This document shows, piece by piece, positions 1 to 64,000 of a stretch of DNA of 64,000 bases. Origin of the DNA: Fulvivirga lutea (GTDB lineage: Bacteria; Bacteroidota; Bacteroidia; Cytophagales; Cyclobacteriaceae); the NCBI RefSeq assembly GCF_017068455.1, contig NZ_CP070608.1, positions 1,841,488-1,905,487 of the forward strand, read 5' to 3'. The notes under the pieces were generated by a model. It searched no databases, was not told the origin of the DNA, and was given only the letters and a program-made list of their open reading frames with translations. Numbering within the stretch: position 1 is the first letter of the stretch; each line of letters starts with the position of its first letter. The position numbers and the translations under genes are program-made.

Positions 1-468
1 GAGGAACAATTGAATCCGGGAGATACCGTTCAATTAATTGATCAGGAAGTAACGGGAACAGTTATTTCAATGAAAGGCAATGATGTGGAAGTTCAAATAG
101 GTTTGTTAAAATCCAAAGTCAAAAAGAATCGACTTATTAAAATATCTAAAGGCAAAGAAAAAACTATAAAAAAGGAGCGTGCAGGAAGTGCTCATGGTAT
201 GAATTTGACTAGTAAATTTTCAGAGTTTAATTCAACATTAGATATCCGGGGCAAGCGTGTAGAGGAAGTACTTACTATTCTTGATCAATTTTTAGATGAT
301 GCAATCTTATTCGGGCTCAGTGAAGTAAAAGTATTGCATGGTAAGGGAAATGGGGTGCTAAGGGAAGTGTTAAGAAATTACTGTAAAACACAATCTTTTA
401 TTTCAAATGTAGCAGATGAACATATTGAAAGGGGTGGTGCAGGAATAACTGTAATTACATTAAATTAA
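1..468 (+). CDS. mutS2: MutS2 endonuclease, C-terminal part (KOW-like plus Smr domain), 5' truncated by window
   Basis: The reading frame is open from base 1 with no stop upstream, so this is the 3' end of a longer gene. The visible 155 residues hold a small beta-rich segment (GDTVQLIDQEVTGTVISMKG) followed by an Smr nuclease domain with the typical LDIRGKRVEEV and LHGKGNGVLRE motifs and a GGAGITVI tail. This order (MutS ATPase, then linker, then Smr) is that of MutS2, which in the studied bacteria acts on branched DNA or collided ribosomes. The MutS ATPase part lies outside the window. A free-standing Smr protein is less likely because the frame is still open at base 1. Confidence 0.85.
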   Translation, partial: EEQLNPGDTVQLIDQEVTGTVISMKGNDVEVQIGLLKSKVKKNRLIKISKGKEKTIKKERAGSAHGMNLTSKFSEFNSTLDIRGKRVEEVLTILDQFLDDAILFGLSEVKVLHGKGNGVLREVLRNYCKTQSFISNVADEHIERGGAGITVITLN

Positions 469-494
469 AAAAGGCCTCATTTGAGGCCTTTTTT
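467..494. terminator. Bidirectional intrinsic terminator between mutS2 and the convergent lipoprotein gene
   Basis: The perfect inverted repeat GGCCTCA/TGAGGCC has a two-base centre and is flanked by A6 on the left and T6 on the right. It therefore works as a hairpin plus U-run on both strands. It begins at the mutS2 stop codon and lies about 20 bp from the end of the convergent gene. Confidence 0.9.
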
Positions 495-516
495 AATTCT
501 TTATATTTGAAGTTAC

Positions 517-1020
517 TTATTGCTTAACCAAGTTAAACGTCCATGAACCTACAACAGCTTCAGTTCTAGATGTTGAACCACCATCTGCTAAGCTGAAAGA
601 TAGTGTCATTCCTGTAGCAGAAAAGTTTGTAACAGTGATTTGTAATCCATCACTTGCTCTAGTAACTGTGAATTGAGTAGTAGAAGCATCAGTTGGAACT
701 GGAGTAAAAGTCCAAGAGTCTGTACCTAAAAATGGTCTTACACCAGAAGGACCTCCAACAATTGAAGCTGTACCTCCTTCAGATCCTGCAGTATAAGTAA
801 TGGTAAGAGCGAAATCGCTGTAGTCGTCAGTTCTATCCTGGCTTGGAGAACCGAAAGTGACTTGTCCTGTTTGAGTCGCATCTACGGCCCAAGTACCAGA
901 GAATGTGTTACCAACTTGATCAACAGCAGGCGCACCATCGTCACCACCACTGTCACACCCTACGCTAAACAATAACAGAGATAATACTGCGGCACTTAAT
1001 AAATAACTTAATTTTTTCAT
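517..1020 (-). CDS. Small secreted beta-rich lipoprotein of unknown function
   Basis: The start chosen is the ATG at 1020 (MKKLSYLLSA). It gives 167 residues with a clean SPII signal: charged start, hydrophobic core, and a cysteine at the end of FSVGC followed by an acidic DSGGDDGA segment. In Bacteroidota such segments can mark surface-exported lipoproteins. An in-frame start 36 codons upstream would spoil the signal peptide. The mature part is rich in Thr, Ser and Gly with alternating hydrophobics, suggesting a beta-sandwich, and ends with GSWTFNLVKQ. I recognise no catalytic motif or named family. It is monocistronic, ends at a shared terminator, and has an AT-rich leader with a hairpin at 1108-1127. 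Confidence 0.75.
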   Translation of the reverse strand: MKKLSYLLSAAVLSLLLFSVGCDSGGDDGAPAVDQVGNTFSGTWAVDATQTGQVTFGSPSQDRTDDYSDFALTITYTAGSEGGTASIVGGPSGVRPFLGTDSWTFTPVPTDASTTQFTVTRASDGLQITVTNFSATGMTLSFSLADGGSTSRTEAVVGSWTFNLVKQ

Positions 1021-1107
1021 TAGATCGAATTTGTGGTTTACTATAGTTTTCGAAATTATCATTTTTATTCGAAATGCTAAAATAACAATAAATATTATTA
1101 TTTGATA

Positions 1108-1127
1108 TGTATCTATAAATAGATACA
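1108..1127. other. AT-rich inverted repeat upstream of the lipoprotein gene
   Basis: TGTATCTA and TAGATACA form a perfect 8-bp inverted repeat with a TAAA loop. On the plus strand it is followed by T7, but no plus-strand gene precedes it. It sits between two minus-strand genes, so it may be an operator or a leader hairpin of the lipoprotein gene. No role is shown. Confidence 0.4.
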
Positions 1128-1153
1128 CATTTTTTTAAAATAGTAACCATTTC

Positions 1154-1777
1154 TTAACAAACTTTGAAGTCAGCCAGATTAAGCATAGAATGGCAATTTT
1201 TGTATTCAATTTCTTGATTAGAAGCTAATATCAATAATCGACTTCCATCCATTTTGTTCAATTCACTAAAAAACCACTCAGATCCTTTTTTGTCTAGGTT
1301 GGTTGTGGGTTCATCAAGAAGCAGAATTTCTGTGTTGGAAAAGAAGGCAAGGGCCAATTTTAGCCTTTGTTTCATACCTGAAGAAAAGTTTTTGATAAAC
1401 TTATGCTTGTGATCATCAAAGAATGAATACTCAATTAAAGAGTTAATTGTTTCCCCACTTCTAATGGGTTTGAATTTAAAGTGAAATTGAATTTGTTCTA
1501 ATAATGTGAACTCTTCAATTAATTCCAGGTAAGGAGCAGCAAAAGAAATGTGATTGAATATGTCTTCTACAGGTATATTGGAACCATTATCATTGTAACT
1601 AATTTCACCCGAGGAAGGAAGCTGATTTCCAGCAATTAATTGAAGTAAAGTGGATTTTCCGCTACCGTTAGGTCCTACTATTGCTGTAGATTCACCAGAT
1701 TTAAAGGTGTAATTTAAGCTCTCGAATAAAATCTCCCTGTTAAATCTCTTCGCTACATCTTTCAGGACGATTTCCAT
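1154..1777 (-). CDS. Stand-alone ABC transporter ATP-binding protein with atypical Q- and H-loops
   Basis: The 207 residues show Walker A GPNGSGKS (35-42), signature FSSGMKQR (131-138) and Walker B ILLLDEP (151-157), so this is a complete single nucleotide-binding domain. Two usual residues look absent. The Q-loop reads FAAPYLEL instead of carrying glutamine. The H-loop position after the D-loop reads LASNQ, with Asn where histidine is expected. No permease gene is adjacent. It lies 8 bp behind lpxA and is probably the last gene of the lipid A operon. A CcmA-like export ATPase is one possibility. The substrate and partner are unknown. Confidence 0.8.
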   Translation of the reverse strand: MEIVLKDVAKRFNREILFESLNYTFKSGESTAIVGPNGSGKSTLLQLIAGNQLPSSGEISYNDNGSNIPVEDIFNHISFAAPYLELIEEFTLLEQIQFHFKFKPIRSGETINSLIEYSFFDDHKHKFIKNFSSGMKQRLKLALAFFSNTEILLLDEPTTNLDKKGSEWFFSELNKMDGSRLLILASNQEIEYKNCHSMLNLADFKVC

Positions 1778-1785
1778 GAAAAGTC

Positions 1786-2565
1786 TTAGTAAGTATAACC
1801 TTTCATAACTCCTCTGTCTGAACTTCTGATAAAATCGATGATCTCATCGCGCTCTTTTGAAGGGGCTAGTTCCAGCTCTACTAAATCAAGTGCTTTTGAA
1901 TTATTGAGGCCTTTTAAGAAAATGTATCTGTAGATTTCCTGAATTTCATTGATTTTCTCCGAAGTATAACCTCTTCTTCTTAAACCAATAGAGTTGATAC
2001 CAGCATAAGTTAATGGTTCTCGCGCTGCCTTTGTGAATGGTGGAACATCTTTTCTAACTAATGAACCTCCTCCAATGTAGGAGTGCGCTCCAATTTTAGT
2101 AAATTGTTGCACCGCGCAAGAGCCACCAAAAATTACGTAATCATCAACCACAACGTGTCCGGCTAATTGTGATGCATTGCCTAGAATGCAATTGTTACCA
2201 ACAATACAATCATGACCCAGGTGCACATAAGCCATTATAAGGCAATTTTTACCCACTTCAGTCCTATGTTTATCAACGGTACCTCTGTTAATTGTTACGC
2301 ACTCTCTAATGGTGCTGTTATCACCAATGATAGCAGTAGTTTCTTCTCCTGCAAATTTCAGATCCTGGGGTACAGCTGATATCACCGCCCCTGGGTATAT
2401 TTTCACATTTTTACCAATTCTTGCACCTTCAAATATTGTTACATTGGGTCCTATCCAGGTACCTTCTTCAATAACAACATTTTTATGAATTGTAGCAAAA
2501 GGCTCGATAACTACATTTCTGGCAATTTTTGCCTGCGGATCTATATAAGCTAAAGGTTGGTTCAT
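1786..2565 (-). CDS. lpxA: Acyl-ACP--UDP-N-acetylglucosamine O-acyltransferase LpxA
   Basis: LpxA catalyses the first step of lipid A synthesis, moving a 3-hydroxyacyl chain from ACP to UDP-GlcNAc in the cytoplasm. The 259 residues (usual length about 260) are a left-handed beta-helix of hexapeptide repeats over roughly the first 175 residues. The catalytic histidine is H118 in LGHDCIVGN, followed by the IGGGSLVRKD and REPLTYAGIN segments and an all-helical C-terminus. Its ATG overlaps the stop of lpxC-fabZ by 4 bp (translational coupling). Operon order is lpxD, lpxC-fabZ, lpxA; lpxB is not in the window. Confidence 0.96.
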   Translation of the reverse strand: MNQPLAYIDPQAKIARNVVIEPFATIHKNVVIEEGTWIGPNVTIFEGARIGKNVKIYPGAVISAVPQDLKFAGEETTAIIGDNSTIRECVTINRGTVDKHRTEVGKNCLIMAYVHLGHDCIVGNNCILGNASQLAGHVVVDDYVIFGGSCAVQQFTKIGAHSYIGGGSLVRKDVPPFTKAAREPLTYAGINSIGLRRRGYTSEKINEIQEIYRYIFLKGLNNSKALDLVELELAPSKERDEIIDFIRSSDRGVMKGYTY

Positions 2566-3956
2566 GAATCTTTTCTTACAATACTTGCTGTCATGGTGCC
2601 TTCACATACTAGCGTATTACCGACATAGGCACGTCCTGTCATTTTTGCTATTCCTCTCTTAATCGGTGCTAGAAGATCGCATTTAATTATTAAAGTGTCA
2701 CCTGGCAGAATCATTTTTCTGAATCGGAAGCCTTCTATTCCTAAGAAGTATGTCCAATAATTTTCAGGATCGGGTACTGTATTTAATACTAAAATACCAC
2801 CGATTTGAGCCATGGCTTCAATTTGCAATACGCCTGGCATAACCGGGTTTCCTGGAAAGTGACCTTGAAAAAATGGTTCGTTCAATGTAACGTTTTTAAC
2901 CCCTGATACACTTTCGTCATCCAAATGAATGATTTTATCTATTAACAAGAAAGGATATCTATGAGGAAGTATGTTTGTGATTTGATTGATGTCATAAACC
3001 GGAGGCAAGTTCGGGTTGTACTTCGGAACGTTTAATTTCGAAGACTTAGCCATTGCTTTCTTTAATTTCTTTGCAAATGCTACGTTGGCAGCATGCCCCG
3101 GTCTGGCAGCTAAAATCTGAGCTTTCAATGGTCTCCCTGCTAAAGCTAAATCTCCAATAACGTCTAACAATTTATGTCTTGCAGGCTCATTCTTATATCT
3201 AAGCTCTACGTTATTGAGGATACCTTCCTTCTTTACCTCCACTTTAGGTTTATTAAATAGTTTGGCTAAACTATCTAATTCATTGTCTTTTACTATTCTA
3301 TCAACTACAACAATGGCATTATTAAGGTCGCCACCTTTAATGAGGTTGTTTTTATGTAGCATTTCAAGTTCATGCAAAAAACAAAATGTTCTGCATGAAG
3401 CTATTTCCTTTTCAAACTGCGATATGTTAGTCAATGAAGCATGCTGACTTCCTAATACAGGAGAGTTATAGTCCACCATTACGGTAAGTCTATAATCATC
3501 TAAAGGAAGTGCTGCTATTTCAACATCTCTTTCCGGCTCACGATAAAATATGCCATCAGGCACTTCGAAAAAATCACGAAGCGCATCTTGCTCCTCGGTT
3601 CCTGCCTCTTTTAGAATATTTACAAACTGAATTGAACTACCATCCATAATAGGAGGCTCAGGACCATCTAGTTGGATTAGAACGTTATCAATTTCAAGGC
3701 CTACCAATGCTGCCAATGTGTGCTCAACAGTATTTACTCTTGCGCCACTTTGCTCAATGGTTGTACCTCTTGAAAGGTCTACTACCAAGTCTGCATCGGC
3801 ATCCACCGTAGGTTGCCCTTCCAAGTCTGTTCTTTGAAACTTTATACCGTGGCCAGGTTTTGCTGGCACAAATGTCATATTAGAAGTTACTCCAGTATGC
3901 AAACCAACCCCTGATAGGGTCACGGATTTTTTGATTGTGTGTTGTTTAATTTTCAT
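2562..3956 (-). CDS. lpxC: Bifunctional UDP-3-O-acyl-GlcNAc deacetylase / 3-hydroxyacyl-ACP dehydratase (LpxC-FabZ fusion)
   Basis: This is a 464-residue fusion. Residues 1 to about 305 are LpxC, the zinc-dependent committed step of lipid A synthesis, with E78-H79 (NTVEHTLAAL), zinc ligands H261 and D265 (HKLLDVIGD) and catalytic H288 (RPGHAANV). Residues about 320-464 are FabZ, with PHRYPFLLID at 331-340, catalytic H366 in QGHFPGNP and E380 in QIEAMAQ. The fusion is a known Bacteroidota trait. It joins lipid A commitment to the fatty-acid dehydratase that competes for the same 3-hydroxyacyl-ACP. It overlaps lpxD and lpxA by 4 bp each. Confidence 0.97.
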   Translation of the reverse strand: MKIKQHTIKKSVTLSGVGLHTGVTSNMTFVPAKPGHGIKFQRTDLEGQPTVDADADLVVDLSRGTTIEQSGARVNTVEHTLAALVGLEIDNVLIQLDGPEPPIMDGSSIQFVNILKEAGTEEQDALRDFFEVPDGIFYREPERDVEIAALPLDDYRLTVMVDYNSPVLGSQHASLTNISQFEKEIASCRTFCFLHELEMLHKNNLIKGGDLNNAIVVVDRIVKDNELDSLAKLFNKPKVEVKKEGILNNVELRYKNEPARHKLLDVIGDLALAGRPLKAQILAARPGHAANVAFAKKLKKAMAKSSKLNVPKYNPNLPPVYDINQITNILPHRYPFLLIDKIIHLDDESVSGVKNVTLNEPFFQGHFPGNPVMPGVLQIEAMAQIGGILVLNTVPDPENYWTYFLGIEGFRFRKMILPGDTLIIKCDLLAPIKRGIAKMTGRAYVGNTLVCEGTMTASIVRKDS

Positions 3957-5008
3957 TCACTCTCCCGAAATGTCGGCAAATTTAAGACTTTTTGTTCAAG
4001 TTGCTTCAATCTGAAATTTAAATCGGGAAGATTTTTGAAAACGGCATAAGATCTTTGGTATTTCATTACATCAATTGCGGGTGTGCCCCAGAGTTTAGAT
4101 CCTTCTTTTGTGTCTTTAGAAATGCCTGCTTGAGCTCCAACCGATGTTTTGTTAGCTAATTTAATATGACCTGCAATTCCCACCTGTCCACCTATAACAC
4201 AATTGCTACCAATTTCTGTTGAGCCACTCACTCCTGTTTGCGCGGCTATTACGGTATGTTTACCAACTTTAACATTATGCGCTAATTGAACTAAGTTATC
4301 AATTTTAACACCATCATCTATTTTGGTAGAATCACCATGGAAGGTTGCACAATCAATAACAGTATTTGAGCCTATATCAATATAATTACCAATCACCACA
4401 TTACCCATTTGAGGGATGGCTTTATAAGATCCGTCCGATTGAGGCGCAAAACCAAAACCATCGCTTCCAATTACACATCCGGAGTGGATCACGCAATGAT
4501 GACCAACTTTTGTATTGGCATAGAGTTTTACTCCAGCATTGATAATTGTATTATCACCTATTTCTACATTGTCGCCAATGTATGCATGAGGATAGATTTT
4601 TACATTATTACCAATTTTCACATTCTCACCAATGTAAGAGAATGCACCCCTGTATACATCATCACCCACTTTGGAATTGGTTCCTAAAAAGGAAGGTTCT
4701 TCTATTCCCGACTTTTGGAACGAAATAAATTTATGATATTCTTCCAATAGAACAGTGAAACTTGAATAGGGGTCGTCAACCAGAATTAAAGAGGTATTTA
4801 ATTTCTTTTTAGGAGAAAAACCTTTCTTAACAATTACTGCACTAGCATTTGTTTCATAAATATGTGGCTCATATTTAGGGTTGGAAAGAAAGGATATTTC
4901 ACCTGACTTGGCCTCCTGTATTTTTCCGAGCATTTTTATTTTCGCCTCACCATTCCCCTCTACTTTTCCGCCCAATAACTCGGCAATTTGGCTGACGGTA
5001 AACTCCAT
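3953..5008 (-). CDS. lpxD: UDP-3-O-(3-hydroxyacyl)glucosamine N-acyltransferase LpxD
   Basis: LpxD adds the N-linked hydroxyacyl chain in the third lipid A step. The 351 residues start with the uridine-binding LpxD N-domain (about 1-100, including ISFLSNPKYEP) and continue as a hexapeptide-repeat beta-helix. Catalytic H244 is in VQLAHNVKVG, and the conserved SDGFGFAP segment is at 182-189. Length matches the family (about 340). It is 18 bp downstream of the HD phosphohydrolase gene and overlaps lpxC-fabZ by 4 bp, so all are probably one transcript. Confidence 0.96.
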   Translation of the reverse strand: MEFTVSQIAELLGGKVEGNGEAKIKMLGKIQEAKSGEISFLSNPKYEPHIYETNASAVIVKKGFSPKKKLNTSLILVDDPYSSFTVLLEEYHKFISFQKSGIEEPSFLGTNSKVGDDVYRGAFSYIGENVKIGNNVKIYPHAYIGDNVEIGDNTIINAGVKLYANTKVGHHCVIHSGCVIGSDGFGFAPQSDGSYKAIPQMGNVVIGNYIDIGSNTVIDCATFHGDSTKIDDGVKIDNLVQLAHNVKVGKHTVIAAQTGVSGSTEIGSNCVIGGQVGIAGHIKLANKTSVGAQAGISKDTKEGSKLWGTPAIDVMKYQRSYAVFKNLPDLNFRLKQLEQKVLNLPTFRESE

Positions 5009-5026
5009 TTATTTATTCTATGTTAA

Positions 5027-6268
5027 TTAACTGTTAAGTGGTAAAGATACATTTTTGGGAAAGCATAGATAGAATTTTTTTACAATTTTGCTTATAGCTT
5101 TGATATTCGGCAATTCAGCGGCTTCAGCTATATTAAGTAACTTCCCTTTTTTGGTAAGTATTTCGATTGAGGCACTTTCAGGTGCATAGGCTTTATTCGT
5201 TACTTCACCATGTGCAAAGAAGTATCTGGCTTCAGATTGCCGAAGGTCAAATTGATCCACTAAAGATGCCCTCAGAACTTCCAGGCTTTTTTTGGTTAAT
5301 GGCTCGTTTGTAAGTTTAATTTTGAAAAGATCCCGCTTTAAAATTTTCTGGCTTAACTCAGCTAATATCCTATCCTCTGAATCTTGCCAGAATTTAATAG
5401 CTCCCCAAATATCGTAATCATCTAATTCTCCGAACGCAGTAATGAGCTTAGTGTCTGCTTGAAAATCATCAAGCACAAAATCATTTTTTAAAAATAAATT
5501 CAACGAATTGGAAGCTTGTACAGGCTTCCCCGCCATGGTTAACTCCTTAGCTCTTAATATTAAATTGATAAGCATCTTTTCTGCACTAACCGAGGTTTTA
5601 TGCAAATAAACCTGCCAATACATCAACCTTCTTGCATTAAGGAAATTTTCAATACTATAAATCCCTTTTTCCTCCACTACTATTCTATCATCAACAACAT
5701 TGAGCATAGAGATGATTCTTTCTAGCCCTATACTTCCCTCTGAAACACCTGTAAAAAAGCTGTCACGCTTTAGGTAATCCAGCCTGTCAACATCTAATTG
5801 ACTGGAAACTAATTGATGGAAAAATTGACGGTCATATGTGTTTTGAAAGATTTTTATGGCCAGTGATAGCTCATTGCTGAACTGGTTATTCAACTCTTTC
5901 ATCAATAAAAATGAAATACTCTCATGCTTGATCCCTTTTAAAAGGCTGAACTCCAATGCATGTGAAAAAGGGCCATGACCAATATCATGAAGTAAAACAG
6001 CAATTTGAGCCTGCTCATATTCATGATCAGACACCTCAATACCTTTTCCTCGCAAAGAGTCTAATGCTCTTGACATAAGGTGCATGGCACCTATTGCATG
6101 ATGGAAACGAGTATGATGCGCTCCCGGATAAATTAATTCTGTTAACCCAAGTTGCTTTATTCGCCTGAGTCGTTGAAAAATAGGGTGTTGAATAATATCA
6201 AAGATGAGATCACTTTTTATTGTGATGAATCCATACACAGGATCATTAAAAATTTTCTTTTTGTTCAA
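5027..6268 (-). CDS. HD-domain phosphohydrolase (SAMHD1/dGTPase-like)
   Basis: The 413 residues carry the HD metal-site pattern of the dGTPase/SAMHD1 group: TRFHHAIGAMHL (53-64), LLHDIGHGPFSH (92-103, with H94-D95) and the distal LDVDRLDYLKRD (159-170). In characterised relatives this site hydrolyses (d)NTPs. Here the substrate is unproven. The N-terminal DPVYGFITI is typical of the COG1078 type. No signal peptide or membrane segment is present, so it should be cytosolic. It is probably the first gene of the lpxD-lpxC-fabZ-lpxA operon and is divergent from porX across 63 bp. Confidence 0.85.
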   Translation of the reverse strand: MNKKKIFNDPVYGFITIKSDLIFDIIQHPIFQRLRRIKQLGLTELIYPGAHHTRFHHAIGAMHLMSRALDSLRGKGIEVSDHEYEQAQIAVLLHDIGHGPFSHALEFSLLKGIKHESISFLLMKELNNQFSNELSLAIKIFQNTYDRQFFHQLVSSQLDVDRLDYLKRDSFFTGVSEGSIGLERIISMLNVVDDRIVVEEKGIYSIENFLNARRLMYWQVYLHKTSVSAEKMLINLILRAKELTMAGKPVQASNSLNLFLKNDFVLDDFQADTKLITAFGELDDYDIWGAIKFWQDSEDRILAELSQKILKRDLFKIKLTNEPLTKKSLEVLRASLVDQFDLRQSEARYFFAHGEVTNKAYAPESASIEILTKKGKLLNIAEAAELPNIKAISKIVKKFYLCFPKNVSLPLNS

Positions 6269-6331
6269 TCTATTGCGTTCTTTTTCCGTTATTGAAGGTG
6301 AAAAGAAATTCTTTCAACCAAAAGTGATTTA

Positions 6332-7897
6332 ATGCAAAGATATAATATTTTGTGGGCCGATGATGAAATCGATCTGCTCAAGCCGCACATACTTTTTTTA
6401 GAAAATAAGGGCTATGACATTACAGCGGTGAATAGTGGTTCCGATGCAGTTGAAAGCTGTGAAGAAAGTCATTTTGATGTAGTTTTTTTGGATGAAAACA
6501 TGCCAGGCATGTCAGGTCTTGAAGCATTATCACACATCAAATCGATGAAGCCTAACCTTCCTGTGGTGATGATCACTAAAAATGAGGAGGAGTCTATTAT
6601 GGAAGATGCCATAGGTGCCAAGATTGCCGATTACCTCATTAAACCGTTGAACCCCAGTCAGATACTACTTTCTGTGAAGAAAATATTAGATAACAAGCGA
6701 CTAATCACAGAGAAAACCAATATGAGTTATCAGCAAGAATTCAGAAATATAAGTTTGTCGTTTGGTGATGACTTAGATTTTGCTGAATGGGCTGAGGTGT
6801 ATAAGAAATTAATTTATTGGGAACTGGAAATAGATAGCACGGAAAATAAAAGTATGTATGAAGTGCTAAATATGCAGAAGGAGGAGGCAAACAATCAGTT
6901 CACAAAATTTATAAGTGATAATTATGAGTCCTGGTTGAATGACCCAGATGTAGAGAAACCATTATTATCACATCAACTGTTAAAAAATAGAGTGCTGCCT
7001 CAGGTAGGGCAGGGAAAATCCGTATTCTTTCTAGTTATTGATAATTTGAGGTACGATCAGTGGAAAATTATAGAACCCGCTGTAACGGAATATTTTAATG
7101 TGGAGGAAGAAGATAGCTACTACTCCATTTTACCAACAACCACAGCTTATGCCAGAAACTCTATTTTTTCTGGATTGATGCCTTCAGAAATGGAGAAAAA
7201 ACATCCTGATTTATGGGTGGGTGAAGATGATGATGAAGGAAAGAATAATAATGAAGATAAGTTTTTAGAAAAGCATTTGCGAAGGCTAAATAGTACTATA
7301 AAATTTAGCTATCACAAGATAAAAAGAACAAGTGAAGGAAAGCAGCTGGTTGACAATATCAATAATATGCTTACCAATGACCTGAATGTAATAGTTTACA
7401 ATTTTGTTGACATGCTCTCGCATGCGAGAACGGATATGGCCATGATAAGGGAACTAGCACCTGATGAATCTGCTTACCGTTCGATCACAAAATCATGGAT
7501 AGAACATTCTCCATTGCTGGAGGCTCTTCGATTAATTGCAGAGAGTGGTTCAAAATTGATAGTGACAACAGATCACGGTACAATTAGAGTAAAAAAAGCA
7601 TTTAAAATTGTTGGCGACAGAAATACCAACACTAACCTTCGATATAAACAGGGAAAAAACCTGGGTTATACCTCGGGTAATGAGGTGATTGAGGTGCCCA
7701 AACCGGAACGATTTTTTTTACCAAAACTCAATGTATCCACAAGTTATGTTTTTGCCACGGAAGATAATTTTTTCGCCTATCCTAACAATTTTAATTACTA
7801 CGTAAACTATTACAAGGATACTTTTCAGCATGGCGGAGTGTCTATGGAGGAAATGATTATTCCAATAATTTCCTTAAATTCGAAATATGGTAAATAG
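6332..7897 (+). CDS. porX: PorX-type response regulator with PglZ-like phosphatase domain (T9SS regulator)
   Basis: The 521 residues begin with a receiver domain: acidic pocket D10-D11, phospho-acceptor D54 in VFLDENMPG and K104 in YLIKPLNP. A helical linker follows, then from about residue 220 an alkaline-phosphatase-superfamily PglZ domain with VIDNLRYDQW (235-244), a threonine cluster at 269-271 and VTTDHG (411-416). This is the architecture of PorX, which in Porphyromonas and Flavobacterium works with the kinase PorY to control the type IX secretion system and can act on oligonucleotides. No porY is visible here. The gene overlaps tsaE by 11 bp. Confidence 0.93.
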   Translation: MQRYNILWADDEIDLLKPHILFLENKGYDITAVNSGSDAVESCEESHFDVVFLDENMPGMSGLEALSHIKSMKPNLPVVMITKNEEESIMEDAIGAKIADYLIKPLNPSQILLSVKKILDNKRLITEKTNMSYQQEFRNISLSFGDDLDFAEWAEVYKKLIYWELEIDSTENKSMYEVLNMQKEEANNQFTKFISDNYESWLNDPDVEKPLLSHQLLKNRVLPQVGQGKSVFFLVIDNLRYDQWKIIEPAVTEYFNVEEEDSYYSILPTTTAYARNSIFSGLMPSEMEKKHPDLWVGEDDDEGKNNNEDKFLEKHLRRLNSTIKFSYHKIKRTSEGKQLVDNINNMLTNDLNVIVYNFVDMLSHARTDMAMIRELAPDESAYRSITKSWIEHSPLLEALRLIAESGSKLIVTTDHGTIRVKKAFKIVGDRNTNTNLRYKQGKNLGYTSGNEVIEVPKPERFFLPKLNVSTSYVFATEDNFFAYPNNFNYYVNYYKDTFQHGGVSMEEMIIPIISLNSKYGK

Positions 7898-8336
7898 TGC
7901 ATTATCCGGGCTAAAATTGGTTTGTCGGGATATTGAAGAGTTGGAAAAGGTGGCGACTCAAATTATTGAGTTTTCACATGGGTTGAAATTTTGGATTTTT
8001 GATGGCCAGATGGGTGCGGGAAAAACAACCCTCATCAAAGAAATTTGCAGGCAACTAGGAGTTCAAGATCATGTTTCAAGTCCTACGTATTCCATTGTAA
8101 ATGAGTACCTTACAGGAAATAATCAGACTATTTATCATTTTGATTTTTATAGAATTAATGATGAGGAGGAAGCCATGGATATAGGAGTTGAAGAATACTT
8201 TGATTCTGGCAATTATTGTTTTGTGGAGTGGTCTTCAAAAATCCCCAGTCTTCTTCCTGATAAAAATTTTTTGAATGTATCGATAGAAATATCGGATGCT
8301 GATCAGCGAGTGATCGAACTTAAACGCCATGACTAA
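7887..8336 (+). CDS. tsaE: tRNA threonylcarbamoyladenosine biosynthesis ATPase TsaE
   Basis: TsaE is the small P-loop ATPase of the TsaBDE complex that makes t6A37 in ANN-decoding tRNAs. The 149 residues show Walker A GQMGAGKTT (40-48), the family motif SSPTYSIVNEY, the HFDFYR segment and VEWSSKIP near the end. Length fits (about 140-155). The gene overlaps porX by 11 bp and the next dehydrogenase gene by 8 bp, so the three are co-transcribed. Confidence 0.95.
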   Translation: MVNSALSGLKLVCRDIEELEKVATQIIEFSHGLKFWIFDGQMGAGKTTLIKEICRQLGVQDHVSSPTYSIVNEYLTGNNQTIYHFDFYRINDEEEAMDIGVEEYFDSGNYCFVEWSSKIPSLLPDKNFLNVSIEISDADQRVIELKRHD

Positions 8337-9555
8337 AAAATCTCAATCAGGATTTGCACAGTTAGCTTCTAAAACGAGCCTTTACACTCAGGAGAAGCTT
8401 GCGGAGGTTAAAAAGGGGAAGAAATCGTTTCTTATTGGACTGCCCAATGAGATTTCCATGCAGGAAAAGAGAATTACACTTACACCTGATTCCGTTGAAT
8501 TGTTGGTGAACAATGGCCATGAAATCTGGGTGGAGACAAATGCCGGTGCTGGCAGCAAGTTTAGAGATAAGCAATACGCTGATGCAGGAGCGAAGATTGT
8601 TTACTCGCAAGATGAGATTTATAAGGCCGATGTAATTCTAAAGATTGAACCACCAACGCTTGAGGAAATAGAATTGACAACTAAAGGCAAGATATTAATA
8701 TCAGCCATTCAGTTGGGCAACCAATCTCCGGATTACATCAACGCATTGAATAAGAAGAATATTACTGCTTTAGCCTTTGAGTTTATTCAGGATAAAGTAG
8801 GTGGTATGCCCATTATTCGTGCTATGAGCGAAATTGCTGGCAATACAGTGATGTCCATCGCTTCAGAATATTTAAGCTGTGCTAATGGCGGTAAAGGAAT
8901 AATTTTAGGAGGTATTACAGGCGTGCCACCCACCAAAGTGGTGATTATTGGTGCCGGAACGGTAGCGGAATATGCTGCTCGTGTTGCACGAGGTTTAGGG
9001 GCTGAAATACAGATATTTGATAACCACATTTATAAGCTCAGAAGAATAAAGCAGACACTGAGTCATCAAATTTATACCTCCACCATCGATACAGTTACTT
9101 TAGCAGAGTCTCTCAAGTCTGCTGACTTAGTGATTGGAGCTCTGAGAGCAGAAAAAGGAAGGGCAAGGCATGTGGTATCTGAAGAAATGGTGGCTGCCAT
9201 GAAACCGGATTCATTGATTATTGATTTAAGTATAGACCAGGGTGGGTGCATTGCAACATCTGAATTGACCTCCCTAAAAGACCCTGTGTATAGAAAATAC
9301 GATGTAATACACTACTGCGTACCAAATATTGCTTCCAGAGTGGCTCATACAGCCACAAGTGCATTAAGCAACATTTTCACTCCTACAATTCTTAGGGCTG
9401 CCGAAGAAGGTGGTGTGGAAGAAATGATTTTCGCTCATAGCTGGTTTATGAAAGGTGTTTATACCTACAAGGGCAGTCTCACCAATGAATACATCGCGAG
9501 AAAATTTGGTCTAAAGCATAAAGATCTGAGTCTCTTAATGGCTGCTCGATTTTAG
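8329..9555 (+). CDS. ald: Alanine dehydrogenase / PNT-family dehydrogenase
   Basis: This belongs to the AlaDh/PNT family: N-terminal PNEISMQEKRITLTP, substrate lysine K105 in DVILKIEPP, Rossmann GAGTVAEYA (208-216) and LSIDQGGC, whose Asp is conserved in alanine dehydrogenases. The expected reaction is NAD-dependent interconversion of alanine with pyruvate and ammonia. Two oddities are visible. About 33 extra N-terminal residues precede the usual start. The position matching the catalytic His of alanine dehydrogenases (H96 in the M. tuberculosis enzyme, in LHLA) is Q128 here (SAIQLGNQ). The exact substrate is therefore less certain than the fold. It is co-transcribed with porX-tsaE. Confidence 0.82.
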   Translation: MTKKSQSGFAQLASKTSLYTQEKLAEVKKGKKSFLIGLPNEISMQEKRITLTPDSVELLVNNGHEIWVETNAGAGSKFRDKQYADAGAKIVYSQDEIYKADVILKIEPPTLEEIELTTKGKILISAIQLGNQSPDYINALNKKNITALAFEFIQDKVGGMPIIRAMSEIAGNTVMSIASEYLSCANGGKGIILGGITGVPPTKVVIIGAGTVAEYAARVARGLGAEIQIFDNHIYKLRRIKQTLSHQIYTSTIDTVTLAESLKSADLVIGALRAEKGRARHVVSEEMVAAMKPDSLIIDLSIDQGGCIATSELTSLKDPVYRKYDVIHYCVPNIASRVAHTATSALSNIFTPTILRAAEEGGVEEMIFAHSWFMKGVYTYKGSLTNEYIARKFGLKHKDLSLLMAARF

Positions 9556-9695
9556 CGACTGCTATTAAGAATTTAAACTATTCATTGATTGCAGGGTTTA
9601 AATTTAACCTGGGTTACGTAAAATTTAATATTAATTTAATCATGATAGTTTATTTTTAAGCCTCTCATTGCTACTATTACATTAAAATTGAAAAT

Positions 9696-10697
9696 ATGGC
9701 TACCACAATAAAAGACATAGCAAAAGCATTAGGAATATCAGTTTCTACTGTTTCCAGAGCTCTCAATGATAGTCCTCAAATTAATGATGAGACTATTAAG
9801 GCCGTAAAAGCCGTTGCTAAAAAATTTAATTATCGGAGGAACAATGTAGCAGCAGGTTTAAGAATTAATAAAACCTTTTGCCTTGGCGTGGTGGTGCCTA
9901 ATATTGGTATTTATTTCTATTCAAGAGTAATAAGCGGTATGCAAAAAGCCGCTTCAGAGGCAGGTTACCAGCTTTTAATTTGTCAAACTGACGAGGAGGA
10001 AGCAAATGAGATTAAATACCTGGAGTCATTATCCAATGGTAGGGTTGATGGGATTTTGATGGCCATTTCTAAGGGTACAAATAAGCTAAATCACGTAAAG
10101 CAGGTAATGGAGGAAATGCCTGTTGTTTTATTTGATAGAACCGACTCTTCTATTGATACGACCCAAGTGGAAGCGGACGATTTTAATGGCGCTTTTTTGG
10201 CCACTAAACATTTAATTGATGGTGGGGCAAGAAATATTGCACATTTAGCTGGGCCAAAGAACATGCAAAATTCTAAGAATAGGCTCAACGGATATAAGGA
10301 GGCTCTGAGGCAAAATGATATTTCAGTTAAGCAAAACCTGATAGAAAACTGTGATTTTGATAGGCACAATGTAGAGGGAGCATTGAAAAAAATCCTAAAA
10401 TCAAATCCTGATCTCGATGGGGTTTTTGCTGTAAATGACGATTTGGGAGTTCAGGCGATTTTGGTGTTGAAGAAAATGGGCTATAAAATCCCTGAACAGA
10501 TATCAGTGATTGGGTTTGGTAACTATCCGGTTTCCAAAATTGTTGAGCCTCGGTTAACTACTGTGAGCCATCACCTTTTTGAAATTGGAGAAAAATCGGT
10601 TGAGTACTTACTTAAAATGATCAAAAATAAAGATGCTAAGATTTCTCACGAGCCTTTGGTATCCGAATTGATTCTTAGGGAGTCGACTAAACATTAG
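9696..10697 (+). CDS. LacI-family transcriptional regulator
   Basis: The 333 residues start with a canonical LacI helix-turn-helix (TIKDIAKALGISVSTVSRALN, residues 4-24) and the YRRNNVAAGLR hinge region. A periplasmic-binding-protein-like effector domain follows (LGVVVPNIG, DGILMAIS, VIGFGNYP, LTTVSHH). Ligand and targets are unknown: no sugar-utilisation gene is next to it, so it may act elsewhere or only on itself. The 140-bp upstream region is AT-rich and holds a GGTT/AACC inverted repeat around 9593-9610. Its stop codon overlaps that of the convergent next gene (shared TTAG). Confidence 0.92.
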   Translation: MATTIKDIAKALGISVSTVSRALNDSPQINDETIKAVKAVAKKFNYRRNNVAAGLRINKTFCLGVVVPNIGIYFYSRVISGMQKAASEAGYQLLICQTDEEEANEIKYLESLSNGRVDGILMAISKGTNKLNHVKQVMEEMPVVLFDRTDSSIDTTQVEADDFNGAFLATKHLIDGGARNIAHLAGPKNMQNSKNRLNGYKEALRQNDISVKQNLIENCDFDRHNVEGALKKILKSNPDLDGVFAVNDDLGVQAILVLKKMGYKIPEQISVIGFGNYPVSKIVEPRLTTVSHHLFEIGEKSVEYLLKMIKNKDAKISHEPLVSELILRESTKH

Positions 10698-11290
10698 TTT
10701 CTCTTTTTCTTTGATTTAGGAGGTTTACAAGACTTGCAGTAATCTGATAGAATCTCAATCTCCTTTAAAACCCTTTGCCTTTCAGATTTAAGTAACTCTG
10801 ATTTTTTACCTAACTCTGTTAATTTGGAAACACGCGCATTTTCAGATGTCAATTCTTTTTGATATTTTTCGAAAATTGGAAGGAAAAAATCTGAACTAGA
10901 AAACGCCCCTTTTTCTTCATAAATCTCCTTTCTAAACTTTCTTGCATATAGTTCAGTCAAATCAAAATTATATTGGACAAAATCTACCATAAAGTCTGCT
11001 GTTGTTGAATCAACTGCTGATATAACTGCAGCCGATTCAACAAATTCTGTACTTACTTTTGAATTAAAATTCTTTGTGAACATGAATTCATAACTACTCA
11101 TTTGATAATTAAAATTCATATAAGCGCCAGTTTGAACGAAATTGGATTCTAAATCGCTATTAATTTCGGTTTGTTCAGATTTGAAATTTGCTATTCCAAG
11201 TTCTACTTCAGGGCTCCATTCTATTTTAGTCTGAGCGTTACCCACATTAACCAATAAAACTAAAATGGCAATTAGTATAGTTCTAATCAT
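10694..11290 (-). CDS. Secreted protein of unknown function
   Basis: The 198 residues begin with a Sec signal peptide (MIRTILIAILVLLVNVGNAQ, cleavage after residue 18-20). A region with mixed secondary structure and a Lys/Glu-rich helical stretch follow. The C-terminus is basic and holds CKSCKPPKSKKK. I recognise no family. It follows valS by 12 bp on the same strand and is probably in its transcript. Its 3' end meets lacI with overlapping stop codons and no terminator hairpin between them. Confidence 0.7.
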   Translation of the reverse strand: MIRTILIAILVLLVNVGNAQTKIEWSPEVELGIANFKSEQTEINSDLESNFVQTGAYMNFNYQMSSYEFMFTKNFNSKVSTEFVESAAVISAVDSTTADFMVDFVQYNFDLTELYARKFRKEIYEEKGAFSSSDFFLPIFEKYQKELTSENARVSKLTELGKKSELLKSERQRVLKEIEILSDYCKSCKPPKSKKKRN

Positions 11291-11302
11291 GTCATTCTCT
11301 GA

Positions 11303-13978
11303 TTAAGCCATACTTGCTAAACTCTCTTCTATAGCTTTAATCTTAGCCTGAGCGTCTTCCATTTTCTTCTTCTCCATAGCAACTACTTGCTCGGGAGCAT
11401 TTTGTACAAATCGTTCGTTACTCAATTTTTTCTCGACACTCTTTAAAAAGCCTTTAGTGTATTCGAGTTCTTTTTGCATTTCTTCTCGCTCTGCATCCAT
11501 ATCAACTGTACCTGCAAGCGGAATAAAGAACTCGTCACCTTTAATTACAAAACTTGAACTGTTCTCAACTTTATCTTCTGTTACTTCAAAAACATCAAGA
11601 TTACTGAGCTTTTTAATTACACCAGCAAAAGAATTAAACTTAGCAAAGTCAGAAGTCTTTACTTTCAGGTTAAGGAGCTCCTTAGGTGCAATCTGCTTAG
11701 CATTTCTTGTATTTCGAACATTTCCGATGATATCAAAAGCCAGTTCAGCTTCTTTCAAAATGTTGGCATTATAGGATTCAACTTTTGGCCAAGCTGCAAC
11801 AATCATACAATCATCTTCATTTCTTTCACCTAATTCATGATATAGTTCTTCGGTGATAAATGGCATAAATGGATGAAGCAATCGCAATATTTTTTCAAAA
11901 AATGTGATTGTGGCTTCTTTAGTGGCAGCATCAATAGGCTTTTGATAATCTGGTTTTATCATCTCCAAATACCACGAACAGAAGTCATTCCATATCAACT
12001 TGTAAGTTGCCATTAAAGCATCGCTGATCCGGAATTTTTTAAAATGATCTTCTACTTCTTCTAAGGTTTGGTTGAATTTAGCCTCAAACCAAACGATGGC
12101 TGCTTTATTACTATCTCCTGATACTTTATTATCAACTTCCCAGCCTTGAACTAGCCTGAAAGCATTCCATATTTTATTCCCGAAATTTCTGCCTTGCTCT
12201 ATTAGCTTTTCATCGTAAAGAAGATCATTACCTGCAGGCGAGCTGAATAACATCCCCGTTCTTACAGCATCAGCACCATATTGAGCAATTAAATCCAGAG
12301 GATCAGGTGAGTTACCCAAAGATTTGGACATTTTTCTTCGTTGCTTATCGCGAACGATACCCGTGAGATAAACATCTTTAAAAGGTTTCTTGCCGGTATA
12401 CTCGTAACCCGCTATGATCATTCTCGCCACCCAAAAGAACAATATTTCCGGTGCTGTTACCAGTGTAGAGGTTGGGTAATAATAATCTAATTCTTTATTA
12501 GAACCTTCAATTATTTTTCCATCCTTAAAGTATTGATCGTCAAATCCTTTAAACACTTCTAGAGGAAATAGCCAGCTCGATGCCCATGTGTCTAGTACAT
12601 CCTCATCTTGCTTTAAGTCATTTATTGTTAGATCTTTCTTTCCAGATTTTTCTTGTGCAATCACAAGCGCCTCTTCAATAGTTTCAGCAACAACGAAATC
12701 ATTTTCACCTTCTCCATAATAATAAGCAGGTATGCGCTGTCCCCACCATAACTGGCGAGAAACGCACCAGTCTTTTACGTTTTCCATCCAATGGTGATAG
12801 GTGTTCTTGAATTTTGCAGGATGCAGCACAACATCATCATCCATTACTGCGGCATGTGCCTTTTTAGAGATTTCTTTCATATTGATGAACCACTGCAAAG
12901 AAAGCTTAGGCTCAATAACGCTATCTGTTCTTTCAGACCTACCAATACGAGTAACAAAATCTTCATCACCCATTAAAAGACCTGCTTCATCCAAATCTTT
13001 AATGATTTGCTTTCGTATTTCAAATCTATCTCTTCCAACATAGGCTGGCACCTCACACTTCTCATTTAAAGTACCATCTAAGTTGATTGTATCAATAACT
13101 TCTAGATTATGCCTTTGACCAATCTCATAATCATTAGGATCATGCGCAGGTGTAACTTTCAAACAACCGGTTCCGAAATCAAGCTCTACATACTCATCAC
13201 CAATTATTGGAATTTCTCTATTGATGAATGGAACAAGCGCTTTTTTACCAATTAGATGCTTAAATCGATCGTCTGTTGGATTAACAGCAATTCCTGTATC
13301 ACCCATTATGGTTTCAGGACGCTGAGTAGCTATAACCACAAACTCGTCTGAGTCCTTAATCTGATATTTTACTTTATAAAGTTTCGATTTTTCACCACCC
13401 TCACGATATAATACTTCTTCATTAGAAACAGTTGTCTGAGCTTCCACATCCCAGTTAACCATTCGTAAACCACGATACAAATATCCTTTGTTATATAGAT
13501 CAACAAATACACGAACAACTGCTTTATAATAATGGTCGTCCATGGTAAAAGATGTTCTTTCCCAATCGCACGAAGCACCTAATTTTTTTAGCTGTTCAAG
13601 TATAATTCCACCGTACTTTTCTTTCCATTCCCAGGCGTGTTCAAGAAATTCGTCTCGCGTAAGGTCGCTTTTCTTAATACCCTTCTCACGAAGCATTCTA
13701 ACAACTTTAGCCTCTGTAGCAATAGAGGCATGGTCCGTGCCAGGCACCCAACACGCTTCTTTACCTTCCATTCGGGCTTTGCGGATCAAAACATCCTGAA
13801 TGGTATTGTTAAGCATATGCCCCATATGCAACACGCCAGTCACGTTTGGTGGCGGAATGACGATTGAATACGGCTCTTTATCAGGGTTAGGTTCTGAGTG
13901 AAAGAAACCTTTATCCATCCAATGCTTGTACCATTTATCTTCTACCGATGACGGGTCGTATTTTGTTGATAATGACAT
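11303..13978 (-). CDS. valS: Valine--tRNA ligase
   Basis: This cytosolic class I synthetase charges tRNA-Val. The 891 residues contain the HIGH-type motif HMGH (51-54, in NVTGVLHMGH), a CP1 editing domain (about 200-350, with TQRPETIMGDT and TPAHDPNDY) and KMSKS (549-553). After the anticodon-binding helical domain (about 610-760) comes the ValS C-terminal coiled-coil arm (about 825-888). Length matches the family. The start at 13978 lies about 30 bp behind a TAGTTTTG -7 element. In Bacteroidota a single ValS is usual. Confidence 0.97.
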   Translation of the reverse strand: MSLSTKYDPSSVEDKWYKHWMDKGFFHSEPNPDKEPYSIVIPPPNVTGVLHMGHMLNNTIQDVLIRKARMEGKEACWVPGTDHASIATEAKVVRMLREKGIKKSDLTRDEFLEHAWEWKEKYGGIILEQLKKLGASCDWERTSFTMDDHYYKAVVRVFVDLYNKGYLYRGLRMVNWDVEAQTTVSNEEVLYREGGEKSKLYKVKYQIKDSDEFVVIATQRPETIMGDTGIAVNPTDDRFKHLIGKKALVPFINREIPIIGDEYVELDFGTGCLKVTPAHDPNDYEIGQRHNLEVIDTINLDGTLNEKCEVPAYVGRDRFEIRKQIIKDLDEAGLLMGDEDFVTRIGRSERTDSVIEPKLSLQWFINMKEISKKAHAAVMDDDVVLHPAKFKNTYHHWMENVKDWCVSRQLWWGQRIPAYYYGEGENDFVVAETIEEALVIAQEKSGKKDLTINDLKQDEDVLDTWASSWLFPLEVFKGFDDQYFKDGKIIEGSNKELDYYYPTSTLVTAPEILFFWVARMIIAGYEYTGKKPFKDVYLTGIVRDKQRRKMSKSLGNSPDPLDLIAQYGADAVRTGMLFSSPAGNDLLYDEKLIEQGRNFGNKIWNAFRLVQGWEVDNKVSGDSNKAAIVWFEAKFNQTLEEVEDHFKKFRISDALMATYKLIWNDFCSWYLEMIKPDYQKPIDAATKEATITFFEKILRLLHPFMPFITEELYHELGERNEDDCMIVAAWPKVESYNANILKEAELAFDIIGNVRNTRNAKQIAPKELLNLKVKTSDFAKFNSFAGVIKKLSNLDVFEVTEDKVENSSSFVIKGDEFFIPLAGTVDMDAEREEMQKELEYTKGFLKSVEKKLSNERFVQNAPEQVVAMEKKKMEDAQAKIKAIEESLASMA

Positions 13979-14006
13979 ATACTTTTAATGTAAAAATTTG
14001 AGTTTG

Positions 14007-14014
14007 CAAAACTA
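14007..14014 (-). promoter_or_regulatory. Bacteroidota -7 promoter element for valS
   Basis: On the minus strand this reads TAGTTTTG, an exact TAnnTTTG match, ending 28 bp before the valS ATG. No convincing -33 TTTG was found. Confidence 0.45.
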
Positions 14015-14090
14015 GGGAATTAATATGTTTAGAGGAACAGAACCGTTCATCTATTCAAGCTAGCTGGTTTTAATACTATCCTTAAAACTA

Positions 14091-14098
14091 TAACTTTG
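14091..14098 (+). promoter_or_regulatory. Bacteroidota -7 promoter element for the fumarylacetoacetase operon
   Basis: TAACTTTG fits TAnnTTTG exactly and ends 20 bp before the ATG at 14119. A T-rich GGTTTT lies roughly 20 bp upstream as a possible -33 element. Confidence 0.5.
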
Positions 14099-14118
14099 CA
14101 GGGCAAAAATAGATAAGT

Positions 14119-15390
14119 ATGATAAACGCAAATGATCCTTCTTTGAAGTCGTGGGTAGAAGTACCCGAAAAGTCTGATTTTCCAATTCAAAACTTGCCAT
14201 TCGGAATCTTTAAAACGGAGTATCTAACTCCTGGTGCCGGTGTAGCAATAGGAAACTACATTGTAGATCTCACTTACTTGCATGAGAATGGTTTTTTTGA
14301 TGGTTTAGGACTGTCTTCGGGGGTATTCAATCAGCAATATCTAAATGATTTTATTGGACTTGGAAAAGAAGTTACAGGTGCTGTTAGAAACAGGATTGCA
14401 GAATTGTTAGAGGAAAATAATGCTGAATTACGCGATAACAAACCAGCACGAGAGTTGGCTTTAATTGATAAAAGTGAAGCTGAAATGCTTATGCCGATTA
14501 AGGTTCAGAATTATACTGACTTTTATTCAAGTGTTGAGCATGCGACCAATGTTGGAACGATGTTTAGAGACCCGGATAATGCGTTACTTCCAAATTGGAA
14601 ACATATACCTGTGGGTTACCATGGCAGAGCTTCATCTATCGTGCCTTCAGGAGTAAATATTCATCGCCCTAAGGGTCAAACCAAAGCTCCTGATGCAGAA
14701 CTTCCATCTTTTGGCCCATCTAAAAGGTTAGATTTTGAATTGGAAACGGCATTTATTACTTGTAAAGAAAATGGGTTAGGAAATGCAGTTTCAACTGAGC
14801 AGGCAGAGGAATACATTTTTGGTTTTGTTCTATTTAATGATTGGTCAGCCAGAGATATACAGGTTTGGGAGTATGTGCCATTAGGGCCCTTTCTTGCGAA
14901 GAATTTTGCTTCATCCATTTCTCCATGGATTGTTACTATGGATGCCTTGGAGCCATTCAGGGTACCTACTCCAAAACAAGAACCTGCTGTTTTACCCTAT
15001 TTAGAATATAAAGGTGATAAAAACTTCAATATCAATTTAGAGGTTTACCTACAGCCAGAAGGTGGTGAAGAAAACCTGATTTGTAAAAGTAATTTCAAGT
15101 ACATGTACTGGAATGTAAATCAGCAGTTAGCTCACCACACTGTGAATGGCTGTAACATTCAGGTGGGTGATATGTATGCGTCTGGGACTATATCCGGGCC
15201 TACGGAAGATTCTTATGGCTCAATGTTAGAACTGGCCTGGAAAGGCACTAAGCCAATTAAACTTAGTGATGGTTCTGAGCGAAAGTTTATCGAAGATGGC
15301 GACACAGTGATTATGCGCGGCCATGCAGAAAAAGATGGCGTTAGAATAGGGTTTGGTGAAGTGGCCAGTAAAGTTTTACCCGCAAAATAA
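14119..15390 (+). CDS. fahA: Fumarylacetoacetase (tyrosine catabolism)
   Basis: The enzyme hydrolyses fumarylacetoacetate to fumarate and acetoacetate, the last step of the homogentisate route of Tyr/Phe breakdown. The 423 residues (family about 420) show YTDFYSSVEHATNVG with metal ligand D134 and catalytic H141, PVGYHGRASSIV, and further metal-site segments LDFELETAF and FNDWSARDIQ, as in animal FAH. The next gene starts at its last base, so they form an operon with a flavin reductase and an Omp85 barrel. HPPD and homogentisate dioxygenase genes are not in the window. Confidence 0.95.
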   Translation: MINANDPSLKSWVEVPEKSDFPIQNLPFGIFKTEYLTPGAGVAIGNYIVDLTYLHENGFFDGLGLSSGVFNQQYLNDFIGLGKEVTGAVRNRIAELLEENNAELRDNKPARELALIDKSEAEMLMPIKVQNYTDFYSSVEHATNVGTMFRDPDNALLPNWKHIPVGYHGRASSIVPSGVNIHRPKGQTKAPDAELPSFGPSKRLDFELETAFITCKENGLGNAVSTEQAEEYIFGFVLFNDWSARDIQVWEYVPLGPFLAKNFASSISPWIVTMDALEPFRVPTPKQEPAVLPYLEYKGDKNFNINLEVYLQPEGGEENLICKSNFKYMYWNVNQQLAHHTVNGCNIQVGDMYASGTISGPTEDSYGSMLELAWKGTKPIKLSDGSERKFIEDGDTVIMRGHAEKDGVRIGFGEVASKVLPAK

Positions 15391-16259
15391 TGACTATGTT
15401 ACGTGTTGATCCCAAAGCAATTGCAGTTCCGAAAATGCACCAATACCTGCTGGGAGCAGTAGCGCCACGGCCTATCGCATTTGCCAGTACCATTGATAAA
15501 GAGGGGAATGTTAACCTAAGTCCTTTTAGTTTTTTCAATTGTTTCGGAGCTAATCCGCCAATACTAGTTTTTTCTCCTGCCAGAAGGGGCCGAGATAATA
15601 CCACCAAGCATACCTATGAAAATGTACTGGAAGTAGATGAGGTTGTGATCAATATTGTGAACTATGCAATGGTGGAGCAGATGTCACTTTCAAGTACGGA
15701 ATATCCAAAAGGCACAAATGAATTCGAGAAGGCTGGGTTTACAGAAGAAAAATCCGAGATGGTTAAACCGCCACGAGTAAAGGAAGCACCTGTAAGTTTT
15801 GAGTGTAAGGTGATTGAAGTTAAACCATTAGGAGATCAGGGGGGAGCAGGTAACTTAGTTATTTGTGAAGTTCTTTTGGCACATATAAACGAAGATATTT
15901 TGGATGAAAATGGCTCTATTGATCCATTTAAGTTGGATGCTGTAGCTCGAATGGGCGGCAATTGGTATGCGCGTGCCAATGGCGATTCACTGTTTGAAAT
16001 CGCAAAACCATTGACCACGCTTGGAGTTGGGGTTGATGCTATTCCATCTAAAATTAGAAACAGCACTATTCTTACGGGCAATGATTTGGGTAAATTAGGT
16101 AATGTTGAAGAATTGCCTACTAAAGAAGAGATTGAAGAGTTTACAGCCGATCTTAAGATAAAAGATGAATTAGAGGCGCATAAAATTGCTAAGAATTATC
16201 TGCTGGAAGGTGAAGTAATGAATGCCTGGAAGGTACTACTAATGAGTGCACAGCAATGA
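15390..16259 (+). CDS. Flavin reductase family protein (FMN-binding split barrel)
   Basis: The 289 residues carry the flavin-reductase-like split-barrel signature near the N-terminus: GAVAPRPIAFASTIDKEG, then NLSPFSFFNCFGANPPI, and RDNTTKHTYEN. Such proteins bind FMN and reduce it, or act as partners of oxygenases. The C-terminal about 60 residues (PTKEEIEEFTADLKI onward) are an extra helical tail. The ATG shares one base with the fahA stop, so translation is coupled. A role in aromatic amino-acid breakdown is inferred from this position only. Confidence 0.85.
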   Translation: MTMLRVDPKAIAVPKMHQYLLGAVAPRPIAFASTIDKEGNVNLSPFSFFNCFGANPPILVFSPARRGRDNTTKHTYENVLEVDEVVINIVNYAMVEQMSLSSTEYPKGTNEFEKAGFTEEKSEMVKPPRVKEAPVSFECKVIEVKPLGDQGGAGNLVICEVLLAHINEDILDENGSIDPFKLDAVARMGGNWYARANGDSLFEIAKPLTTLGVGVDAIPSKIRNSTILTGNDLGKLGNVEELPTKEEIEEFTADLKIKDELEAHKIAKNYLLEGEVMNAWKVLLMSAQQ

Positions 16260-17341
16260 GAATAATAGTTTTAAGCTTAGCTTTTTGCTTAGCTTCTTCA
16301 TTTAATGCTTTGGCTCAGGATAGTGATTCTCTTAGCGCTGAAAAGAAACTGAGAATAATTCCATTGCCTGCTATTTTTTATACACCAGAAACACGCCTTG
16401 GTTACGGTGCGCTCACAACGGGAATTTTCAATTTAGGTGATAAAGAAAATACCAGGGCATCGAATGTGCAGGTGCTTGGTGCGTACACTTTAAATGATCA
16501 AATAATTTTCGAAACCAGGCATAATATCTTCACAAAAAATGAAGAATGGGTTTTTAATGGTGCATTGAATTATTATGACTTCCCCATTTTCTACTATGGT
16601 ATTGGCAATGATACTAATGAAGATTTTGAGGAGGATTTGCAATACCAGGTGTTTGAATTCAGAGAGCGGGTTTTAAAAAAGGTTCGTAATCATTTGTTTG
16701 CCGGGCTTCAGATAAGGTATACCGACTTATATGATTTAACTTTTGAACCTGAGTTTTTATTGGCTGACAAACCCATTCTTGAATCTCAAACAGGTAAAAA
16801 TGCAGCGGTAGGTTTTTCTGTAGTTTATGATAACAGAGATAATGTGTTAAATGCATCAGAAGGAATGTTTCTAAATGTGGCCTCATTCCATCATCAAAAG
16901 GCATTTGGTAGTGACTTTACTTATAACAGATATACGGTAGACTTAAGAAAATTCTGGGGCATTTCTGATAAATCAGTATTAGCCACTCAGTTTTTCGGGG
17001 AGTTTAATAGCTCTAACGTACCATTTAGGGAAATGGCGTTAATGGGTGGAGATATGATTATGAGGGGATATTACAACGGCCGTTATAGAGATAACCAGCA
17101 AATGGCCTTGCAAGGCGAGTACAGATATCAGGTTTTACCGAGGTTAGGGTTTACTGTTTTCTCATCAGTAGGTGATGTAGCCAATGAGTTTTCTAAATTC
17201 GATATAGGCGATTTTAAATGGGCTGCCGGAGGAGGGATTCGATTTATGGTGAATAAATCAGACAGAGCAAATATCCGATTCGATTATGGTATTGGGGATG
17301 GTGTGAGTGGATTTTATTTCGCATTTGCCGAAGCATTTTAA
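16256..17341 (+). CDS. Outer-membrane beta-barrel protein of the BamA/TamA (Omp85) family, POTRA-less
   Basis: The 361 residues start with a Sec signal peptide (cleavage after NALAQ at about 20) and go straight into an Omp85-like C-terminal barrel. The signs are VVYDNRDNVLNASEGMF, the ALMGGDMIMRGYYNGRYRDNQ lid-loop motif (RGY), GEYRYQVLPRLG and a terminal aromatic (FAEAF). No POTRA repeats fit in the length, so it resembles the short surface-antigen-type barrels of Bacteroidota rather than BamA itself. It overlaps the flavin reductase gene by 4 bp and is followed by an intrinsic terminator. Cargo or function is unknown. Confidence 0.85.
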   Translation: MRIIVLSLAFCLASSFNALAQDSDSLSAEKKLRIIPLPAIFYTPETRLGYGALTTGIFNLGDKENTRASNVQVLGAYTLNDQIIFETRHNIFTKNEEWVFNGALNYYDFPIFYYGIGNDTNEDFEEDLQYQVFEFRERVLKKVRNHLFAGLQIRYTDLYDLTFEPEFLLADKPILESQTGKNAAVGFSVVYDNRDNVLNASEGMFLNVASFHHQKAFGSDFTYNRYTVDLRKFWGISDKSVLATQFFGEFNSSNVPFREMALMGGDMIMRGYYNGRYRDNQQMALQGEYRYQVLPRLGFTVFSSVGDVANEFSKFDIGDFKWAAGGGIRFMVNKSDRANIRFDYGIGDGVSGFYFAFAEAF

Positions 17342-17423
17342 CTTTTTTAAGATTTTTTTACAGAACATTGCAACCAAATGTAGGCACGATCGTACAAATG
17401 ATTGGTTTACAGGTTGAAAATAC

Positions 17424-17463
17424 GAGAGGTGTCTACAAAAGTGTTAGGCACCTCTCCTTTTTT
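17424..17463 (+). terminator. Intrinsic terminator after the fahA operon
   Basis: GAGAGGTG (17424-17431) pairs with CACCTCTC (17449-17456) around a 17-base loop, followed by C and T6. It is 82 bp behind the barrel gene. An alternative pairing AAAAGTGT/ACACTTTT runs past the T-run, so a leader role for the next gene is not excluded. Confidence 0.7.
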
Positions 17464-17532
17464 ATAGACACTTTTAAAACTGTTTCCACCTTTGTGCCGT
17501 TAGTTGTTTCAAACCTATAAATTAAATAATCC

Positions 17533-18039
17533 ATGAAATCATTGAAGACATATTTATTATCAGCGATCGTATTGATGGCATTCGTAACTGTAAGTTGTGC
17601 ACAAAAAAAAGCTAGTCCATCTGCTACAGCAGAAGGTACTATTGATGGGGTAGCAGTAACTATTGAATATCACCAACCATCTGCTAAAGGGCGGAAAATA
17701 ATGAATGGACTAGTTCCCTATGGCAAAGTATGGCGAACTGGAGCAAATGATGCTACAACAATAGAATTTAGTGAAGATGTTAAAATAGAAGGACAAACAT
17801 TAGCAAAAGGTAAGTATGCATTATTTACTATTCCTAATGAAAATGAGTGGACTGTTATTTTTAACAAAACGCATAAACAATGGGGCGCTTATAATTATGT
17901 AGAGTCTGATGATGCGTTAAGAGTTAAAGTGAAGCCAAGTAAAACAGACATGGTGGAAACTTTTATCATTAATGTTGTAGAAGATGGTGTAACGATTGCC
18001 TGGGAAAAAACTTTGGTAAAATTTAGCGTTTCTAAATAG
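17533..18039 (+). CDS. DUF2911-family secreted protein, probable lipoprotein
   Basis: The 168 residues have a signal peptide ending in VTVSCAQKK, so SPII processing at C22 is likely, although Thr at -3 is unusual for a lipobox. The rest is one DUF2911 domain: VTIEYHQPSAKGRKI, VWRTGANDATTIEFS, GKYALFTIPNENEWTVIFNK and QWGAYNY. The biochemical role of this Bacteroidota-rich family is unknown. A second DUF2911 protein with a TPR-like tail lies at 54275-55375. The gene stands alone, between two terminators. Confidence 0.88.
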   Translation: MKSLKTYLLSAIVLMAFVTVSCAQKKASPSATAEGTIDGVAVTIEYHQPSAKGRKIMNGLVPYGKVWRTGANDATTIEFSEDVKIEGQTLAKGKYALFTIPNENEWTVIFNKTHKQWGAYNYVESDDALRVKVKPSKTDMVETFIINVVEDGVTIAWEKTLVKFSVSK

Positions 18040-18060
18040 AATTAACTTTAATAGAATTGA

Positions 18061-18093
18061 GAGGCTGTTAATTAATTAACAGCCTCTTTTTTT
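18061..18093 (+). terminator. Intrinsic terminator after the DUF2911 gene
   Basis: A perfect 26-bp palindrome (GAGGCTGTTAATT and its complement, 18061-18086) is followed directly by T7. It begins 22 bp after the stop codon. Confidence 0.92.
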
Positions 18094-18118
18094 ATATTAG
18101 AGAAAAACTATTCTGAAT

Positions 18119-18556
18119 TTGAAAAAAGAAATTATCGGAAGAAACGAAATAGTAGACTTGCCTGAGATGGAATTATTTCAACTTAGGGCAAAAGTAGATA
18201 CAGGTGCATATACGTCAGCCATTCATTATCACCATGCAGAAGTAATTAAGAAAGATGGTGAAGATGTACTGCATTTTACTTTGTTAGATCCATCGCATGA
18301 AGAGTATAACGATAAAAGCTTCTACTTTAAACAATTCAAAACTAAAAAGATCAAGAACTCATTCGGCCAGAGTGAGGAGCGTTATATCATTCAGGCTACC
18401 ATAAGAATATTTGATAAAGACATTCAAACAGAATTTTCACTTAGTGATCGTGGAAATTTAAAATTCCCATTATTGCTTGGTCGTAAGCTTTTAAATAAGC
18501 ATTTTATAGTAGACACATCAAAAAAGAATTTATCATTAAAATCCAACAAAAAATGA
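18119..18556 (+). CDS. RimB-like retropepsin-fold protease (ATP-dependent zinc protease family)
   Basis: The 145 residues have the aspartic-protease-like [10 protein letters not shown] motif (D27-T28-G29), which fits the family commonly labelled ATP-dependent zinc protease. The only start that keeps the conserved [12 protein letters not shown] lead is TTG at 18119; the first in-frame ATG would remove it. The gene overlaps the RimK-like ligase by 4 bp. In Pseudomonas the corresponding protein RimB removes glutamates that RimK adds to ribosomal protein S6; a similar antagonism is inferred here from neighbourhood and family only. Confidence 0.82.
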
Positions 18557-19467
18557 AAGTAGCAGTACTTTCCCGAAACGCGAATTTATATTCCACAAGA
18601 AGATTAGTAGAAGCTTGCGAAGAGCGGGGCCATGAGGCAGTAGTTGTAGATCATCTTCGATGTACGATTGTCATGGAAAAGAACAAACCCAGTATTATCT
18701 ATCATGGTCATACGTTGGATGATATTGATGCTATAATTCCCAGAATAGGTGCATCCGTAACGTTTTATGGCTCTGCTGTTGTGCGCCAGTTTGAAATGAT
18801 GAAGGTTTTTACGGCTGTAGAATCGCAGGCACTCATTAGATCTCGCGATAAACTGAGAAGTCTTCAAATACTTTCCAGGGCTGGTTTAGGATTACCTAAA
18901 ACGGTTTTCACGAACTATTCACGAGACACAGATTCGATTTTAAATGCTGTGGGCGGAGCTCCGGTAATCATTAAACTATTGGAAGGCACGCAAGGCCTTG
19001 GTGTAGTATTGGCTGATAATCGAAAATCGGCAGCCTCAGTTATAGAGGCTTTTCATGGTTTAAAAGCACGTGTAATAGTTCAGGAATTTGTTAAAGAAGC
19101 AGGCGGTGCAGATATCAGAGCATTTGTAGTTGATGGAAAGGTAGTAGGAGCCATGAAGCGACAAGCGAAAGAAGGTGAATTTCGCTCTAACTTGCACAGA
19201 GGAGGTACATCTGCTATTATTAAACTTTCTCGTTCAGAAAAAGCTGCTGCAATCAATGCCGCAAAGAAAATGGGACTAGGAGTTGCTGGTGTGGATATGC
19301 TTCAATCAAAAAGAGGGCCTTTGATTTTGGAAGTAAATTCTTCTCCAGGACTAGAGGGTATTGAAAAAGCTACGAATATTGATATAGCTGGTAAGATTGT
19401 TGAATTTCTGGAGCATAATGTCGCCAAACCTAAAAAGAGGATTCAAAAGGATAAAATTAACGCCTGA
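18553..19467 (+). CDS. rimK: RimK-family ATP-grasp alpha-L-glutamate ligase
   Basis: The 304 residues are a complete RimK: N-terminal pre-ATP-grasp domain ([32 protein letters not shown]), ATP-grasp core with [14 protein letters not shown] and [18 protein letters not shown], and metal-binding [13 protein letters not shown]. RimK adds glutamates to the ribosomal protein S6 C-terminus or makes poly-glutamate in Gammaproteobacteria; the target here is not shown. A basic tail ([10 protein letters not shown]) ends the protein. It is coupled by 4 bp to the retropepsin-like gene and followed after 3 bp by the aspartoacylase-like gene. Confidence 0.92.
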
Positions 19468-19470
19468 TAT

Positions 19471-20412
19471 ATGAAGCAAATGGTGATTGACGGGCATAAG
19501 ATAGAACCCGGACAGAATTTACAGATTAATGCATTAATTGCCAGATTGCCGACCAGAACACCTATCAACATTCCGGTTTTTGTATCCAGAGCTAAATTGG
19601 ATGGACCTACCTTGTTGATCATGGCAGGAGTACATGGTGATGAGACGAACGGTGTAGAAATATTAAGAAGGCTAATTGCCTCTAAATCGTACATACCAAA
19701 AAAAGGATCGGTGATAGCCATTCCAGTCTTTAATGTTTATGGCTTTATTAATCATGAACGCGGGTTGCCTGACGGTAAGGATTTAAACAGGTCTTTCCCA
19801 GGATCAAAAACTGGTTCATTAGCCAGTAGAGTAGCTAATTTCTTTACAAGTGAGATTTTACCACAGATTGATTACGGCCTCGATTTTCATACAGGGGGTG
19901 CCAGTCATAACAACTATCCGCAACTCAGAAGTGCCCTTGAATTGCCACAGGAAATGGAGCTGGCACAAGCCTTTGCACCACCATTAATTATAAAATCCCC
20001 GTTCAGAGATAAATCGTTGCGAAAAACTGCTGCCAAATCTGGTGTGCCTGTTTTGGTGTTTGAAGGTGGAGAGACATTGAGAATGCGTAAACAGGCTATT
20101 GATGCAGGCGTTGAGGGTGCATTGCGTGTTATGAAATATTTGGGAATGCGGGATGATGCACCAGAACCAGATAAAGAAACGATTTACATTAAAGAATCGA
20201 CCTGGGTAAGAGCCAAGTATGCGGGGCTTCATCATAGTTACGTGCGTAATGGTAGTAAAGTAGAGAAAAATCAATTATTGGGTGTAATTACTGATCCGTA
20301 TGGTCAGTTCGAGAAAAAGATAAAATCACCTATGGATGGCGTTGTAATAGGTATTAACAACTATCCGGTAGTGAATATGGGCGATGCGCTCATGCATATT
20401 GGAATGAAATAA
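19471..20412 (+). CDS. Succinylglutamate desuccinylase / aspartoacylase-family zinc hydrolase (M14-like)
   Basis: The 313 residues show the zinc-carboxypeptidase-like site: GVHGDETNG (H55, E58), DLNRSFPG (104-111), LDFHTGG (H140) and VFEGGE (E198). The C-terminal about 80 residues form a biotinyl/lipoyl-like beta module (GVITDPYGQFEKKIKSPMDGVV). Relatives cleave N-acyl amino acids. Being third in a run with RimB-like and RimK-like genes suggests a substrate related to glutamylated peptides, which is an inference. The next gene begins 21 bp downstream. Confidence 0.87.
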   Translation: MKQMVIDGHKIEPGQNLQINALIARLPTRTPINIPVFVSRAKLDGPTLLIMAGVHGDETNGVEILRRLIASKSYIPKKGSVIAIPVFNVYGFINHERGLPDGKDLNRSFPGSKTGSLASRVANFFTSEILPQIDYGLDFHTGGASHNNYPQLRSALELPQEMELAQAFAPPLIIKSPFRDKSLRKTAAKSGVPVLVFEGGETLRMRKQAIDAGVEGALRVMKYLGMRDDAPEPDKETIYIKESTWVRAKYAGLHHSYVRNGSKVEKNQLLGVITDPYGQFEKKIKSPMDGVVIGINNYPVVNMGDALMHIGMK

Positions 20413-20433
20413 TTTAACTATCTTGTTATTTCA

Positions 20434-23421
20434 ATGACCAATAAAAACAATGAACATTTCGATATAATAAAAAAGGTAATTCATTCCACCTTTTTAACAC
20501 CATTCAATCATAGGCTTGACGATCACAAGGAGTTCCTAAAGAAGGCGTATGAGCTAATAATAAACTTAAACTCGTCAGACCTTGATAAGCCTGAAGCCTT
20601 AAAACAAGCATTCGTTTACAAGGCAAATTTATTAGAAGCCACTGAACACTTATTAAAAGCCGGTCTTAATGATTATGAGACGGAGTTTAAGTTATTCGAG
20701 AAGGAGTTTAAGGTGCACTTAAAGTCTCAGGTTAAAACAAAAAAGTTAGTTCAAAAGAAAGAACGATTTGATATTCAGTCAGATGACAGCCTGTTCATTA
20801 AAATTCTTAAACCAGCTAAAAAAGCAGTTTATTTAATTTCAAAATGGCCCGAAAAAGTGGCTAATGTTATTCGAAAATTAAGGGGTAAAGACCAGGTACC
20901 TCTAAAGTCTTGGTATCATAAAGTTAATTTCAGGGATCTCACCAATTACTACTTAAAAGAAAAGTTTCTTGAAGATTTAAAACCGGCAATTGATTTATAC
21001 TATCAGGAAGTAACGGCTACAGCATTAACGCTATGGTATTATGATGATCAAATTGATAAAAGGTTATCAAAGAACTTTGGCTTAGAACAGGAAGATGAGC
21101 TAAAAAAAGTAACTCAAGCGGAAGTTGACGAGAATTTAAAAAAGTTAGATGCTGCCAAAGAGCGAATTAAAGCAGTGGTTGAAAAAAGTTTTAAAGAAAG
21201 CTGCGCATCGTTCAGTTTTAATTTAGAAAGAGCTGGCACTATTGAGCGCTCAAACCGAAGTTTTTCACAACGAAAAAGTAAAAAGCTTCATAAGAAGATT
21301 ACAAATAACTTCAAGAGGGTTAATACCAGATGGAATAACACACTCCTTGTTCTTAACGATGACTGGCAAATTGACCTTGAATTATATGACATCATATACG
21401 AGTCTCTATATAAAATTATAGAGATAAAGAGCTCAATAAACGACAAGCTAAATACTATTTATGATTACAAGTTCATTTCTGTAAAACAGCATTTGGAGGG
21501 GTGGAAGAGTAAATTATCAAAAGAGCCGGACCAGTCATTTAAGAAGTTAATAGTAAGTGAACTACCAGCTATTAATAAACAGCTGAGCAAATTAATAGAT
21601 GATACAAGGGATCATATTATCAATCAGGACTTTCTTGAAACTATTGATTCGTTGGAACAACTAACGATTGAATCTCTTGAAAAAATTAGCCAAAGAAGAG
21701 CGATTACAAGAGGAGTTGATTTCAACGCACCAGTTAAAGGCGCACAGATTAACTACATATCTCCTTCGGAGTTGATTCAATTTGAAACGGCACCGCAGTT
21801 TTTTAAGGTTACGGAAGCAATTAAAGTTGCAACGAATGAAAACCTATCAAAGGCAGAAGCAACATTGCTTCAGATGGAACAAATCCTCTCATTTAATTTA
21901 GAAACTGCTGCATCTAAAGCGGATGACAGCAAGAATTTAGATGAAGCAAAATCCATAGCATTGGAAGGTATGGATAGAACCATCGCTCAGCTAGACAATG
22001 CAAAGGAGCAGCTTGATGAGATTGAAGCTAATGTTTCTAATGAACTCAATGAAGGTTTGATTACCTACTGCAAGAACCTAATAAAATTTACCAACAATGA
22101 AAATATTCTTGAATTAAGAGTAAGAATAGCAAAAGGTAAGGCCATAGACCGTGGCAGAAAGCTCAAGGAGAATGTTATTAATACCGTCAAAAACTTCGTG
22201 CCACTTGCCATTAGATTCATCAAAGCTAGTTATAAAAAGTACAATGAGCTTTTTAGACAAAAGTTAAAACGACTTGGTATTCAAGGAGTTAAATCTACAG
22301 TGTCAACTGAAATGGCAGATTTCTTAGCTGAAACAGAAACAGTAATTGAGTCTTTGCCAGTAGTTTACCAGCGTTTATTTAGAGCACGCCCATTAGAAGA
22401 TGATAAGTTTTTTGAGGGGCGAAGGGAAGAGCATAAGCAGTTAAAGAATGCTTATTCAAATTGGAATGCTGGACGATTTGCAGCAACAGTTGTTGTTGGT
22501 GAGAAAGGCTCAGGATTAACTACATTATTAAATTTATTTCTATTTAATTTAAAAGAAGATAAAGAGATTATAAGGCTCAGACCTGAGCAAAATATTAGTA
22601 GAGAAGAGGACCTACTTCTTTATTTTAACGAGGCAATTGGAGGTAAAAATCGGCTAGAGCTCAATGCCTTAGTTACATATTTGAATACTGGTAAAAAGAA
22701 GATCGTTATTCTCGAAAATGTTCAGAACCTCTACGAAAAAAAAATCGGAGGATTTGTGGTTGTAAAGGTACTTGCAGAGTTAATCTCACTTACTCATAGA
22801 AATACATTTTGGATAACAGGGTGTACCCAATATGCATTCAAGTATCTGGATAAGACAATTAATTTTTCCGAAAATTTCAGTTATAAGGTTGAGATGGAAG
22901 AATTGTCTGCTGATGATATTATCAATATTATAGAACGCAGACATAAAGTGAGTGGCTACAAGTTAGTTTACGAAGCAGGGTCTGACGAGGCAAATAATAA
23001 GCGGTTTGCCAATATGGAGTACGAAGAACAGCAGGCCTATTTAAAGAAAAATTACTTCAACGAGTTAAATAAGCTAACTAAGAGCAATATTAGCATCGCT
23101 CTCGTCTATTGGCTTAGGTCAACCAATATTGGTGAAGGAAACACAATTCGAATTAAATCTATTGGTAATATTGACTATTCCTTTATCAATGGGCTATCAA
23201 ATCAAAAGCTGGAGGTACTCACCATTTTGTTATTGCATGATGGCCTTACTGAAGAACATGTGGCTGATATTACCAATCAGAGTATACAAAAGGCAAGAGG
23301 TATATTACACACACTGTTGGAAGATGGAGTGATAATAAGGCCGGAACTAACCTATTTTATCAATCCTCTTTTATACAGACAAACAGTATCATTATTGAAG
23401 GCTAAAAACATAATCCATTGA
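20434..23421 (+). CDS. Large helical protein with degenerate P-loop ATPase domain and winged helix, coupled to MscS
   Basis: I do not recognise a named family for this 995-residue protein. Residues 1 to about 640 are charged and helix-rich with coiled-coil stretches and no clear membrane segment. From about 655 (FFEGRREEHKQL) a P-loop ATPase domain of AAA/STAND appearance begins. Its Walker A reads GEKGSGLTT (689-697), so the usual Lys is L695. The Walker B-like strand is IVILENVQ (757-764), with Glu-Asn instead of Asp-Glu. TFWITGCTQ (791-799) resembles a sensor-1 strand. Residues about 920-970 look like a winged helix (EEHVADITNQSIQKARGILHTLLEDGVI). Its TGA overlaps the TTG start of the MscS gene by 4 bp, which argues for a joint function. 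Confidence 0.75.
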   Translation: MTNKNNEHFDIIKKVIHSTFLTPFNHRLDDHKEFLKKAYELIINLNSSDLDKPEALKQAFVYKANLLEATEHLLKAGLNDYETEFKLFEKEFKVHLKSQVKTKKLVQKKERFDIQSDDSLFIKILKPAKKAVYLISKWPEKVANVIRKLRGKDQVPLKSWYHKVNFRDLTNYYLKEKFLEDLKPAIDLYYQEVTATALTLWYYDDQIDKRLSKNFGLEQEDELKKVTQAEVDENLKKLDAAKERIKAVVEKSFKESCASFSFNLERAGTIERSNRSFSQRKSKKLHKKITNNFKRVNTRWNNTLLVLNDDWQIDLELYDIIYESLYKIIEIKSSINDKLNTIYDYKFISVKQHLEGWKSKLSKEPDQSFKKLIVSELPAINKQLSKLIDDTRDHIINQDFLETIDSLEQLTIESLEKISQRRAITRGVDFNAPVKGAQINYISPSELIQFETAPQFFKVTEAIKVATNENLSKAEATLLQMEQILSFNLETAASKADDSKNLDEAKSIALEGMDRTIAQLDNAKEQLDEIEANVSNELNEGLITYCKNLIKFTNNENILELRVRIAKGKAIDRGRKLKENVINTVKNFVPLAIRFIKASYKKYNELFRQKLKRLGIQGVKSTVSTEMADFLAETETVIESLPVVYQRLFRARPLEDDKFFEGRREEHKQLKNAYSNWNAGRFAATVVVGEKGSGLTTLLNLFLFNLKEDKEIIRLRPEQNISREEDLLLYFNEAIGGKNRLELNALVTYLNTGKKKIVILENVQNLYEKKIGGFVVVKVLAELISLTHRNTFWITGCTQYAFKYLDKTINFSENFSYKVEMEELSADDIINIIERRHKVSGYKLVYEAGSDEANNKRFANMEYEEQQAYLKKNYFNELNKLTKSNISIALVYWLRSTNIGEGNTIRIKSIGNIDYSFINGLSNQKLEVLTILLLHDGLTEEHVADITNQSIQKARGILHTLLEDGVIIRPELTYFINPLLYRQTVSLLKAKNIIH

Positions 23422-24395
23422 AAAAGTTGCTCACATTCGTTTTAGTCTTATTAACTCTATTTGGCTATTCTCAAAGTCCTGATTCTGTGACTATTGATAC
23501 AGTACAGAGTATTTCTCTAGTGGATACATTAGGCGCGAAAAACATTAGTCAGGATACATTAAAGAAGGATTCTGTGAGTGCAAAAACAGATTCTGAACAA
23601 AAAATACAAGTACCCCCAATACATGACTTAATATCAATTGGCAAGATTTTTTGGTCAATTGTATTTCTGGTAGTAGGATATTTTGTTCTACGTTTTCTCG
23701 GGACAGTGCTGGAAAAGTTTGCAGAAAAAAGCACAACCTACCGTATCACGATTAAGGGATTCATACCAATACTTAAAATTTTAGGTTGGGCATTTATCTT
23801 GTTTATCATAATTGCAGGGATATTTCAACCACCCATTAACGCTGTACTTACAGCCACGGCTTCTTTGGGTATTGCCATTGGTTTTGCAGCTCAGGATATT
23901 ATTAAAAATATTTTTGGAGGCATTATGATTTTGTTCGATCGACCTTTCCAAGTGGGCGACAAAATTGAAATAGGAAAGTTTTACGGTGAGGTAGTGGAAA
24001 TCGGTTTACGATCTACTCGAATTGTAACACCTGATGATTCTCTCGTAAGTGTTCCAAACTCTGAGGTAATGAACACATCTGTTTCAAATTCCAATGCTGG
24101 TGAACCGAATTGTCAGGTAGTGGCTGAAATATACCTTCCTATAACGGTTGATACCACTAAAGTCCGTCAAGTGGCAATTGAAGCAGCACAAGTATCGAAA
24201 TACATATACCTTAACAAGCCTATTGCAGTACTTTTTTTTAATGAAGTGAAAGAGCGCAGGTCTTATTTAAAAATGCGACTTAAGGCCTATGTGGCCGATA
24301 TTAGGTACGAGTTTGCCTTTAAAAGCGATATGACAGAATTGGTGATGAAAGAGTTGTTGAAATCTAAGCTTATTGACCCAGAGGATTTGAAGTAA
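23418..24395 (+). CDS. MscS-family mechanosensitive channel with cleavable signal peptide
   Basis: The 325 residues begin with a signal peptide (MKKLLTFVLVLLTLFGYSQ) and a Ser/Asp/Thr-rich exported linker to about 68. Two membrane helices (about 72-96 and 117-139) follow, then the MscS pore helix and beta domain: SLGIAIGFAAQDIIKN (149-164), FDRPFQVGDKIEIG, VEIGLRSTRI and VPNSEVMN. In known MscS proteins this pore releases osmolytes under tension. The start is TTG inside the TTGA overlap with the upstream ATPase gene; no closer ATG keeps the signal peptide. Gating by the partner ATPase is a hypothesis. Confidence 0.92.
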   Translation: MKKLLTFVLVLLTLFGYSQSPDSVTIDTVQSISLVDTLGAKNISQDTLKKDSVSAKTDSEQKIQVPPIHDLISIGKIFWSIVFLVVGYFVLRFLGTVLEKFAEKSTTYRITIKGFIPILKILGWAFILFIIIAGIFQPPINAVLTATASLGIAIGFAAQDIIKNIFGGIMILFDRPFQVGDKIEIGKFYGEVVEIGLRSTRIVTPDDSLVSVPNSEVMNTSVSNSNAGEPNCQVVAEIYLPITVDTTKVRQVAIEAAQVSKYIYLNKPIAVLFFNEVKERRSYLKMRLKAYVADIRYEFAFKSDMTELVMKELLKSKLIDPEDLK

Positions 24396-24398
24396 CCT

Positions 24399-24501
24399 GT
24401 GTTATCGCGAGGAATCGAGGGATATTCATAAATCAAGCTGACCAAATAAATTTTAATTGGTATTTGAATTAGGAAGATGCCTCCTTCTGTCGGCATGACG
24501 C
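24399..24501. repeat. Degenerate REP-like intergenic palindromic element
   Basis: The left half (24399-24427) contains TTATCGCGAGGAATCGAGG. The right half (24474-24501), read in reverse complement, contains GTCATGCCGACAGAAGGAGG. Both resemble the GTCATTGCGAGGAA and GTCATTCCGACAGAAGGAGG units that recur between genes in many Bacteroidota genomes, placed head to head. Only this one copy is in the window, so the repeat nature rests on recognition. Confidence 0.5.
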
Positions 24502-24507
24502 CATGTT

Positions 24508-25275
24508 TTATTTCTTACAAAAGAAAATGGTCTCATTTGGCGGAAGTGCATATTTCTTAATTAATTCCGGGCCAAGTTCATCAATAAACCGGTCTTCAAT
24601 TACCTCAAAGCCTGCTTGTCTGATTCTATCCGGATAGTCATTGCCATAAAGCCTTACATGATCATCCTGCCCATAAACATGTTCGCGCTCTTTAGGGTCT
24701 GTAATGTTTTTGTCTTCATAAGTAACATCACCAACAGGGCCAAAGAAAGGTACCTGCATAATGGCCCAACCTCCGGGTTTTAGTACACGGTATATTTCTG
24801 ACATAGCTTTTATGTCATCATCTACATGTTCCATTACATGATTGCACATTGTAATGTCAAAAGTGTTTTCTTCAAATGGAATGTCGTGTACATCCATTTT
24901 TACTTTTGCGAGTGGAGATTCCAGGTCAGCTGTTATGTAGCCATCTCCATGTTGCTTTTGAAAAGCTTTCATGAAACATTGCTCCGGTGCAATATGTAAG
25001 AAGTGCAATTTCTCTTGGAAAAAGTTGGTCTTTTGTTTTAGATACAACCATAATAACCGATGCCTTTCTAATGATAAAGAGTCAGGGCATAGAGCGTTTG
25101 GTCTTGGATTTACTCTTCCATAGGGCAGAAATTTACGGTAGCTTTTTTCCGCAATAGGGCAGGTAACATTATTACCGCGCATAAACAATCCCACAATTTT
25201 TAGTGTAGGTGCACTTACCAGTTGAATGTATTTCCTGGGAACGTTACGTAAAATGAAACTTATCAGCTTTTTCAA
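24508..25275 (-). CDS. Class I SAM-dependent methyltransferase
   Basis: The C-terminal half shows methyltransferase motifs: FLHIAPEQCF (motif I-like), YITADLESPLA, VKMDVHDIPFEENTFD, CNHVMEHVDDD and LKPGGWAIMQVP. The substrate is unknown. The reading frame can open at TTG 25317, but I prefer TTG 25275 (MKKLISFILRNVPRKY, 255 residues), because the upstream part overlaps a TATATTTG promoter element and the KKLISF start is the more natural N-terminus. The protein has no signal peptide; a hydrophobic stretch near the start could give peripheral membrane contact. It is monocistronic and next to a REP-like repeat. Confidence 0.85.
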   Translation of the reverse strand: MKKLISFILRNVPRKYIQLVSAPTLKIVGLFMRGNNVTCPIAEKSYRKFLPYGRVNPRPNALCPDSLSLERHRLLWLYLKQKTNFFQEKLHFLHIAPEQCFMKAFQKQHGDGYITADLESPLAKVKMDVHDIPFEENTFDITMCNHVMEHVDDDIKAMSEIYRVLKPGGWAIMQVPFFGPVGDVTYEDKNITDPKEREHVYGQDDHVRLYGNDYPDRIRQAGFEVIEDRFIDELGPELIKKYALPPNETIFFCKK

Positions 25276-25282
25276 GATGCCG

Positions 25283-25290
25283 CAAATATA
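25283..25290 (-). promoter_or_regulatory. -7 promoter element of the methyltransferase gene
   Basis: The minus strand reads TATATTTG, an exact TAnnTTTG match, with TTG about 20 bp upstream as a possible -33. It lies only 7 bp before the preferred TTG start, so the leader would be very short. This supports 25275 over 25317 as the start. Confidence 0.45.
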
Positions 25291-25380
25291 GAAATGTCTT
25301 CTGAGCCAATGCAACAATTAATTTTATATATAAGGCGTTTATCGTTTATGAATAGTAACTAAGCTTATAGTTTATTTACA

Positions 25381-25388
25381 TAAATTTG
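25381..25388 (+). promoter_or_regulatory. -7 promoter element of the HlyD/MacB/TolC operon
   Basis: TAAATTTG matches TAnnTTTG exactly and ends 22 bp before the ATG at 25411. The -33 region shows no clear TTTG. Confidence 0.5.
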
Positions 25389-25410
25389 TTTAGAAACTTT
25401 ATAACAACAC

Positions 25411-26682
25411 ATGAAAAAAAAGGTCATACTCGGAGGAGCAGGTACTCTGCTTCTAATTATCCTCATATGGTTTTTCTCGGGTAGCACTGCGGTAGAAGGG
25501 GGTGAGGTATTCATTGAAGCCAAAAAAGGAACATTTAAAGTAGAAATTACAACCACTGGTGAGCTTGAGGCTGAAAAGTCAGTTAAAATACTTGGCCCTA
25601 ATGGGTTAAGAGCAGCACAACTGTGGCAAGTAAAAATCGATCATATTGTAGATGAAGGAACGGTAGTTAAAAAAGGCGATTACATTGCCCGGTTAGATCA
25701 ATCGGAACTTTCAGATAAAATGGGTAGTCGGTACAATGAGCTTCAGCAAAGCCTATCAAAATTCACACAAACCAAGCTGGACACTGCGCTAGAACTTAGG
25801 GCTGCCAGAGATGAGTTAATTAATCTCCGATATGCCGTTGAAGAAAAGGAAATAATCTTGTCTCAATCGAAATTCGAGCCGCCAGCAACAATAAAGCAAG
25901 CTGAAATTAATCTCGAGAAAGCCAAACGCGAATACAGCCAAGCTAAAGAAAATTATAAGCTAAAAACTCAAAAGGCGGTAGCCCAAATGCAGGAGGCGGC
26001 AGCAGAATTAGCTGATGATCAGGCAGGCTATGATTTTCTGGAACAGATGAAGAAGAGTTTTACGATTACAGCGCCTGAATCCGGGATGCTGGTGTATCAC
26101 CGTGAATGGAACGGCACTAAAATGGGGATAGGCTCTACCATTAGAGCTTGGGATCCTGTAGTGGCCACCTTGCCAGACCTATCAACTATGATATCCAAAA
26201 CTTATGTCAATGAAGTTGATATCCGAGCAATAAACGTTGGCCAGCAGGTTGTTATTGGCTTAGATGCATTTCCAGAGAAGAAACTTTCCGGTAAGGTGAC
26301 TAACGTTGCCAACATTGGTGAGCAAAAACCAAACTCCGACTCCAAAGTTTTTCAGGTTAGTATTCTAATTAACGAATCGGATACAACACTTAGACCGGCC
26401 ATGACTACGTCCAATACGATTATTGCCGAAACCATACCAAATGTGGTGTATGTGCCACTTGAATGTTTGCACAGCCAAGGTGATTCAATCACTTATGTGG
26501 TGAAGAAAGATGGGTTAGGATTTGCAAAGACCGAGGTGAAAGTAGGAGAAATAAACGCCAATGAAGCGGTTATTCGAGAAGGTGTGCAAGAAGGCGATAA
26601 GCTGTATTTATCGGTGCCGCAAGGCATAGACGATGCGCCCATTGCATTTATAAAAGAGGAGAATTCATTAGCAGATAATTGA
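25411..26682 (+). CDS. HlyD/MacA-family periplasmic efflux adaptor
   Basis: The 423 residues have one N-terminal membrane anchor (about 5-22), a barrel-sandwich half motif (GTFKVEITTTGELEAEKSV), a long coiled-coil hairpin (about 95-210), the second lipoyl half (ITAPESGMLVYH), a beta-barrel domain and a membrane-proximal C-terminal domain. Such adaptors join an inner-membrane transporter to TolC. The stop overlaps the start of a MacB-like permease, and a TolC gene follows, so the three-part pump is plausible. The exported substrate is unknown. Confidence 0.92.
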   Translation: MKKKVILGGAGTLLLIILIWFFSGSTAVEGGEVFIEAKKGTFKVEITTTGELEAEKSVKILGPNGLRAAQLWQVKIDHIVDEGTVVKKGDYIARLDQSELSDKMGSRYNELQQSLSKFTQTKLDTALELRAARDELINLRYAVEEKEIILSQSKFEPPATIKQAEINLEKAKREYSQAKENYKLKTQKAVAQMQEAAAELADDQAGYDFLEQMKKSFTITAPESGMLVYHREWNGTKMGIGSTIRAWDPVVATLPDLSTMISKTYVNEVDIRAINVGQQVVIGLDAFPEKKLSGKVTNVANIGEQKPNSDSKVFQVSILINESDTTLRPAMTTSNTIIAETIPNVVYVPLECLHSQGDSITYVVKKDGLGFAKTEVKVGEINANEAVIREGVQEGDKLYLSVPQGIDDAPIAFIKEENSLADN

Positions 26683-28043
26683 ATCCACTCGTGAATACCG
26701 CTAGCTTACTTTCTAATTTTTATATTGCCTTTGATGCCGTGCTTGCCAACAAGGTAAGATCTATTTTAACGGCATTGGGAATAATTTTTGGTGTGGCAGC
26801 CGTAATTGCTATGTTGGCAATTGGTAATGGCGCTCAAAAGGAAATTCTAGAGCAAATAAAACTAGTAGGTGTAAATAACATAGTTATTACCCCGGTTATT
26901 GAACAATCTGAAGAAGAAGTGGATGCCAATTCTTCCCAAAAAGAGGATAAGAATTTTTCACCCGGCATTACCTTGTTAGATGCCAATAGCATCAAAGAAA
27001 TCATACCTGGCATCAGTAAAATTAGTCCTGAAGTTTTGCTGGAAACTTACATTATTAAAAATGGCATTAGGCGCACGGCTAAATTGGTGGGGGTTGAAAA
27101 TAACTACTTCGATATTTCAAATTTTGAGTTAGACGAAGGCAAATTTTTCAACGACAAACAGATAAACATGGGGGAAGCTGTTTGTGTGATTGGTCAGGGC
27201 ATTAAAACCAAATTTTTTAGTACCGAAAACCCTATTGGCAAAAGAATTAAGGTTGGTGCCCATTGGCTATTGATTGTTGGCGTTTTGAAAGAACGACTTA
27301 TCAGTGATAAGAGTATGGCGAACCTGGGCATCAGAAATTATAATATGGATGTATATGCCCCATTAAAAACGGTACTGATAAGGTATAAAAACAGAGCCTT
27401 GATTACTGAAACCCTAATAAAAAGGGCCTCAAATAATGATAATAACAATCAAAACGGTAATACCGAACAAGAGTCTCAAAAGGCCGTGAATTACCATCAG
27501 TTAGATCGGCTGGTAATTCAGGTTGAGGAAACGGAACAGATGTTGAGTATTTCTGAAATTATCTCTCGTTTATTGAAGAGACGACATTATCAAACCATTG
27601 ATTACGAAATATCAATACCCGAGTTATTGCTTAAGCAACAGCAACGCACTAAAAATATATTCAATTTTGTATTAGGAGCAATAGCCGGTATTTCATTGCT
27701 TGTAGGTGGTATTGGTATAATGAATATCATGCTAGCTTCTGTTTTGGAGCGAATTAAGGAAATTGGGCTAAGGCTTGCGATCGGTGCTCAAAAATTAGAT
27801 ATCATTTATCAATTTGTATTTGAGGCAGTGATGATTAGCGTTTCCGGTGGCATTATCGGAATTATCTTAGGTATTTCACTGGCTTATGCAGTATCAGCTG
27901 TGGCTGAAATTCCCACAATCGTTTCTTTTTCATCAATAGTATTATCGTTTGGTGTAGCTGCCACAGTAGGGTTAATTTTTGGAATAGCACCTGCCCGAAG
28001 AGCTGCACAACAAGACCCCATTTCATCATTACGTTATGAATAA
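26679..28043 (+). CDS. MacB-type (FtsX-like) ABC transporter permease without its own ATPase domain
   Basis: The 454 residues give the four-helix MacB permease: one N-terminal helix (about 28-50), a large periplasmic MacB core domain to about 320, then three C-terminal helices with GGIGIMNIMLASVLERIKEIGLR and the ending PARRAAQQDPISSLRYE. The ATP-binding half found in MacB is missing and no ATPase gene is adjacent, so it must borrow one from elsewhere. The start is TTG at 26679 inside the overlap with the adaptor stop (GTG at 26691 is the alternative). It overlaps tolC by 8 bp. Confidence 0.9.
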   Translation: MNPLVNTASLLSNFYIAFDAVLANKVRSILTALGIIFGVAAVIAMLAIGNGAQKEILEQIKLVGVNNIVITPVIEQSEEEVDANSSQKEDKNFSPGITLLDANSIKEIIPGISKISPEVLLETYIIKNGIRRTAKLVGVENNYFDISNFELDEGKFFNDKQINMGEAVCVIGQGIKTKFFSTENPIGKRIKVGAHWLLIVGVLKERLISDKSMANLGIRNYNMDVYAPLKTVLIRYKNRALITETLIKRASNNDNNNQNGNTEQESQKAVNYHQLDRLVIQVEETEQMLSISEIISRLLKRRHYQTIDYEISIPELLLKQQQRTKNIFNFVLGAIAGISLLVGGIGIMNIMLASVLERIKEIGLRLAIGAQKLDIIYQFVFEAVMISVSGGIIGIILGISLAYAVSAVAEIPTIVSFSSIVLSFGVAATVGLIFGIAPARRAAQQDPISSLRYE

Positions 28044-29502
28044 ATTTTCATATTTCATCTTATTTCTACTGCTCCTTTTTCAACTTGACGGATTGGCACA
28101 AAACAGACAATTCACCTTAGAAGAAGTAATTGACAGAGCTGTGAATCAATCACCAGCTGCGAAGCAGGCTGAAACGCGAAAGGAGAACAGGTACTGGCAG
28201 TACAGATTTTATAAATCCAACTACAACCCACAATTACGATTGAATGGTACTGCACCAGATTATAACAGGGATTTTTTTAGCAATAGGATTGACGATGGAA
28301 CTATCGTTTTTCAAAGTAGGGAGCAAGTAAGTTCATTTGCCAATTTAGGCATTGAGCAGCCCTTATTTTTTACCGGAGGTAATGTTTCGATCAACTCCAA
28401 CTTAAATTATTTTGATGACCTCGATCGTAATATATCACAATACAACACTACCTTATTTAATATACGATTGAATCAGCCCATCTTCGGTTTTAATTCGTTG
28501 AAATGGGACAAGCGAACCGAGCCACTGCGTTACGAAGAGTCAAAAAGGGAATTTGTTGAAGAAAGAGAGTCAATAGCCAGAACGGCTGTAGATCGATTTT
28601 TTTCATTTTTAGATGCGCAGATAAATCTACAAATCGCAGAATTTAACCTGGCTAATAACGATACTATTTATAAAATTGAAGAGGGCAGATATAATATTGG
28701 AACAACATCCAAAGACAAACTTTTACAAGTAGAACTTCAATTGCTCAGATCCAGGCAAGATGTTGCTCAGGCGCAATTAGATATGGAAACCGCCCGTTTG
28801 CAACTTCGTTCATTTACAGGACTAAATAATGAGGAATCAGATTTCATGCTTATCCTTCCTGAAGAGGTGCCACTTTTTAAGGTAAACTTCGATGATGCCT
28901 TAAATTATGCGCAAAAAAATCGTGCAGACTATATAGCTTTTGAACGTAGAAAAATTGAGGCTGAGCGCGAAGTGGCAGAAGCAAGGGCACAACGATTTCA
29001 AACAGATTTTACGGCAAGCTACGGATTGAATAACGCCAGTAGCGATGTGAATGATCTTTACACTGACCCAAATAATCAGCAACGATTTAATGTGAGCTTT
29101 AATATTCCGCTTATCGATTGGGGTAGAAATAAAGCACGTATGAAAACAGCACTAGCAAACCAGCAATTGAATGATTATGTGATTGCGCAAGATGAACAGA
29201 ATTTCGAGCAAGAAATTCTAACTAAGGTTCGCCAATTTGAGGTGTTGATGGTACAGTTAGAGATTACTAAAAAATCAGATGAAGTGGCCCAGGAAAGGTA
29301 TCAGGTAGCTCAAAATAGGTACTTGATTGGCAAAATAGATATCACCAACTTAAATATAGCGCTAACAGAAAAAGACAATGCAAAGAGAAGCTATGTGAAT
29401 GCCTTGCGTTCGTTCTGGACTGCCTATTACGATCTGCGCAGATTAACTTTATATGACTTCTACAATAATCAATTATTGTATAATGAAGATTTAGAGCAAT
29501 AA
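28036..29502 (+). CDS. TolC-family outer-membrane efflux protein
   Basis: The 488 residues have a signal peptide (MNKFSYFILFLLLLFQLDGLAQ) and two OEP repeats: RQFTLEEVIDRAVNQSPA at the mature N-terminus, helical arms with AEFNLANND and AQLDMETARLQL, and a second half with FNIPLIDWGRNKARM and ITNLNIALTEKDNAKRSYVNALRSFW. It forms the trimeric exit duct for the HlyD/MacB pair upstream, whose genes it overlaps. Length is typical (430-500). Confidence 0.93.
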   Translation: MNKFSYFILFLLLLFQLDGLAQNRQFTLEEVIDRAVNQSPAAKQAETRKENRYWQYRFYKSNYNPQLRLNGTAPDYNRDFFSNRIDDGTIVFQSREQVSSFANLGIEQPLFFTGGNVSINSNLNYFDDLDRNISQYNTTLFNIRLNQPIFGFNSLKWDKRTEPLRYEESKREFVEERESIARTAVDRFFSFLDAQINLQIAEFNLANNDTIYKIEEGRYNIGTTSKDKLLQVELQLLRSRQDVAQAQLDMETARLQLRSFTGLNNEESDFMLILPEEVPLFKVNFDDALNYAQKNRADYIAFERRKIEAEREVAEARAQRFQTDFTASYGLNNASSDVNDLYTDPNNQQRFNVSFNIPLIDWGRNKARMKTALANQQLNDYVIAQDEQNFEQEILTKVRQFEVLMVQLEITKKSDEVAQERYQVAQNRYLIGKIDITNLNIALTEKDNAKRSYVNALRSFWTAYYDLRRLTLYDFYNNQLLYNEDLEQ

Positions 29503-29530
29503 ACCCCATAAAAGTTTCCTATTTTTGAGT

Positions 29531-29932
29531 ATGCGCAGCATATTGACTTTCATTTTTTTCATATGCTTGACCTGTACAGCTCTATGTCAGGATAAACTGG
29601 TATTTGGTGATACACCTACCACTACTAAATCACCTAAGTACAAATCCAATCCTAAAGATCATAAAACCAAACATCCTATTTATTGGGTGAAGCAATCTTC
29701 CAAAGGCTTGTTGATTGGCAATCCGTGCATGGAAGAAATAACTCAGGAGATGGGCTTTGTATATTTAGTGCAGCCCAAAGGCCAGGCGTATAACGATAAT
29801 GGCTTTGAACGAAACCTGCATAACTTTTTCGCTAAATTGAGAATCACCTTAAAAAATGGCCCTTTCTGGAAGTTTAAACTTAAAAAATGGCGTAAACGCT
29901 GTAGGGCCGAAACGGGTGATTTTGTTGGCTAG
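29531..29932 (+). CDS. Small secreted basic protein, unknown function
   Basis: The ATG at 29531 gives 133 residues with a signal peptide (MRSILTFIFFICLTCTALCQ). An in-frame TTG two codons earlier is unnecessary. The mature part is basic and Lys/Arg-rich near the end (FKLKKWRKRCRAE) and holds the segment GNPCMEEITQEMGF. I recognise no family. It lies 28 bp after tolC and may be co-transcribed with the pump. Its stop codon shares CTAG with that of the convergent glycosylase gene. Confidence 0.65.
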   Translation: MRSILTFIFFICLTCTALCQDKLVFGDTPTTTKSPKYKSNPKDHKTKHPIYWVKQSSKGLLIGNPCMEEITQEMGFVYLVQPKGQAYNDNGFERNLHNFFAKLRITLKNGPFWKFKLKKWRKRCRAETGDFVG

Positions 29933-30498
29933 TTTAATACCAACTGGATATTTCTTTTAAGCTCAGGTAATAGCTCGATTTCAAACCAAGGATTTTTAGC
30001 TTTCCAAATATTATTTCGGGGAGATGGGTGAGGCAAAACGAAATAATTTGGTAAATATTCTTTGTATGATTTTACTGTTTCTGTTAATGTAGGTTTGTTT
30101 TTACCTTGTAAATAATGGCTTTGGGCATAAGAACCGATTAAGAGTATTAATTGAGGGCTCTTAAGTTCGGTGAGAATTTTGGAATGCCATTGAGGAGCGC
30201 ATTCTGGGCGAGGAGGCAAATCTCCGTTCTTGCCAGTGCCCGGATAGCAGAAACCCATGGGAACAATGGCAAAATTATCGGGATTATAAAATTGCTCTGA
30301 ATTTACACCAAGCCAACTCCTAAGGTTCTCGCCACTTTTATCATCCCAAGGGATACCACTTTCATGAACTTTACGACCTGGCGCTTGGCCAATGATAACA
30401 ATTTTACTTTTAGCATTGAAAGAAAAAACTGGCCTTACTCCATCAACCAAATATTGGCTGCATATAGTACAAGCTTTAATTTCTTCAATCAAAGACAT
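29929..30498 (-). CDS. Uracil-DNA glycosylase superfamily protein, possible 4Fe-4S type
   Basis: The 189 residues show UDG motifs GQAPGRK (37-43) and PHPSPRN (156-162), so a DNA base-excision role is expected. Four cysteines, C10-x2-C13, C84 and C100, have the spacing of the iron-sulfur ligands of family 4/5 UDGs, though the first motif has GQAPG rather than GEAPG. Sequence GIPWDDKSGENLRSWLG follows motif A as in those families. Substrate (uracil or another base) is not settled. It directly follows purB without a gap and is probably co-transcribed. Confidence 0.82.
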   Translation of the reverse strand: MSLIEEIKACTICSQYLVDGVRPVFSFNAKSKIVIIGQAPGRKVHESGIPWDDKSGENLRSWLGVNSEQFYNPDNFAIVPMGFCYPGTGKNGDLPPRPECAPQWHSKILTELKSPQLILLIGSYAQSHYLQGKNKPTLTETVKSYKEYLPNYFVLPHPSPRNNIWKAKNPWFEIELLPELKRNIQLVLN

Positions 30499-31842
30499 TT
30501 ACATTCCAGTATAATTAAATGGTGTAATCACCTTCAATTCCGATTTAATATCATCACTCACATTGAGTGTTTCTATAAACGAATGAATACTTTCTTTCGT
30601 AATCTTCTCGTTTTTACGAGTTAGTTCTTTCAAAGCTTCATAAGGTTTAGGGTACCCTTCTCTTCTGAGTATAGTTTGAATTGCCTCAGCAACTACCGCC
30701 CAATTTTCTTCCAGGTCAAAATCAATGGCTGCTTTGTTCAACTCGAGCTTATTTAATCCTTTTTTCAGAGATTCTAGGGCGATAACAGTGTGAGCCAAGG
30801 GTACACTTACATTCCTCAATACCGTAGAATCCGTTAGGTCTCTTTGAAGCCTTGAAATAGGTAATTTGGCACTTAAGTGTTCAAAAACTGCATTGGCTAT
30901 TCCTAGATTCCCTTCCGCGTTTTCAAAGTCTATTGGGTTCACTTTATGTGGCATAGCTGAAGACCCAACTTCACCGGCTTTTATCTTTTGCTTGAAGTAA
31001 TTTGAAGCAACATACTGCCATATATCTCTGCTCAAATCAATCAATATAGTATTGATGCGCTTTAGAGCATCAAAAAGAGCTGCTAAATTATCGTAATGTT
31101 CTATTTGAGTGGTCGGATGGCTTCGTTCTAATCCTAAATATTGTTTAACAAAATTATCACCAAAGTCTATCCAGTTGTTGTTTGGGTACGCCACATGATG
31201 CGCATTAAAGTTGCCAGTTGCACCACCGAATTTCGCTGAATAAGGTACCTGTGCTAATAAATTTAATTGCTTGCTAACTCGTTCACTAAAAACTTTAAAC
31301 TCCTTGCCCAAACGTGTTGGCGAGGCTGGTTGCCCATGTGTTTTTGCCAGCATTGAAATATCTCTCCAATCATCAGCAAACTGATTAATTAAATTATTAA
31401 CCTCATGTATCAATGGTAATACTACGGTGGTAATAGACTCTTTTAATGAAAGAGGAATGGATGTATTATTGATATCCTGTGAGGTTAACCCGAAGTGTAT
31501 AAATTCTTTCTGTTCCGATAACCCTAATTCATCAAATTTTTCTTTTATCAGGTATTCAACTGCTTTTACATCATGGTTAGTAACCTTCTCTATTTCTTTT
31601 ATTTTCAACGCATCGCTTTCAGAAAAATCCTGATAAATCTTTCTTAGTTGAGGAAAAATCGCTGAATCAACGCTCTTAAGTTGCGGTAAATCATACTCGC
31701 ATAAAGCAATAAAATATTCAATCTCTACCTGAACTCTATATTTAATTAAGCCGAACTCACTTAAATATGTAGCGAGAGGGTGAGTTACTCTTCTATAACG
31801 ACCGTCAATAGGAGATAAGGCTGTTAAATTATTCAAGTCCAT
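30499..31842 (-). CDS. purB: Adenylosuccinate lyase
   Basis: PurB cleaves SAICAR and adenylosuccinate in purine synthesis. The 447 residues start with LTALSPIDGRYRRVT, contain THGQPASPTRLGKE and the lyase signature GSSAMPHKVNPIDFENAEGN, whose first serines include the catalytic one. Length and the SPIDGRY start match the longer E. coli-type PurB. It lies behind a TATTTTTG promoter element and has the UDG gene immediately downstream. Confidence 0.97.
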   Translation of the reverse strand: MDLNNLTALSPIDGRYRRVTHPLATYLSEFGLIKYRVQVEIEYFIALCEYDLPQLKSVDSAIFPQLRKIYQDFSESDALKIKEIEKVTNHDVKAVEYLIKEKFDELGLSEQKEFIHFGLTSQDINNTSIPLSLKESITTVVLPLIHEVNNLINQFADDWRDISMLAKTHGQPASPTRLGKEFKVFSERVSKQLNLLAQVPYSAKFGGATGNFNAHHVAYPNNNWIDFGDNFVKQYLGLERSHPTTQIEHYDNLAALFDALKRINTILIDLSRDIWQYVASNYFKQKIKAGEVGSSAMPHKVNPIDFENAEGNLGIANAVFEHLSAKLPISRLQRDLTDSTVLRNVSVPLAHTVIALESLKKGLNKLELNKAAIDFDLEENWAVVAEAIQTILRREGYPKPYEALKELTRKNEKITKESIHSFIETLNVSDDIKSELKVITPFNYTGM

Positions 31843-31866
31843 AAGGTGTATTGATTAATGAAGGCG

Positions 31867-31874
31867 CAAAAATA
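31867..31874 (-). promoter_or_regulatory. -7 promoter element of purB
   Basis: The minus strand reads TATTTTTG (TAnnTTTG), ending 24 bp before the purB ATG. A TTTG at 31898-31901 with 23-bp spacing could be the -33 element. Confidence 0.5.
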
Positions 31875-31991
31875 GATAAATATGCCTTTGTGTCTAACAA
31901 AAAGCCAAGGCAATGTTGTTATCAAATAGTAAGTTGTAAGTAAGGATTTGTAAAAACTATCTATTGGTTCAGCGAATAGAACAATACTTGC

Positions 31992-31999
31992 TAAATTTG
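31992..31999 (+). promoter_or_regulatory. -7 promoter element of the 2Fe-2S oxidoreductase gene
   Basis: TAAATTTG matches TAnnTTTG exactly, 34 bp before the ATG at 32034. TTG at 31964 with about 25-bp spacing is a possible -33. Confidence 0.5.
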
Positions 32000-32033
32000 C
32001 ACCTTCAAAATTGATACAAGAAAATTATAAGAT

Positions 32034-33158
32034 ATGGCATTCAGCATTTTTAAAAAGAACAAGGATACTAATGATAAACCATCATCAGGTGGCAGCAGAT
32101 ATCATGATTTAACGATCAAGAATATCATTCAAGAAACGAAAGATGCAATTACGATTGTATTTAATCAGCCTGAAGATAAAATCAGCTATAAATCTGGTCA
32201 GTTTTTAACCTTAATTACTGAAATAGATGGTAAGGAAGTGCGAAGAGCATACTCTTTATGCAGCTCACCATTTATTGATGAAGATTTAGCTGTAACAGTA
32301 AAGAGGGTAGATGGTGGTTTAATGTCTAATTGGTTGCCGGATAACCTGGATGCAGGTGATACGCTGAAAGTGATGGAGCCAATGGGTGTATTTACAACGG
32401 AATACGACTCTACTAATAAAAGGCATGTGATCATGTTTGCTGGTGGCAGTGGTATTACTCCCATGATGTCTATTATCAAGTCTACATTAAATCAGGAACC
32501 GGATAGCGTTTGTTCATTAATATACTGTAACAGAGATATCGATAGCATTATTTTCAGAGAAGAGTTTGATAAAATGCAAACCAACTTTGAAGGTAGGCTC
32601 CATGTTATTCATGTGTTAGATGATGCTCCTATGAACTGGCAAGGTCATAGTGGGTTATTGAACCACGATATGTTGGTGAAGATATTTGAGCGTATTCCTA
32701 ATTGGGGATTGGACAAAACCACTTATTTAATGTGTGGACCTGAGGGGATGATGAAGAATGTTGAAAACTTGTTAGAAGAGCAGAAAATCCCTAAAGACCG
32801 TGTTTTCAAAGAAAGCTTTGTAACTGGTACAATCGATAAAGCGGAAAAAGCTGCAGCCAAAGAAACTAGTGAAGGTGAGAATGTAGCGCGCGAAGTAACT
32901 GTTATTTATGATGGTGAAGAGCATAAGTTTACTGTAGAACCTGGAGTTCCTATCCTAGAAACAGCATTGGATTTGGGAATAGATTTACCTTATTCTTGCC
33001 AGAGTGGTTTGTGTACTGCTTGTAGAGGTAAATGCTTATCAGGTAAAGTAAAGCTCGATGAAGAAGAGGGGCTATCTGAATCTGAATTAGAGGAAGGATT
33101 TGTACTTACGTGCGTAGGTCACCCTCTAACGGATGACGTGGTGATTGAGATTGGATAA
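32034..33158 (+). CDS. Ferredoxin--NAD(P)H reductase-like flavoprotein with C-terminal 2Fe-2S domain (PaaE-like)
   Basis: The 374 residues are an FNR-type FAD domain (RAYSLCSSP at 71-79), an NAD(P)-binding domain (FAGGSGITPMMSI at 135-147, YLMCGPEGMM) and a plant-type ferredoxin with ligands C322, C327, C330 and C360; C334 is an extra cysteine. This matches the reductase component of phenylacetyl-CoA epoxidase and related ring or alkane oxygenases. The N-terminus has about 20 extra Lys/Ser-rich residues. No oxygenase gene is nearby, so the electron acceptor is unknown. It is 29 bp upstream of the M3 peptidase. Confidence 0.9.
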   Translation: MAFSIFKKNKDTNDKPSSGGSRYHDLTIKNIIQETKDAITIVFNQPEDKISYKSGQFLTLITEIDGKEVRRAYSLCSSPFIDEDLAVTVKRVDGGLMSNWLPDNLDAGDTLKVMEPMGVFTTEYDSTNKRHVIMFAGGSGITPMMSIIKSTLNQEPDSVCSLIYCNRDIDSIIFREEFDKMQTNFEGRLHVIHVLDDAPMNWQGHSGLLNHDMLVKIFERIPNWGLDKTTYLMCGPEGMMKNVENLLEEQKIPKDRVFKESFVTGTIDKAEKAAAKETSEGENVAREVTVIYDGEEHKFTVEPGVPILETALDLGIDLPYSCQSGLCTACRGKCLSGKVKLDEEEGLSESELEEGFVLTCVGHPLTDDVVIEIG

Positions 33159-33187
33159 TTTTTTTTGAATTAAGAACAGCATTATAC

Positions 33188-34912
33188 ATGATAGATAAAG
33201 TAGAGATTCCGTCAAGACCGGAGAGAAAGTTTGTGCCTGAAGATTTTAAGGTGAAGGATTGGGAAGGATTAAAATCATTTTTTGAAGACCTTGAAAAGAG
33301 AGAAATAAACTCGTTATCAGATTTACGAAAGTGGTTTAAAGATAGAAGCGAGATTGAATCTATTTTGTCAGAAGATGCCGGTTGGAGATATATTAACATG
33401 ACTCGTTATACAGATAATGAGGAGTACACGAAGGCCTACCAGTATTTTGTTCAGGAAATACAGCCGAAGATAGCTCCAATATCTGATCGTTTGAATAAAA
33501 AGGCTGTGTCGTCCGATTTTTTGAAAGACTTAGAAAAAGAATCAGGTTTCGATATCATGATTCGTGAAATGCGAAAAGATATTGAGATATTTCGTGAAGA
33601 GAATATTCCATTAAATACCGAGATTCAAACTGAAACTCAGAAATACGGGCAGCTGAGTGGTGCAATGACAGTTGAGTTGGATGGTAAAGAATTAACTCTT
33701 CAGCAAGCGGCAGTAAAACTTCAGTCGACAGACAGAAAAGAGCGTGAGGAGGTCTATCATAAAATAGCAGATAGAAGATTAGCTGATAAAGAGAAGTTCG
33801 ATGAACTGTATACGAAGTTGATTAACTTTAGAGATAAGGTGGCCAAGAACACAAATTTTGATAATTATAGAGATTACATGTTCAAGGCTATGGGCCGTTT
33901 TGATTACACTCCGCAGGACTGCTTTGATTTTCATGCCTCCGTGAAGGAAGAGGTAGTGCCTATGCTGAATGAACTGGCCACTGAAAGAAAAAAACAGTTG
34001 GGTGTAGATTCACTAAGACCATGGGATAAGGCAGTAGATCCACAAAACAAAGAAGCATTAAAGCCATTTGATGGCGGAGCAGACCTCACCAAAAAGACTA
34101 TTGAATGCTTTAAGCGTTTAGATCCTTATTTAGGTCAGTGCTTGTCTATAATGAATGAGATGGGGCATTTGGATTTAGAATCCCGCAAAGGCAAAGCACC
34201 TGGTGGCTACAACTATCCACTTTCAGAAATTGGTGTCCCATTTATTTTTATGAATGCCACTTCTACTTTGCGTGATATGATTACCATTTTACATGAAGGT
34301 GGTCATGCAGTGCATTCTTTCCTTACCAGAGATCTAGAATTAAGCGATTTTAAACATACACCATCCGAAGTTGCTGAACTTGCATCTATGAGCATGGAGT
34401 TAATATCGATGGATCATTGGAATCTGTTTTTTGACAATGATGAAGATATGAAAAGAGCAAAGCAGGAACATTTAGAGCAAATTATTGAAACACTACCCTG
34501 GGTAGCAACCATTGATAAATTCCAGCACTGGATTTATGAAAATGCAGATCATACATTAGAAGAGCGCCATGCCGCCTGGTTAGAAATATTTGAGAATTTC
34601 TATGATGATGTTACCGATTGGTCTGGGTTAGAAGAGAATAAAAAATATTTGTGGCAAAAGCAGTTACACCTCTATGAGGTGCCATTCTATTATATAGAAT
34701 ACGGCATGGCTCAGTTGGGTGCGGTAGCAGTTTGGAAGAACTATAAAGAAGATCCTAAGAAAGGGTTGGAAGGTTACATGAATGCTTTGAAATTAGGTTA
34801 TACTAAGTCCATACCCGAAGTATACGAGGCAGCCAATATTAAATTCGATTTCAGTAAAAAGTATATCAAAGAATTGATGGAGTTTGTGAAAGAAGAGCTT
34901 GAGAAGCTGTAA
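33188..34912 (+). CDS. pepF: M3-family oligoendopeptidase F-like metallopeptidase
   Basis: The 574 residues have the M3 zinc site LHEGGHAVHSF (H369-E370-G-G-H373) with the downstream glutamate in SEVAELASMSME (about 397), and the helical cap typical of thimet/PepF enzymes. It lacks a signal peptide, so it should cleave short peptides in the cytosol. Length fits the M3 Bacteroidota subgroup (about 570). A strong bidirectional terminator separates it from creD. Confidence 0.93.
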   Translation: MIDKVEIPSRPERKFVPEDFKVKDWEGLKSFFEDLEKREINSLSDLRKWFKDRSEIESILSEDAGWRYINMTRYTDNEEYTKAYQYFVQEIQPKIAPISDRLNKKAVSSDFLKDLEKESGFDIMIREMRKDIEIFREENIPLNTEIQTETQKYGQLSGAMTVELDGKELTLQQAAVKLQSTDRKEREEVYHKIADRRLADKEKFDELYTKLINFRDKVAKNTNFDNYRDYMFKAMGRFDYTPQDCFDFHASVKEEVVPMLNELATERKKQLGVDSLRPWDKAVDPQNKEALKPFDGGADLTKKTIECFKRLDPYLGQCLSIMNEMGHLDLESRKGKAPGGYNYPLSEIGVPFIFMNATSTLRDMITILHEGGHAVHSFLTRDLELSDFKHTPSEVAELASMSMELISMDHWNLFFDNDEDMKRAKQEHLEQIIETLPWVATIDKFQHWIYENADHTLEERHAAWLEIFENFYDDVTDWSGLEENKKYLWQKQLHLYEVPFYYIEYGMAQLGAVAVWKNYKEDPKKGLEGYMNALKLGYTKSIPEVYEAANIKFDFSKKYIKELMEFVKEELEKL

Positions 34913-34925
34913 GATTTAGTTTAAG

Positions 34926-34961
34926 AAAAGAAAAGCCCTGATCAATCAGGGCTTTTCTTTT
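34926..34961. terminator. Bidirectional terminator between pepF and creD
   Basis: A 17-bp perfect inverted repeat (core AAAAGCCCTGAT / ATCAGGGCTTTT) with a CA centre is flanked by A-rich and T-rich tails, so it can terminate transcripts from both convergent genes. Confidence 0.9.
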
Positions 34962-34965
34962 ACTA

Positions 34966-36306
34966 TTACTTCGTCTCCAAATTCAACTTATACCAATTAA
35001 TATTTCTGGTAAAATACATTGTTACGCTTAATATTATAGCCAAACCTATGCTGCCCATCAGCAATGCATAATCAGCCAATTGTAACGTCACGAATAAGAA
35101 CCCATAAATACCTGATAGGGTTGCTACAAGAAGTAATGATAGCCTGCGTACTTGAAAAACACTAAATGAATAAAGTGTGATCATTCCAATAATACCAACG
35201 GCTGAAATTCCATAGGCAATATTAAAATTGGAGTGTTCTGAAATAGAAACCAATAATGTATAGAATAAACAAAGGGCTAAACCTACAAGCGCATATTGGA
35301 ATGGGTGAATTTTCTTTTTGTTGATAATTTCTACTAGAAAAAAGATTAGAAACGTCAATGCAATTGTCATGGCAGCATATTTGGCAGATCGATATGATTT
35401 CTGATAATCATCTAATGGTAAAATTAAATCTACACCAAACGCTGACGCCTCAATTGATTTAGAATAACCCGGCCCTACCCAACTCTGTGCGAAGTTTCTA
35501 TTAAGCTGCAAAACAGACCATGAAGCGGTGAATCCATTGTCATCAATAGTTCTATCATCAGGTAAATAATTACCTTTAAATGATGGCGATTGCCAGGGTG
35601 AATTTATAGTGACACTAGTGGTATTGCCTAATGGAGTAAAAGATAAATTCTTACTTCCTTGTAGGTCTATTTTAAAGTTGAAATTGAAATTATCATTTAG
35701 CGAATCTTTCAGATCAGGTAAATTCAATGTTATGCCTGAATAGACTAAGTCTGATATCCTTGATCCTGGCTGCACTTTTAGCTCTTTGTCGTTCCAATTA
35801 AACTTTAGGTTATTTTTAATACCTCTTAAGTCGGAAATGCCTATAGTTAAAAATGCCTTATTATAGTGAATATCTTTGAGGTCTTCCAGATCAGGCTGAG
35901 TGGTAATTTTAAAATCGCCAGAGACTGATATGTTGGATTTGTAAACCACTACCTCATATATGCCGCGTTTAAGTATTTCAGGATTAACTTCCCCATTAAT
36001 TTTCAAACCTTCTGGCAGAATATGCCAATTCTTAGTAACGGTCGTTGTTTTATCGCCATTCTCATATTCATAAGTAACAGGAATAGTGAGAATGGGGCCG
36101 TTAATTAATTGATTTTCAGCCCATTTTGATGAGACTTCTTCAATAACGGACTTACTAAGTTGCTCCCTTTCTGAAATGATGGACTGAATCATTGAGGCTG
36201 GTATCAGCAAGAGCAGCATCAAAATTGTGACTGTGATAAGCTTAAGTGTAACAGATGTTTTAATCATGTTATTTACTTTTTCAATTGGGTTTCTGTCTGT
36301 ATTCAT
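34966..36306 (-). CDS. creD: CreD family inner-membrane protein
   Basis: The 446 residues show the CreD pattern: one N-terminal helix (about 20-42), SEREQLSKSVIEEVSSKW, a periplasmic domain of about 240 residues (including KTTTVTKNWHILPEGLKINGEV), then five or more C-terminal membrane helices from about 300 with HPFQYALVGLALCLFYTLLVSISEH. In Enterobacteria CreD is induced by CreBC and affects envelope stress and colicin tolerance. No creBC is here. Instead the promoter carries the same palindrome found before the adjacent winged-helix operon, so that small regulator probably controls it. Confidence 0.92.
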   Translation of the reverse strand: MNTDRNPIEKVNNMIKTSVTLKLITVTILMLLLLIPASMIQSIISEREQLSKSVIEEVSSKWAENQLINGPILTIPVTYEYENGDKTTTVTKNWHILPEGLKINGEVNPEILKRGIYEVVVYKSNISVSGDFKITTQPDLEDLKDIHYNKAFLTIGISDLRGIKNNLKFNWNDKELKVQPGSRISDLVYSGITLNLPDLKDSLNDNFNFNFKIDLQGSKNLSFTPLGNTTSVTINSPWQSPSFKGNYLPDDRTIDDNGFTASWSVLQLNRNFAQSWVGPGYSKSIEASAFGVDLILPLDDYQKSYRSAKYAAMTIALTFLIFFLVEIINKKKIHPFQYALVGLALCLFYTLLVSISEHSNFNIAYGISAVGIIGMITLYSFSVFQVRRLSLLLVATLSGIYGFLFVTLQLADYALLMGSIGLAIILSVTMYFTRNINWYKLNLETK

Positions 36307-36319
36307 AATTTATTTGATT

Positions 36320-36345
36320 TAAAAGTACTTTGAAATACAAAGTAA
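36320..36345. promoter_or_regulatory. Operator copy 1, in front of creD
   Basis: A 26-bp block identical to 37262-37287 contains the perfect palindrome TACTTTG-AAATA-CAAAGTA (36326-36344). It lies between the creD start (36306) and the end of the winged-helix regulator gene (36359). Exact duplication in the two promoter regions of one gene group marks it as the likely binding site of that regulator. Confidence 0.75.
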
Positions 36346-36358
36346 TGAGATAAATTTT

Positions 36359-36649
36359 TTATTTTAATAGCTGTTCAATTGCATTTAAATGTTTTGTGAA
36401 GGCCATTTTTCCTGCTTCAGTTGCATAGTATTTAGTATGTGGTTTTCGATCATTAAATTCTTTTTTATATGTGATATATTCAGTTTTCTCTAGTGATTTT
36501 AGGTGGCTTGCAAGGTTTCCGTCAGTCACATCGAGCAGGTCTTTGAGCGTATTAAAATCCATAAACTCATTGACCATCAATGCTGACATTATGCCTAGTC
36601 GCACCTTATTTTCAAAGGCTTTATCTAAGTCTTTAAGAATATCTTTCAC
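36359..36649 (-). CDS. Small winged-helix transcriptional regulator (HTH_34-like)
   Basis: The 96 residues form one winged helix: VRLGIMSALMVNEFMDFNTLKDLLDV, recognition helix GNLASHLKSLEKTEYI, and a wing with KKEFNDRKPHTKYYATEAG, followed by a dimerisation helix. No sensor domain is visible. It overlaps the upstream membrane-protein gene by 4 bp, so the two are expressed together and may act as a sensor-regulator pair (inference). The identical palindromes before its operon and before creD are its probable operators. Confidence 0.88.
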   Translation of the reverse strand: MKDILKDLDKAFENKVRLGIMSALMVNEFMDFNTLKDLLDVTDGNLASHLKSLEKTEYITYKKEFNDRKPHTKYYATEAGKMAFTKHLNAIEQLLK

Positions 36650-37260
36650 GACTTATTTTTCAATTGCATAATCACCCCATAGACAATATGGAGCACACCA
36701 AAGCCAATAGCCCAAAAAATAAGACCATAGCCGATAAATTGCATGGCAATTAGGCCCAAACAAATTTCTATGATACCCAAGCTTCTAATTTCATCAAGCG
36801 TGTATTTGCTTGCATTAACCAAAGCCAAACCATAAAATACAAGAGTAAGTGGCGCTACAACTCCAATATACCCTTTGTAAAGAAACATAAGTGCAAGTAT
36901 ACCACCTGTTACCAACGGAATAGATAAATTAATTAAAAGACGTTTGGTTTGATAATCCCAAATTTTCTGATTTCTCTTTTTTGTTTCACGGGTAGTAAAG
37001 TAAATCACACTTCCAATTGCCACAACGATGGTCCCTATCGCAATAAGTAAAAGGGTGGAAATACTATCACTCGTGATAATTACTTTTCGGTAGCCCAGGT
37101 AATTCTGATTTTGATAAACTGTATTGTAAGCTAGGAAAGCTCCAATTAAAGCGCAGAAACCTGCTGAAATTCCTGAAAGTCCGCTTAAAGAAATGAATCG
37201 GGAGGACCGATTCATAATATCTTTAATTTCTTTGAGATCTTCTATGTATTTTTCTTTCAT
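36646..37260 (-). CDS. Multi-pass membrane protein co-expressed with winged-helix regulator
   Basis: The 204 residues have a short cytosolic N-terminus (EKYIEDLKEIKDIMNRSSRF) and about six hydrophobic segments, starting at about 22-45 and 70-90 and then four from about 108. There is no known catalytic motif and no named family that I can assign firmly. The 4-bp overlap with the regulator gene and the shared operator with creD suggest a three-protein envelope-response module. Confidence 0.75.
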   Translation of the reverse strand: MKEKYIEDLKEIKDIMNRSSRFISLSGLSGISAGFCALIGAFLAYNTVYQNQNYLGYRKVIITSDSISTLLLIAIGTIVVAIGSVIYFTTRETKKRNQKIWDYQTKRLLINLSIPLVTGGILALMFLYKGYIGVVAPLTLVFYGLALVNASKYTLDEIRSLGIIEICLGLIAMQFIGYGLIFWAIGFGVLHIVYGVIMQLKNKS

Positions 37261-37261
37261 C

Positions 37262-37287
37262 TAAAAGTACTTTGAAATACAAAGTAA
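37262..37287. promoter_or_regulatory. Operator copy 2, in front of the membrane protein/regulator operon
   Basis: This block is identical over 26 bp to 36320-36345. Its palindrome TACTTTG-AAATA-CAAAGTA is at 37268-37286, only 7 bp from the ATG at 37260, so a bound protein would block the promoter or early transcription. Confidence 0.75.
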
Positions 37288-37349
37288 ATGAATTGCTTTG
37301 TTAAAAACAATAGTTTTAGATTTTGTCGAATTTCTTATCCAACAAATTT

Positions 37350-38246
37350 TTATTTCACAGGTATAAACAACTCCACAATACTCTTTTTTTGAGGGTGTTC
37401 ATGGAAATTGTTATGGTGTATTTCAAAGGGTTTTCGATCTGCTTTTTGGTATCCATTTTCATTCATCCATAGAAATAAACCGGTCCAGGCTTTTTCAAAC
37501 TCATTAAGGCTTATTTCATACATTCCACTTATATATTTACCAGCAGGTATGGTAGTGAGACCTACCTCGCCTGCTGCTTTTACTGGTATGTTTAGCGTAA
37601 TGCCGGCACTTATTCGCACTTTATCATGGTCTGTAATTTTAAAGCTATCGTGATAGATTATAATGGGCTTTATATCTTCAGAAGGAGTGAGACCGAGCGG
37701 GTACGCCCACTCAAATAGTTTACCATAGGACCTCTCTATATTTTGTGTACCTATGCAGGAAATATAAGCCACCTCGATTTTTCCCGTTTCACTTATTCTG
37801 ATTTTAGCATTCATTTCTACCCAGTTTTTAAGTTCTTCAATAACACAAATGTATTGCTCATAACTTGGCGATACTTTACCAATCTTGCTAAACTTATGCG
37901 GATATTGCTTTCTAAAGTCAGATGGACTTACCCCATAAAATTTTTTGAAGGCTCGTGTAAATGAAGTGTTACTGCTAAACCCATTTTGCATTGACAGTTC
38001 TGTTATGCTAATCTCTCTTTTATGGAGCAGTGTTGCAGCAGACTTCTCAATACGTTTTCTTATTATAAGTTCATTAAGCGCCTCACCTGTAATATGCTTA
38101 AAGATGCGATGGAAGTGATAAGGAGAGAAGCTAGCAATTTCGGCCACTTTGGTTAATGACAGATCGGATTCCAGATGTGTTTCGATATATTGAAACACAG
38201 CATTCATTCTTTGTTTGTAATCTGCTTGACTGGAAACCTTAGGCAT
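37350..38246 (-). CDS. AraC-family regulator with GyrI-like effector domain
   Basis: The 298 residues start with two AraC helix-turn-helix units (about 10-110; LTKVAEIASFSPYHFHRIFKHITGE and NGFSSNTSFTRAFKKFYGVSPSDFRKQYP). A GyrI/Rob-like domain (about 145-298) follows, with VAYISCIG, RISAGITLN and GKYISGMYEISLNEFEKAW. Such domains bind drugs or other small ligands. It stands 45 bp downstream of a MarR-family gene on the same strand. Target genes are unknown. Confidence 0.92.
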   Translation of the reverse strand: MPKVSSQADYKQRMNAVFQYIETHLESDLSLTKVAEIASFSPYHFHRIFKHITGEALNELIIRKRIEKSAATLLHKREISITELSMQNGFSSNTSFTRAFKKFYGVSPSDFRKQYPHKFSKIGKVSPSYEQYICVIEELKNWVEMNAKIRISETGKIEVAYISCIGTQNIERSYGKLFEWAYPLGLTPSEDIKPIIIYHDSFKITDHDKVRISAGITLNIPVKAAGEVGLTTIPAGKYISGMYEISLNEFEKAWTGLFLWMNENGYQKADRKPFEIHHNNFHEHPQKKSIVELFIPVK

Positions 38247-38290
38247 GGGTTAAAACTAAGTATTTAACCTCAATCAAGCATCCTGAACTA

Positions 38291-38743
38291 TTAACCTCTT
38301 ATCTTATCCAATAATTTAGAGAGTTCGGTTGCTTCATCTTCAGTGAGGCCAATGGTTTCATCTAACTGATTGGTTGCCTCATCCATTCTACTCAATAAAT
38401 CAAGGCCATCTTTAGAGATAATTACATCGACTAAACGTCTGTCAGACGGGCATTCTTTTTTGGTTACCCAACCTTTAAGTGTCAGACGGTCTACAATTCT
38501 CGAAGTGTCTGAATGCTTATCAAGCATTCTGTTTTTAATATCTGAGGTGGAGATTGAATTAGGAAATTGACCTCTTAGAATTCTTAACACATTATACTGT
38601 TGAGGAGTGAGACCATATTCCTTGAAAAAGTCTTTATGCTTATTAGATAACCAGTTAGAGGTAAATAATAAGTTTAGCGTAGCTTTCTGTTGTGCGCTGC
38701 GAAACTTCCTTTGTTTAATCTCTTCTTCAAATTTCATCTCCAT
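38291..38743 (-). CDS. MarR-family transcriptional regulator
   Basis: The 150 residues have the MarR layout: helical N-terminus, FFKEYGLTPQQYNVLRILRGQFPNSIST, recognition helix DKHSDTSRIVDRLTLKGWV and wing KKECPSDRRLVDVIISKDG, then C-terminal dimerisation helices. It is 47 bp downstream of yceI on the same strand. A 30-bp palindrome in the yceI promoter is the natural candidate operator, making this an autoregulated yceI-marR unit (inference). Confidence 0.92.
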   Translation of the reverse strand: MEMKFEEEIKQRKFRSAQQKATLNLLFTSNWLSNKHKDFFKEYGLTPQQYNVLRILRGQFPNSISTSDIKNRMLDKHSDTSRIVDRLTLKGWVTKKECPSDRRLVDVIISKDGLDLLSRMDEATNQLDETIGLTEDEATELSKLLDKIRG

Positions 38744-38790
38744 AATAAAGTTAGGGGTTGCATCTCATGCAACCCCCAAATATAAGGTTA

Positions 38791-39369
38791 TTAGCTTTGT
38801 TTTTGTAATTCTACATTACAAACGATTTCTACTTCATCGCCTACAACTGCACCACCAGCTTCAGTTAATGCACCCCATTTAAGGCCATAATCTTTTCTAT
38901 TTACTGTTCCAGTTACTTTAAAACCAGATTTGATGTTACCCCAAGGATCTTTTATCGTTCCATTATACTTTACATCAAAGGTTACATCTTTTGTAGTACC
39001 TCTCATTGTAAGTTTACCTACTAGCTTATACTTTTCACCTTCTTTTTTGATTTTACCGTTGAAGGTCAACTCAGGGTGTTCTTCAGCAGCAAAGAAATCT
39101 TCTGATTTTAAGTGATTATCTCTTTGTTCGTTGTCAGTGTCAATAGAAGCTACTTGAGAAGTGAATGAAACATCTGAACCTGCAAAGTCTTCAGAGTTGC
39201 TTACTACTTTGGCATCAAATTCATTGAATTTGCCTTCTACTTCAGAAATTACCAGGTGAGTAACGTTAAAGCCAATTGTTGTATGGGCTTTGTCAATAGT
39301 CCAGTTGGTTTGTGCTTTAGCGGCTGTAAAACCAACAAGTAGTGCGATTGATAAAATTAACTTTTTCAT
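38791..39369 (-). CDS. YceI-like lipocalin-type periplasmic protein
   Basis: The ATG at 39369 (MKKLILSIALLVGFTAAKAQ) gives 192 residues with a Sec signal peptide; an in-frame ATG 11 codons upstream would bury it. The mature protein is a YceI beta-barrel: WTIDKAHTTIGFNVTHLVISEVEGKF, DSV-type SIDTDNEQRDNHLKSEDFF and the tail YGLKWGALTEAGGAVVGDEVEI. YceI folds bind isoprenoid-type lipids in studied cases. A second YceI paralogue is at 47443-48021. Its promoter (TATATTTG) abuts a large palindrome. Confidence 0.93.
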   Translation of the reverse strand: MKKLILSIALLVGFTAAKAQTNWTIDKAHTTIGFNVTHLVISEVEGKFNEFDAKVVSNSEDFAGSDVSFTSQVASIDTDNEQRDNHLKSEDFFAAEEHPELTFNGKIKKEGEKYKLVGKLTMRGTTKDVTFDVKYNGTIKDPWGNIKSGFKVTGTVNRKDYGLKWGALTEAGGAVVGDEVEIVCNVELQKQS

Positions 39370-39399
39370 AATTTGAGTCTGTTTTAATTTTTTGTGATA

Positions 39400-39407
39400 C
39401 AAATATA
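39400..39407 (-). promoter_or_regulatory. -7 promoter element of yceI-marR
   Basis: The minus strand reads TATATTTG, an exact TAnnTTTG match, 30 bp before the ATG at 39369 and directly downstream of the palindrome at 39410-39439. No good -33 TTTG is present; that region is taken up by the palindrome. Confidence 0.55.
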
Positions 39408-39409
39408 AA

Positions 39410-39439
39410 CGATGTTACAACATTAATGTTATAACATCG
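39410..39439. promoter_or_regulatory. 30-bp near-perfect palindrome, candidate MarR operator
   Basis: CGATGTTACAACATT and AATGTTATAACATCG are inverted copies with a single mismatch. Each half is itself a palindrome of the form ATGTTAyAACAT, so the site holds two dimer boxes. It covers the -33 region of the yceI promoter. MarR dimers bind such inverted repeats, and a marR gene is next in the operon. Confidence 0.7.
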
Positions 39440-39491
39440 AAAATATTTTTAAAAAAGTAGCAATATTTCTACTGCTACTAACACTAACTTT

Positions 39492-39737
39492 TTATGATCT
39501 TGGGTTTGCTACCTTCACTGCGATAGTTCTTCCGTCAAATTCAGTTTCGTTTAATTGGCTAATTGCTTCTTTTGCTGCTGCATCATCAGGCATTTCAACA
39601 AAGCCAAATCCTTTAGATCGGCCGGTTTCTTTATCAAAAATAATTTTTGCAGATGATACTTCACCAAATGCTTCAAAGTGTGCCTGAAGTTGCTCGTTTG
39701 TTGTTTTGAAATTGAGTTTTGCTACGAAAATGTTCAT
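39492..39737 (-). CDS. RRM-type RNA-binding protein
   Basis: The 81 residues are a single RNA-recognition motif with RNP2 (IFVAKL, 3-8) and RNP1 (KGFGFVEM, 42-49), resembling the cold- or stress-induced glycine-poor RRM proteins of cyanobacteria and Bacteroidota. It binds single-stranded RNA. A leader of about 100 nt runs from the TATATTTG element at 39843, with a 10-bp stem close to the start codon, so post-transcriptional control is plausible. Confidence 0.93.
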   Translation of the reverse strand: MNIFVAKLNFKTTNEQLQAHFEAFGEVSSAKIIFDKETGRSKGFGFVEMPDDAAAKEAISQLNETEFDGRTIAVKVANPRS

Positions 39738-39850
39738 GGTAATATTGATTGATTAATTAAATGGCTTTTAAAGTGAAAATAATGAAAGCTCATTTTTGGT
39801 AATCCTAAATAATCAATCATTGTATCGCTTCGAAACCTGAATCAAATATA
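39738..39850 (-). promoter_or_regulatory. Promoter and long 5' leader of the RRM gene
   Basis: The minus strand has TATATTTG at 39843-39850 (exact TAnnTTTG). About 105 bp separate it from the ATG at 39737. Within the leader TGATTGATTA (39746-39755) pairs perfectly with TAATCAATCA (39810-39819), which would place a long-range stem just upstream of the start codon. Leaders of this kind are found on cold-shock and autoregulated RNA-binding protein genes. Confidence 0.4.
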
Positions 39851-39893
39851 ATTGATGGTTTTCACTAATGCTAGCGTTCGGGCACACATAACT

Positions 39894-40175
39894 TTACCAT
39901 AATATATCGCTATACTCTGAATGCCTTTCAAACATTTTCTTAGCAAATGGGCAAAGTGGCATTATTTTCATCGTGTTCTTTCTCGCATATTCCACAGCTG
40001 CTTCCACTAATTTTAATCCTAAATTTTGCCCTCTAAACCGATCGTCTACTTCTGTATGGTCGATGATAAACCTATCGTCACCAGCTTGTGAGTAAGTCAT
40101 TTCAGCAGCTACTCCTTGCTCATCTTCCATGTAAAAGCGGCCTTTATTCGCTTCTAAACTGTGTTTTATTTCCAT
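39894..40175 (-). CDS. Small GNAT-like N-acetyltransferase (COG2388 type)
   Basis: The 93 residues are a minimal acetyltransferase core: RFYMEDEQGVAAEMTYS, FIIDHTEVDDRFRGQNLGLKLVEAAVEYAR, which is the acetyl-CoA loop with RGQNLG, and IMPLCPFAKKMFERH at the end. This YjdJ-like group is usually about 90-100 residues. The substrate is unknown. It follows trmN6 by 2 bp and is co-transcribed with it. Confidence 0.87.
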   Translation of the reverse strand: MEIKHSLEANKGRFYMEDEQGVAAEMTYSQAGDDRFIIDHTEVDDRFRGQNLGLKLVEAAVEYARKNTMKIMPLCPFAKKMFERHSEYSDILW

Positions 40176-40177
40176 AT

Positions 40178-40891
40178 TTATAATTTTAGATAATAGTCTT
40201 TCGTTAAATTTTTGTACTCTTCACTCCACGTTCCATCTGTATTGTATTGATACATCGTATTTTCTTCTAAAGTAGTTATATCCCTTCCAATTGTTAACAG
40301 CACTCGTTCAATTTTAGTCGCTTCTTTGGCTTTAAAGTTTAGTTGTTTCTGAATGGCTAAATGCTGTTCATCAATTATTTTACACATTTCAGTCAGAGCT
40401 TCATGCGGTATGATGATCGAAAGATTTCCTTTGGCACTAAGCAATTCTTTAGATCTTTTTACCAATTCTTCAAAAGTTAAAGTGTTAGTATGCCTTGCAT
40501 TATGTCTTTTACTTATCGGACTTTTGGTGCCTGATCCGAAAAAAGGGGGGTTACTTACAATGTGATCATATTTTTTAGCTGGTTCAAAATGTTGAAAGGA
40601 ACATTTTTTAGCCGTCAATCGATCAGACCAAACCGAATTCTTGAAATTGGATAGTGCCTCTTCCACAGAACCATCGTCAATATCAATGGCATCAATAGTG
40701 GCTTTAGCATTTCTTTGTGCGATCATTAATGCAATAATCCCGCAACCTGTACCAACCTCCAAAATATTAGATTGATCAGTCACATCTACCCAGGAACCTA
40801 GAACTACTGCATCAGTACCAACGCGCATAGTACTATTTTTATGGCTTACGCTAAACTGTTTAAACTGAAATATACCCTTGTCCTTCTTCAA
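40178..40891 (-). CDS. trmN6: tRNA1(Val) (adenine(37)-N6)-methyltransferase TrmN6
   Basis: The 237 residues carry the SAM motif ILEVGTGCGIIALMIAQR (43-60) and the N6-adenine catalytic motif NPPFF (114-118), preceded by MRVGTDAVVLGSWV, as in E. coli YfiC/TrmN6. It would make m6A37 in tRNA-Val1. It is divergent from fhs across 39 bp. Confidence 0.92.
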   Translation of the reverse strand: MKKDKGIFQFKQFSVSHKNSTMRVGTDAVVLGSWVDVTDQSNILEVGTGCGIIALMIAQRNAKATIDAIDIDDGSVEEALSNFKNSVWSDRLTAKKCSFQHFEPAKKYDHIVSNPPFFGSGTKSPISKRHNARHTNTLTFEELVKRSKELLSAKGNLSIIIPHEALTEMCKIIDEQHLAIQKQLNFKAKEATKIERVLLTIGRDITTLEENTMYQYNTDGTWSEEYKNLTKDYYLKL

Positions 40892-40930
40892 TATTTTTTA
40901 ATTTAGCTCACGTTACCAAAAGGAACATGT

Positions 40931-42616
40931 ATGACCTCAAAACAATATCAATCCGATCTGCAAATTGCTCAGGCTGCTAAGCTAAAGCATATTAAAGATA
41001 TCGCGCAAAGTGTAAATATTAGCGATAGCGACATAGAAATGTATGGAAACTATAAAGCAAAACTACCGCTTGAGCTGATTAATGAGGACAAAGTAGCCGA
41101 GAGTAATATGGTATTGGTAACGGCCATGACACCTACACCAGCAGGTGAGGGTAAAACAACAACGTCAATCGGATTGTCTGAAGGCTTGAATAAGATTGGC
41201 AAGAAAACAACTGTTGTGTTAAGAGAGCCTTCACTGGGCCCTGTATTTGGTATGAAAGGTGGGGCAGCAGGAGGTGGCTACAGTCAGGTCGTTCCAATGG
41301 AAGATATAAACCTTCATTTTACTGGCGATTTCGCGGCCATTGAAAAGGCAAATAATTTATTGGCGGCTTTAATTGATAATAACATTCAATCAAAGGAAGA
41401 CAATTTAGGCATAGACCCCAGAACAGTAGAATGGAAGCGGGTAATGGATATGAATGATAGATCGTTGCGTGAGATTGTATCTGGAATGGGAGGGAAGCCC
41501 GGAGGAATGATGCGTGAAACAGGCTTTAATATTACAGCAGCTTCTGAGATAATGGCCATATTATGCTTGGCAAAAGATATGGATGATCTTAAAGAAAAGA
41601 TGGGCAATATCTATGTTGGAGATACCTATGATGGCAAGGCGGTTTTTGCAAAAGATTTGAATGCACAGGGCGCCATGGCTGTGCTTTTAAAAGATGCCAT
41701 TAAACCAAATTTAGTACAAACACTTGAAGGAAATCCTGCCATAATTCATGGCGGACCATTTGCCAATATTGCTCAAGGAACAAACTCTGTGATAGCCACG
41801 AAAATGGGTATGTCATTATCCGACTATGTAGTTACTGAGGCTGGATTTGGAGCAGATTTAGGTGCGGAGAAATTTCTGGATATAAAATGTGGTTATTCCG
41901 GACTGAGTCCCAAAGCTATCGTGCTGGTAGCCACCGTCCGAGCCTTGAAATATCACGGTGGCCAGGCATTGGAAGATCTGAAAAAGCCCAATACAGTTGC
42001 GCTCGTAAAAGGCTTGGAAAATCTGGAGAAACACATTGAAAACATTAAAACGTTTGGCCTTCCGGGGGTTGTAAGCATTAACAAATTTGTTTCTGATACG
42101 GATGAGGAGATTGACATAATAGTAAACAGATGTAAAGAATTGGGTGTGAAAGTAGCCCTATGTGAAGGCTGGGAAAAAGGAGGCGATGGTTGTACGGATT
42201 TAGCCAAGGAGGTTGTGAAAGCCGTAGAGTCTTGCACAACGAGATATAAGCCTGTATATGAATGGGAACTATCTGTAAAGGAGAAGATAGAACGAATCGC
42301 TCGTAAAATCTATGGAGCTAAGGATATTGAATTTCTACCGAAAGCAAAGCAGAATCTTAAAAAGATAGAACGAATTGGTTTAAATGATAAGCCCGTATGT
42401 ATAGCTAAAACTCAGTACTCATTTAGTGATGATCCGAAGGCTTTAGGCAAGCCAGAAAAGTTTACATTAACGGTGCGTGAGATAGAAATTGCTTCAGGAG
42501 CAGGCTTTTGCATTCCTATTACCGGCAACATGCTGCGGATGCCTGGTTTACCTGCTAAACCTGCGGCAGTTGGTATGGATATCGACAATAAAGGCAAAAT
42601 TACTGGTCTGAGCTAA
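40931..42616 (+). CDS. fhs: Formate--tetrahydrofolate ligase
   Basis: The enzyme makes 10-formyl-THF from formate, THF and ATP. The 561 residues (family about 555) include the P-loop TPAGEGKTTT (69-78), EPSLGPVFGMKGGAAGGGYSQ region, GGPFANIAQGTNS and the C-terminal PITGNMLRMPGLP. It is a single-gene unit between divergent trmN6 and the convergent microprotein/ABCG genes. Its stop codon overlaps the predicted stop of that small ORF on the other strand. Confidence 0.97.
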   Translation: MTSKQYQSDLQIAQAAKLKHIKDIAQSVNISDSDIEMYGNYKAKLPLELINEDKVAESNMVLVTAMTPTPAGEGKTTTSIGLSEGLNKIGKKTTVVLREPSLGPVFGMKGGAAGGGYSQVVPMEDINLHFTGDFAAIEKANNLLAALIDNNIQSKEDNLGIDPRTVEWKRVMDMNDRSLREIVSGMGGKPGGMMRETGFNITAASEIMAILCLAKDMDDLKEKMGNIYVGDTYDGKAVFAKDLNAQGAMAVLLKDAIKPNLVQTLEGNPAIIHGGPFANIAQGTNSVIATKMGMSLSDYVVTEAGFGADLGAEKFLDIKCGYSGLSPKAIVLVATVRALKYHGGQALEDLKKPNTVALVKGLENLEKHIENIKTFGLPGVVSINKFVSDTDEEIDIIVNRCKELGVKVALCEGWEKGGDGCTDLAKEVVKAVESCTTRYKPVYEWELSVKEKIERIARKIYGAKDIEFLPKAKQNLKKIERIGLNDKPVCIAKTQYSFSDDPKALGKPEKFTLTVREIEIASGAGFCIPITGNMLRMPGLPAKPAAVGMDIDNKGKITGLS

Positions 42617-42693
42617 AGCCCTAAAATCAACCAAAGAATGATCAGTGTAATGAGGAAGAATCCTAAAGCAATTATGTCTTTATGGATTTTCAC
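42613..42693 (-). CDS. Candidate 26-residue single-helix membrane microprotein
   Basis: On the minus strand a GTG-started ORF of 26 codons overlaps the last 14 bp of the TerB-FHA-ABCG gene in another frame. It would encode MKIHKDIIALGFFLITLIILW followed by LILGL: a short charged start and then one membrane helix to the end. It fills nearly all of the gap to fhs. Overlap at the 3' end of a transporter gene is typical of translationally coupled small subunits. Short length means chance cannot be excluded. Confidence 0.4.
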   Translation of the reverse strand: MKIHKDIIALGFFLITLIILWLILGL

Positions 42694-45600
42694 TTCTTTT
42701 AAATTTCCGTGCTGTATTCTCTAGAACCCTAATGAACTTCCTAAGTAGATCATAATATAATGTTATTCCCATAATCACGGACATAAACCATATTACAATC
42801 AGGTTGAAGTGAACGGTATCTATATACATTCCGGCAAAATGCTTTGTTGGAACATAAAACAGAGAGCGGTAATCAAAAAAGTGATCCGGTTCCGGGTCAT
42901 TGTATATTGGGTATATCTTCTGAATTAGCTTTCCATCTTCTTCCACAATTCGGTGTGTCTCATTCTGGTTTTTAACAATTTCAACAATAGTTTCATTTCT
43001 GTATCGCTCCTTCATTTCTTCGAAAGCTTCTCTTTTCTCAGGAGTGTCCGTCATAGTGCGGATAAGCTTGTCTCGCGCCTGATCAGCTTTGTTATATCTG
43101 TTACTGTAGAATTGGCGCATTACTTCTAGAAAATTGTAGGTTTTCCGATAGACAGCCGAATCGAATTTTTCAATGGTTAGCTCATTTGCGCCATCAAAAT
43201 CATGACCAGCAAAGGTGAGCTCTTCATTAATTTCACTTTGGAGTAGTTCTAGCGCATCTTTTACTTTCTCTTGTTTTTGCGGGCTATCAGTTTTTCTATA
43301 ATTGTTAAAGCTATATTCTAATTTGGTTTGCAAGCTGGGAATATAGTAAATGCGTTTATAGTCACACTCTGCTAGTACCTTTTCGTACGGATAGAATATT
43401 CGTTCGTATTCATTATCTCTAAACTGGGCAACCATGGCAGCTTCAAACGCCCAACGTGAGGCCATGAAATCACCAACCAAAGGAACTTCGCCCTCATTAC
43501 CCAAATCAGGATTCAACTTATCAAAACGTACAACCACACCACTTAGCACTAATTGTGGTATTAATAGTATTGGTATTAATATGTATATGGTTACTGCAGA
43601 ATTAAATGCCGATGAAATATTTAAACCCATCATGTTTGCCAGGCAAGAGGTAGAAAACAGGATAAGCCAGTGAGAGAGAAGCATACCATGTATTTCCAGT
43701 ACATAATTACCAATGAGTACAAAACAGAATGTTTGAATAGCAGAGAGGCTGAAAAGTATAAATACTTTACTCATTAAATAGCTGCTTCTGCTGAGGTGCA
43801 GAAACGATTCCCGTTTCAGAATTTTTCTATCTCTAATAATTTCTTCTGCACTTACCGTCAGTCCCATAAATAGCGCAACAATTACGCTCATAAACAGATA
43901 GGCAGGTATGTTTAAGTTTGCGCTAAAGAGATAGTCAATAGTGATTGTATTATTTGTATTGTGATAGCGTACTAAATAGGCCAACACGAATGCAAGCAAA
44001 GGTGCTTCCAGCAGGTTGATGAGCAAATATTGCTTGTTGCTTAATTTCGATAGAAAATCTCTTGAAATAAACAGGTACAACTGTTTCGCCCAATTTGGGA
44101 TGTTGAGTGTAGACTCAGGTTTCTCTTCAACAGTTTTTACTGTTGTAGGCTTTAAATTTTCTAGATATTTCTGATTCCAGTGCTCAGGGGATATCTTTCG
44201 CTCGGTTGTAAAGTTACCATACTCATTAATTACCCTTGTTTCTATGATATTGAAAATCTGTTCAGGATTTACATTGCCACATTCCCTGCATTCGCCCTCA
44301 TCGCTATTAATCATGTTGATGGTGTCTTTGAAATAGACAACCGCTTCCACCGGATTTCCATAGTAAATTTGGTACCCACCGGTATCTAAGATGATGAGCT
44401 TATCAAACATCTTAAAAATGTCTGATGAAGGCTGGTGAATTACTACAAAGATCAATTTCCCTTTGAGAGAAAGTTCTTTGAGTAAATCCATGATATTCTC
44501 AGAGTCTCTTGACGAAAGTCCTGAAGTAGGTTCATCAACAAAAAGTACAGCCGGTTCACGAAGTAGCTCAAGGCCTATATTTAATCTCTTTCTCTGGCCA
44601 CCACTAATGGTTTTATCCAACGGGCTACCTACTTTTAAATCCTTAGTCTCATGAAGGCCAAGGTTATTCAATGTTTTGATCACCAACTTGTCCACTTCGT
44701 CTCCGCTTAGATGATCGAAGCAAAGTTTAGCCGCAAAATAGAGGTTATCATACACAGTTAGCTCCTCAATTAGCAAGTCGTCTTGAGGCACAAAACCAAT
44801 AACACCTTTGATCTTTTCTTCTTCTCTGTGAATATCAATGCCGTTGATTAAAACAGCTCCTTCAGAAGGTGTTTCTGTTCCATTAAGTACATGTAGCAAA
44901 GTAGATTTTCCAGCACCACTGGCACCCATCAAGCCAATTAATCGGCCGGACTCCTCGGCAATGTTTATGTTTCTTAGGCCTAGTTTTCCGCCTTTGAATT
45001 TATAGGAAATGTCTTTGGCCTCAAACGAGATTTTCTTCTCATCGCCAGATTTCATAAACTGACTGATGACATCGCCATAATAAATAGGGCTGGCCTTTTC
45101 TGTTCGAATAGTCGATCCGATAGCCAGAACTACATTCTTATGAGATTTTAATGGTACACCATTCAGAAATACATCCGAGGTGCCTATGTATTTAATAAAG
45201 TAAGCATCGGCCTGGGCCAGGTGAAGAATGGCAATAAAACCCTTTAATCCTTTACGGGATACATGCTGAAATTTTTTATCGCTATGAGAATTTTCATCAA
45301 CAATGAGAATCTGCTCTAGATTTAACTCTTCAGGTGTTTTTCCAACTACAAAAGTGTTGATTGCACTTATTTCTTCTTCTGAAACATTAAATTCTGAACC
45401 AATAGTTTTCACCAATTCATCTTCTCGCTCAGAAATGTGCCCGTCAGCCAAAATAATGCCCATAAGCTCCAAAATAATTACCACTTTTTGCTTCTGTGTA
45501 AGCTCTGTGTTTATGTGGCTGCAAATGGATTTTATTCTTTTCTGTTCTTCTGCGTTATTAACTTCAGGGCCTGAAGTAATGGAATCGCAGTAGGTATCAA

Positions 45601-45748
45601 AGTCCTTTAAATATCTGTTTACTGCATTTTTGTTGAGATGATCTAAAAGGAAAGCCTCAATTTGCTCTCTTTCCTGAGCGGTTACTTCATCTTCTTTTGC
45701 AACAATCGCAAACAGTTGTATAATGGCTTTCAGTAAAGGTTCGCTCAT
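42680..45748 (-). CDS. TerB-FHA-ABCG fusion transporter (ATPase plus permease)
   Basis: The 1022 residues combine several modules. Residues 1-135 look TerB-like (helical, with LMGIILADGHISERED). Residues about 145-235 are an FHA-like beta domain (DVFLNGVPLKSHKNVVLAIGSTIR). An ABCG-type ATPase follows with Walker A GASGAGKS (275-282), signature ISGGQRKR (381-388), Walker B VLFVDEP (401-407) and H438. A CRECG pair (C487, C490) precedes an ABC2-type permease with six helices at about 575-775. A large soluble insertion of about 200 residues leads to a last helix (983-1002). Substrate unknown. Confidence 0.9.
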   Translation of the reverse strand: MSEPLLKAIIQLFAIVAKEDEVTAQEREQIEAFLLDHLNKNAVNRYLKDFDTYCDSITSGPEVNNAEEQKRIKSICSHINTELTQKQKVVIILELMGIILADGHISEREDELVKTIGSEFNVSEEEISAINTFVVGKTPEELNLEQILIVDENSHSDKKFQHVSRKGLKGFIAILHLAQADAYFIKYIGTSDVFLNGVPLKSHKNVVLAIGSTIRTEKASPIYYGDVISQFMKSGDEKKISFEAKDISYKFKGGKLGLRNINIAEESGRLIGLMGASGAGKSTLLHVLNGTETPSEGAVLINGIDIHREEEKIKGVIGFVPQDDLLIEELTVYDNLYFAAKLCFDHLSGDEVDKLVIKTLNNLGLHETKDLKVGSPLDKTISGGQRKRLNIGLELLREPAVLFVDEPTSGLSSRDSENIMDLLKELSLKGKLIFVVIHQPSSDIFKMFDKLIILDTGGYQIYYGNPVEAVVYFKDTINMINSDEGECRECGNVNPEQIFNIIETRVINEYGNFTTERKISPEHWNQKYLENLKPTTVKTVEEKPESTLNIPNWAKQLYLFISRDFLSKLSNKQYLLINLLEAPLLAFVLAYLVRYHNTNNTITIDYLFSANLNIPAYLFMSVIVALFMGLTVSAEEIIRDRKILKRESFLHLSRSSYLMSKVFILFSLSAIQTFCFVLIGNYVLEIHGMLLSHWLILFSTSCLANMMGLNISSAFNSAVTIYILIPILLIPQLVLSGVVVRFDKLNPDLGNEGEVPLVGDFMASRWAFEAAMVAQFRDNEYERIFYPYEKVLAECDYKRIYYIPSLQTKLEYSFNNYRKTDSPQKQEKVKDALELLQSEINEELTFAGHDFDGANELTIEKFDSAVYRKTYNFLEVMRQFYSNRYNKADQARDKLIRTMTDTPEKREAFEEMKERYRNETIVEIVKNQNETHRIVEEDGKLIQKIYPIYNDPEPDHFFDYRSLFYVPTKHFAGMYIDTVHFNLIVIWFMSVIMGITLYYDLLRKFIRVLENTARKFKRSENP

Positions 45749-45803
45749 GTAGGTTTAGGTTGACTTGAGAGTTAGAATTACTAATATAATTGATTGCTAT
45801 TAC

Positions 45804-45836
45804 AAAAAAAGGGATTGAATCTAAATTCAACCCCTT
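45804..45836 (-). terminator. Intrinsic terminator of the lipoprotein gene
   Basis: On the minus strand AAGGGGTTGAAT and ATTCAATCCCTT form a 12-bp stem (one G-U pair) with a TTTA loop, followed by T7. It lies 25 bp after the stop of the gene at 45861. Confidence 0.85.
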
Positions 45837-45860
45837 CGGTAAGCTTAATATTTTTATTAT

Positions 45861-46754
45861 TTACTTGATCACTGAAGCTCTCATATCAGCTACTCTGTCA
45901 GTAATTTCAGCCAATGTCTTATCTGTTAGAACAAGATCAGCTCTGTTGTTTTTAATCTGCTCCTCAATATTCAGAACGCCATAGCTCTTAATAAGAAGTG
46001 AAAGTTCAGTTAATAAATTACTTACAGGGTCTGAAGAATCAAGACTGCTTAATAAATTGTTAAGATCTTGTACTGCTTTTTCCTGCTCAAGTACTACTCT
46101 AATTAATGGAGTAAGCACTAGGTTACGGCTATCTTCAGGAAGAATATCTTTAGGATAAGTTTTAATTAACTGGGTAGAGATGTATAAACCTTCGATGAAA
46201 GAGCCGGCAACTACCAATGATGCCAGTCTGTTTCTGTTATCATCTCTCAAGTATGTTTCAGTTTTTTGAATGGTAGAGTTCAATAGATAAGCTAATGAAT
46301 CTTTTCTGCTTAAGTTATTTTCAAATCTCTTAATTAAGCTTGTGTCAAACGAACCACTGATTCCCAAGTTGTCAGCTAATTTTTTAGCAGTTCCCATATA
46401 GGTTAGAGATTCTTGCACTTTGTCATAAGAAACTAGGTAACCAATATCTGTAGCATAAACTCCCAAGTTAAGTGCTGCTTTATCGTTCAAGGCAGTGTAT
46501 TCAGAAGCTCTGTTATTATCGTGGATTAGAGACCCATTATATTCAGCACCCGTAGCCTCAAGTAAGAATGGAATTTCTGAAGGAGATGGTATCTCGTAAA
46601 CTACTTCTTGAATTTGATCTTTTAAGTCTGACTCAGCTTTTTCAAAATCCTCAGAACTTTCTGCTTGCTCGCTCTTTTTCTCAGAACCACAAGATGCCAG
46701 ACAGAAGACAAATAAAACTAGAGTAGAAATGTATCCAAGTTTAGTTAAGTTCAT
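45861..46754 (-). CDS. Helical lipoprotein of unknown function
   Basis: The 297 residues have an SPII signal (VFCLASCGSEKKSEQ) and an acidic, helical mature part: AALNLGVYATDIGYLVSYDKVQESL, a NRLASLVVAGSFIEGLYISTQL stretch and a Leu-rich C-terminus. No catalytic motif is apparent. Homologues recognisable by the GVYATDIGYL segment occur in Bacteroidota as uncharacterised proteins. It has its own terminator and precedes the ABCG gene on the same strand, so it is probably a separate transcript. Confidence 0.75.
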   Translation of the reverse strand: MNLTKLGYISTLVLFVFCLASCGSEKKSEQAESSEDFEKAESDLKDQIQEVVYEIPSPSEIPFLLEATGAEYNGSLIHDNNRASEYTALNDKAALNLGVYATDIGYLVSYDKVQESLTYMGTAKKLADNLGISGSFDTSLIKRFENNLSRKDSLAYLLNSTIQKTETYLRDDNRNRLASLVVAGSFIEGLYISTQLIKTYPKDILPEDSRNLVLTPLIRVVLEQEKAVQDLNNLLSSLDSSDPVSNLLTELSLLIKSYGVLNIEEQIKNNRADLVLTDKTLAEITDRVADMRASVIK

Positions 46755-47027
46755 AATGTTTTATGGTTGTATATAATGAATGTCCAATTTTAATATATTT
46801 TTTTTGCGTATAAAACATATCGAGGTATTATTTTGACAAATAAGATACGCCTAAATGAATTGGGCAGGTCACAATTCTCGAAGCAATTTAATTATGTTTA
46901 TTTATATATAAATGATCATTAAATTGTATTATTTTTATAAATAGTAATTTTAATCAGCTCAATGTTGTTTCAAATCGCTGGAAATGCTATCATCGCTCGT
47001 TTTATTGCTCTCACATAAAAAGCAGCA

Positions 47028-47435
47028 ATGGAAATAATGGAAAAAGTGCAGAAGAAAAAAGTAATGCTTATTGATGATAATGAAATTGATATTTTCATTA
47101 ACCAAAAGGTATTAGAATTTAATGATTTCGCCTCTGAAATTGTAAACATCCAAGCAGCTCAGCAAGCCATAGATTCCCTCAATAATGCCACCAAGGAGGA
47201 TGTTCCGGATGTAATTTTCCTAGATTTAAACATGCCCATCATAGACGGGTTCAAATTTTTGTTTGAGTTTTCTAAAATGGATGACATTGTTAGAAACAAT
47301 ACGAAAATAATTGTTTTAACTAGTTCTGATAATGCTAGAGATAAAGAAAAAGTAGCTGCTAACCCAGACGTTGTGGCGTTTGTTTCTAAGCCATTAACAG
47401 ATAAAAAGTTAGCAGAGCTAAATCATCTATTATAA
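47028..47435 (+). CDS. Single-domain response regulator (CheY-like)
   Basis: The 135 residues are one receiver domain: acidic pair D16-D17, phospho-acceptor D66 in IFLDLNMP, T/S at LTSSDN (98-102) and K121 in VSKPLTD. No output domain is attached. It belongs to the short Bacteroidota receivers often paired with histidine kinases that detect NEID-type sequences (LIDDNEIDIFINQKVLE). A start three codons later (MEKVQKKK) is equally possible. No kinase gene is adjacent. A T/A-rich 270-bp upstream gap has no clear -7 element. Confidence 0.92.
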   Translation: MEIMEKVQKKKVMLIDDNEIDIFINQKVLEFNDFASEIVNIQAAQQAIDSLNNATKEDVPDVIFLDLNMPIIDGFKFLFEFSKMDDIVRNNTKIIVLTSSDNARDKEKVAANPDVVAFVSKPLTDKKLAELNHLL

Positions 47436-47442
47436 TAGAAGC

Positions 47443-48021
47443 TTACTTTTTTACAGCTTCTACGTTAATAATTAAATCAACTTTTTCACCCACGATAAGC
47501 CCCCCGCTATCAAGTGCGTCATCCCACTTTAAGCCATAATCAAATCTGTTGATAGTTCCTTTTGCCGTGAAGCCGGCACGCTTCATATTATTTAAACTCA
47601 CAATTCCACCAAAATCAACTTCCAAATCAACTGATTTGGTAACATCTCTAATGGTTAAATCACCCGTTAAAGAGTAAGAACCGTCCTCATATTTTTCAAA
47701 TGAAGTGCTGGTGAATTTAATAGTAGGGTATTTCTTAGCATTGAAAAAGTCGTCTTCTTTTAAGTGTTTATCACGCTCTAAATTGTTAGTTGTTACACTT
47801 TCTACATCAATGGTGGCACTCACTTTAGCATCCTGAAATTCATTTTTCTTGGTTGTTATGATACTGCCTTCAAATGAAGTAAAATAACCTGTAACTGAAG
47901 ATACTGTTAAGTGCGATACCTCAAATTCCACGGTAGAATGGGTGGCATCAATCACCCAAGTACTTTGGCCAAAGGATGTGAAACATAAAAAAACAAAGGG
48001 GATAATTGCTAACTTTTTCAT
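47443..48021 (-). CDS. YceI-like lipocalin-type periplasmic protein, second copy
   Basis: The 192 residues start with a signal peptide (MKKLAIIPFVFLCFTSFGQ) and match YceI throughout: WVIDATHSTVEFEVSHLTVSSVTGYF, ESVTTNNLERDKHLKEDDFF, RFDYGLKWDDALDSGGLIVGEKVDL. It shares the same plan as the yceI at 38791 but lacks a nearby marR. It faces the response regulator with only 7 bp between stops; an 8-bp inverted repeat TAGAAGCT/AGCTTCTA spans the junction (47436-47462) without a U-run. Direct AACAATTTTC repeats occur in its leader. Confidence 0.92.
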   Translation of the reverse strand: MKKLAIIPFVFLCFTSFGQSTWVIDATHSTVEFEVSHLTVSSVTGYFTSFEGSIITTKKNEFQDAKVSATIDVESVTTNNLERDKHLKEDDFFNAKKYPTIKFTSTSFEKYEDGSYSLTGDLTIRDVTKSVDLEVDFGGIVSLNNMKRAGFTAKGTINRFDYGLKWDDALDSGGLIVGEKVDLIINVEAVKK

Positions 48022-48098
48022 AATTCTGATTGGGTTCGTTGTAAAGAAAAGTTAACAATTTTCTAACAATTTTCCTAGTCAGCCCGGCTTCAACGAAC

Positions 48099-49640
48099 TC
48101 AGTTGTTACTCTGCCATAGCTCCCTTAATTTCTTTTGTTTTTTGGTGGCATCGTTATTTACTTCGAAATAGTGCTTTATCGTTTCTTCTTTACCACTTTC
48201 TTTTTTCACCTTTTTATTTTTCACATAAGTGATACCTATTTTATCGAAATACTCTTGTATTGGTAGAGGGTCTGCCTCAACGATGTATTTATCGATAAAT
48301 TCCTTTATTTCCGGGTGTGTCATTTGCACAATCTCTTCAAAGAAGTTTTCTTCTGAAAAAGCCTTGTCTTTACCATACTTTGCACTTAACTGTAATATGA
48401 GTTCCCTTAAACCTTGTTTGCCTTTAGATAATTCTAGCAGTCTTATATCCAATAGAGCCGCTATGATTGCACCTTTCATGTATATATTACTGTACTGCTG
48501 TGCACCTTTGGGCGTGAACGAGGTGAGAGCTAAATCTTGCAAACTGTAGTTCGGGTCGAAATAATCGTTGTAAATTAGTTTTTGGCGATATTCCGCTAAT
48601 AATTCTTCCAGCGTAAGGATGTTTCCGCGCAATTGCATTATGCCTGATGCCCATTCAGTTACTCCTTCATAAAGCCACAGATGAACGGATGGCGTTGGGT
48701 TTGTAAAGTTGAATTGCTCAATTATTTCACTATGGATGTTTAGAGGCGTAACAATATGAAAAAACTCATGTGCTACAACTGATACTATACTATTTGAGAA
48801 TGCCTCAGTGTATTCACTTTCCTGATAAACATATTCTGAGCTATAGGAATGTTCCCAGGCACCTACTGTTTCATCTTCGAAGTGGAAAAGGAATGTGTAC
48901 CGATCTACAGGGTATCCTTTTAAGAATTTTTCTGCAGCTATTAACAAGTCTTTTAGGTCGTTTAATAGCATTTCCGACTTAATCAAACCAGTTTTGGAAT
49001 AGGTATAAACTTCTATTTTCGTATTGCCAATTATCACTGATTCTTGAGTTAAATTTCCCAAAAGAATAGGTGAGTCAATTAAATGATCGAAGGAATTTGC
49101 TACAAAATAGCCGTTATCATTCTTGTTTAGTGCTGTGCCTACAACCCAATTTTCGGGGTAAATTAGTTCCATTGAAACAGCCTCAGCTTGGCGAGTAATA
49201 GGGAAGCCAATCATACAATGTGCATTAATTAACGCATGATCTGTTTCCAATGAAGAACCGGCCATTTTATAAACTGGATTTACTTTTACCGGGGTGTCCC
49301 ATGTGTCAGATACTTCGTAGCTGATTGTGCTTACCTTTGACGGCTCAGAAATTCGATACTGATTTACAGATTTTTTAAGGGTTGATAGTTGCTTCCCATT
49401 TTTATCAAAGACTTCAAAATTTTTAACAAAGCGACCTATATCTTCAATTTGATAAGTGCCCGGAGCTGTGGAAGCGAACTGGTAAATAGAATCTTCCTGA
49501 CTTAAACTATTTACTGATAGTAGAACCTTAAAAGTATCGTCCGTTTGATCATTTAAATTGATAGTATAATGCAGGTTTTCCTGTGCATACGTTGTGCATA
49601 CGGCAATAAATAGTATTGCCAGACATTTGATTGTTTTCAT
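48099..49640 (-). CDS. M61-family metallopeptidase (glycyl-aminopeptidase-like), secreted
   Basis: The 513 residues start with a signal peptide (cleavage after about 19, TTYAQ). An N-terminal beta domain is followed by the gluzincin site VVAHEFFHIVTPL (H291, E292, H295) and a third ligand in LYEGVTEW (E325), as in M61. The C-terminal part is short and shows no clear PDZ domain, although many M61 proteins have one. The start overlaps the S41 peptidase stop by 4 bp, so two secreted peptidases are co-expressed. Confidence 0.9.
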   Translation of the reverse strand: MKTIKCLAILFIAVCTTYAQENLHYTINLNDQTDDTFKVLLSVNSLSQEDSIYQFASTAPGTYQIEDIGRFVKNFEVFDKNGKQLSTLKKSVNQYRISEPSKVSTISYEVSDTWDTPVKVNPVYKMAGSSLETDHALINAHCMIGFPITRQAEAVSMELIYPENWVVGTALNKNDNGYFVANSFDHLIDSPILLGNLTQESVIIGNTKIEVYTYSKTGLIKSEMLLNDLKDLLIAAEKFLKGYPVDRYTFLFHFEDETVGAWEHSYSSEYVYQESEYTEAFSNSIVSVVAHEFFHIVTPLNIHSEIIEQFNFTNPTPSVHLWLYEGVTEWASGIMQLRGNILTLEELLAEYRQKLIYNDYFDPNYSLQDLALTSFTPKGAQQYSNIYMKGAIIAALLDIRLLELSKGKQGLRELILQLSAKYGKDKAFSEENFFEEIVQMTHPEIKEFIDKYIVEADPLPIQEYFDKIGITYVKNKKVKKESGKEETIKHYFEVNNDATKKQKKLRELWQSNN

Positions 49641-50605
49641 TCCTTATTTATTAATTCGAGTACTTTATTTAATGCTAAATCGGCTGGTATTTCATGATGC
49701 GGTATCACACCAACGCCTTCCCAATTTGTGCCGGTAATAGGGTTAATGGCCCTGCCCATTGGTAGGTTGATTTCGAAGTTATCATCAATCTTAACAGGTT
49801 CTATAGGGTGAGCACCACCTCCCGTTATTTCTCCAATAAGTGTAGCCCTTTCTAAATGCTTTAGATCATACGAAAATTCCTCGCCACAAGAAAAAGTCTT
49901 GCCACTTGTTAGTACATATACAGGAGTATCTGCTAATCGTTTTCCTTTTATCCGATCATGGGTATAAGTATTGCGTGTGTAATCTGTGGGTCGGTAATAG
50001 AATGTGTTTAAATGAACATTGCTGTTTGGTGGATATAAGTAGCTAATAAGATAATTGAGCATGTCAGGGCTGCCACCTCTACATTCCCGTAAGTCAAAAA
50101 TTAGAGCTTTGGTATCGGCCATTTTTTGCATTGCTTCACTTGCTGTTTGCTCCGCAAGTCTGTTATTGTAAATGGGGTAAAATATATCCAGTTTGATATA
50201 ACCAATATTATTCTTTAGAACATCAGCCTTAGTAAAGCCAAAGTTTTTAAAACTGTTCATAAAGTCATCGCCCCGGCTACCTTCCTGATATGATGCACCT
50301 GATTTATTGCCTAAATAATTGACTTGAACATGTTTGTCTTCGCAGATGTCAAAAATATGTTCTTTAATTCTTTGCGCCAGCTCATCATGGCTTTGCAGCC
50401 CTGAATATTCGCCTGAATCAAAGTTTTTAGAAAGCTGCTGTTTTACTTTCTGTCCCTTCTCAGCAAATACGTACCCCTCTTCAAATGCTTCACCTATTTT
50501 ATCCACTACTGACCTGACATAACCGGGAGATAGCTCTTCAGTTGCGCTCTGGCTTTGGCAGCTCCATGAGATTGTGCTAATAAGTAGTAGAATTATATTT
50601 TTCAC
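49637..50605 (-). CDS. S41-family C-terminal-processing-like peptidase, lipoprotein
   Basis: I prefer GTG at 50605 (MKNIILLLISTISWSC), which gives a compact SPII signal and 322 residues; a TTG at 50620 would add five residues. The protease core has ALIFDLRECRGGSPDM and the catalytic serine in SGKTFSCGEEFSY (S239 in this numbering), followed by LIGEITGGGAHP. It is coupled by 4 bp to the M61 gene. Being lipid-anchored, it should act in the periplasm or at the outer membrane. Its natural substrate is unknown. Confidence 0.87.
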   Translation of the reverse strand: MKNIILLLISTISWSCQSQSATEELSPGYVRSVVDKIGEAFEEGYVFAEKGQKVKQQLSKNFDSGEYSGLQSHDELAQRIKEHIFDICEDKHVQVNYLGNKSGASYQEGSRGDDFMNSFKNFGFTKADVLKNNIGYIKLDIFYPIYNNRLAEQTASEAMQKMADTKALIFDLRECRGGSPDMLNYLISYLYPPNSNVHLNTFYYRPTDYTRNTYTHDRIKGKRLADTPVYVLTSGKTFSCGEEFSYDLKHLERATLIGEITGGGAHPIEPVKIDDNFEINLPMGRAINPITGTNWEGVGVIPHHEIPADLALNKVLELINKE

Positions 50606-50828
50606 GGGGCTAAAATTCAATTTATTTTATAATCCTCTTAGGAGTTTTATTTGAGTGGTGAAGTAATTGTTTAAGGCTGCTGCTTTCCATTGCAATGAGC
50701 CAAAAACCCTTTCGTATAATTTCAACGTGCATTCAATAAGGGTTCTCGTTAATTAGTGTTAAAGGATGTTAAATAACTATTTAACTCAGATCAAATAGAT
50801 AGATTTACACAGGTCAACAACTCAAAAT

Positions 50829-53222
50829 ATGCTTAAAAATTATATCAAGGTAGCCCTACGAGGGTTCTCCAAAAACAAGAGTGCAACAATCATTAATATA
50901 GCAGGCCTTTCCATTGGTCTTGCCTGTTTCATCATGATTTTCGTTTACGTCCAGGTTGAACTGAGCTATGATACTTTCCATAACGATTATGAGAAAATTT
51001 ATCGTGTAACCACCATTGATGAGGCCTTGGGTGTTTCTAGTAACAATGTAGGTATTACCAATCCAATAATGACAGTTGAAGCAAAAAACAACCTTTCAGA
51101 AATTACTGCTTCTACCAGAATGCTTAATAATGGAAGAACGCGGATGGAAAATGGGGATGATGTTACCTATGCAGAAAACGCGAAGTATGGAGAGAGTAGT
51201 TTTTTCGAGCTTTTCAATTTCCCTTTAATTGAGGGTAGTGATACTGCGCGTTTTAATGCTCCCAGAAAACTTATCATGACTGAATCATTAGCTCAAAAGA
51301 CATTTAAAACGGATAGGGCCATCGGTAAGTTACTTAGAATTGATGAGGAAGATTGGGAAGTAGTTGGGGTAATGAAAGACTCGGAAGAAAAGAGTCATTT
51401 AGAGCTGGATTTACTCATGTCAATTTATCCGACTCAGGCAGATTCGTCTTTGGCCCAATACCTTAATGGCTGGGCCGGCTTGGGCATGCTAGGCTACATT
51501 AAAATTAATGATCCTTCTAATGCAGAATCTGTAGAGCGTAAAATGAATGAATTAGCCCATTCGAATGATGTGCCTGATTTTTGGATTACCAAACTGCAAC
51601 CATTGGCAGATGCTCATTTAAAATCATCCGGAATCTTATTCGATGGGAATAATGCGAATAAAGGAGATATAGTTTATGTATACTCATTATCGGCCATTGC
51701 ACTATTTGTGATACTTATTGCGGCTTTCAATTTTATGAATCTGGCTACAGCCAAATCATCTACAAGAGCCAAAGAAGTAGGAGTTAGAAAAGTGATGGGT
51801 GCGCAAAAGCAATCGTTGGTGAGTCAGCATTTGGGCGAATCTATTTTATTGTGTTTCATATCGCTAATCATAGCGCTAGTACTTTGTTTATTGGGCTCTC
51901 CTTACATGAACCTTGGTTTTGAAGGTAACATTTTGCTACATCTATTGTCTAGCCCGGGTTTGTTAATCACGATTGTACTTATTACGCTGGCCATTGGTGT
52001 TTTAGCAGGCATTTACCCAGCTTTTGTGTTATCTAATTTCAATTCAGTGAATATTTTGCGAGGTAAGTTTCAGACTAGCAAGAGTGGTATTCTATTACGA
52101 AAGATCTTGGTGGTAATACAATTTGTGGCATCGGTGACTTTAATAATTGCTACTCTTTTCATCACAAAACAGTTAGAATTTATCAAAAATAAAAATCTTG
52201 GATTCTCTCAGGATCAGGTGCTCACCATTCAAATGAACGATCCCGGATTGAGCCAGAATATGCAGGCATTCAGGGATAAGTTAGTTCAATACGATCAAAT
52301 ATCCGCTGTTTCTATGTCTAATAACATGCCTGGAAGAACATTTGGAAGAACCGGAGTAACTCCTGAAGGTGTACCTGAAGATGAAGAAAACTGGATTGTA
52401 AGTGCATTGTCTTTTGATGAGAATTACCTTGAAGTAATGGGTATGGAAATAGTGGAAGGCAGAAATTACTCTCAGGAGTTTGGTACAGATCAGCAGGAAG
52501 CAATTATTGTGAATGAGGCATTTGTAGAACAGGTTGGCTGGGATGAGGCTGTTGGAAAAAAGCTAACAATGGGCAATGATCAGGAGCGCACAATAGTTGG
52601 GGTAGTTAAAAACTTCCATTTCGCTTCGATGCGCCATGCCATCGAACCGTTAATAATGTTTTACAATCCTGGCCCTAATGGCAATATCTCTATGAGAATT
52701 AAATCGGATATAAGTGAAACAGTTTCTCAGGTAGCCGGTGTTTGGAATGAGGTGTACCCCGACTATCCTTTTGAGTATCAATTTTTTGATGAAGAGTTCG
52801 CTCAAATGTTTCAGGCTGATGAAGAATTTTCAGTGTTAGTGATGAACTTTACCTGGTTGGCAATATTTATAGCATGCCTCGGGTTATTTGGTCTTTCGGC
52901 ATACATGGCGGAGCAGAGAAGGAAAGAAATTGGAATCCGGAAAGTGTTAGGGTCAAGTGTGAAGCAGGCCGTAGTGCTTCTATCAAAAGAATTTGTACTA
53001 CTCATCGTGGTTGCTAATGTCATTGCTTTTCCGCTTTCTTATTTGGCCGTAAAAAGCTGGATAGGTGATTTTCAATATAAAATCGAGTTACTTGATGGTT
53101 CAGCTCTCATTACGTTTATTGCTGCGGGGGTTATCGCGTTAGCCATTGGGTTGTTCACAGTAAGTTATCAATCAATAGCGGCTGCTTTAGCTAATCCGGT
53201 GAAATCTTTGAGGTCGGAGTAA
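50829..53222 (+). CDS. MacB-like/FtsX ABC transporter permease, eight-helix form
   Basis: The 797 residues are the duplicated FtsX-permease type common in Bacteroidota. MLKNYIKVALRGFSKNKSATIINIAGLSIGL gives the first helix. A MacB periplasmic core follows (IYRVTT... VVGVMKDSEEKSHL), then helices around 280-440 with FMNLATAKSSTRAKEVGVRKVMGAQ. A second core domain ends in helices with EQRRKEIGIRKVLGSS and NPVKSLRSE. No ATPase gene is adjacent. Such proteins often export peptides or antibiotics; the cargo is unknown here. A TAGATTTA (one mismatch to TAnnTTTG) is upstream. Confidence 0.92.
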   Translation: MLKNYIKVALRGFSKNKSATIINIAGLSIGLACFIMIFVYVQVELSYDTFHNDYEKIYRVTTIDEALGVSSNNVGITNPIMTVEAKNNLSEITASTRMLNNGRTRMENGDDVTYAENAKYGESSFFELFNFPLIEGSDTARFNAPRKLIMTESLAQKTFKTDRAIGKLLRIDEEDWEVVGVMKDSEEKSHLELDLLMSIYPTQADSSLAQYLNGWAGLGMLGYIKINDPSNAESVERKMNELAHSNDVPDFWITKLQPLADAHLKSSGILFDGNNANKGDIVYVYSLSAIALFVILIAAFNFMNLATAKSSTRAKEVGVRKVMGAQKQSLVSQHLGESILLCFISLIIALVLCLLGSPYMNLGFEGNILLHLLSSPGLLITIVLITLAIGVLAGIYPAFVLSNFNSVNILRGKFQTSKSGILLRKILVVIQFVASVTLIIATLFITKQLEFIKNKNLGFSQDQVLTIQMNDPGLSQNMQAFRDKLVQYDQISAVSMSNNMPGRTFGRTGVTPEGVPEDEENWIVSALSFDENYLEVMGMEIVEGRNYSQEFGTDQQEAIIVNEAFVEQVGWDEAVGKKLTMGNDQERTIVGVVKNFHFASMRHAIEPLIMFYNPGPNGNISMRIKSDISETVSQVAGVWNEVYPDYPFEYQFFDEEFAQMFQADEEFSVLVMNFTWLAIFIACLGLFGLSAYMAEQRRKEIGIRKVLGSSVKQAVVLLSKEFVLLIVVANVIAFPLSYLAVKSWIGDFQYKIELLDGSALITFIAAGVIALAIGLFTVSYQSIAAALANPVKSLRSE

Positions 53223-53285
53223 CGAATTTGAGCATAAAACCTAACATTCATAATTAACGTAGTTACAGTTTCAAGACCTCAACAA

Positions 53286-54278
53286 ATGAATCAATTCGGT
53301 TTGCTCGGTGTATTTGCAGGCGTGGCGGTAGCCACCGGAATTTTTCTGGCTGCTTATTTAATATTCATCAGAAAAGAGCAAGTTCTTAAAAATAGACTGC
53401 TGGGCTTTATTTTTCTTGCTATCGCATTAAGAGTAGGCAAATCAATAGCCTTTTTTATACTTAGAGATATGGCAGCCATTGGTTTGGCTATTGGTTTTTT
53501 AGGCCTCGCCAGCATTGGAGTTTTAACCTATTTATACGTGTCTTCCGGTGAGGCAGAGTTCAAACCAAAGAAGATGCATTTGATGCACGCAATGCTTCCA
53601 ATCATTGGTGCAATAGGCTGTTACTTTGTTTTCAATACACCATTAGATTCTCTTTTTTATCAATCTGGGACAGCTTTTAGTTTTATATATGTGCTGCTTT
53701 CCTGGAGGACTGTTTACATTCAAAAAACAGATAATGATAAACTGAAGTCGTGGCATGTAAAGCTTTTGGCAACAGTTACCTTGGTTTTGCTATCATTTGT
53801 GTTTCAACATTTAGCGAACTCATTAATGGGCTATGCTATCGGTTCTGGTATAGCAGCAATTCCTCTGTATTACATTTTCTTTCAAGCCTTGCAATCGCCT
53901 TTGGTTTTTACACCCACTATGAGGGTAGAAGCTTCTCAAGAAGTGATCGATAAAGTTAAAATGGCATTTGAAGAAAGGGCAATTTACAGAACTCAGGGAA
54001 TTACAATTACCCAGATATCTGAAGAATTGGAGGTGCCGGCCTATTTAATTACGCGGGCAGTGAAAGAGTTATATGATAAATCTTTCCCTGATGCCATCAA
54101 TTCTTTCAGGGTAGAGGAGGTAAAGGAAAAACTGTGTTTAGGTGATGATATAAAGGTAGAGGCCCTGGCCTATGACGCTGGTTTTAACACTCCTTCTGCA
54201 TTTTATGCAGCATTTAAGAAGTACACAGGTCAAAGTCCAAAGGCCTTCCAACAAACCCAAATCTTACAATCAGCTTAA
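53286..54278 (+). CDS. Membrane-anchored AraC-family regulator
   Basis: The 330 residues begin with seven or so hydrophobic helices (about 5-220) and end with an AraC DNA-binding domain (about 230-325): ITQISEELEVPAYLITRAVKELYDKSFPDAINSFRVEEVKE and AYDAGFNTPSAFYAAFKKYTGQSPKAFQQ. This membrane-sensor/AraC design is common in Bacteroidota. It begins 63 bp after the permease and may regulate it. The stop shares TTAA with the stop of the convergent DUF2911 gene. Confidence 0.92.
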   Translation: MNQFGLLGVFAGVAVATGIFLAAYLIFIRKEQVLKNRLLGFIFLAIALRVGKSIAFFILRDMAAIGLAIGFLGLASIGVLTYLYVSSGEAEFKPKKMHLMHAMLPIIGAIGCYFVFNTPLDSLFYQSGTAFSFIYVLLSWRTVYIQKTDNDKLKSWHVKLLATVTLVLLSFVFQHLANSLMGYAIGSGIAAIPLYYIFFQALQSPLVFTPTMRVEASQEVIDKVKMAFEERAIYRTQGITITQISEELEVPAYLITRAVKELYDKSFPDAINSFRVEEVKEKLCLGDDIKVEALAYDAGFNTPSAFYAAFKKYTGQSPKAFQQTQILQSA

Positions 54279-55375
54279 GTACCTGGAATCTTATAAGTTC
54301 CTTGTTCTACTTCATTCTTTATTTCGGCTAATCTGCCTCTAAAACCTTCAGGGGCAGTAGTTTGTATAGACTCTAAGTCTTTCAGAGCAGATTTTTTCTT
54401 ACCTAGGAAATAATAGCTCAATCCTCTGTTTAGTTTTAAATACCAGGTATCCGGACTGGCCTTTAGTGCGTTATTTGACACTTCAAAGGCATCATTTGGC
54501 ATATTGTTTCTTAGAAGGAACATTCCCAGTCCATTGGCTTCATAGGCAGTCATATTCATGGCTTTCAATTCTGAAATAGCGCTTTTTAGTTCATCGGCTT
54601 TGTTTAGAGCCTGAAGCAGACGAGCTTTTGTGGTCATGTTAGTTACATTCTTATTAGCCGCAAAACCATTGTAGCCACCATTAATTGATCTATTTGCCCA
54701 CTCTAAAGCCTCCTCAAGGTTTGTATTGTGATTCAAACACCAGTTTGCGGCATCATTCCATGCTTCCCATCGGTAAGTGTTAATACCTAGCAATTCGTAT
54801 CGGAAATTATCAACTACAGTTTTGTTTAAATCAACAGACACTTCAAACGGGATTCTTTTCTCGCCCCATTCTAATGCAACTGTAAGTGCGTTTTCAGATC
54901 GATTAATGAATTCATAATCTAGTTGTTCTGAAGGTGGGCATGTTGTTGGAGTTACCTCCACTTTTAGTGCAACATGCTTGTCTTTATCTAAGTAATAACT
55001 TCCCCATTGGTTATCGTGGTGGGCAAACATTAAAGTCCACGGAGCATCTTCTTTGGTATCAATGTGAAAGCCATAGCTGCCAGCTTTCAGTGGTTGTCCT
55101 TCTATCATCACATCCGTTGAAAATTTGATGCGAGTGTTCATATTGGCTCCAGCTCTCCAAGCCAGATTAGGATCTGAATAAGAACCAATCACATCGGACC
55201 AAACATCACGCCCTCTTACTGCCGGGGAGCTATATTCAACGGTGATATCTGTAATTCCCAATGTTTGTGTTTCAACTACTTTTGGACTTGCCTGTGGTAT
55301 TTTCATGGTATGAAACTGAGCCCATGCAGAACAGCTGATTAATAATACTAAAATGGATGATGTTAATTTTTTCAT
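54275..55375 (-). CDS. DUF2911 domain protein with TPR-like C-terminus, secreted
   Basis: The 366 residues have a signal peptide (MKKLTSSILVLLISCSAWAQ). A DUF2911 domain spans about 25-165 (ITVEYSSPAVRGRDVWS, NLAWRAGANMNTRIKFS, AGSYGFHIDTKEDAPWTLMFAHHDNQWGSYY). A TPR-like helical region follows to the end (NTNLEEALEWANRSI, NNMPNDAFEVSNNALKASPDTW). The related single-domain protein is at 17533. The function of DUF2911 is not known; the TPR part suggests protein contacts. Confidence 0.9.
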   Translation of the reverse strand: MKKLTSSILVLLISCSAWAQFHTMKIPQASPKVVETQTLGITDITVEYSSPAVRGRDVWSDVIGSYSDPNLAWRAGANMNTRIKFSTDVMIEGQPLKAGSYGFHIDTKEDAPWTLMFAHHDNQWGSYYLDKDKHVALKVEVTPTTCPPSEQLDYEFINRSENALTVALEWGEKRIPFEVSVDLNKTVVDNFRYELLGINTYRWEAWNDAANWCLNHNTNLEEALEWANRSINGGYNGFAANKNVTNMTTKARLLQALNKADELKSAISELKAMNMTAYEANGLGMFLLRNNMPNDAFEVSNNALKASPDTWYLKLNRGLSYYFLGKKKSALKDLESIQTTAPEGFRGRLAEIKNEVEQGTYKIPGT

Positions 55376-55446
55376 GAGTTTTTTTGAGCAATCTTACAGC
55401 TGTTTGTAGCTCTCAAACTCCTGATTCGTGAAATGTGGAGATGAAA

Positions 55447-56334
55447 TTATTTTTCAGAAAGTGCTTCAATTACCAGGCTTTTAAATTTTATGTGTGGTTC
55501 CGACAATTCACTATGTTTGAGGCTTACCAAATGCCAGTTTCGATAAATTCCTGTTTTAGTTATTCGAATGATTTTTAATGCTTCATTGAGATAAGACTGT
55601 ACCGCCCACTTAGACATAATAGCTACACCAAGATCATTTTTAACCATATCTATGGCGGCCTCTGTAAATTCCATCTGAATGAATTTTTTTGGCTCAAGGT
55701 CTTTAAATAGCCCGGCCTTTTCGAATATCATGTGTCGCTCATCAGGGCCGGCATGGGTAATCACTGTTTGGGTATTAATTAAATTTGTGTCAATCCAGTC
55801 TGCAGTAGCTATTGGGTTATTTCTATTGATTATTAGCACAAGTTCATCTTTGAAAAGGGGCACTGAGTCATACATTGAATCAAATGGCTCGAAAACCATT
55901 AGGGCAAAATCAGTTTTTCCATCGCGTAGTAATTTCAATGGTTTTTTTGGTGATTCTGTTATCAGGTTAACCTCTGCAGATGGGTATAATTTGTTTACTT
56001 CTTTCAATATTTCTGTTATCCATTGGTATGAAGTGTAAGCTTCCTGTGTAAATCGAATTTTTATTAACCGACCTTCAGAACCATGCTTTACGGCATTTTC
56101 CAACTCCGTCAGTTGTTGAATTATTTTCTGGGCATATTGTCTGAAAACTTCACCACTATTTGTAAGTTCCAGTCGGTTATTAACACGGTTGAAAATAACA
56201 ATACCTAATTCAGATTCCAGTTCCTTTAATTGATGACTTAACGCTGACTGAGATACAAAAAGAGTTTCTGAGGCTTTCGTCAGGCTTCCTTGCTTGGATA
56301 CTTCTACTACTAATTTGAGGTGCCTTATTTCCAT
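55447..56334 (-). CDS. LysR-family transcriptional regulator
   Basis: The 295 residues have the LysR HTH (LVVEVSKQGSLTKASETLFVSQSALSHQLKELESELG) and a type 2 periplasmic-binding effector domain with VNLITESPKKPLKLLRDGKTDFALMVF and VKNDLGVAIMSKWAVQSYL. It is divergent from the S41-like gene at 56429; the 94-bp gap holds a TTCAT-N7-ATGAA site. Divergent placement suggests, but does not show, control of that gene. Confidence 0.93.
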   Translation of the reverse strand: MEIRHLKLVVEVSKQGSLTKASETLFVSQSALSHQLKELESELGIVIFNRVNNRLELTNSGEVFRQYAQKIIQQLTELENAVKHGSEGRLIKIRFTQEAYTSYQWITEILKEVNKLYPSAEVNLITESPKKPLKLLRDGKTDFALMVFEPFDSMYDSVPLFKDELVLIINRNNPIATADWIDTNLINTQTVITHAGPDERHMIFEKAGLFKDLEPKKFIQMEFTEAAIDMVKNDLGVAIMSKWAVQSYLNEALKIIRITKTGIYRNWHLVSLKHSELSEPHIKFKSLVIEALSEK

Positions 56335-56362
56335 TTAAAAAGGCATTATAATATTTGATTTA

Positions 56363-56379
56363 TTCATCTATGATATGAA
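56363..56379. promoter_or_regulatory. Candidate LysR operator in the divergent gap
   Basis: TTCAT-N7-ATGAA is an inverted repeat with the T-N11-A style expected for LysR proteins. It is 28 bp upstream of the lysR start and 49 bp upstream of the divergent gene. The arms are short and AT-rich. Confidence 0.3.
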
Positions 56380-56428
56380 ATAAACTAATAGAAATTGAAT
56401 GATTCCGTAATTATCAATAATCTCGGGT

Positions 56429-58075
56429 ATGAAAAAAAATCAGATAAGATATTTATTCGGCCTTTTGTGCATTGTAATGATTACATCAAGTTTTTCTCAA
56501 AATCTGGCTACGAGAGAATCTGCTACTAATAATTACTATAATAAATCTTACGACAAGGCAGGGCAACTATTTATAGCACTATCTGAAGATAATCCCTATA
56601 ACTCTGAATATCTTATCAAAGGAGCCTTGTCTTTAAGATCAACAGGCGATTTTTTATCTTCTAATAATTTATTAAAGGAGGCTTTAAAATATGGAAAATG
56701 GCCAGACATTTATTGCTATTACCTGGCTGCAAATTATATGTCTTTGAATAAACCAGATTCGGCATTTTACTGGCTCGACCGTTCTGTTTATGACTTTAAA
56801 TGGCCTGATTATCGTAGGCTGAAGACTAGTATTTTTTTTGAGGCTATAAATTCTGACCCTCGATTTAAAAAGTATTTTGGATTATACCCTGAAGTAAGTG
56901 AAAAGGTTGACAGGCGTCTAGCGGATCTTAATTTTATGGTAGAGAAATTGCAATCTATACACTATAATATTTATTCTAAAACGAGCAAGGAAATTTGGGA
57001 AGCTCGGTTAAATGCTGTAATCAATAATGTCCAAAAATATTCTGATCATGAATTTATTTTAGAGCTGATTAAACTAGCAGCACTGGCTGGTGACGGTCAT
57101 ACAAAGTTAGTTTATCCGGAGGAAGGAGATTATGCATTTCACCAGCTTCCGATTAGTTTGTATCAATTCAAGGAAGGTTTTTTTGTCAATGCGGCTACTG
57201 ATGAATTTTCTGATCTAATTGGCAAAAAATTAGTGAGTATAGGCGGGCTATCAGTTCATGAAATATTTGGTCATTCAATTGTGTATGCAGGTCATGAAAA
57301 CTTGCAGCATCATAAGAAAATAACACCAAGATTTATGGTCTTGCGAGAAGTGTTAGAAGAGGTAGGTGCTCAAATATTGGATAACTCTGTTATTCTTAAT
57401 TTTGAATCAGATAGTCAGTCTTTTCATGTCCCTTTTTATCATATTGAAAAAATAGAAAGTCAAATCAAATATCCATATAAATACGAACTTCCCGATAGCA
57501 AAATTAGACTGAATAATTATGAGGATTTCGGATACTCGGCCTTGAATGATTCAATATTTTATGTGAACATAAAATATATCCTAAATAATGATAAGCGAAC
57601 TTTTAAGGCTTTTGTCAATGAGGCTCTTCGCGAATTCGATTCACTCAAATGCTCTAAGTTAGTAATTGATTTAAGGCATTGTGGAGGAGGTAATTCGGAG
57701 TATAACAAGTTTTTACTTCATGGGCTAATAAAACGGTCTGATCAATTGAGCAATGAAAATTTAATTGTACTTATTGGACGTAATACTTATTCAGCGGCTA
57801 TTAACCTTGTTGGAGATATTGAATATCACTCAAATGCAATTTTTGTTGGAGAACCAACAGGGTGTAGCCCCAATTTTATTGGTGAAAGTAATGTGCTAAA
57901 CTTGCCTTACACTAATTTATACTTGGTCATATCTAACAGATATCATCAACCAGGTGCAAATAATTCGTTGGATAAAAGGCCTTGGATTGCCCCTGATATT
58001 TATTTAGAACCAAGTGCGCAGGATTATTTTAATGGAAAAGATGCTGTGATCGATTTTATTTTAAGTGAGTTTTAA
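56429..58075 (+). CDS. Secreted S41-like peptidase with N-terminal TPR-like region
   Basis: The 548 residues carry a signal peptide (cleavage after SSFSQ, about residue 24). A TPR-like part (about 25-130; YDKAGQLFIALSEDNPYNSEYLIKGALSLRSTGD) precedes a tail-specific-protease-like domain. That domain has LAGDGHTKLVYPEEG, LVIDLRHCGGGNSEYN and IGRNTYSAA with candidate nucleophile S455 (numbered from MKKNQ), then VGEPTGCSPNFIGE. It resembles the Bacteroidota S41 group. The product may cleave periplasmic proteins. It is divergent from lysR. Confidence 0.85.
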   Translation: MKKNQIRYLFGLLCIVMITSSFSQNLATRESATNNYYNKSYDKAGQLFIALSEDNPYNSEYLIKGALSLRSTGDFLSSNNLLKEALKYGKWPDIYCYYLAANYMSLNKPDSAFYWLDRSVYDFKWPDYRRLKTSIFFEAINSDPRFKKYFGLYPEVSEKVDRRLADLNFMVEKLQSIHYNIYSKTSKEIWEARLNAVINNVQKYSDHEFILELIKLAALAGDGHTKLVYPEEGDYAFHQLPISLYQFKEGFFVNAATDEFSDLIGKKLVSIGGLSVHEIFGHSIVYAGHENLQHHKKITPRFMVLREVLEEVGAQILDNSVILNFESDSQSFHVPFYHIEKIESQIKYPYKYELPDSKIRLNNYEDFGYSALNDSIFYVNIKYILNNDKRTFKAFVNEALREFDSLKCSKLVIDLRHCGGGNSEYNKFLLHGLIKRSDQLSNENLIVLIGRNTYSAAINLVGDIEYHSNAIFVGEPTGCSPNFIGESNVLNLPYTNLYLVISNRYHQPGANNSLDKRPWIAPDIYLEPSAQDYFNGKDAVIDFILSEF

Positions 58076-58193
58076 ATTTAAAATCTTTACAATCCTCATA
58101 AATGAATAATAATCACATCTCTCATGATTAAAATTCATACTTCAGAATAATGAAATTTATCGCCTTCACTTAGACTTGTTAAAAATGAGAATT

Positions 58194-58631
58194 ATGAAAA
58201 ATCTATACCTATTGATTGGATTGCTTATTGTTTTATCATGTAATGATGCAGAAAAGCAAAGTGAAGCTGATTTTGTCCAACAAATAGAAAGCGTAGAAAA
58301 ATCGTTTAATGATATGGCAGCTAAAGAGGGTGTTAAAGCGGCATTTTTGGAGTTTGTTGCCGAAGATGGCGTTATCAACAGAAGAGGTAGGGTTTTTCAA
58401 GGCAAAAAAGAAATTGAAGAATATTTTGATAGCCAAACTTTACGAGAGGTTCAATTACAGTGGCAGCCGGAGTTTATTGATGTCTCAGAATCAGGTGATA
58501 TGGCATATACCTATGGTCAGTTTACATTCTCGGCCAAAGATACCACCGGTCAATCAATAGAAAGTGCCGGTATTTTTCACACAGTCTGGAAGCGCCAAAA
58601 AACAGGGGAATGGAAATTTGTGTATGATTAA
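58194..58631 (+). CDS. Small lipoprotein with NTF2/SnoaL-like (DUF4440-type) domain
   Basis: The ATG at 58194 (MKNLYLLIGLLIVLSCNDAEK) gives 145 residues with an SPII signal; starts at 58176 and 58188 are in frame but would lengthen the signal. The mature part follows the DUF4440 pattern: FNDMAAKEGVKAAFLEFVAEDGVINRRGRVFQGKKEIEEYF and AGIFHTVWKRQKTGEWKFVYD. These cone-shaped folds bind small ligands or act as hydrolases or isomerases; function here is unknown. It overlaps the next gene by 8 bp. Confidence 0.85.
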   Translation: MKNLYLLIGLLIVLSCNDAEKQSEADFVQQIESVEKSFNDMAAKEGVKAAFLEFVAEDGVINRRGRVFQGKKEIEEYFDSQTLREVQLQWQPEFIDVSESGDMAYTYGQFTFSAKDTTGQSIESAGIFHTVWKRQKTGEWKFVYD

Positions 58632-59214
58632 TCGTTACCTATTATTCCTAATTACTCTTTCTACACTTGACTGTTCTTCTAATGAGTCTAATAGAAATCA
58701 ATTAATTCTTAATCAATTTTATAACACAACTTCCCGATCTCAACATTTAGCATATTTAGCGGAAGACTATCAATTGTATTTTGGTTCGGTAAAGGGAAAG
58801 GGTATGAGTAAATCCAAGCTAGCAGAGCTTTTAAGATGGGATTATGCGCTTAATCCAGACAGACAAATTCTTGAGTTTATTAAATTGTCAAGTGATACCG
58901 TAATTCTAAGATCAAAGGAGGAAAACGATTTTTCAAAACTTATCAAATATCCTGGTTGGGAAAGCGTAAATACATATATAATCGATAAGAGTGGGTTGAT
59001 TAAGTTGCAGTTATATCAGCCCAAAAATGAGATATCCTATAAACCTTATCTGGAACCTGCCATTGCATGTTTGGCTGTAAATGATAGTTTACGGCTTGCA
59101 GAGGTTTATGATTCAGAAAATAAAAGGCTTATTCAGGATAGTATTTCTGCTGTAAAATGGACAGGATTATTGCGAGAATGGAGGGCATCTAACCCATCTA
59201 CTTATCAAAAATAA
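58624..59214 (+). CDS. Lipoprotein of unknown function
   Basis: The ATG at 58624 gives 196 residues starting MINRYLLFLITLSTLDCSSN, which is an SPII-like signal with C17. The mature part has repeated charged/hydrophobic pattern, with GKGMSKSKLAELLRWDYALNPDRQILEFIKL and a C-terminal LRLAEVYDSENKRLIQDSISAVKW. I recognise no family. The start overlaps the SnoaL-like gene by 8 bp, so they are co-translated. It ends 17 bp inside the convergent LVIVD gene. Confidence 0.7.
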   Translation: MINRYLLFLITLSTLDCSSNESNRNQLILNQFYNTTSRSQHLAYLAEDYQLYFGSVKGKGMSKSKLAELLRWDYALNPDRQILEFIKLSSDTVILRSKEENDFSKLIKYPGWESVNTYIIDKSGLIKLQLYQPKNEISYKPYLEPAIACLAVNDSLRLAEVYDSENKRLIQDSISAVKWTGLLREWRASNPSTYQK

Positions 59215-60313
59215 ATAATCCATTTTTCACATCACTAATATATACATAAGGTTTATCTGATAAGGCATATACCCCAAATGCACCAAGAAAATAGCCTTTG
59301 CCACTAATTTCAGGATCAGTATCGTATTCGCAAATTAAAACAGGATTCTCTGGGTCTCGAAAATCAAAGGCTCGTAAGCCGGCTGAATAATAAGAGAAAT
59401 ATGCAGTATAGTTAACTATATGTACATTATGCAAGGTAGAAGCTAGATCTTTGTATTTGTATTTAAGAACAGGTTGAGCTATATCGGAAATATCCCAAAC
59501 AGTAAAGTCGTCTCCTAGTTCCGCGCTACCAGCCGGTCGTTCGTCATTAATTACCAAGTAATTACCATCTTTGGTCACCCAGCCGCTATGATGGAACCTA
59601 ATTAAGAGAGATTCTATATAACCAATGGCAACGGGTTTTGTAGGATCAGATATATCATAAATTTTAGTTCCTTCACTGCCGTGAAAATCGAATAAAGTAT
59701 CACCTTTTATCATGGCTTCATGGCCAGAATCTAATGGCCCACCCGTCCATAGCAACCTAGGGTTAGTTGGGTCTGTTTTAATGTCGTATATTTTTATTCC
59801 TGGTAGGGATGCGGTCAGTAAGCCATTAGAAATGAATATGTTATGAGCTCCATCAAATTCACCAACCTTTACAGGATTACTTGGATCGGACAAATCTACC
59901 ACGCTTCCTTTGGCCTCTTCGACTCCGTTCACCGTGTACATATAGTTCTGGTAGGTTTTAATATCCCAACCCCCAACATTGTTGAATTTTTTCACAAGTG
60001 AAGGCTGAGTTGGATCACCTACGTTTACAATATAAACACCAGTAGTATCATTAATTAAACCTTCTGCACCAAAACCTATTAGCACATAATTCTCGTCATT
60101 TTCACTATATCCCCATATATCTGATACCCACTGATCAAACTCTAATTGCCCAATCACTTCACAAGATGCAGTAGGTTCAAGTAAGTCCGGCTCGTCAGGT
60201 ACTTCTTCTGTAGGGTCAGGAATGGTATTATTAGGCGCCATCTCATCACTATCATCATCGCATCCGAAAAGTAAGGGTAATAAGATTAAGCAGCGTAGAA
60301 TTGTAAGTCTCAT
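59198..60313 (-). CDS. LVIVD-repeat beta-propeller lipoprotein
   Basis: The 371 residues begin with an SPII signal (LLPLLFGCDDDSDEMAP), an acidic Asp/Glu/Pro linker (to about 45) and then a run of about 40-residue LVIVD-type blades: VYIVNVGDPTQPSLVKKF, SVVDLSDPSNPVKVGEF, KIYDISDPTKPVAIGY, TVWDISDIAQPVLKYK and AFDFRDPENPVLICEY. The likely fold is a surface-exposed propeller for protein or ligand contact. The acidic stretch after Cys suggests export to the cell surface. Its 3' end overlaps the convergent gene by 17 bp. Confidence 0.9.
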   Translation of the reverse strand: MRLTILRCLILLPLLFGCDDDSDEMAPNNTIPDPTEEVPDEPDLLEPTASCEVIGQLEFDQWVSDIWGYSENDENYVLIGFGAEGLINDTTGVYIVNVGDPTQPSLVKKFNNVGGWDIKTYQNYMYTVNGVEEAKGSVVDLSDPSNPVKVGEFDGAHNIFISNGLLTASLPGIKIYDIKTDPTNPRLLWTGGPLDSGHEAMIKGDTLFDFHGSEGTKIYDISDPTKPVAIGYIESLLIRFHHSGWVTKDGNYLVINDERPAGSAELGDDFTVWDISDIAQPVLKYKYKDLASTLHNVHIVNYTAYFSYYSAGLRAFDFRDPENPVLICEYDTDPEISGKGYFLGAFGVYALSDKPYVYISDVKNGLFIFDK

Positions 60314-60612
60314 AACAGAACCAGTTTCAATGATTTAACCATTTAAATAGTTCTGATCGATAGGAATTAGTTAAGTAAGTTACTCAATTTAATCATCTAA
60401 CAATAATTTAAAAATTAGTAACCTAACCTCAAATATTGAGCAAATCATATAGCATCATGCGCTTATGCCATGAAATTAATTGATGTTTATATGATAATTT
60501 TACAAGATTCACCAATCAAAGTAGTTACATCATATTTAGTGGAATTCAATTCTTATTGTGCCGAATTTGGCAGAAAGTTTTGTAAATAAATGATAAACAA
60601 GACTTTATCACA
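60314..60612. other. Divergent intergenic gap, 299 bp, AT-rich
   Basis: This gap separates the divergent LVIVD and propeller genes and should contain both promoters. I saw no exact TAnnTTTG near either start and no strong palindrome. A 39-codon ORF at 60470-60589 lacks any supporting feature and was not called. Confidence 0.6.
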
Positions 60613-61869
60613 ATGAAAAATATTTTATCTGTTGTATTTGTATTGAGCAGTATGTTGTCTTTCTCTCAAGACAGTCTCCAATTTTACTATGATCAGGGAA
60701 GAGCAGCATTAAAAAATGGAGATACTACACTTTATCTAAAGAGTTTTGAAAGAGCTGACATAATCAGACCTTATCATCCTACATTAATTCATCATTTGGC
60801 TAAAGCTCAAGCGTTAAATAATAAGTGGAAAGAACTCAATGAAACTTTGAGAATAAAGCTGATGATGGATGCAAATCTCGAAATTCTTGAAGATTCTGTT
60901 TTTCAGGAATTTAATACAACAGGTTTTTATGATGACCTTATTCAACTTCAGCAAAGCCTATTGCAAAGCAGCATGAATAGTAAAGCTTATATAGAACTGG
61001 ACTTGGGTTCGTTTCACCCGGAGGCTATTACTTACAATCCTGAAAGAAAAGTATTTTATCTAGGTGGCGTTCATGAAAGGGCTATTGTTTGTGTGAATAA
61101 CAAGGGAGAAATTATTGGGCGGATAGATTACCAATCAATACCTGAAATGTATGCCGTAATGGGGTTACAATTTGATGAGAAAACAGGTAAACTTTGGGCA
61201 TGCAGTGCTGCACTTCCTGAAATGAAGGGGTATTCTGAGGAGGTTGATGGTAATTCATCAGTTATTTTACTGGATGCTGATCTGCAAGTAATAAATACAC
61301 ATAATGAACAAGGCGGACATTTATTCGGGGACTTAATACTTGATGATAACAGCTCGATTTTAATTTCAGATGGAAGGGCAAACACGATTTACAACTATTC
61401 CATTGATGCTGGTTTATCTACTTTTAAAGACCTTTCGGATAGAGGGCTTTCGTTACAAGGCCTTACACTTCATTCTAATGGTATGTATTTATATGTTGCT
61501 GATTATATTAAAGGCCTTTACAGAATTGATATTCAAAATAAAGAAGCAGTTAAAATTGAGCTTGCCGGAGACATCATTTCCAAAGGTTTCGATGGAATTT
61601 ACTTCTACGAAAACTCACTTATTGCCCTTCAAAATGGAGTTACACCAAAAAAAGTTTGGCGACTTTTCCTAAGTAATGATGGATCTACTGTGGTTAGCAC
61701 GGAAGTGATCGATCAGGCACTTGAAATTTTAGATGAGCCTACACAAGGTGTTTTAATCGGTGATAATTTTATATACATCGCAAACAGTCCTTGGTCGAAA
61801 TATAAAGATGGTCAACTACAGGTTGATGATCAAGATAATACAGTTTTACTGAATTTTGATCTAAAGTAG
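60613..61869 (+). CDS. Secreted TPR/beta-propeller protein (SMP-30/YncE-like), unknown function
   Basis: The 418 residues have a signal peptide (MKNILSVVFVLSSMLSFSQ). A TPR-like segment (about 20-110; YDQGRAALKNGDTTLYLKSFERADIIRP) is followed by a six-bladed-propeller-like region with PEAITYNPERKVFYLGGVHERAIVCV, LWACSAALPEMKG, GLTLHSNGMYLYVADYIKGLYRID and DEPTQGVLIGDNFIYIANSPW. The pattern fits SMP-30/YncE-type propellers, though metal ligands are not identified. No neighbour on the same strand suggests a partner. Confidence 0.8.
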   Translation: MKNILSVVFVLSSMLSFSQDSLQFYYDQGRAALKNGDTTLYLKSFERADIIRPYHPTLIHHLAKAQALNNKWKELNETLRIKLMMDANLEILEDSVFQEFNTTGFYDDLIQLQQSLLQSSMNSKAYIELDLGSFHPEAITYNPERKVFYLGGVHERAIVCVNNKGEIIGRIDYQSIPEMYAVMGLQFDEKTGKLWACSAALPEMKGYSEEVDGNSSVILLDADLQVINTHNEQGGHLFGDLILDDNSSILISDGRANTIYNYSIDAGLSTFKDLSDRGLSLQGLTLHSNGMYLYVADYIKGLYRIDIQNKEAVKIELAGDIISKGFDGIYFYENSLIALQNGVTPKKVWRLFLSNDGSTVVSTEVIDQALEILDEPTQGVLIGDNFIYIANSPWSKYKDGQLQVDDQDNTVLLNFDLK

Positions 61870-61881
61870 ATTAACAGCCAC

Positions 61882-62694
61882 TTACTTCAGATATTTCATT
61901 GGGCTTACAACATTAAACATACCTGATTCTTCTGCCATTTGAGTGAGAAGATAGTTATGCCCGTTACCATAAATCACTAGAATTCTGTCTTCATTGGAGT
62001 CAATTTTCTGTTTGATATTTGTGAATATTTTAAGATTTCGACCGTACCACCACGATAAGTAATTGGCTCCGGCATAGATGTCATCATCAACAATGTCTAA
62101 TAATCGGAAATAGCGTTGATGGTCGTTGGCAATATGTTCTTGGCTATTTAAAAATATCATTTGTTCAGTAACTGTTAGCGTTCTTAGATGTGTGACATCA
62201 GTTTCTACTTCGTTTTTCAGATCCTCGTATATTTTTTTCAGATAAGCCTTTACTTCAGGCCTGCTTTCTGCAAATTTTTCATAATTGTATGTTGAGTCAA
62301 CAGGTAAAGGATCTATTCTGTCAACAGCATAAATTTTTTGAATATTTAACTTTTTAGCCAATCGAAGACCAATTTGATCTGTTTCGTTTCTGGTTAATTC
62401 ATAGTTACCAGCCAGGTAATCAGCCAGTTTTTTATCTAGTTTTTCTTGATTGTACGATCGGCTTTCAACCATAATTTTGGTGGGTTTGTATTGAGCCAGT
62501 TTATTGATCAACTCATCAAGCTGTTTTTGCCGCTCGGGGTTTTTGATGTCATCAATTTCAGTGTTTACAACATTACTGGTCGTGGTTGCCATATGGTAGG
62601 TTCCAAGTATGAGTATATCGGGTTTTTTATTTGGTTGCCCTAGTGATATAGTTACTGATATGAAGAATAGTAAGGAGGCAGTAAGTAGCTTCAT
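61882..62694 (-). CDS. DUF5694 (TraB/ChaN-like) secreted protein
   Basis: The 270 residues have a signal peptide (MKLLTASLLFFISVTISLGQ), then ILILGTYHMATT (with the GTYH motif), MVESRSYNQEKL, DRIDPLP and VIYGNGHNYLL near the end. These paired His/Glu motifs are those of the TraB/EreA-like superfamily, which contains erythromycin-esterase-like folds. The molecular function is not established. It lies 18 bp downstream of the LytTR regulator on the same strand and could be in its transcript. Confidence 0.87.
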   Translation of the reverse strand: MKLLTASLLFFISVTISLGQPNKKPDILILGTYHMATTTSNVVNTEIDDIKNPERQKQLDELINKLAQYKPTKIMVESRSYNQEKLDKKLADYLAGNYELTRNETDQIGLRLAKKLNIQKIYAVDRIDPLPVDSTYNYEKFAESRPEVKAYLKKIYEDLKNEVETDVTHLRTLTVTEQMIFLNSQEHIANDHQRYFRLLDIVDDDIYAGANYLSWWYGRNLKIFTNIKQKIDSNEDRILVIYGNGHNYLLTQMAEESGMFNVVSPMKYLK

Positions 62695-62712
62695 CGTGAT
62701 TACAATTTGGTT

Positions 62713-63483
62713 TTAATTCATACCCATCAGCTTGAAAAGCTCTTCTTTATAGGTTTTACTTACCCGGTGCGTAGTATTGTCATCCATCTTTATTTCAACA
62801 TCTCCAAAGCCAACACTTACAATTTCTTTTAAAAATGAAGTGTTTATGATGGATGATCGATGTATCCTAATAAATTTTGATGGGTCTAAGATTTTTATGA
62901 GTTCAGTGAGTGATTGTCTTAAAATGTGCTTTTTGCCACTTTCAATAATTTCAGCATAATATCCTGAAGCTTTGATGTACTCAATACTTTCGCAAGGAAT
63001 GAAATAGGTTTTGTCAGCGAGTTTAATTGGGATAGATGTTTTATACAGGCCAGCCTTGTGGTCAGATTGATGCGACATTAATTGAAGTAGTTCTCTGATT
63101 TGTCGTTGATCAGCTTCCATATTTCGTGTATGAACCAGGCTAATGGCACGATTTAACACAGAGAAAAAGCGCTCTTCTTTGAATGGTTTCATCAGGTAAT
63201 CGAATGCCGTATACTCAAAGGCGCGTACTGCATACTTGTCGTAGGCGGTAATGAAAATAATAATGGGTATGAAATTTATTTTATCGAGAACATCGAAGCC
63301 ATTCTTTGACTTCATTTGTATGTCTAAAAATATAATATCTGGTTTAAGCTCATCAATATTCGAAATAGCACTTTCAACATTACCACATTCAAAAGAGATT
63401 TCAATATCGAAACGCTGTTTTACTAGTTTCTTAACTCTTTTACGTGCAAGCGGTTCATCGTCTATTATTCCTACTTTGATCAT
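62713..63483 (-). CDS. LytTR-family response regulator
   Basis: The 256 residues have a receiver domain with D8-D9, phospho-acceptor D54 (IFLDIQMKSKNG) and K99 (YLMKPFKEER), and a C-terminal LytTR DNA-binding domain with YIKASGYYAEII, RQSLTELIKIL, FIRIHRSSIIN and HRVSKTYKEEL. It overlaps the histidine kinase gene by 4 bp and forms a LytS/LytR-type two-component system with it. Targets are unknown. Confidence 0.95.
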   Translation of the reverse strand: MIKVGIIDDEPLARKRVKKLVKQRFDIEISFECGNVESAISNIDELKPDIIFLDIQMKSKNGFDVLDKINFIPIIIFITAYDKYAVRAFEYTAFDYLMKPFKEERFFSVLNRAISLVHTRNMEADQRQIRELLQLMSHQSDHKAGLYKTSIPIKLADKTYFIPCESIEYIKASGYYAEIIESGKKHILRQSLTELIKILDPSKFIRIHRSSIINTSFLKEIVSVGFGDVEIKMDDNTTHRVSKTYKEELFKLMGMN

Positions 63484-64000
63484 TTTTCTGCTGGTAAAAT
63501 TATTTCATTAGTCAGACCTGGTTGATTGGTGTTGTTATAAATTTTAAATGCGTATTTCTCACCGTACGTTTCGCTAATTCTGGTAATTATATTGGACAGT
63601 CCCGTGCCATACTTCCAATTTTCAGTCAAACCCGAGCCATTATCAGAAACTTTGATGCAAAGAGTTTCATCGATTAATTCAGTTGAAATGATAATTTCCA
63701 ACTTGTTTTCTGTGAAGCCATGTTTAATGGAATTTTCAACAAGGGGTTGAAGAATAAATGAAGGAATTAGGCATGTCAGATGGTCATTAGAAATGTTTTT
63801 TTTAATGATCAATGAGTCAGAAAAGCGCGTGATTTCAATCTGAATATATTTTTCAAGAATATTTAGCTCTTCTTGTAAAGAAATTTTGTTTCGACTGTCA
63901 AATTCCAACACGCTACGGAGTAATTCACTCAAATCTACCAGCATCGACTGGGCTTTTTTACTGTCTTCATCTATCAATGAGCTAATGGCATTCAGTGAGT
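63480..64000 (-). CDS. LytS-type sensor histidine kinase, C-terminal part (cut by the window end)
   Basis: The frame stays open to the window edge: codons before the apparent TTG at 63977 read SLNAISSLI, the usual continuation after the NPHFLFN phospho-acceptor box, so the start lies beyond the window. The visible 173 codons have DLSELLRSVLE, ILQPLVENSIKHG (N-box), VSDNGSGL (G1) and GTGLSNIITRI (G2). It is the cognate kinase of the LytTR regulator, and its stop overlaps that gene by 4 bp. Confidence 0.94.
   Translation of the reverse strand, partial: SLNAISSLIDEDSKKAQSMLVDLSELLRSVLEFDSRNKISLQEELNILEKYIQIEITRFSDSLIIKKNISNDHLTCLIPSFILQPLVENSIKHGFTENKLEIIISTELIDETLCIKVSDNGSGLTENWKYGTGLSNIITRISETYGEKYAFKIYNNTNQPGLTNEIILPAEK

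Follow-up and report, generated by a model that had tools for sequence, protein, structure and literature searches.

A degenerate AAA+-like ATPase encoded next to an MscS-family channel in Fulvivirga lutea and its relatives, a candidate regulator of ion and osmotic homeostasis

The window, that is the whole 64,000-nucleotide stretch of Fulvivirga lutea DNA that was analysed, carries on its forward strand two overlapping genes, one for an AAA+-like P-loop protein (hereafter the ATPase) and one for an MscS-family channel, whose features are collected in Table 1. The 4-bp stop/start overlap and the TTG start of the channel gene, both reported in the earlier note, are indeed present. The co-directional genes upstream, which are placed outside the core pair, recur in part of the ATPase family, and in the genus of the window an AspA-like gene lies directly 5' of the ATPase in 10 of 12 loci (one is without it and one is cut by the contig end), a pattern suggestive of vertical inheritance next to metabolic genes.

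Table 1. Features of the ATPase-MscS locus in window coordinates
Feature	Position	Strand	Basis or remark
RimB-like, RimK and AstE/AspA-like genes, co-directional, upstream	18119..20412	+	outside core pair
AAA+-like P-loop protein, 995 aa, degenerate Walker A (Leu695)	20434..23421	+	
Elongated helical domain, residues 1-635	20434..22338	+	predicted; model m3f6d6c985e25, pLDDT 92.7
P-loop GEKGSGLTT, residues 689-697	22498..22524	+	motif and 74-homologue alignment
Walker B-like strand, residues 756-762, Glu761-Asn762 at end	22699..22719	+	alignment
Winged-helix-like C-terminal segment, residues 916-995	23179..23418	+	model secondary structure; ORC/Cdc6 and RuvB matches
Stop/start overlap TTGA of ATPase and MscS	23418..23421	+	4 bp
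MscS-family channel, 325 aa, TTG start	23418..24395	+	PF00924, E 1.6e-23
MscS pore helix region, residues 140-172	23835..23933	+	conserved columns
MscS C-terminal cytoplasmic domain, residues 227-325	24096..24392	+	candidate docking surface

The channel is a member of the MscS family by its PF00924 beta-domain (83.0 bits against a cut-off of 20.2), by its hydrophobic segments at about residues 68-99, 110-146 and 140-158, and by its TM3 or pore region, where 14 of 33 columns reach at least 90% identity among 77 sequences (that of the window and 76 partners). The pore described earlier is thus in place, and the N-terminus reads, in our interpretation of its residues, as a signal peptide followed by a Ser/Thr/Asp-rich and apparently exported linker, in line with what the note had claimed. 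Unlike MscS proper, the channel protein of the window has this linker, a near-obligate ATPase neighbour, and a C-terminal domain that PF21082 does not see, the model being absent from its matches at E <= 1. In fact PF21082 is above cut-off in none of nine partner MscS proteins tested, the window's included (that of locus L193 scores weakly, 15.7 against 21 bits), as against all four non-partner MscS proteins from the same loci. The domain is nevertheless conserved, with at least 90% identity at 35 of 99 columns in the 77 sequences. The protein also stays far under the NCBIfam cut-offs, and a sub-threshold match to OSR1_C (19.7 against 22.4 bits), which recurs weakly in one of seven partner MscS proteins and in none of three others, was treated as chance and set aside.

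For the ATPase, the P-loop written GEKGSGLTT in the earlier note is found in the open reading frame, with Leu695 at the Lys position of the canonical GxxGxGK[ST] Walker A, and so is the Walker B-like strand (KKIVILEN), which ends in Glu761-Asn762 and departs from the pattern hhhhDE. The homologues are 25-47% identical to the window protein and keep the P-loop frame unchanged: E690, G694 and T/S696 are each present in 74 of 74 aligned sequences, residue 761 is always acidic (E in 70, D in 4), and residue 762 is D in 35, N in 31, G in 6 and others in 2. Position 695 itself is variable, with 13 residue types in the family alignment and Lys in 14 of the 74. The leucine is not peculiar to the window strain, but it is no family hallmark either. 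In another set of relatives Lys is present at this position in 47 of 71, so that loss of catalysis is not general in the family. Lys691 was considered as a stand-in for the lost Lys695 and rejected as a strict substitute, since residue 691 is something other than Lys or Arg in four of the 60 homologues that lack Lys695 (three Ala, one Leu). The position that we assign to a putative sensor-2 Arg is mostly Ser, and in a distant clade, mostly fused to SLC12-like proteins, the first Walker B acid is eroded. As the catalytic Lys is gone in the clade of the window and the other P-loop and Mg-site residues are kept, the protein of this clade, judging from its residues, probably serves as a switch or scaffold that binds nucleotide, not as an efficient ATPase. 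A variable Lys within an otherwise conserved P-loop amounts to a natural experiment on the role of this residue, and natural homologues with and without it make that role testable.

Profile searches placed the ATPase in no known family above cut-off. Its Pfam matches to AAA families are exclusively sub-threshold (AAA_16 and AAA_22 at E 1.1e-4), as are the winged-helix matches TrmB and ScpB; no NACHT, NB-ARC or nSTAND domain is above threshold, nSTAND not being listed even at E <= 1. In NCBIfam the sole match, to Sta1, is weak (E 0.092, far under its cut-off), and a PDB sequence search gave weak matches only, mostly helical proteins and generic P-loops. The AlphaFold model of the full protein (mean pLDDT 87.4, pTM 0.63) is read by us, from its secondary structure and the Foldseek matches, as a P-loop alpha/beta domain, a lid made of helices and, at the C-terminus, a segment resembling a winged helix, and a winged helix after a helix-rich part, as first proposed from the residues, is accordingly predicted. 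Foldseek matched the model to ORC/Cdc6, RuvB and TnsC/MuB at E 1.3e-7 to 9e-5, with modest TM-scores of 0.31-0.57 by target length (top 31) and large rmsd. The predicted AAA+ fold, with P-loop domain, lid and winged helix, resembles that of such initiator-type ATPases; the window protein differs from them in its missing Walker A Lys, its Glu-Asn Walker B end, its mostly Ser putative sensor 2, its genetic partner, which is a channel, and its helical N-terminus of 635 residues, for which Foldseek found nothing in the PDB at E <= 0.001 (best E 0.035). STAND NTPases (nSTAND1/3, AAA_16, AAA_22) are also alike by sub-threshold Pfam matches, AAA_16 and AAA_22 in the window protein and nSTAND in relatives, but the window protein has no match above cut-off, has a channel as partner, and in the model its chain ends at the winged-helix segment, with no C-terminal repeat array.

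Among 80 homologous loci of named organisms, MscS adjoins the ATPase in 78, downstream in 77 and upstream in one, and in the remaining two the contigs end at that point. Of the 77 loci with MscS no more than 200 bp downstream, 34 have an offset of 0 or below and 72 one that does not exceed 20 bp; the MscS cluster counts 76 members at offset +1, and the other seven of the eight commonest offsets count 1 to 6 each. In a phylum scan, of which the 71 loci read are the stronger matches, MscS is adjacent in 69 (56 downstream, 13 upstream), and both misses begin at a contig edge. These relatives were found with an alignment query, a scan of the genome contigs with the single ATPase sequence having given none. 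The pair is retained where the gene order is inverted (L129, L196-L199), and MscS still adjoins the minimal forms of eight loci, whose open frames of 440-466 aa match no more than roughly the final 420-460 model positions; near one remote relative of 800 aa (L236) an MscS-like gene was not detected. Moreover, the ATPase of about 1000 aa and the MscS subfamily of the window (E <= 1e-40) occur in the identical 20 of 98 genomes. Since homologues only 25-47% identical share the gene arrangement, with short overlaps or gaps, the arrangement is more than chance, and the proposal of a dedicated functional partner for this MscS gains strong support from adjacency in both gene orders and from one-to-one co-occurrence. 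A literature search found no description of such an ATPase-MscS system, in agreement with the earlier note, which had recognised none. In PMC7159879 the terms MscS and mechanosensitive have 0 occurrences, and what PMC11090510 says in a passage about a mechanosensitive channel relates to unrelated islands.

Besides the paired form, the ATPase module occurs as a fusion with Na+/H+ exchangers and with SLC12-like cotransporters, with TrkH/TrkA or MscS-like genes nearby. For example, in the exchanger fusion of L186 (PF00999, E 3.7e-21) the module spans model positions 10-1005, nearly its whole length, and downstream of the Na+/H+-exchanger fusions lies an MscS-TrkH-TrkA series. The SLC12-like fusions (PF00324; PF03522 above cut-off in L203) are mostly followed by MscS-like genes or by small proteins related to the C-terminal domain of those genes; an MscS-like gene is 110-791 bp away in L230-L232 and was undetected in L233. 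Trk, exchanger and CorA neighbours are a minority of loci, and none of the three is among the neighbours of the window's pair that we identified. The small soluble partner of the SLC12 fusions matches the MscS-like partners of that clade in their C-terminal domain (hhalign prob 94 and 95.5); that it equals the corresponding domain of the window-type MscS was tested and rejected (prob 0.1), and this last domain matches the MscS-like partners found with the fusions only marginally (prob 1.7, E 0.029). One common docking domain is thus not demonstrated, which counts against the mechanism considered below.

Taken at a probability of roughly 55%, our reading is that the ATPase and MscS form one functional unit, a channel with a dedicated cytosolic AAA+-type regulator serving ion and osmotic homeostasis, the ATPase being most likely a nucleotide-responsive regulator of ion flux via MscS. 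The transporter fusions, together with the Trk, CorA and MscS-like neighbours, suggest a task in ion and osmotic (cell-volume) homeostasis, and an osmotic or ionic role gains support from the fusions and from the Trk and CorA neighbours. In this reading the long helical region makes up the N-terminal part of the regulator, and the AAA+ core, with its lid and winged helix, the C-terminal part. The regulator would most likely dock at the cytoplasmic face of MscS, perhaps at the unusual and well conserved C-terminal domain, and a nucleotide or ionic state would change its conformation such that ion flux is permitted, restricted or assembled. The pairing, the fusions, the motif pattern and the fold prediction are what the data show, whereas physical contact, nucleotide binding and gating of MscS by the ATPase are what we infer. 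The protein belongs to a wider module, which in some lineages is fused to an Na+/H+ exchanger or an SLC12-like cotransporter and lies beside Trk (K+), CorA (Mg2+) or MscS-like genes. Partial parallels are known. In RCK/KTN regulators (TrkA/KtrA, KefC) a cytosolic nucleotide-binding protein controls a channel or transporter encoded next to it, though their Rossmann fold for NAD/ADP binding is unrelated to that of the window ATPase; the gene for TrkA itself lies next to those of the exchanger-fused forms. The eukaryotic WNK-SPAK/OSR1-NKCC/KCC system likewise ties a cytosolic nucleotide-using regulator to SLC12 cotransporters and cell volume, but it is a kinase cascade, with no homology seen to the ATPase-MscS pair.

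AAA+ proteins often remodel complexes, and strict pairing suits the relation of a chaperone to its client, so that the ATPase might instead be an assembly or quality-control factor, needed to fold or oligomerise MscS and the transporters related to it but taking no part in gating from moment to moment. We regard this as unlikely, because a power-stroke remodeller is disfavoured by the eroded Walker A, or in the distant clade by the eroded first Walker B acid, and covalent fusion to transporters better suits a permanent regulator. It is quite improbable that the pair serves in anti-phage defence or conflict, with a STAND-like sensor ATPase opening the MscS pore as a suicidal effector: PADLOC at E <= 1 gave 0 families for either protein, the AspA-like upstream gene speaks for vertical inheritance, and exchanger or cotransporter fusions with Trk and CorA neighbours are no defence-island context, against which stand the sensor-like architecture of a fast-evolving ATPase beside a pore, the weak nSTAND matches in relatives, and CED-4 among the Foldseek matches (E 6.7e-5). 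Just as improbable is a DNA-binding AAA+/winged-helix transcription or replication factor with MscS co-transcribed solely for expression, for although the best fold matches of the ATPase, ORC/Cdc6, RuvB and TnsC, are known DNA-bound proteins and TrmB and ScpB appear sub-threshold, the module is covalently joined to membrane transporters and MscS is retained even when the gene order is inverted.

Returning to the regulator reading, the near-constant channel neighbour and the salt-transporter fusions point to a novel system for control of cell salt and volume. More specifically, and somewhat more tentatively, at a little under even odds, a family of AAA+-type switches may physically link the MscS valve with K+, Na+/H+ and cation-chloride transport by pairing or fusion, in several lineages reading the nucleotide state without burning ATP, with a pocket minus the catalytic Lys or the first Walker B acid, and this would be an undescribed bacterial system of cell-volume control. 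If this is true, the fusions to exchangers and cotransporters would represent a modular bacterial volume-control device, for which the literature search gave no counterpart. MscS is the textbook example of a passive safety valve gated by membrane tension, and many bacteria would then control it actively, via a widespread and near-obligate cytosolic ATPase partner.

The window is part of a one-contig genome of 4.14 Mb, and its nearest matches in a homologue search of named records are Flammeovirgaceae and Fulvivirga records. Re-reading of the ATPase and MscS genes bore out the earlier note: the MscS start overlaps the ATPase stop by 4 bp, the P-loop is GEKGSGLTT, Leu695 taking the place of the usual Walker A Lys, and the Walker B-like strand ends in Glu761-Asn762. 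The ATPase has no above-threshold family in Pfam, where its best matches are AAA_16 and AAA_22 (both sub-threshold, E 1.1e-4), and only one weak match in NCBIfam, far under its cut-off; hydropathy of 19-residue stretches gives no membrane helix (maximum 1.3 against a threshold of 1.6). The MscS protein matches PF00924 well above cut-off (83 bits; cut-off 20.2). OSR1 is tied to SLC12 control, and the OSR1_C match at the MscS C-terminus is probably due to chance.

Features of the window at and beside the ATPase-MscS pair
Feature	Position	Strand	Basis or remark
RimB-like (retropepsin-like), RimK and AstE/AspA-like genes	18119-20412		directly upstream of ATPase
ATPase ORF, 995 aa	20434-23421	+	ORF reading
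MscS ORF, 325 aa	23418-24395	+	ORF reading
OSR1_C match at MscS C-terminus	24294-24392		Pfam, sub-threshold, 19.7 against 22.4 bits

In the loci read, homologues nearly always have MscS as their neighbour, a point that the earlier note proposed to check. Among 98 genomes, the window's own and its relatives, 28 have a match, and 20 of these hold a homologue of about 1000 aa, with MscS adjoining in all 20; in the 19 other genomes the ATPase is 27-47% identical to the window protein (tblastn) and the partner MscS 57-77%. The reverse search with the MscS subfamily (E <= 1e-40) returned the same 20 of 98 genomes, 12 of which belong to the window's genus and are thus not independent, the count by genus being 9 of 77. 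In the best 80 of 103 relatives found in named records, an MscS gene lies within 200 bp downstream in 77 loci (in one, L082, as a 98-aa fragment at the contig end), at an offset of 0 or negative in 34 and of at most 20 bp in 72 of them; in L129 it immediately precedes the ATPase gene, overlapping it by 4 bp, and the contigs of L097 and L119 stop within or just past the ATPase gene. As a control, of the eight offsets at which members of the MscS cluster occur most often in these 80 loci, +1 has 76 members versus 1 to 6 at each of the others.

The phylum scan of 395 genomes gave 84 with a match, and we read the 71 stronger loci (E about 1e-42 or better); a same-strand MscS lies within 1000 bp of the module in 69 of the 71 (56 downstream, 13 upstream), and the two misses, L222 and L224, begin at a contig edge, on the side on which loci with the same genus codes carry MscS. 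A second reading covered 81 loci drawn from the scans of the order and the phylum, with seven loci represented twice. It placed an MscS-like gene 110-791 bp away in the SLC12-fused loci L230-L232 and found none in the similarly fused L233. Two remote relatives of 800 aa differ in this respect: L237 has such a gene (E 3e-6), and none was found in L236. In L228 the 585 bp between module and contig end hold no MscS match. Even the minimal forms (open frames of 440-466 aa, one interrupted by a stop), which occur in eight loci, all have MscS adjoining. As for irregular cases, the partner MscS at L047:6984-8023 falls into two ORFs that overlap in different frames, owing to either a genuine frameshift or a misassembly, and L127, a Sulfurimonas MAG contig with a 409-aa ATPase ORF and MscS, reflects either horizontal transfer or a binning error.

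The nucleotide pocket is variable at just the position that first drew attention. Across 74 full-length homologues E690 and G694 never vary and residue 696 is always Thr or Ser; residue 761 is Glu in 70 and Asp in 4. Position 695 takes 13 residue types and is Lys in only 14 of the 74; in the phylum set (n=71) it is Lys in 47, Arg in 13, another residue in 9 and a gap in 2. Leu695 is not a hallmark of the family. Changes between Lys and other residues at this position take at least 6 steps on a quickly built tree of 84 rows, which does not give their direction. A distant clade of 10 proteins (8 SLC12-like fused; L040 cut by the contig end; L039 without a transporter) has Lys at 695 in all 10, and in 9 of them the first Walker B acid is replaced by Asn or His. 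The position which we take, by its motif, to be sensor-2 is Ser in 53 of the 60 proteins that lack the Lys; of the 14 that have it, 5 carry Arg or Lys there. Judged from these alignments, the pocket keeps its shape and Mg-side residues, and different lineages have shed different catalytic residues, the Lys in the window's clade and the first Walker B acid in the distant one. In the window's clade, nucleotide is probably bound with weak or no hydrolysis.

The AlphaFold model of the ATPase (74 sequences) has a mean pLDDT of 87.4 and a pTM of 0.63. By Foldseek its C-terminal part resembles AAA+ proteins of the ORC/Cdc6, RuvB and TnsC/MuB kind, plus CED-4 (E 1.3e-7 to 9e-5; names from the best 50 of 148 matches at E <= 0.001), the AAA+ matches having modest TM-scores and large rmsd. 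By its motifs the window protein does not qualify as a canonical AAA+ ATPase, although its predicted fold fits. Modelled alone, the N-terminal 635 residues (pLDDT 92.7, pTM 0.82) are almost all helix, one helix being 85 residues long, and have no Foldseek match in the PDB at E <= 0.001.

The partner MscS keeps the beta-domain and pore helix. PF21082 has no above-cut-off Pfam match in the window MscS or in eight further partners (weak and below cut-off in that of L193), and is above cut-off in 4 of 4 non-partner MscS of the same loci. Over 77 sequences, 35 of 99 columns of the C-terminal domain are at least 90% identical; the beta-domain has 27 such columns out of 54, and the pore helix region has 14 out of 33. 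This conserved C-terminal domain is a candidate docking surface. The idea that it is shared with the small soluble partners of the fused forms was rejected (hhalign prob 0.1).

Fusions tie the module to ion transport. Distant relatives of about 1700 aa carry it C-terminal to an APC-type transporter, which in three proteins tested matches PF00324 at E 1.8e-47 to 1.5e-49. The transporter part of L203 also matches PF03522 SLC12 above cut-off, and this part has matches in 20 of 188 loci searched (some places occurring twice). A short MscS-like membrane protein follows the SLC12-like fusion in L032, L035 and L037; in L031, L033, L034, L036, L038 and L040 the distant-clade module gene is followed by a protein of about 97-123 aa, and these proteins match the C-terminal domain of the clade's MscS-like proteins (hhalign prob 94, E 1.4e-7). 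The SLC12-like fusions L031-L038, L203 and L204 have an MscS-like or small partner downstream, and near several of them there is a Na+/H+ exchanger gene. In six further loci, L185-L190, relatives of about 1500 aa carry the module C-terminal to a Na+/H+ exchanger, which was recognised by PF00999 in L186 (E 3.7e-21) and by tblastn in the remaining five. The genes run 414-aa protein, exchanger fusion, MscS, TrkH, TrkA, apparently an ion-transport operon; the 414-aa protein of L186 has no Pfam match. One might take the ATPase for a DNA-binding factor, but this is disfavoured because the module is fused to membrane transporters.

Genes for the transport of K+, Na+ and Mg2+ also adjoin part of the ATPase family. 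TrkA, TrkH and an exchanger precede a 1000-aa form, MscS, RimB and RimK in L044 (same place as L070), L074 and L078. CorA has matches in 19 of 188 loci searched; in 11 of the best 80 named loci it comes after one or more MscS genes of the same orientation, with L094 as a twelfth named locus from the 188-locus search. A free SLC12-like gene, 31-33% identical to the L203 transporter, lies upstream in L074, L126 and L128. L126, from a Calditrichaeota MAG, has TrkH and SLC12-like matches, the ATPase, two MscS and CorA in about 13 kb. In the window itself, none of the genes beside the pair tested with Pfam is a Trk, exchanger, CorA or SLC12-like transporter. The RimB-RimK-AstE/AspA trio lies upstream of the ATPase in 8 of the best 80 named loci and beside the SLC12-fused form of L033, and RimB-RimK follow MscS in 3 of the 80. 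A defence role for the pair is disfavoured because its context is one of housekeeping genes and the ATPase has no match in PADLOC.

Like the pair, the RCK regulators of Trk and Kef join a nucleotide-site protein to an ion channel, although their fold is unrelated to that of the ATPase. We found no description of an ATPase-MscS system in the open literature, a scope outside which most subscription journals and preprints lie, and the titles among the matches listed concern other subjects or mammalian SLC12 transporters. We regard the pair, together with the fusions to transporters, as a system of a new kind built from domains of known kinds. Given the near-obligate pairing, both gene orders, the ion-transporter fusions and the predicted AAA+ core, the ATPase would sit at the cytoplasmic side of the channel, where nucleotide or ionic state may alter its effect on channel behaviour; in the window's clade it probably serves as a switch or scaffold.
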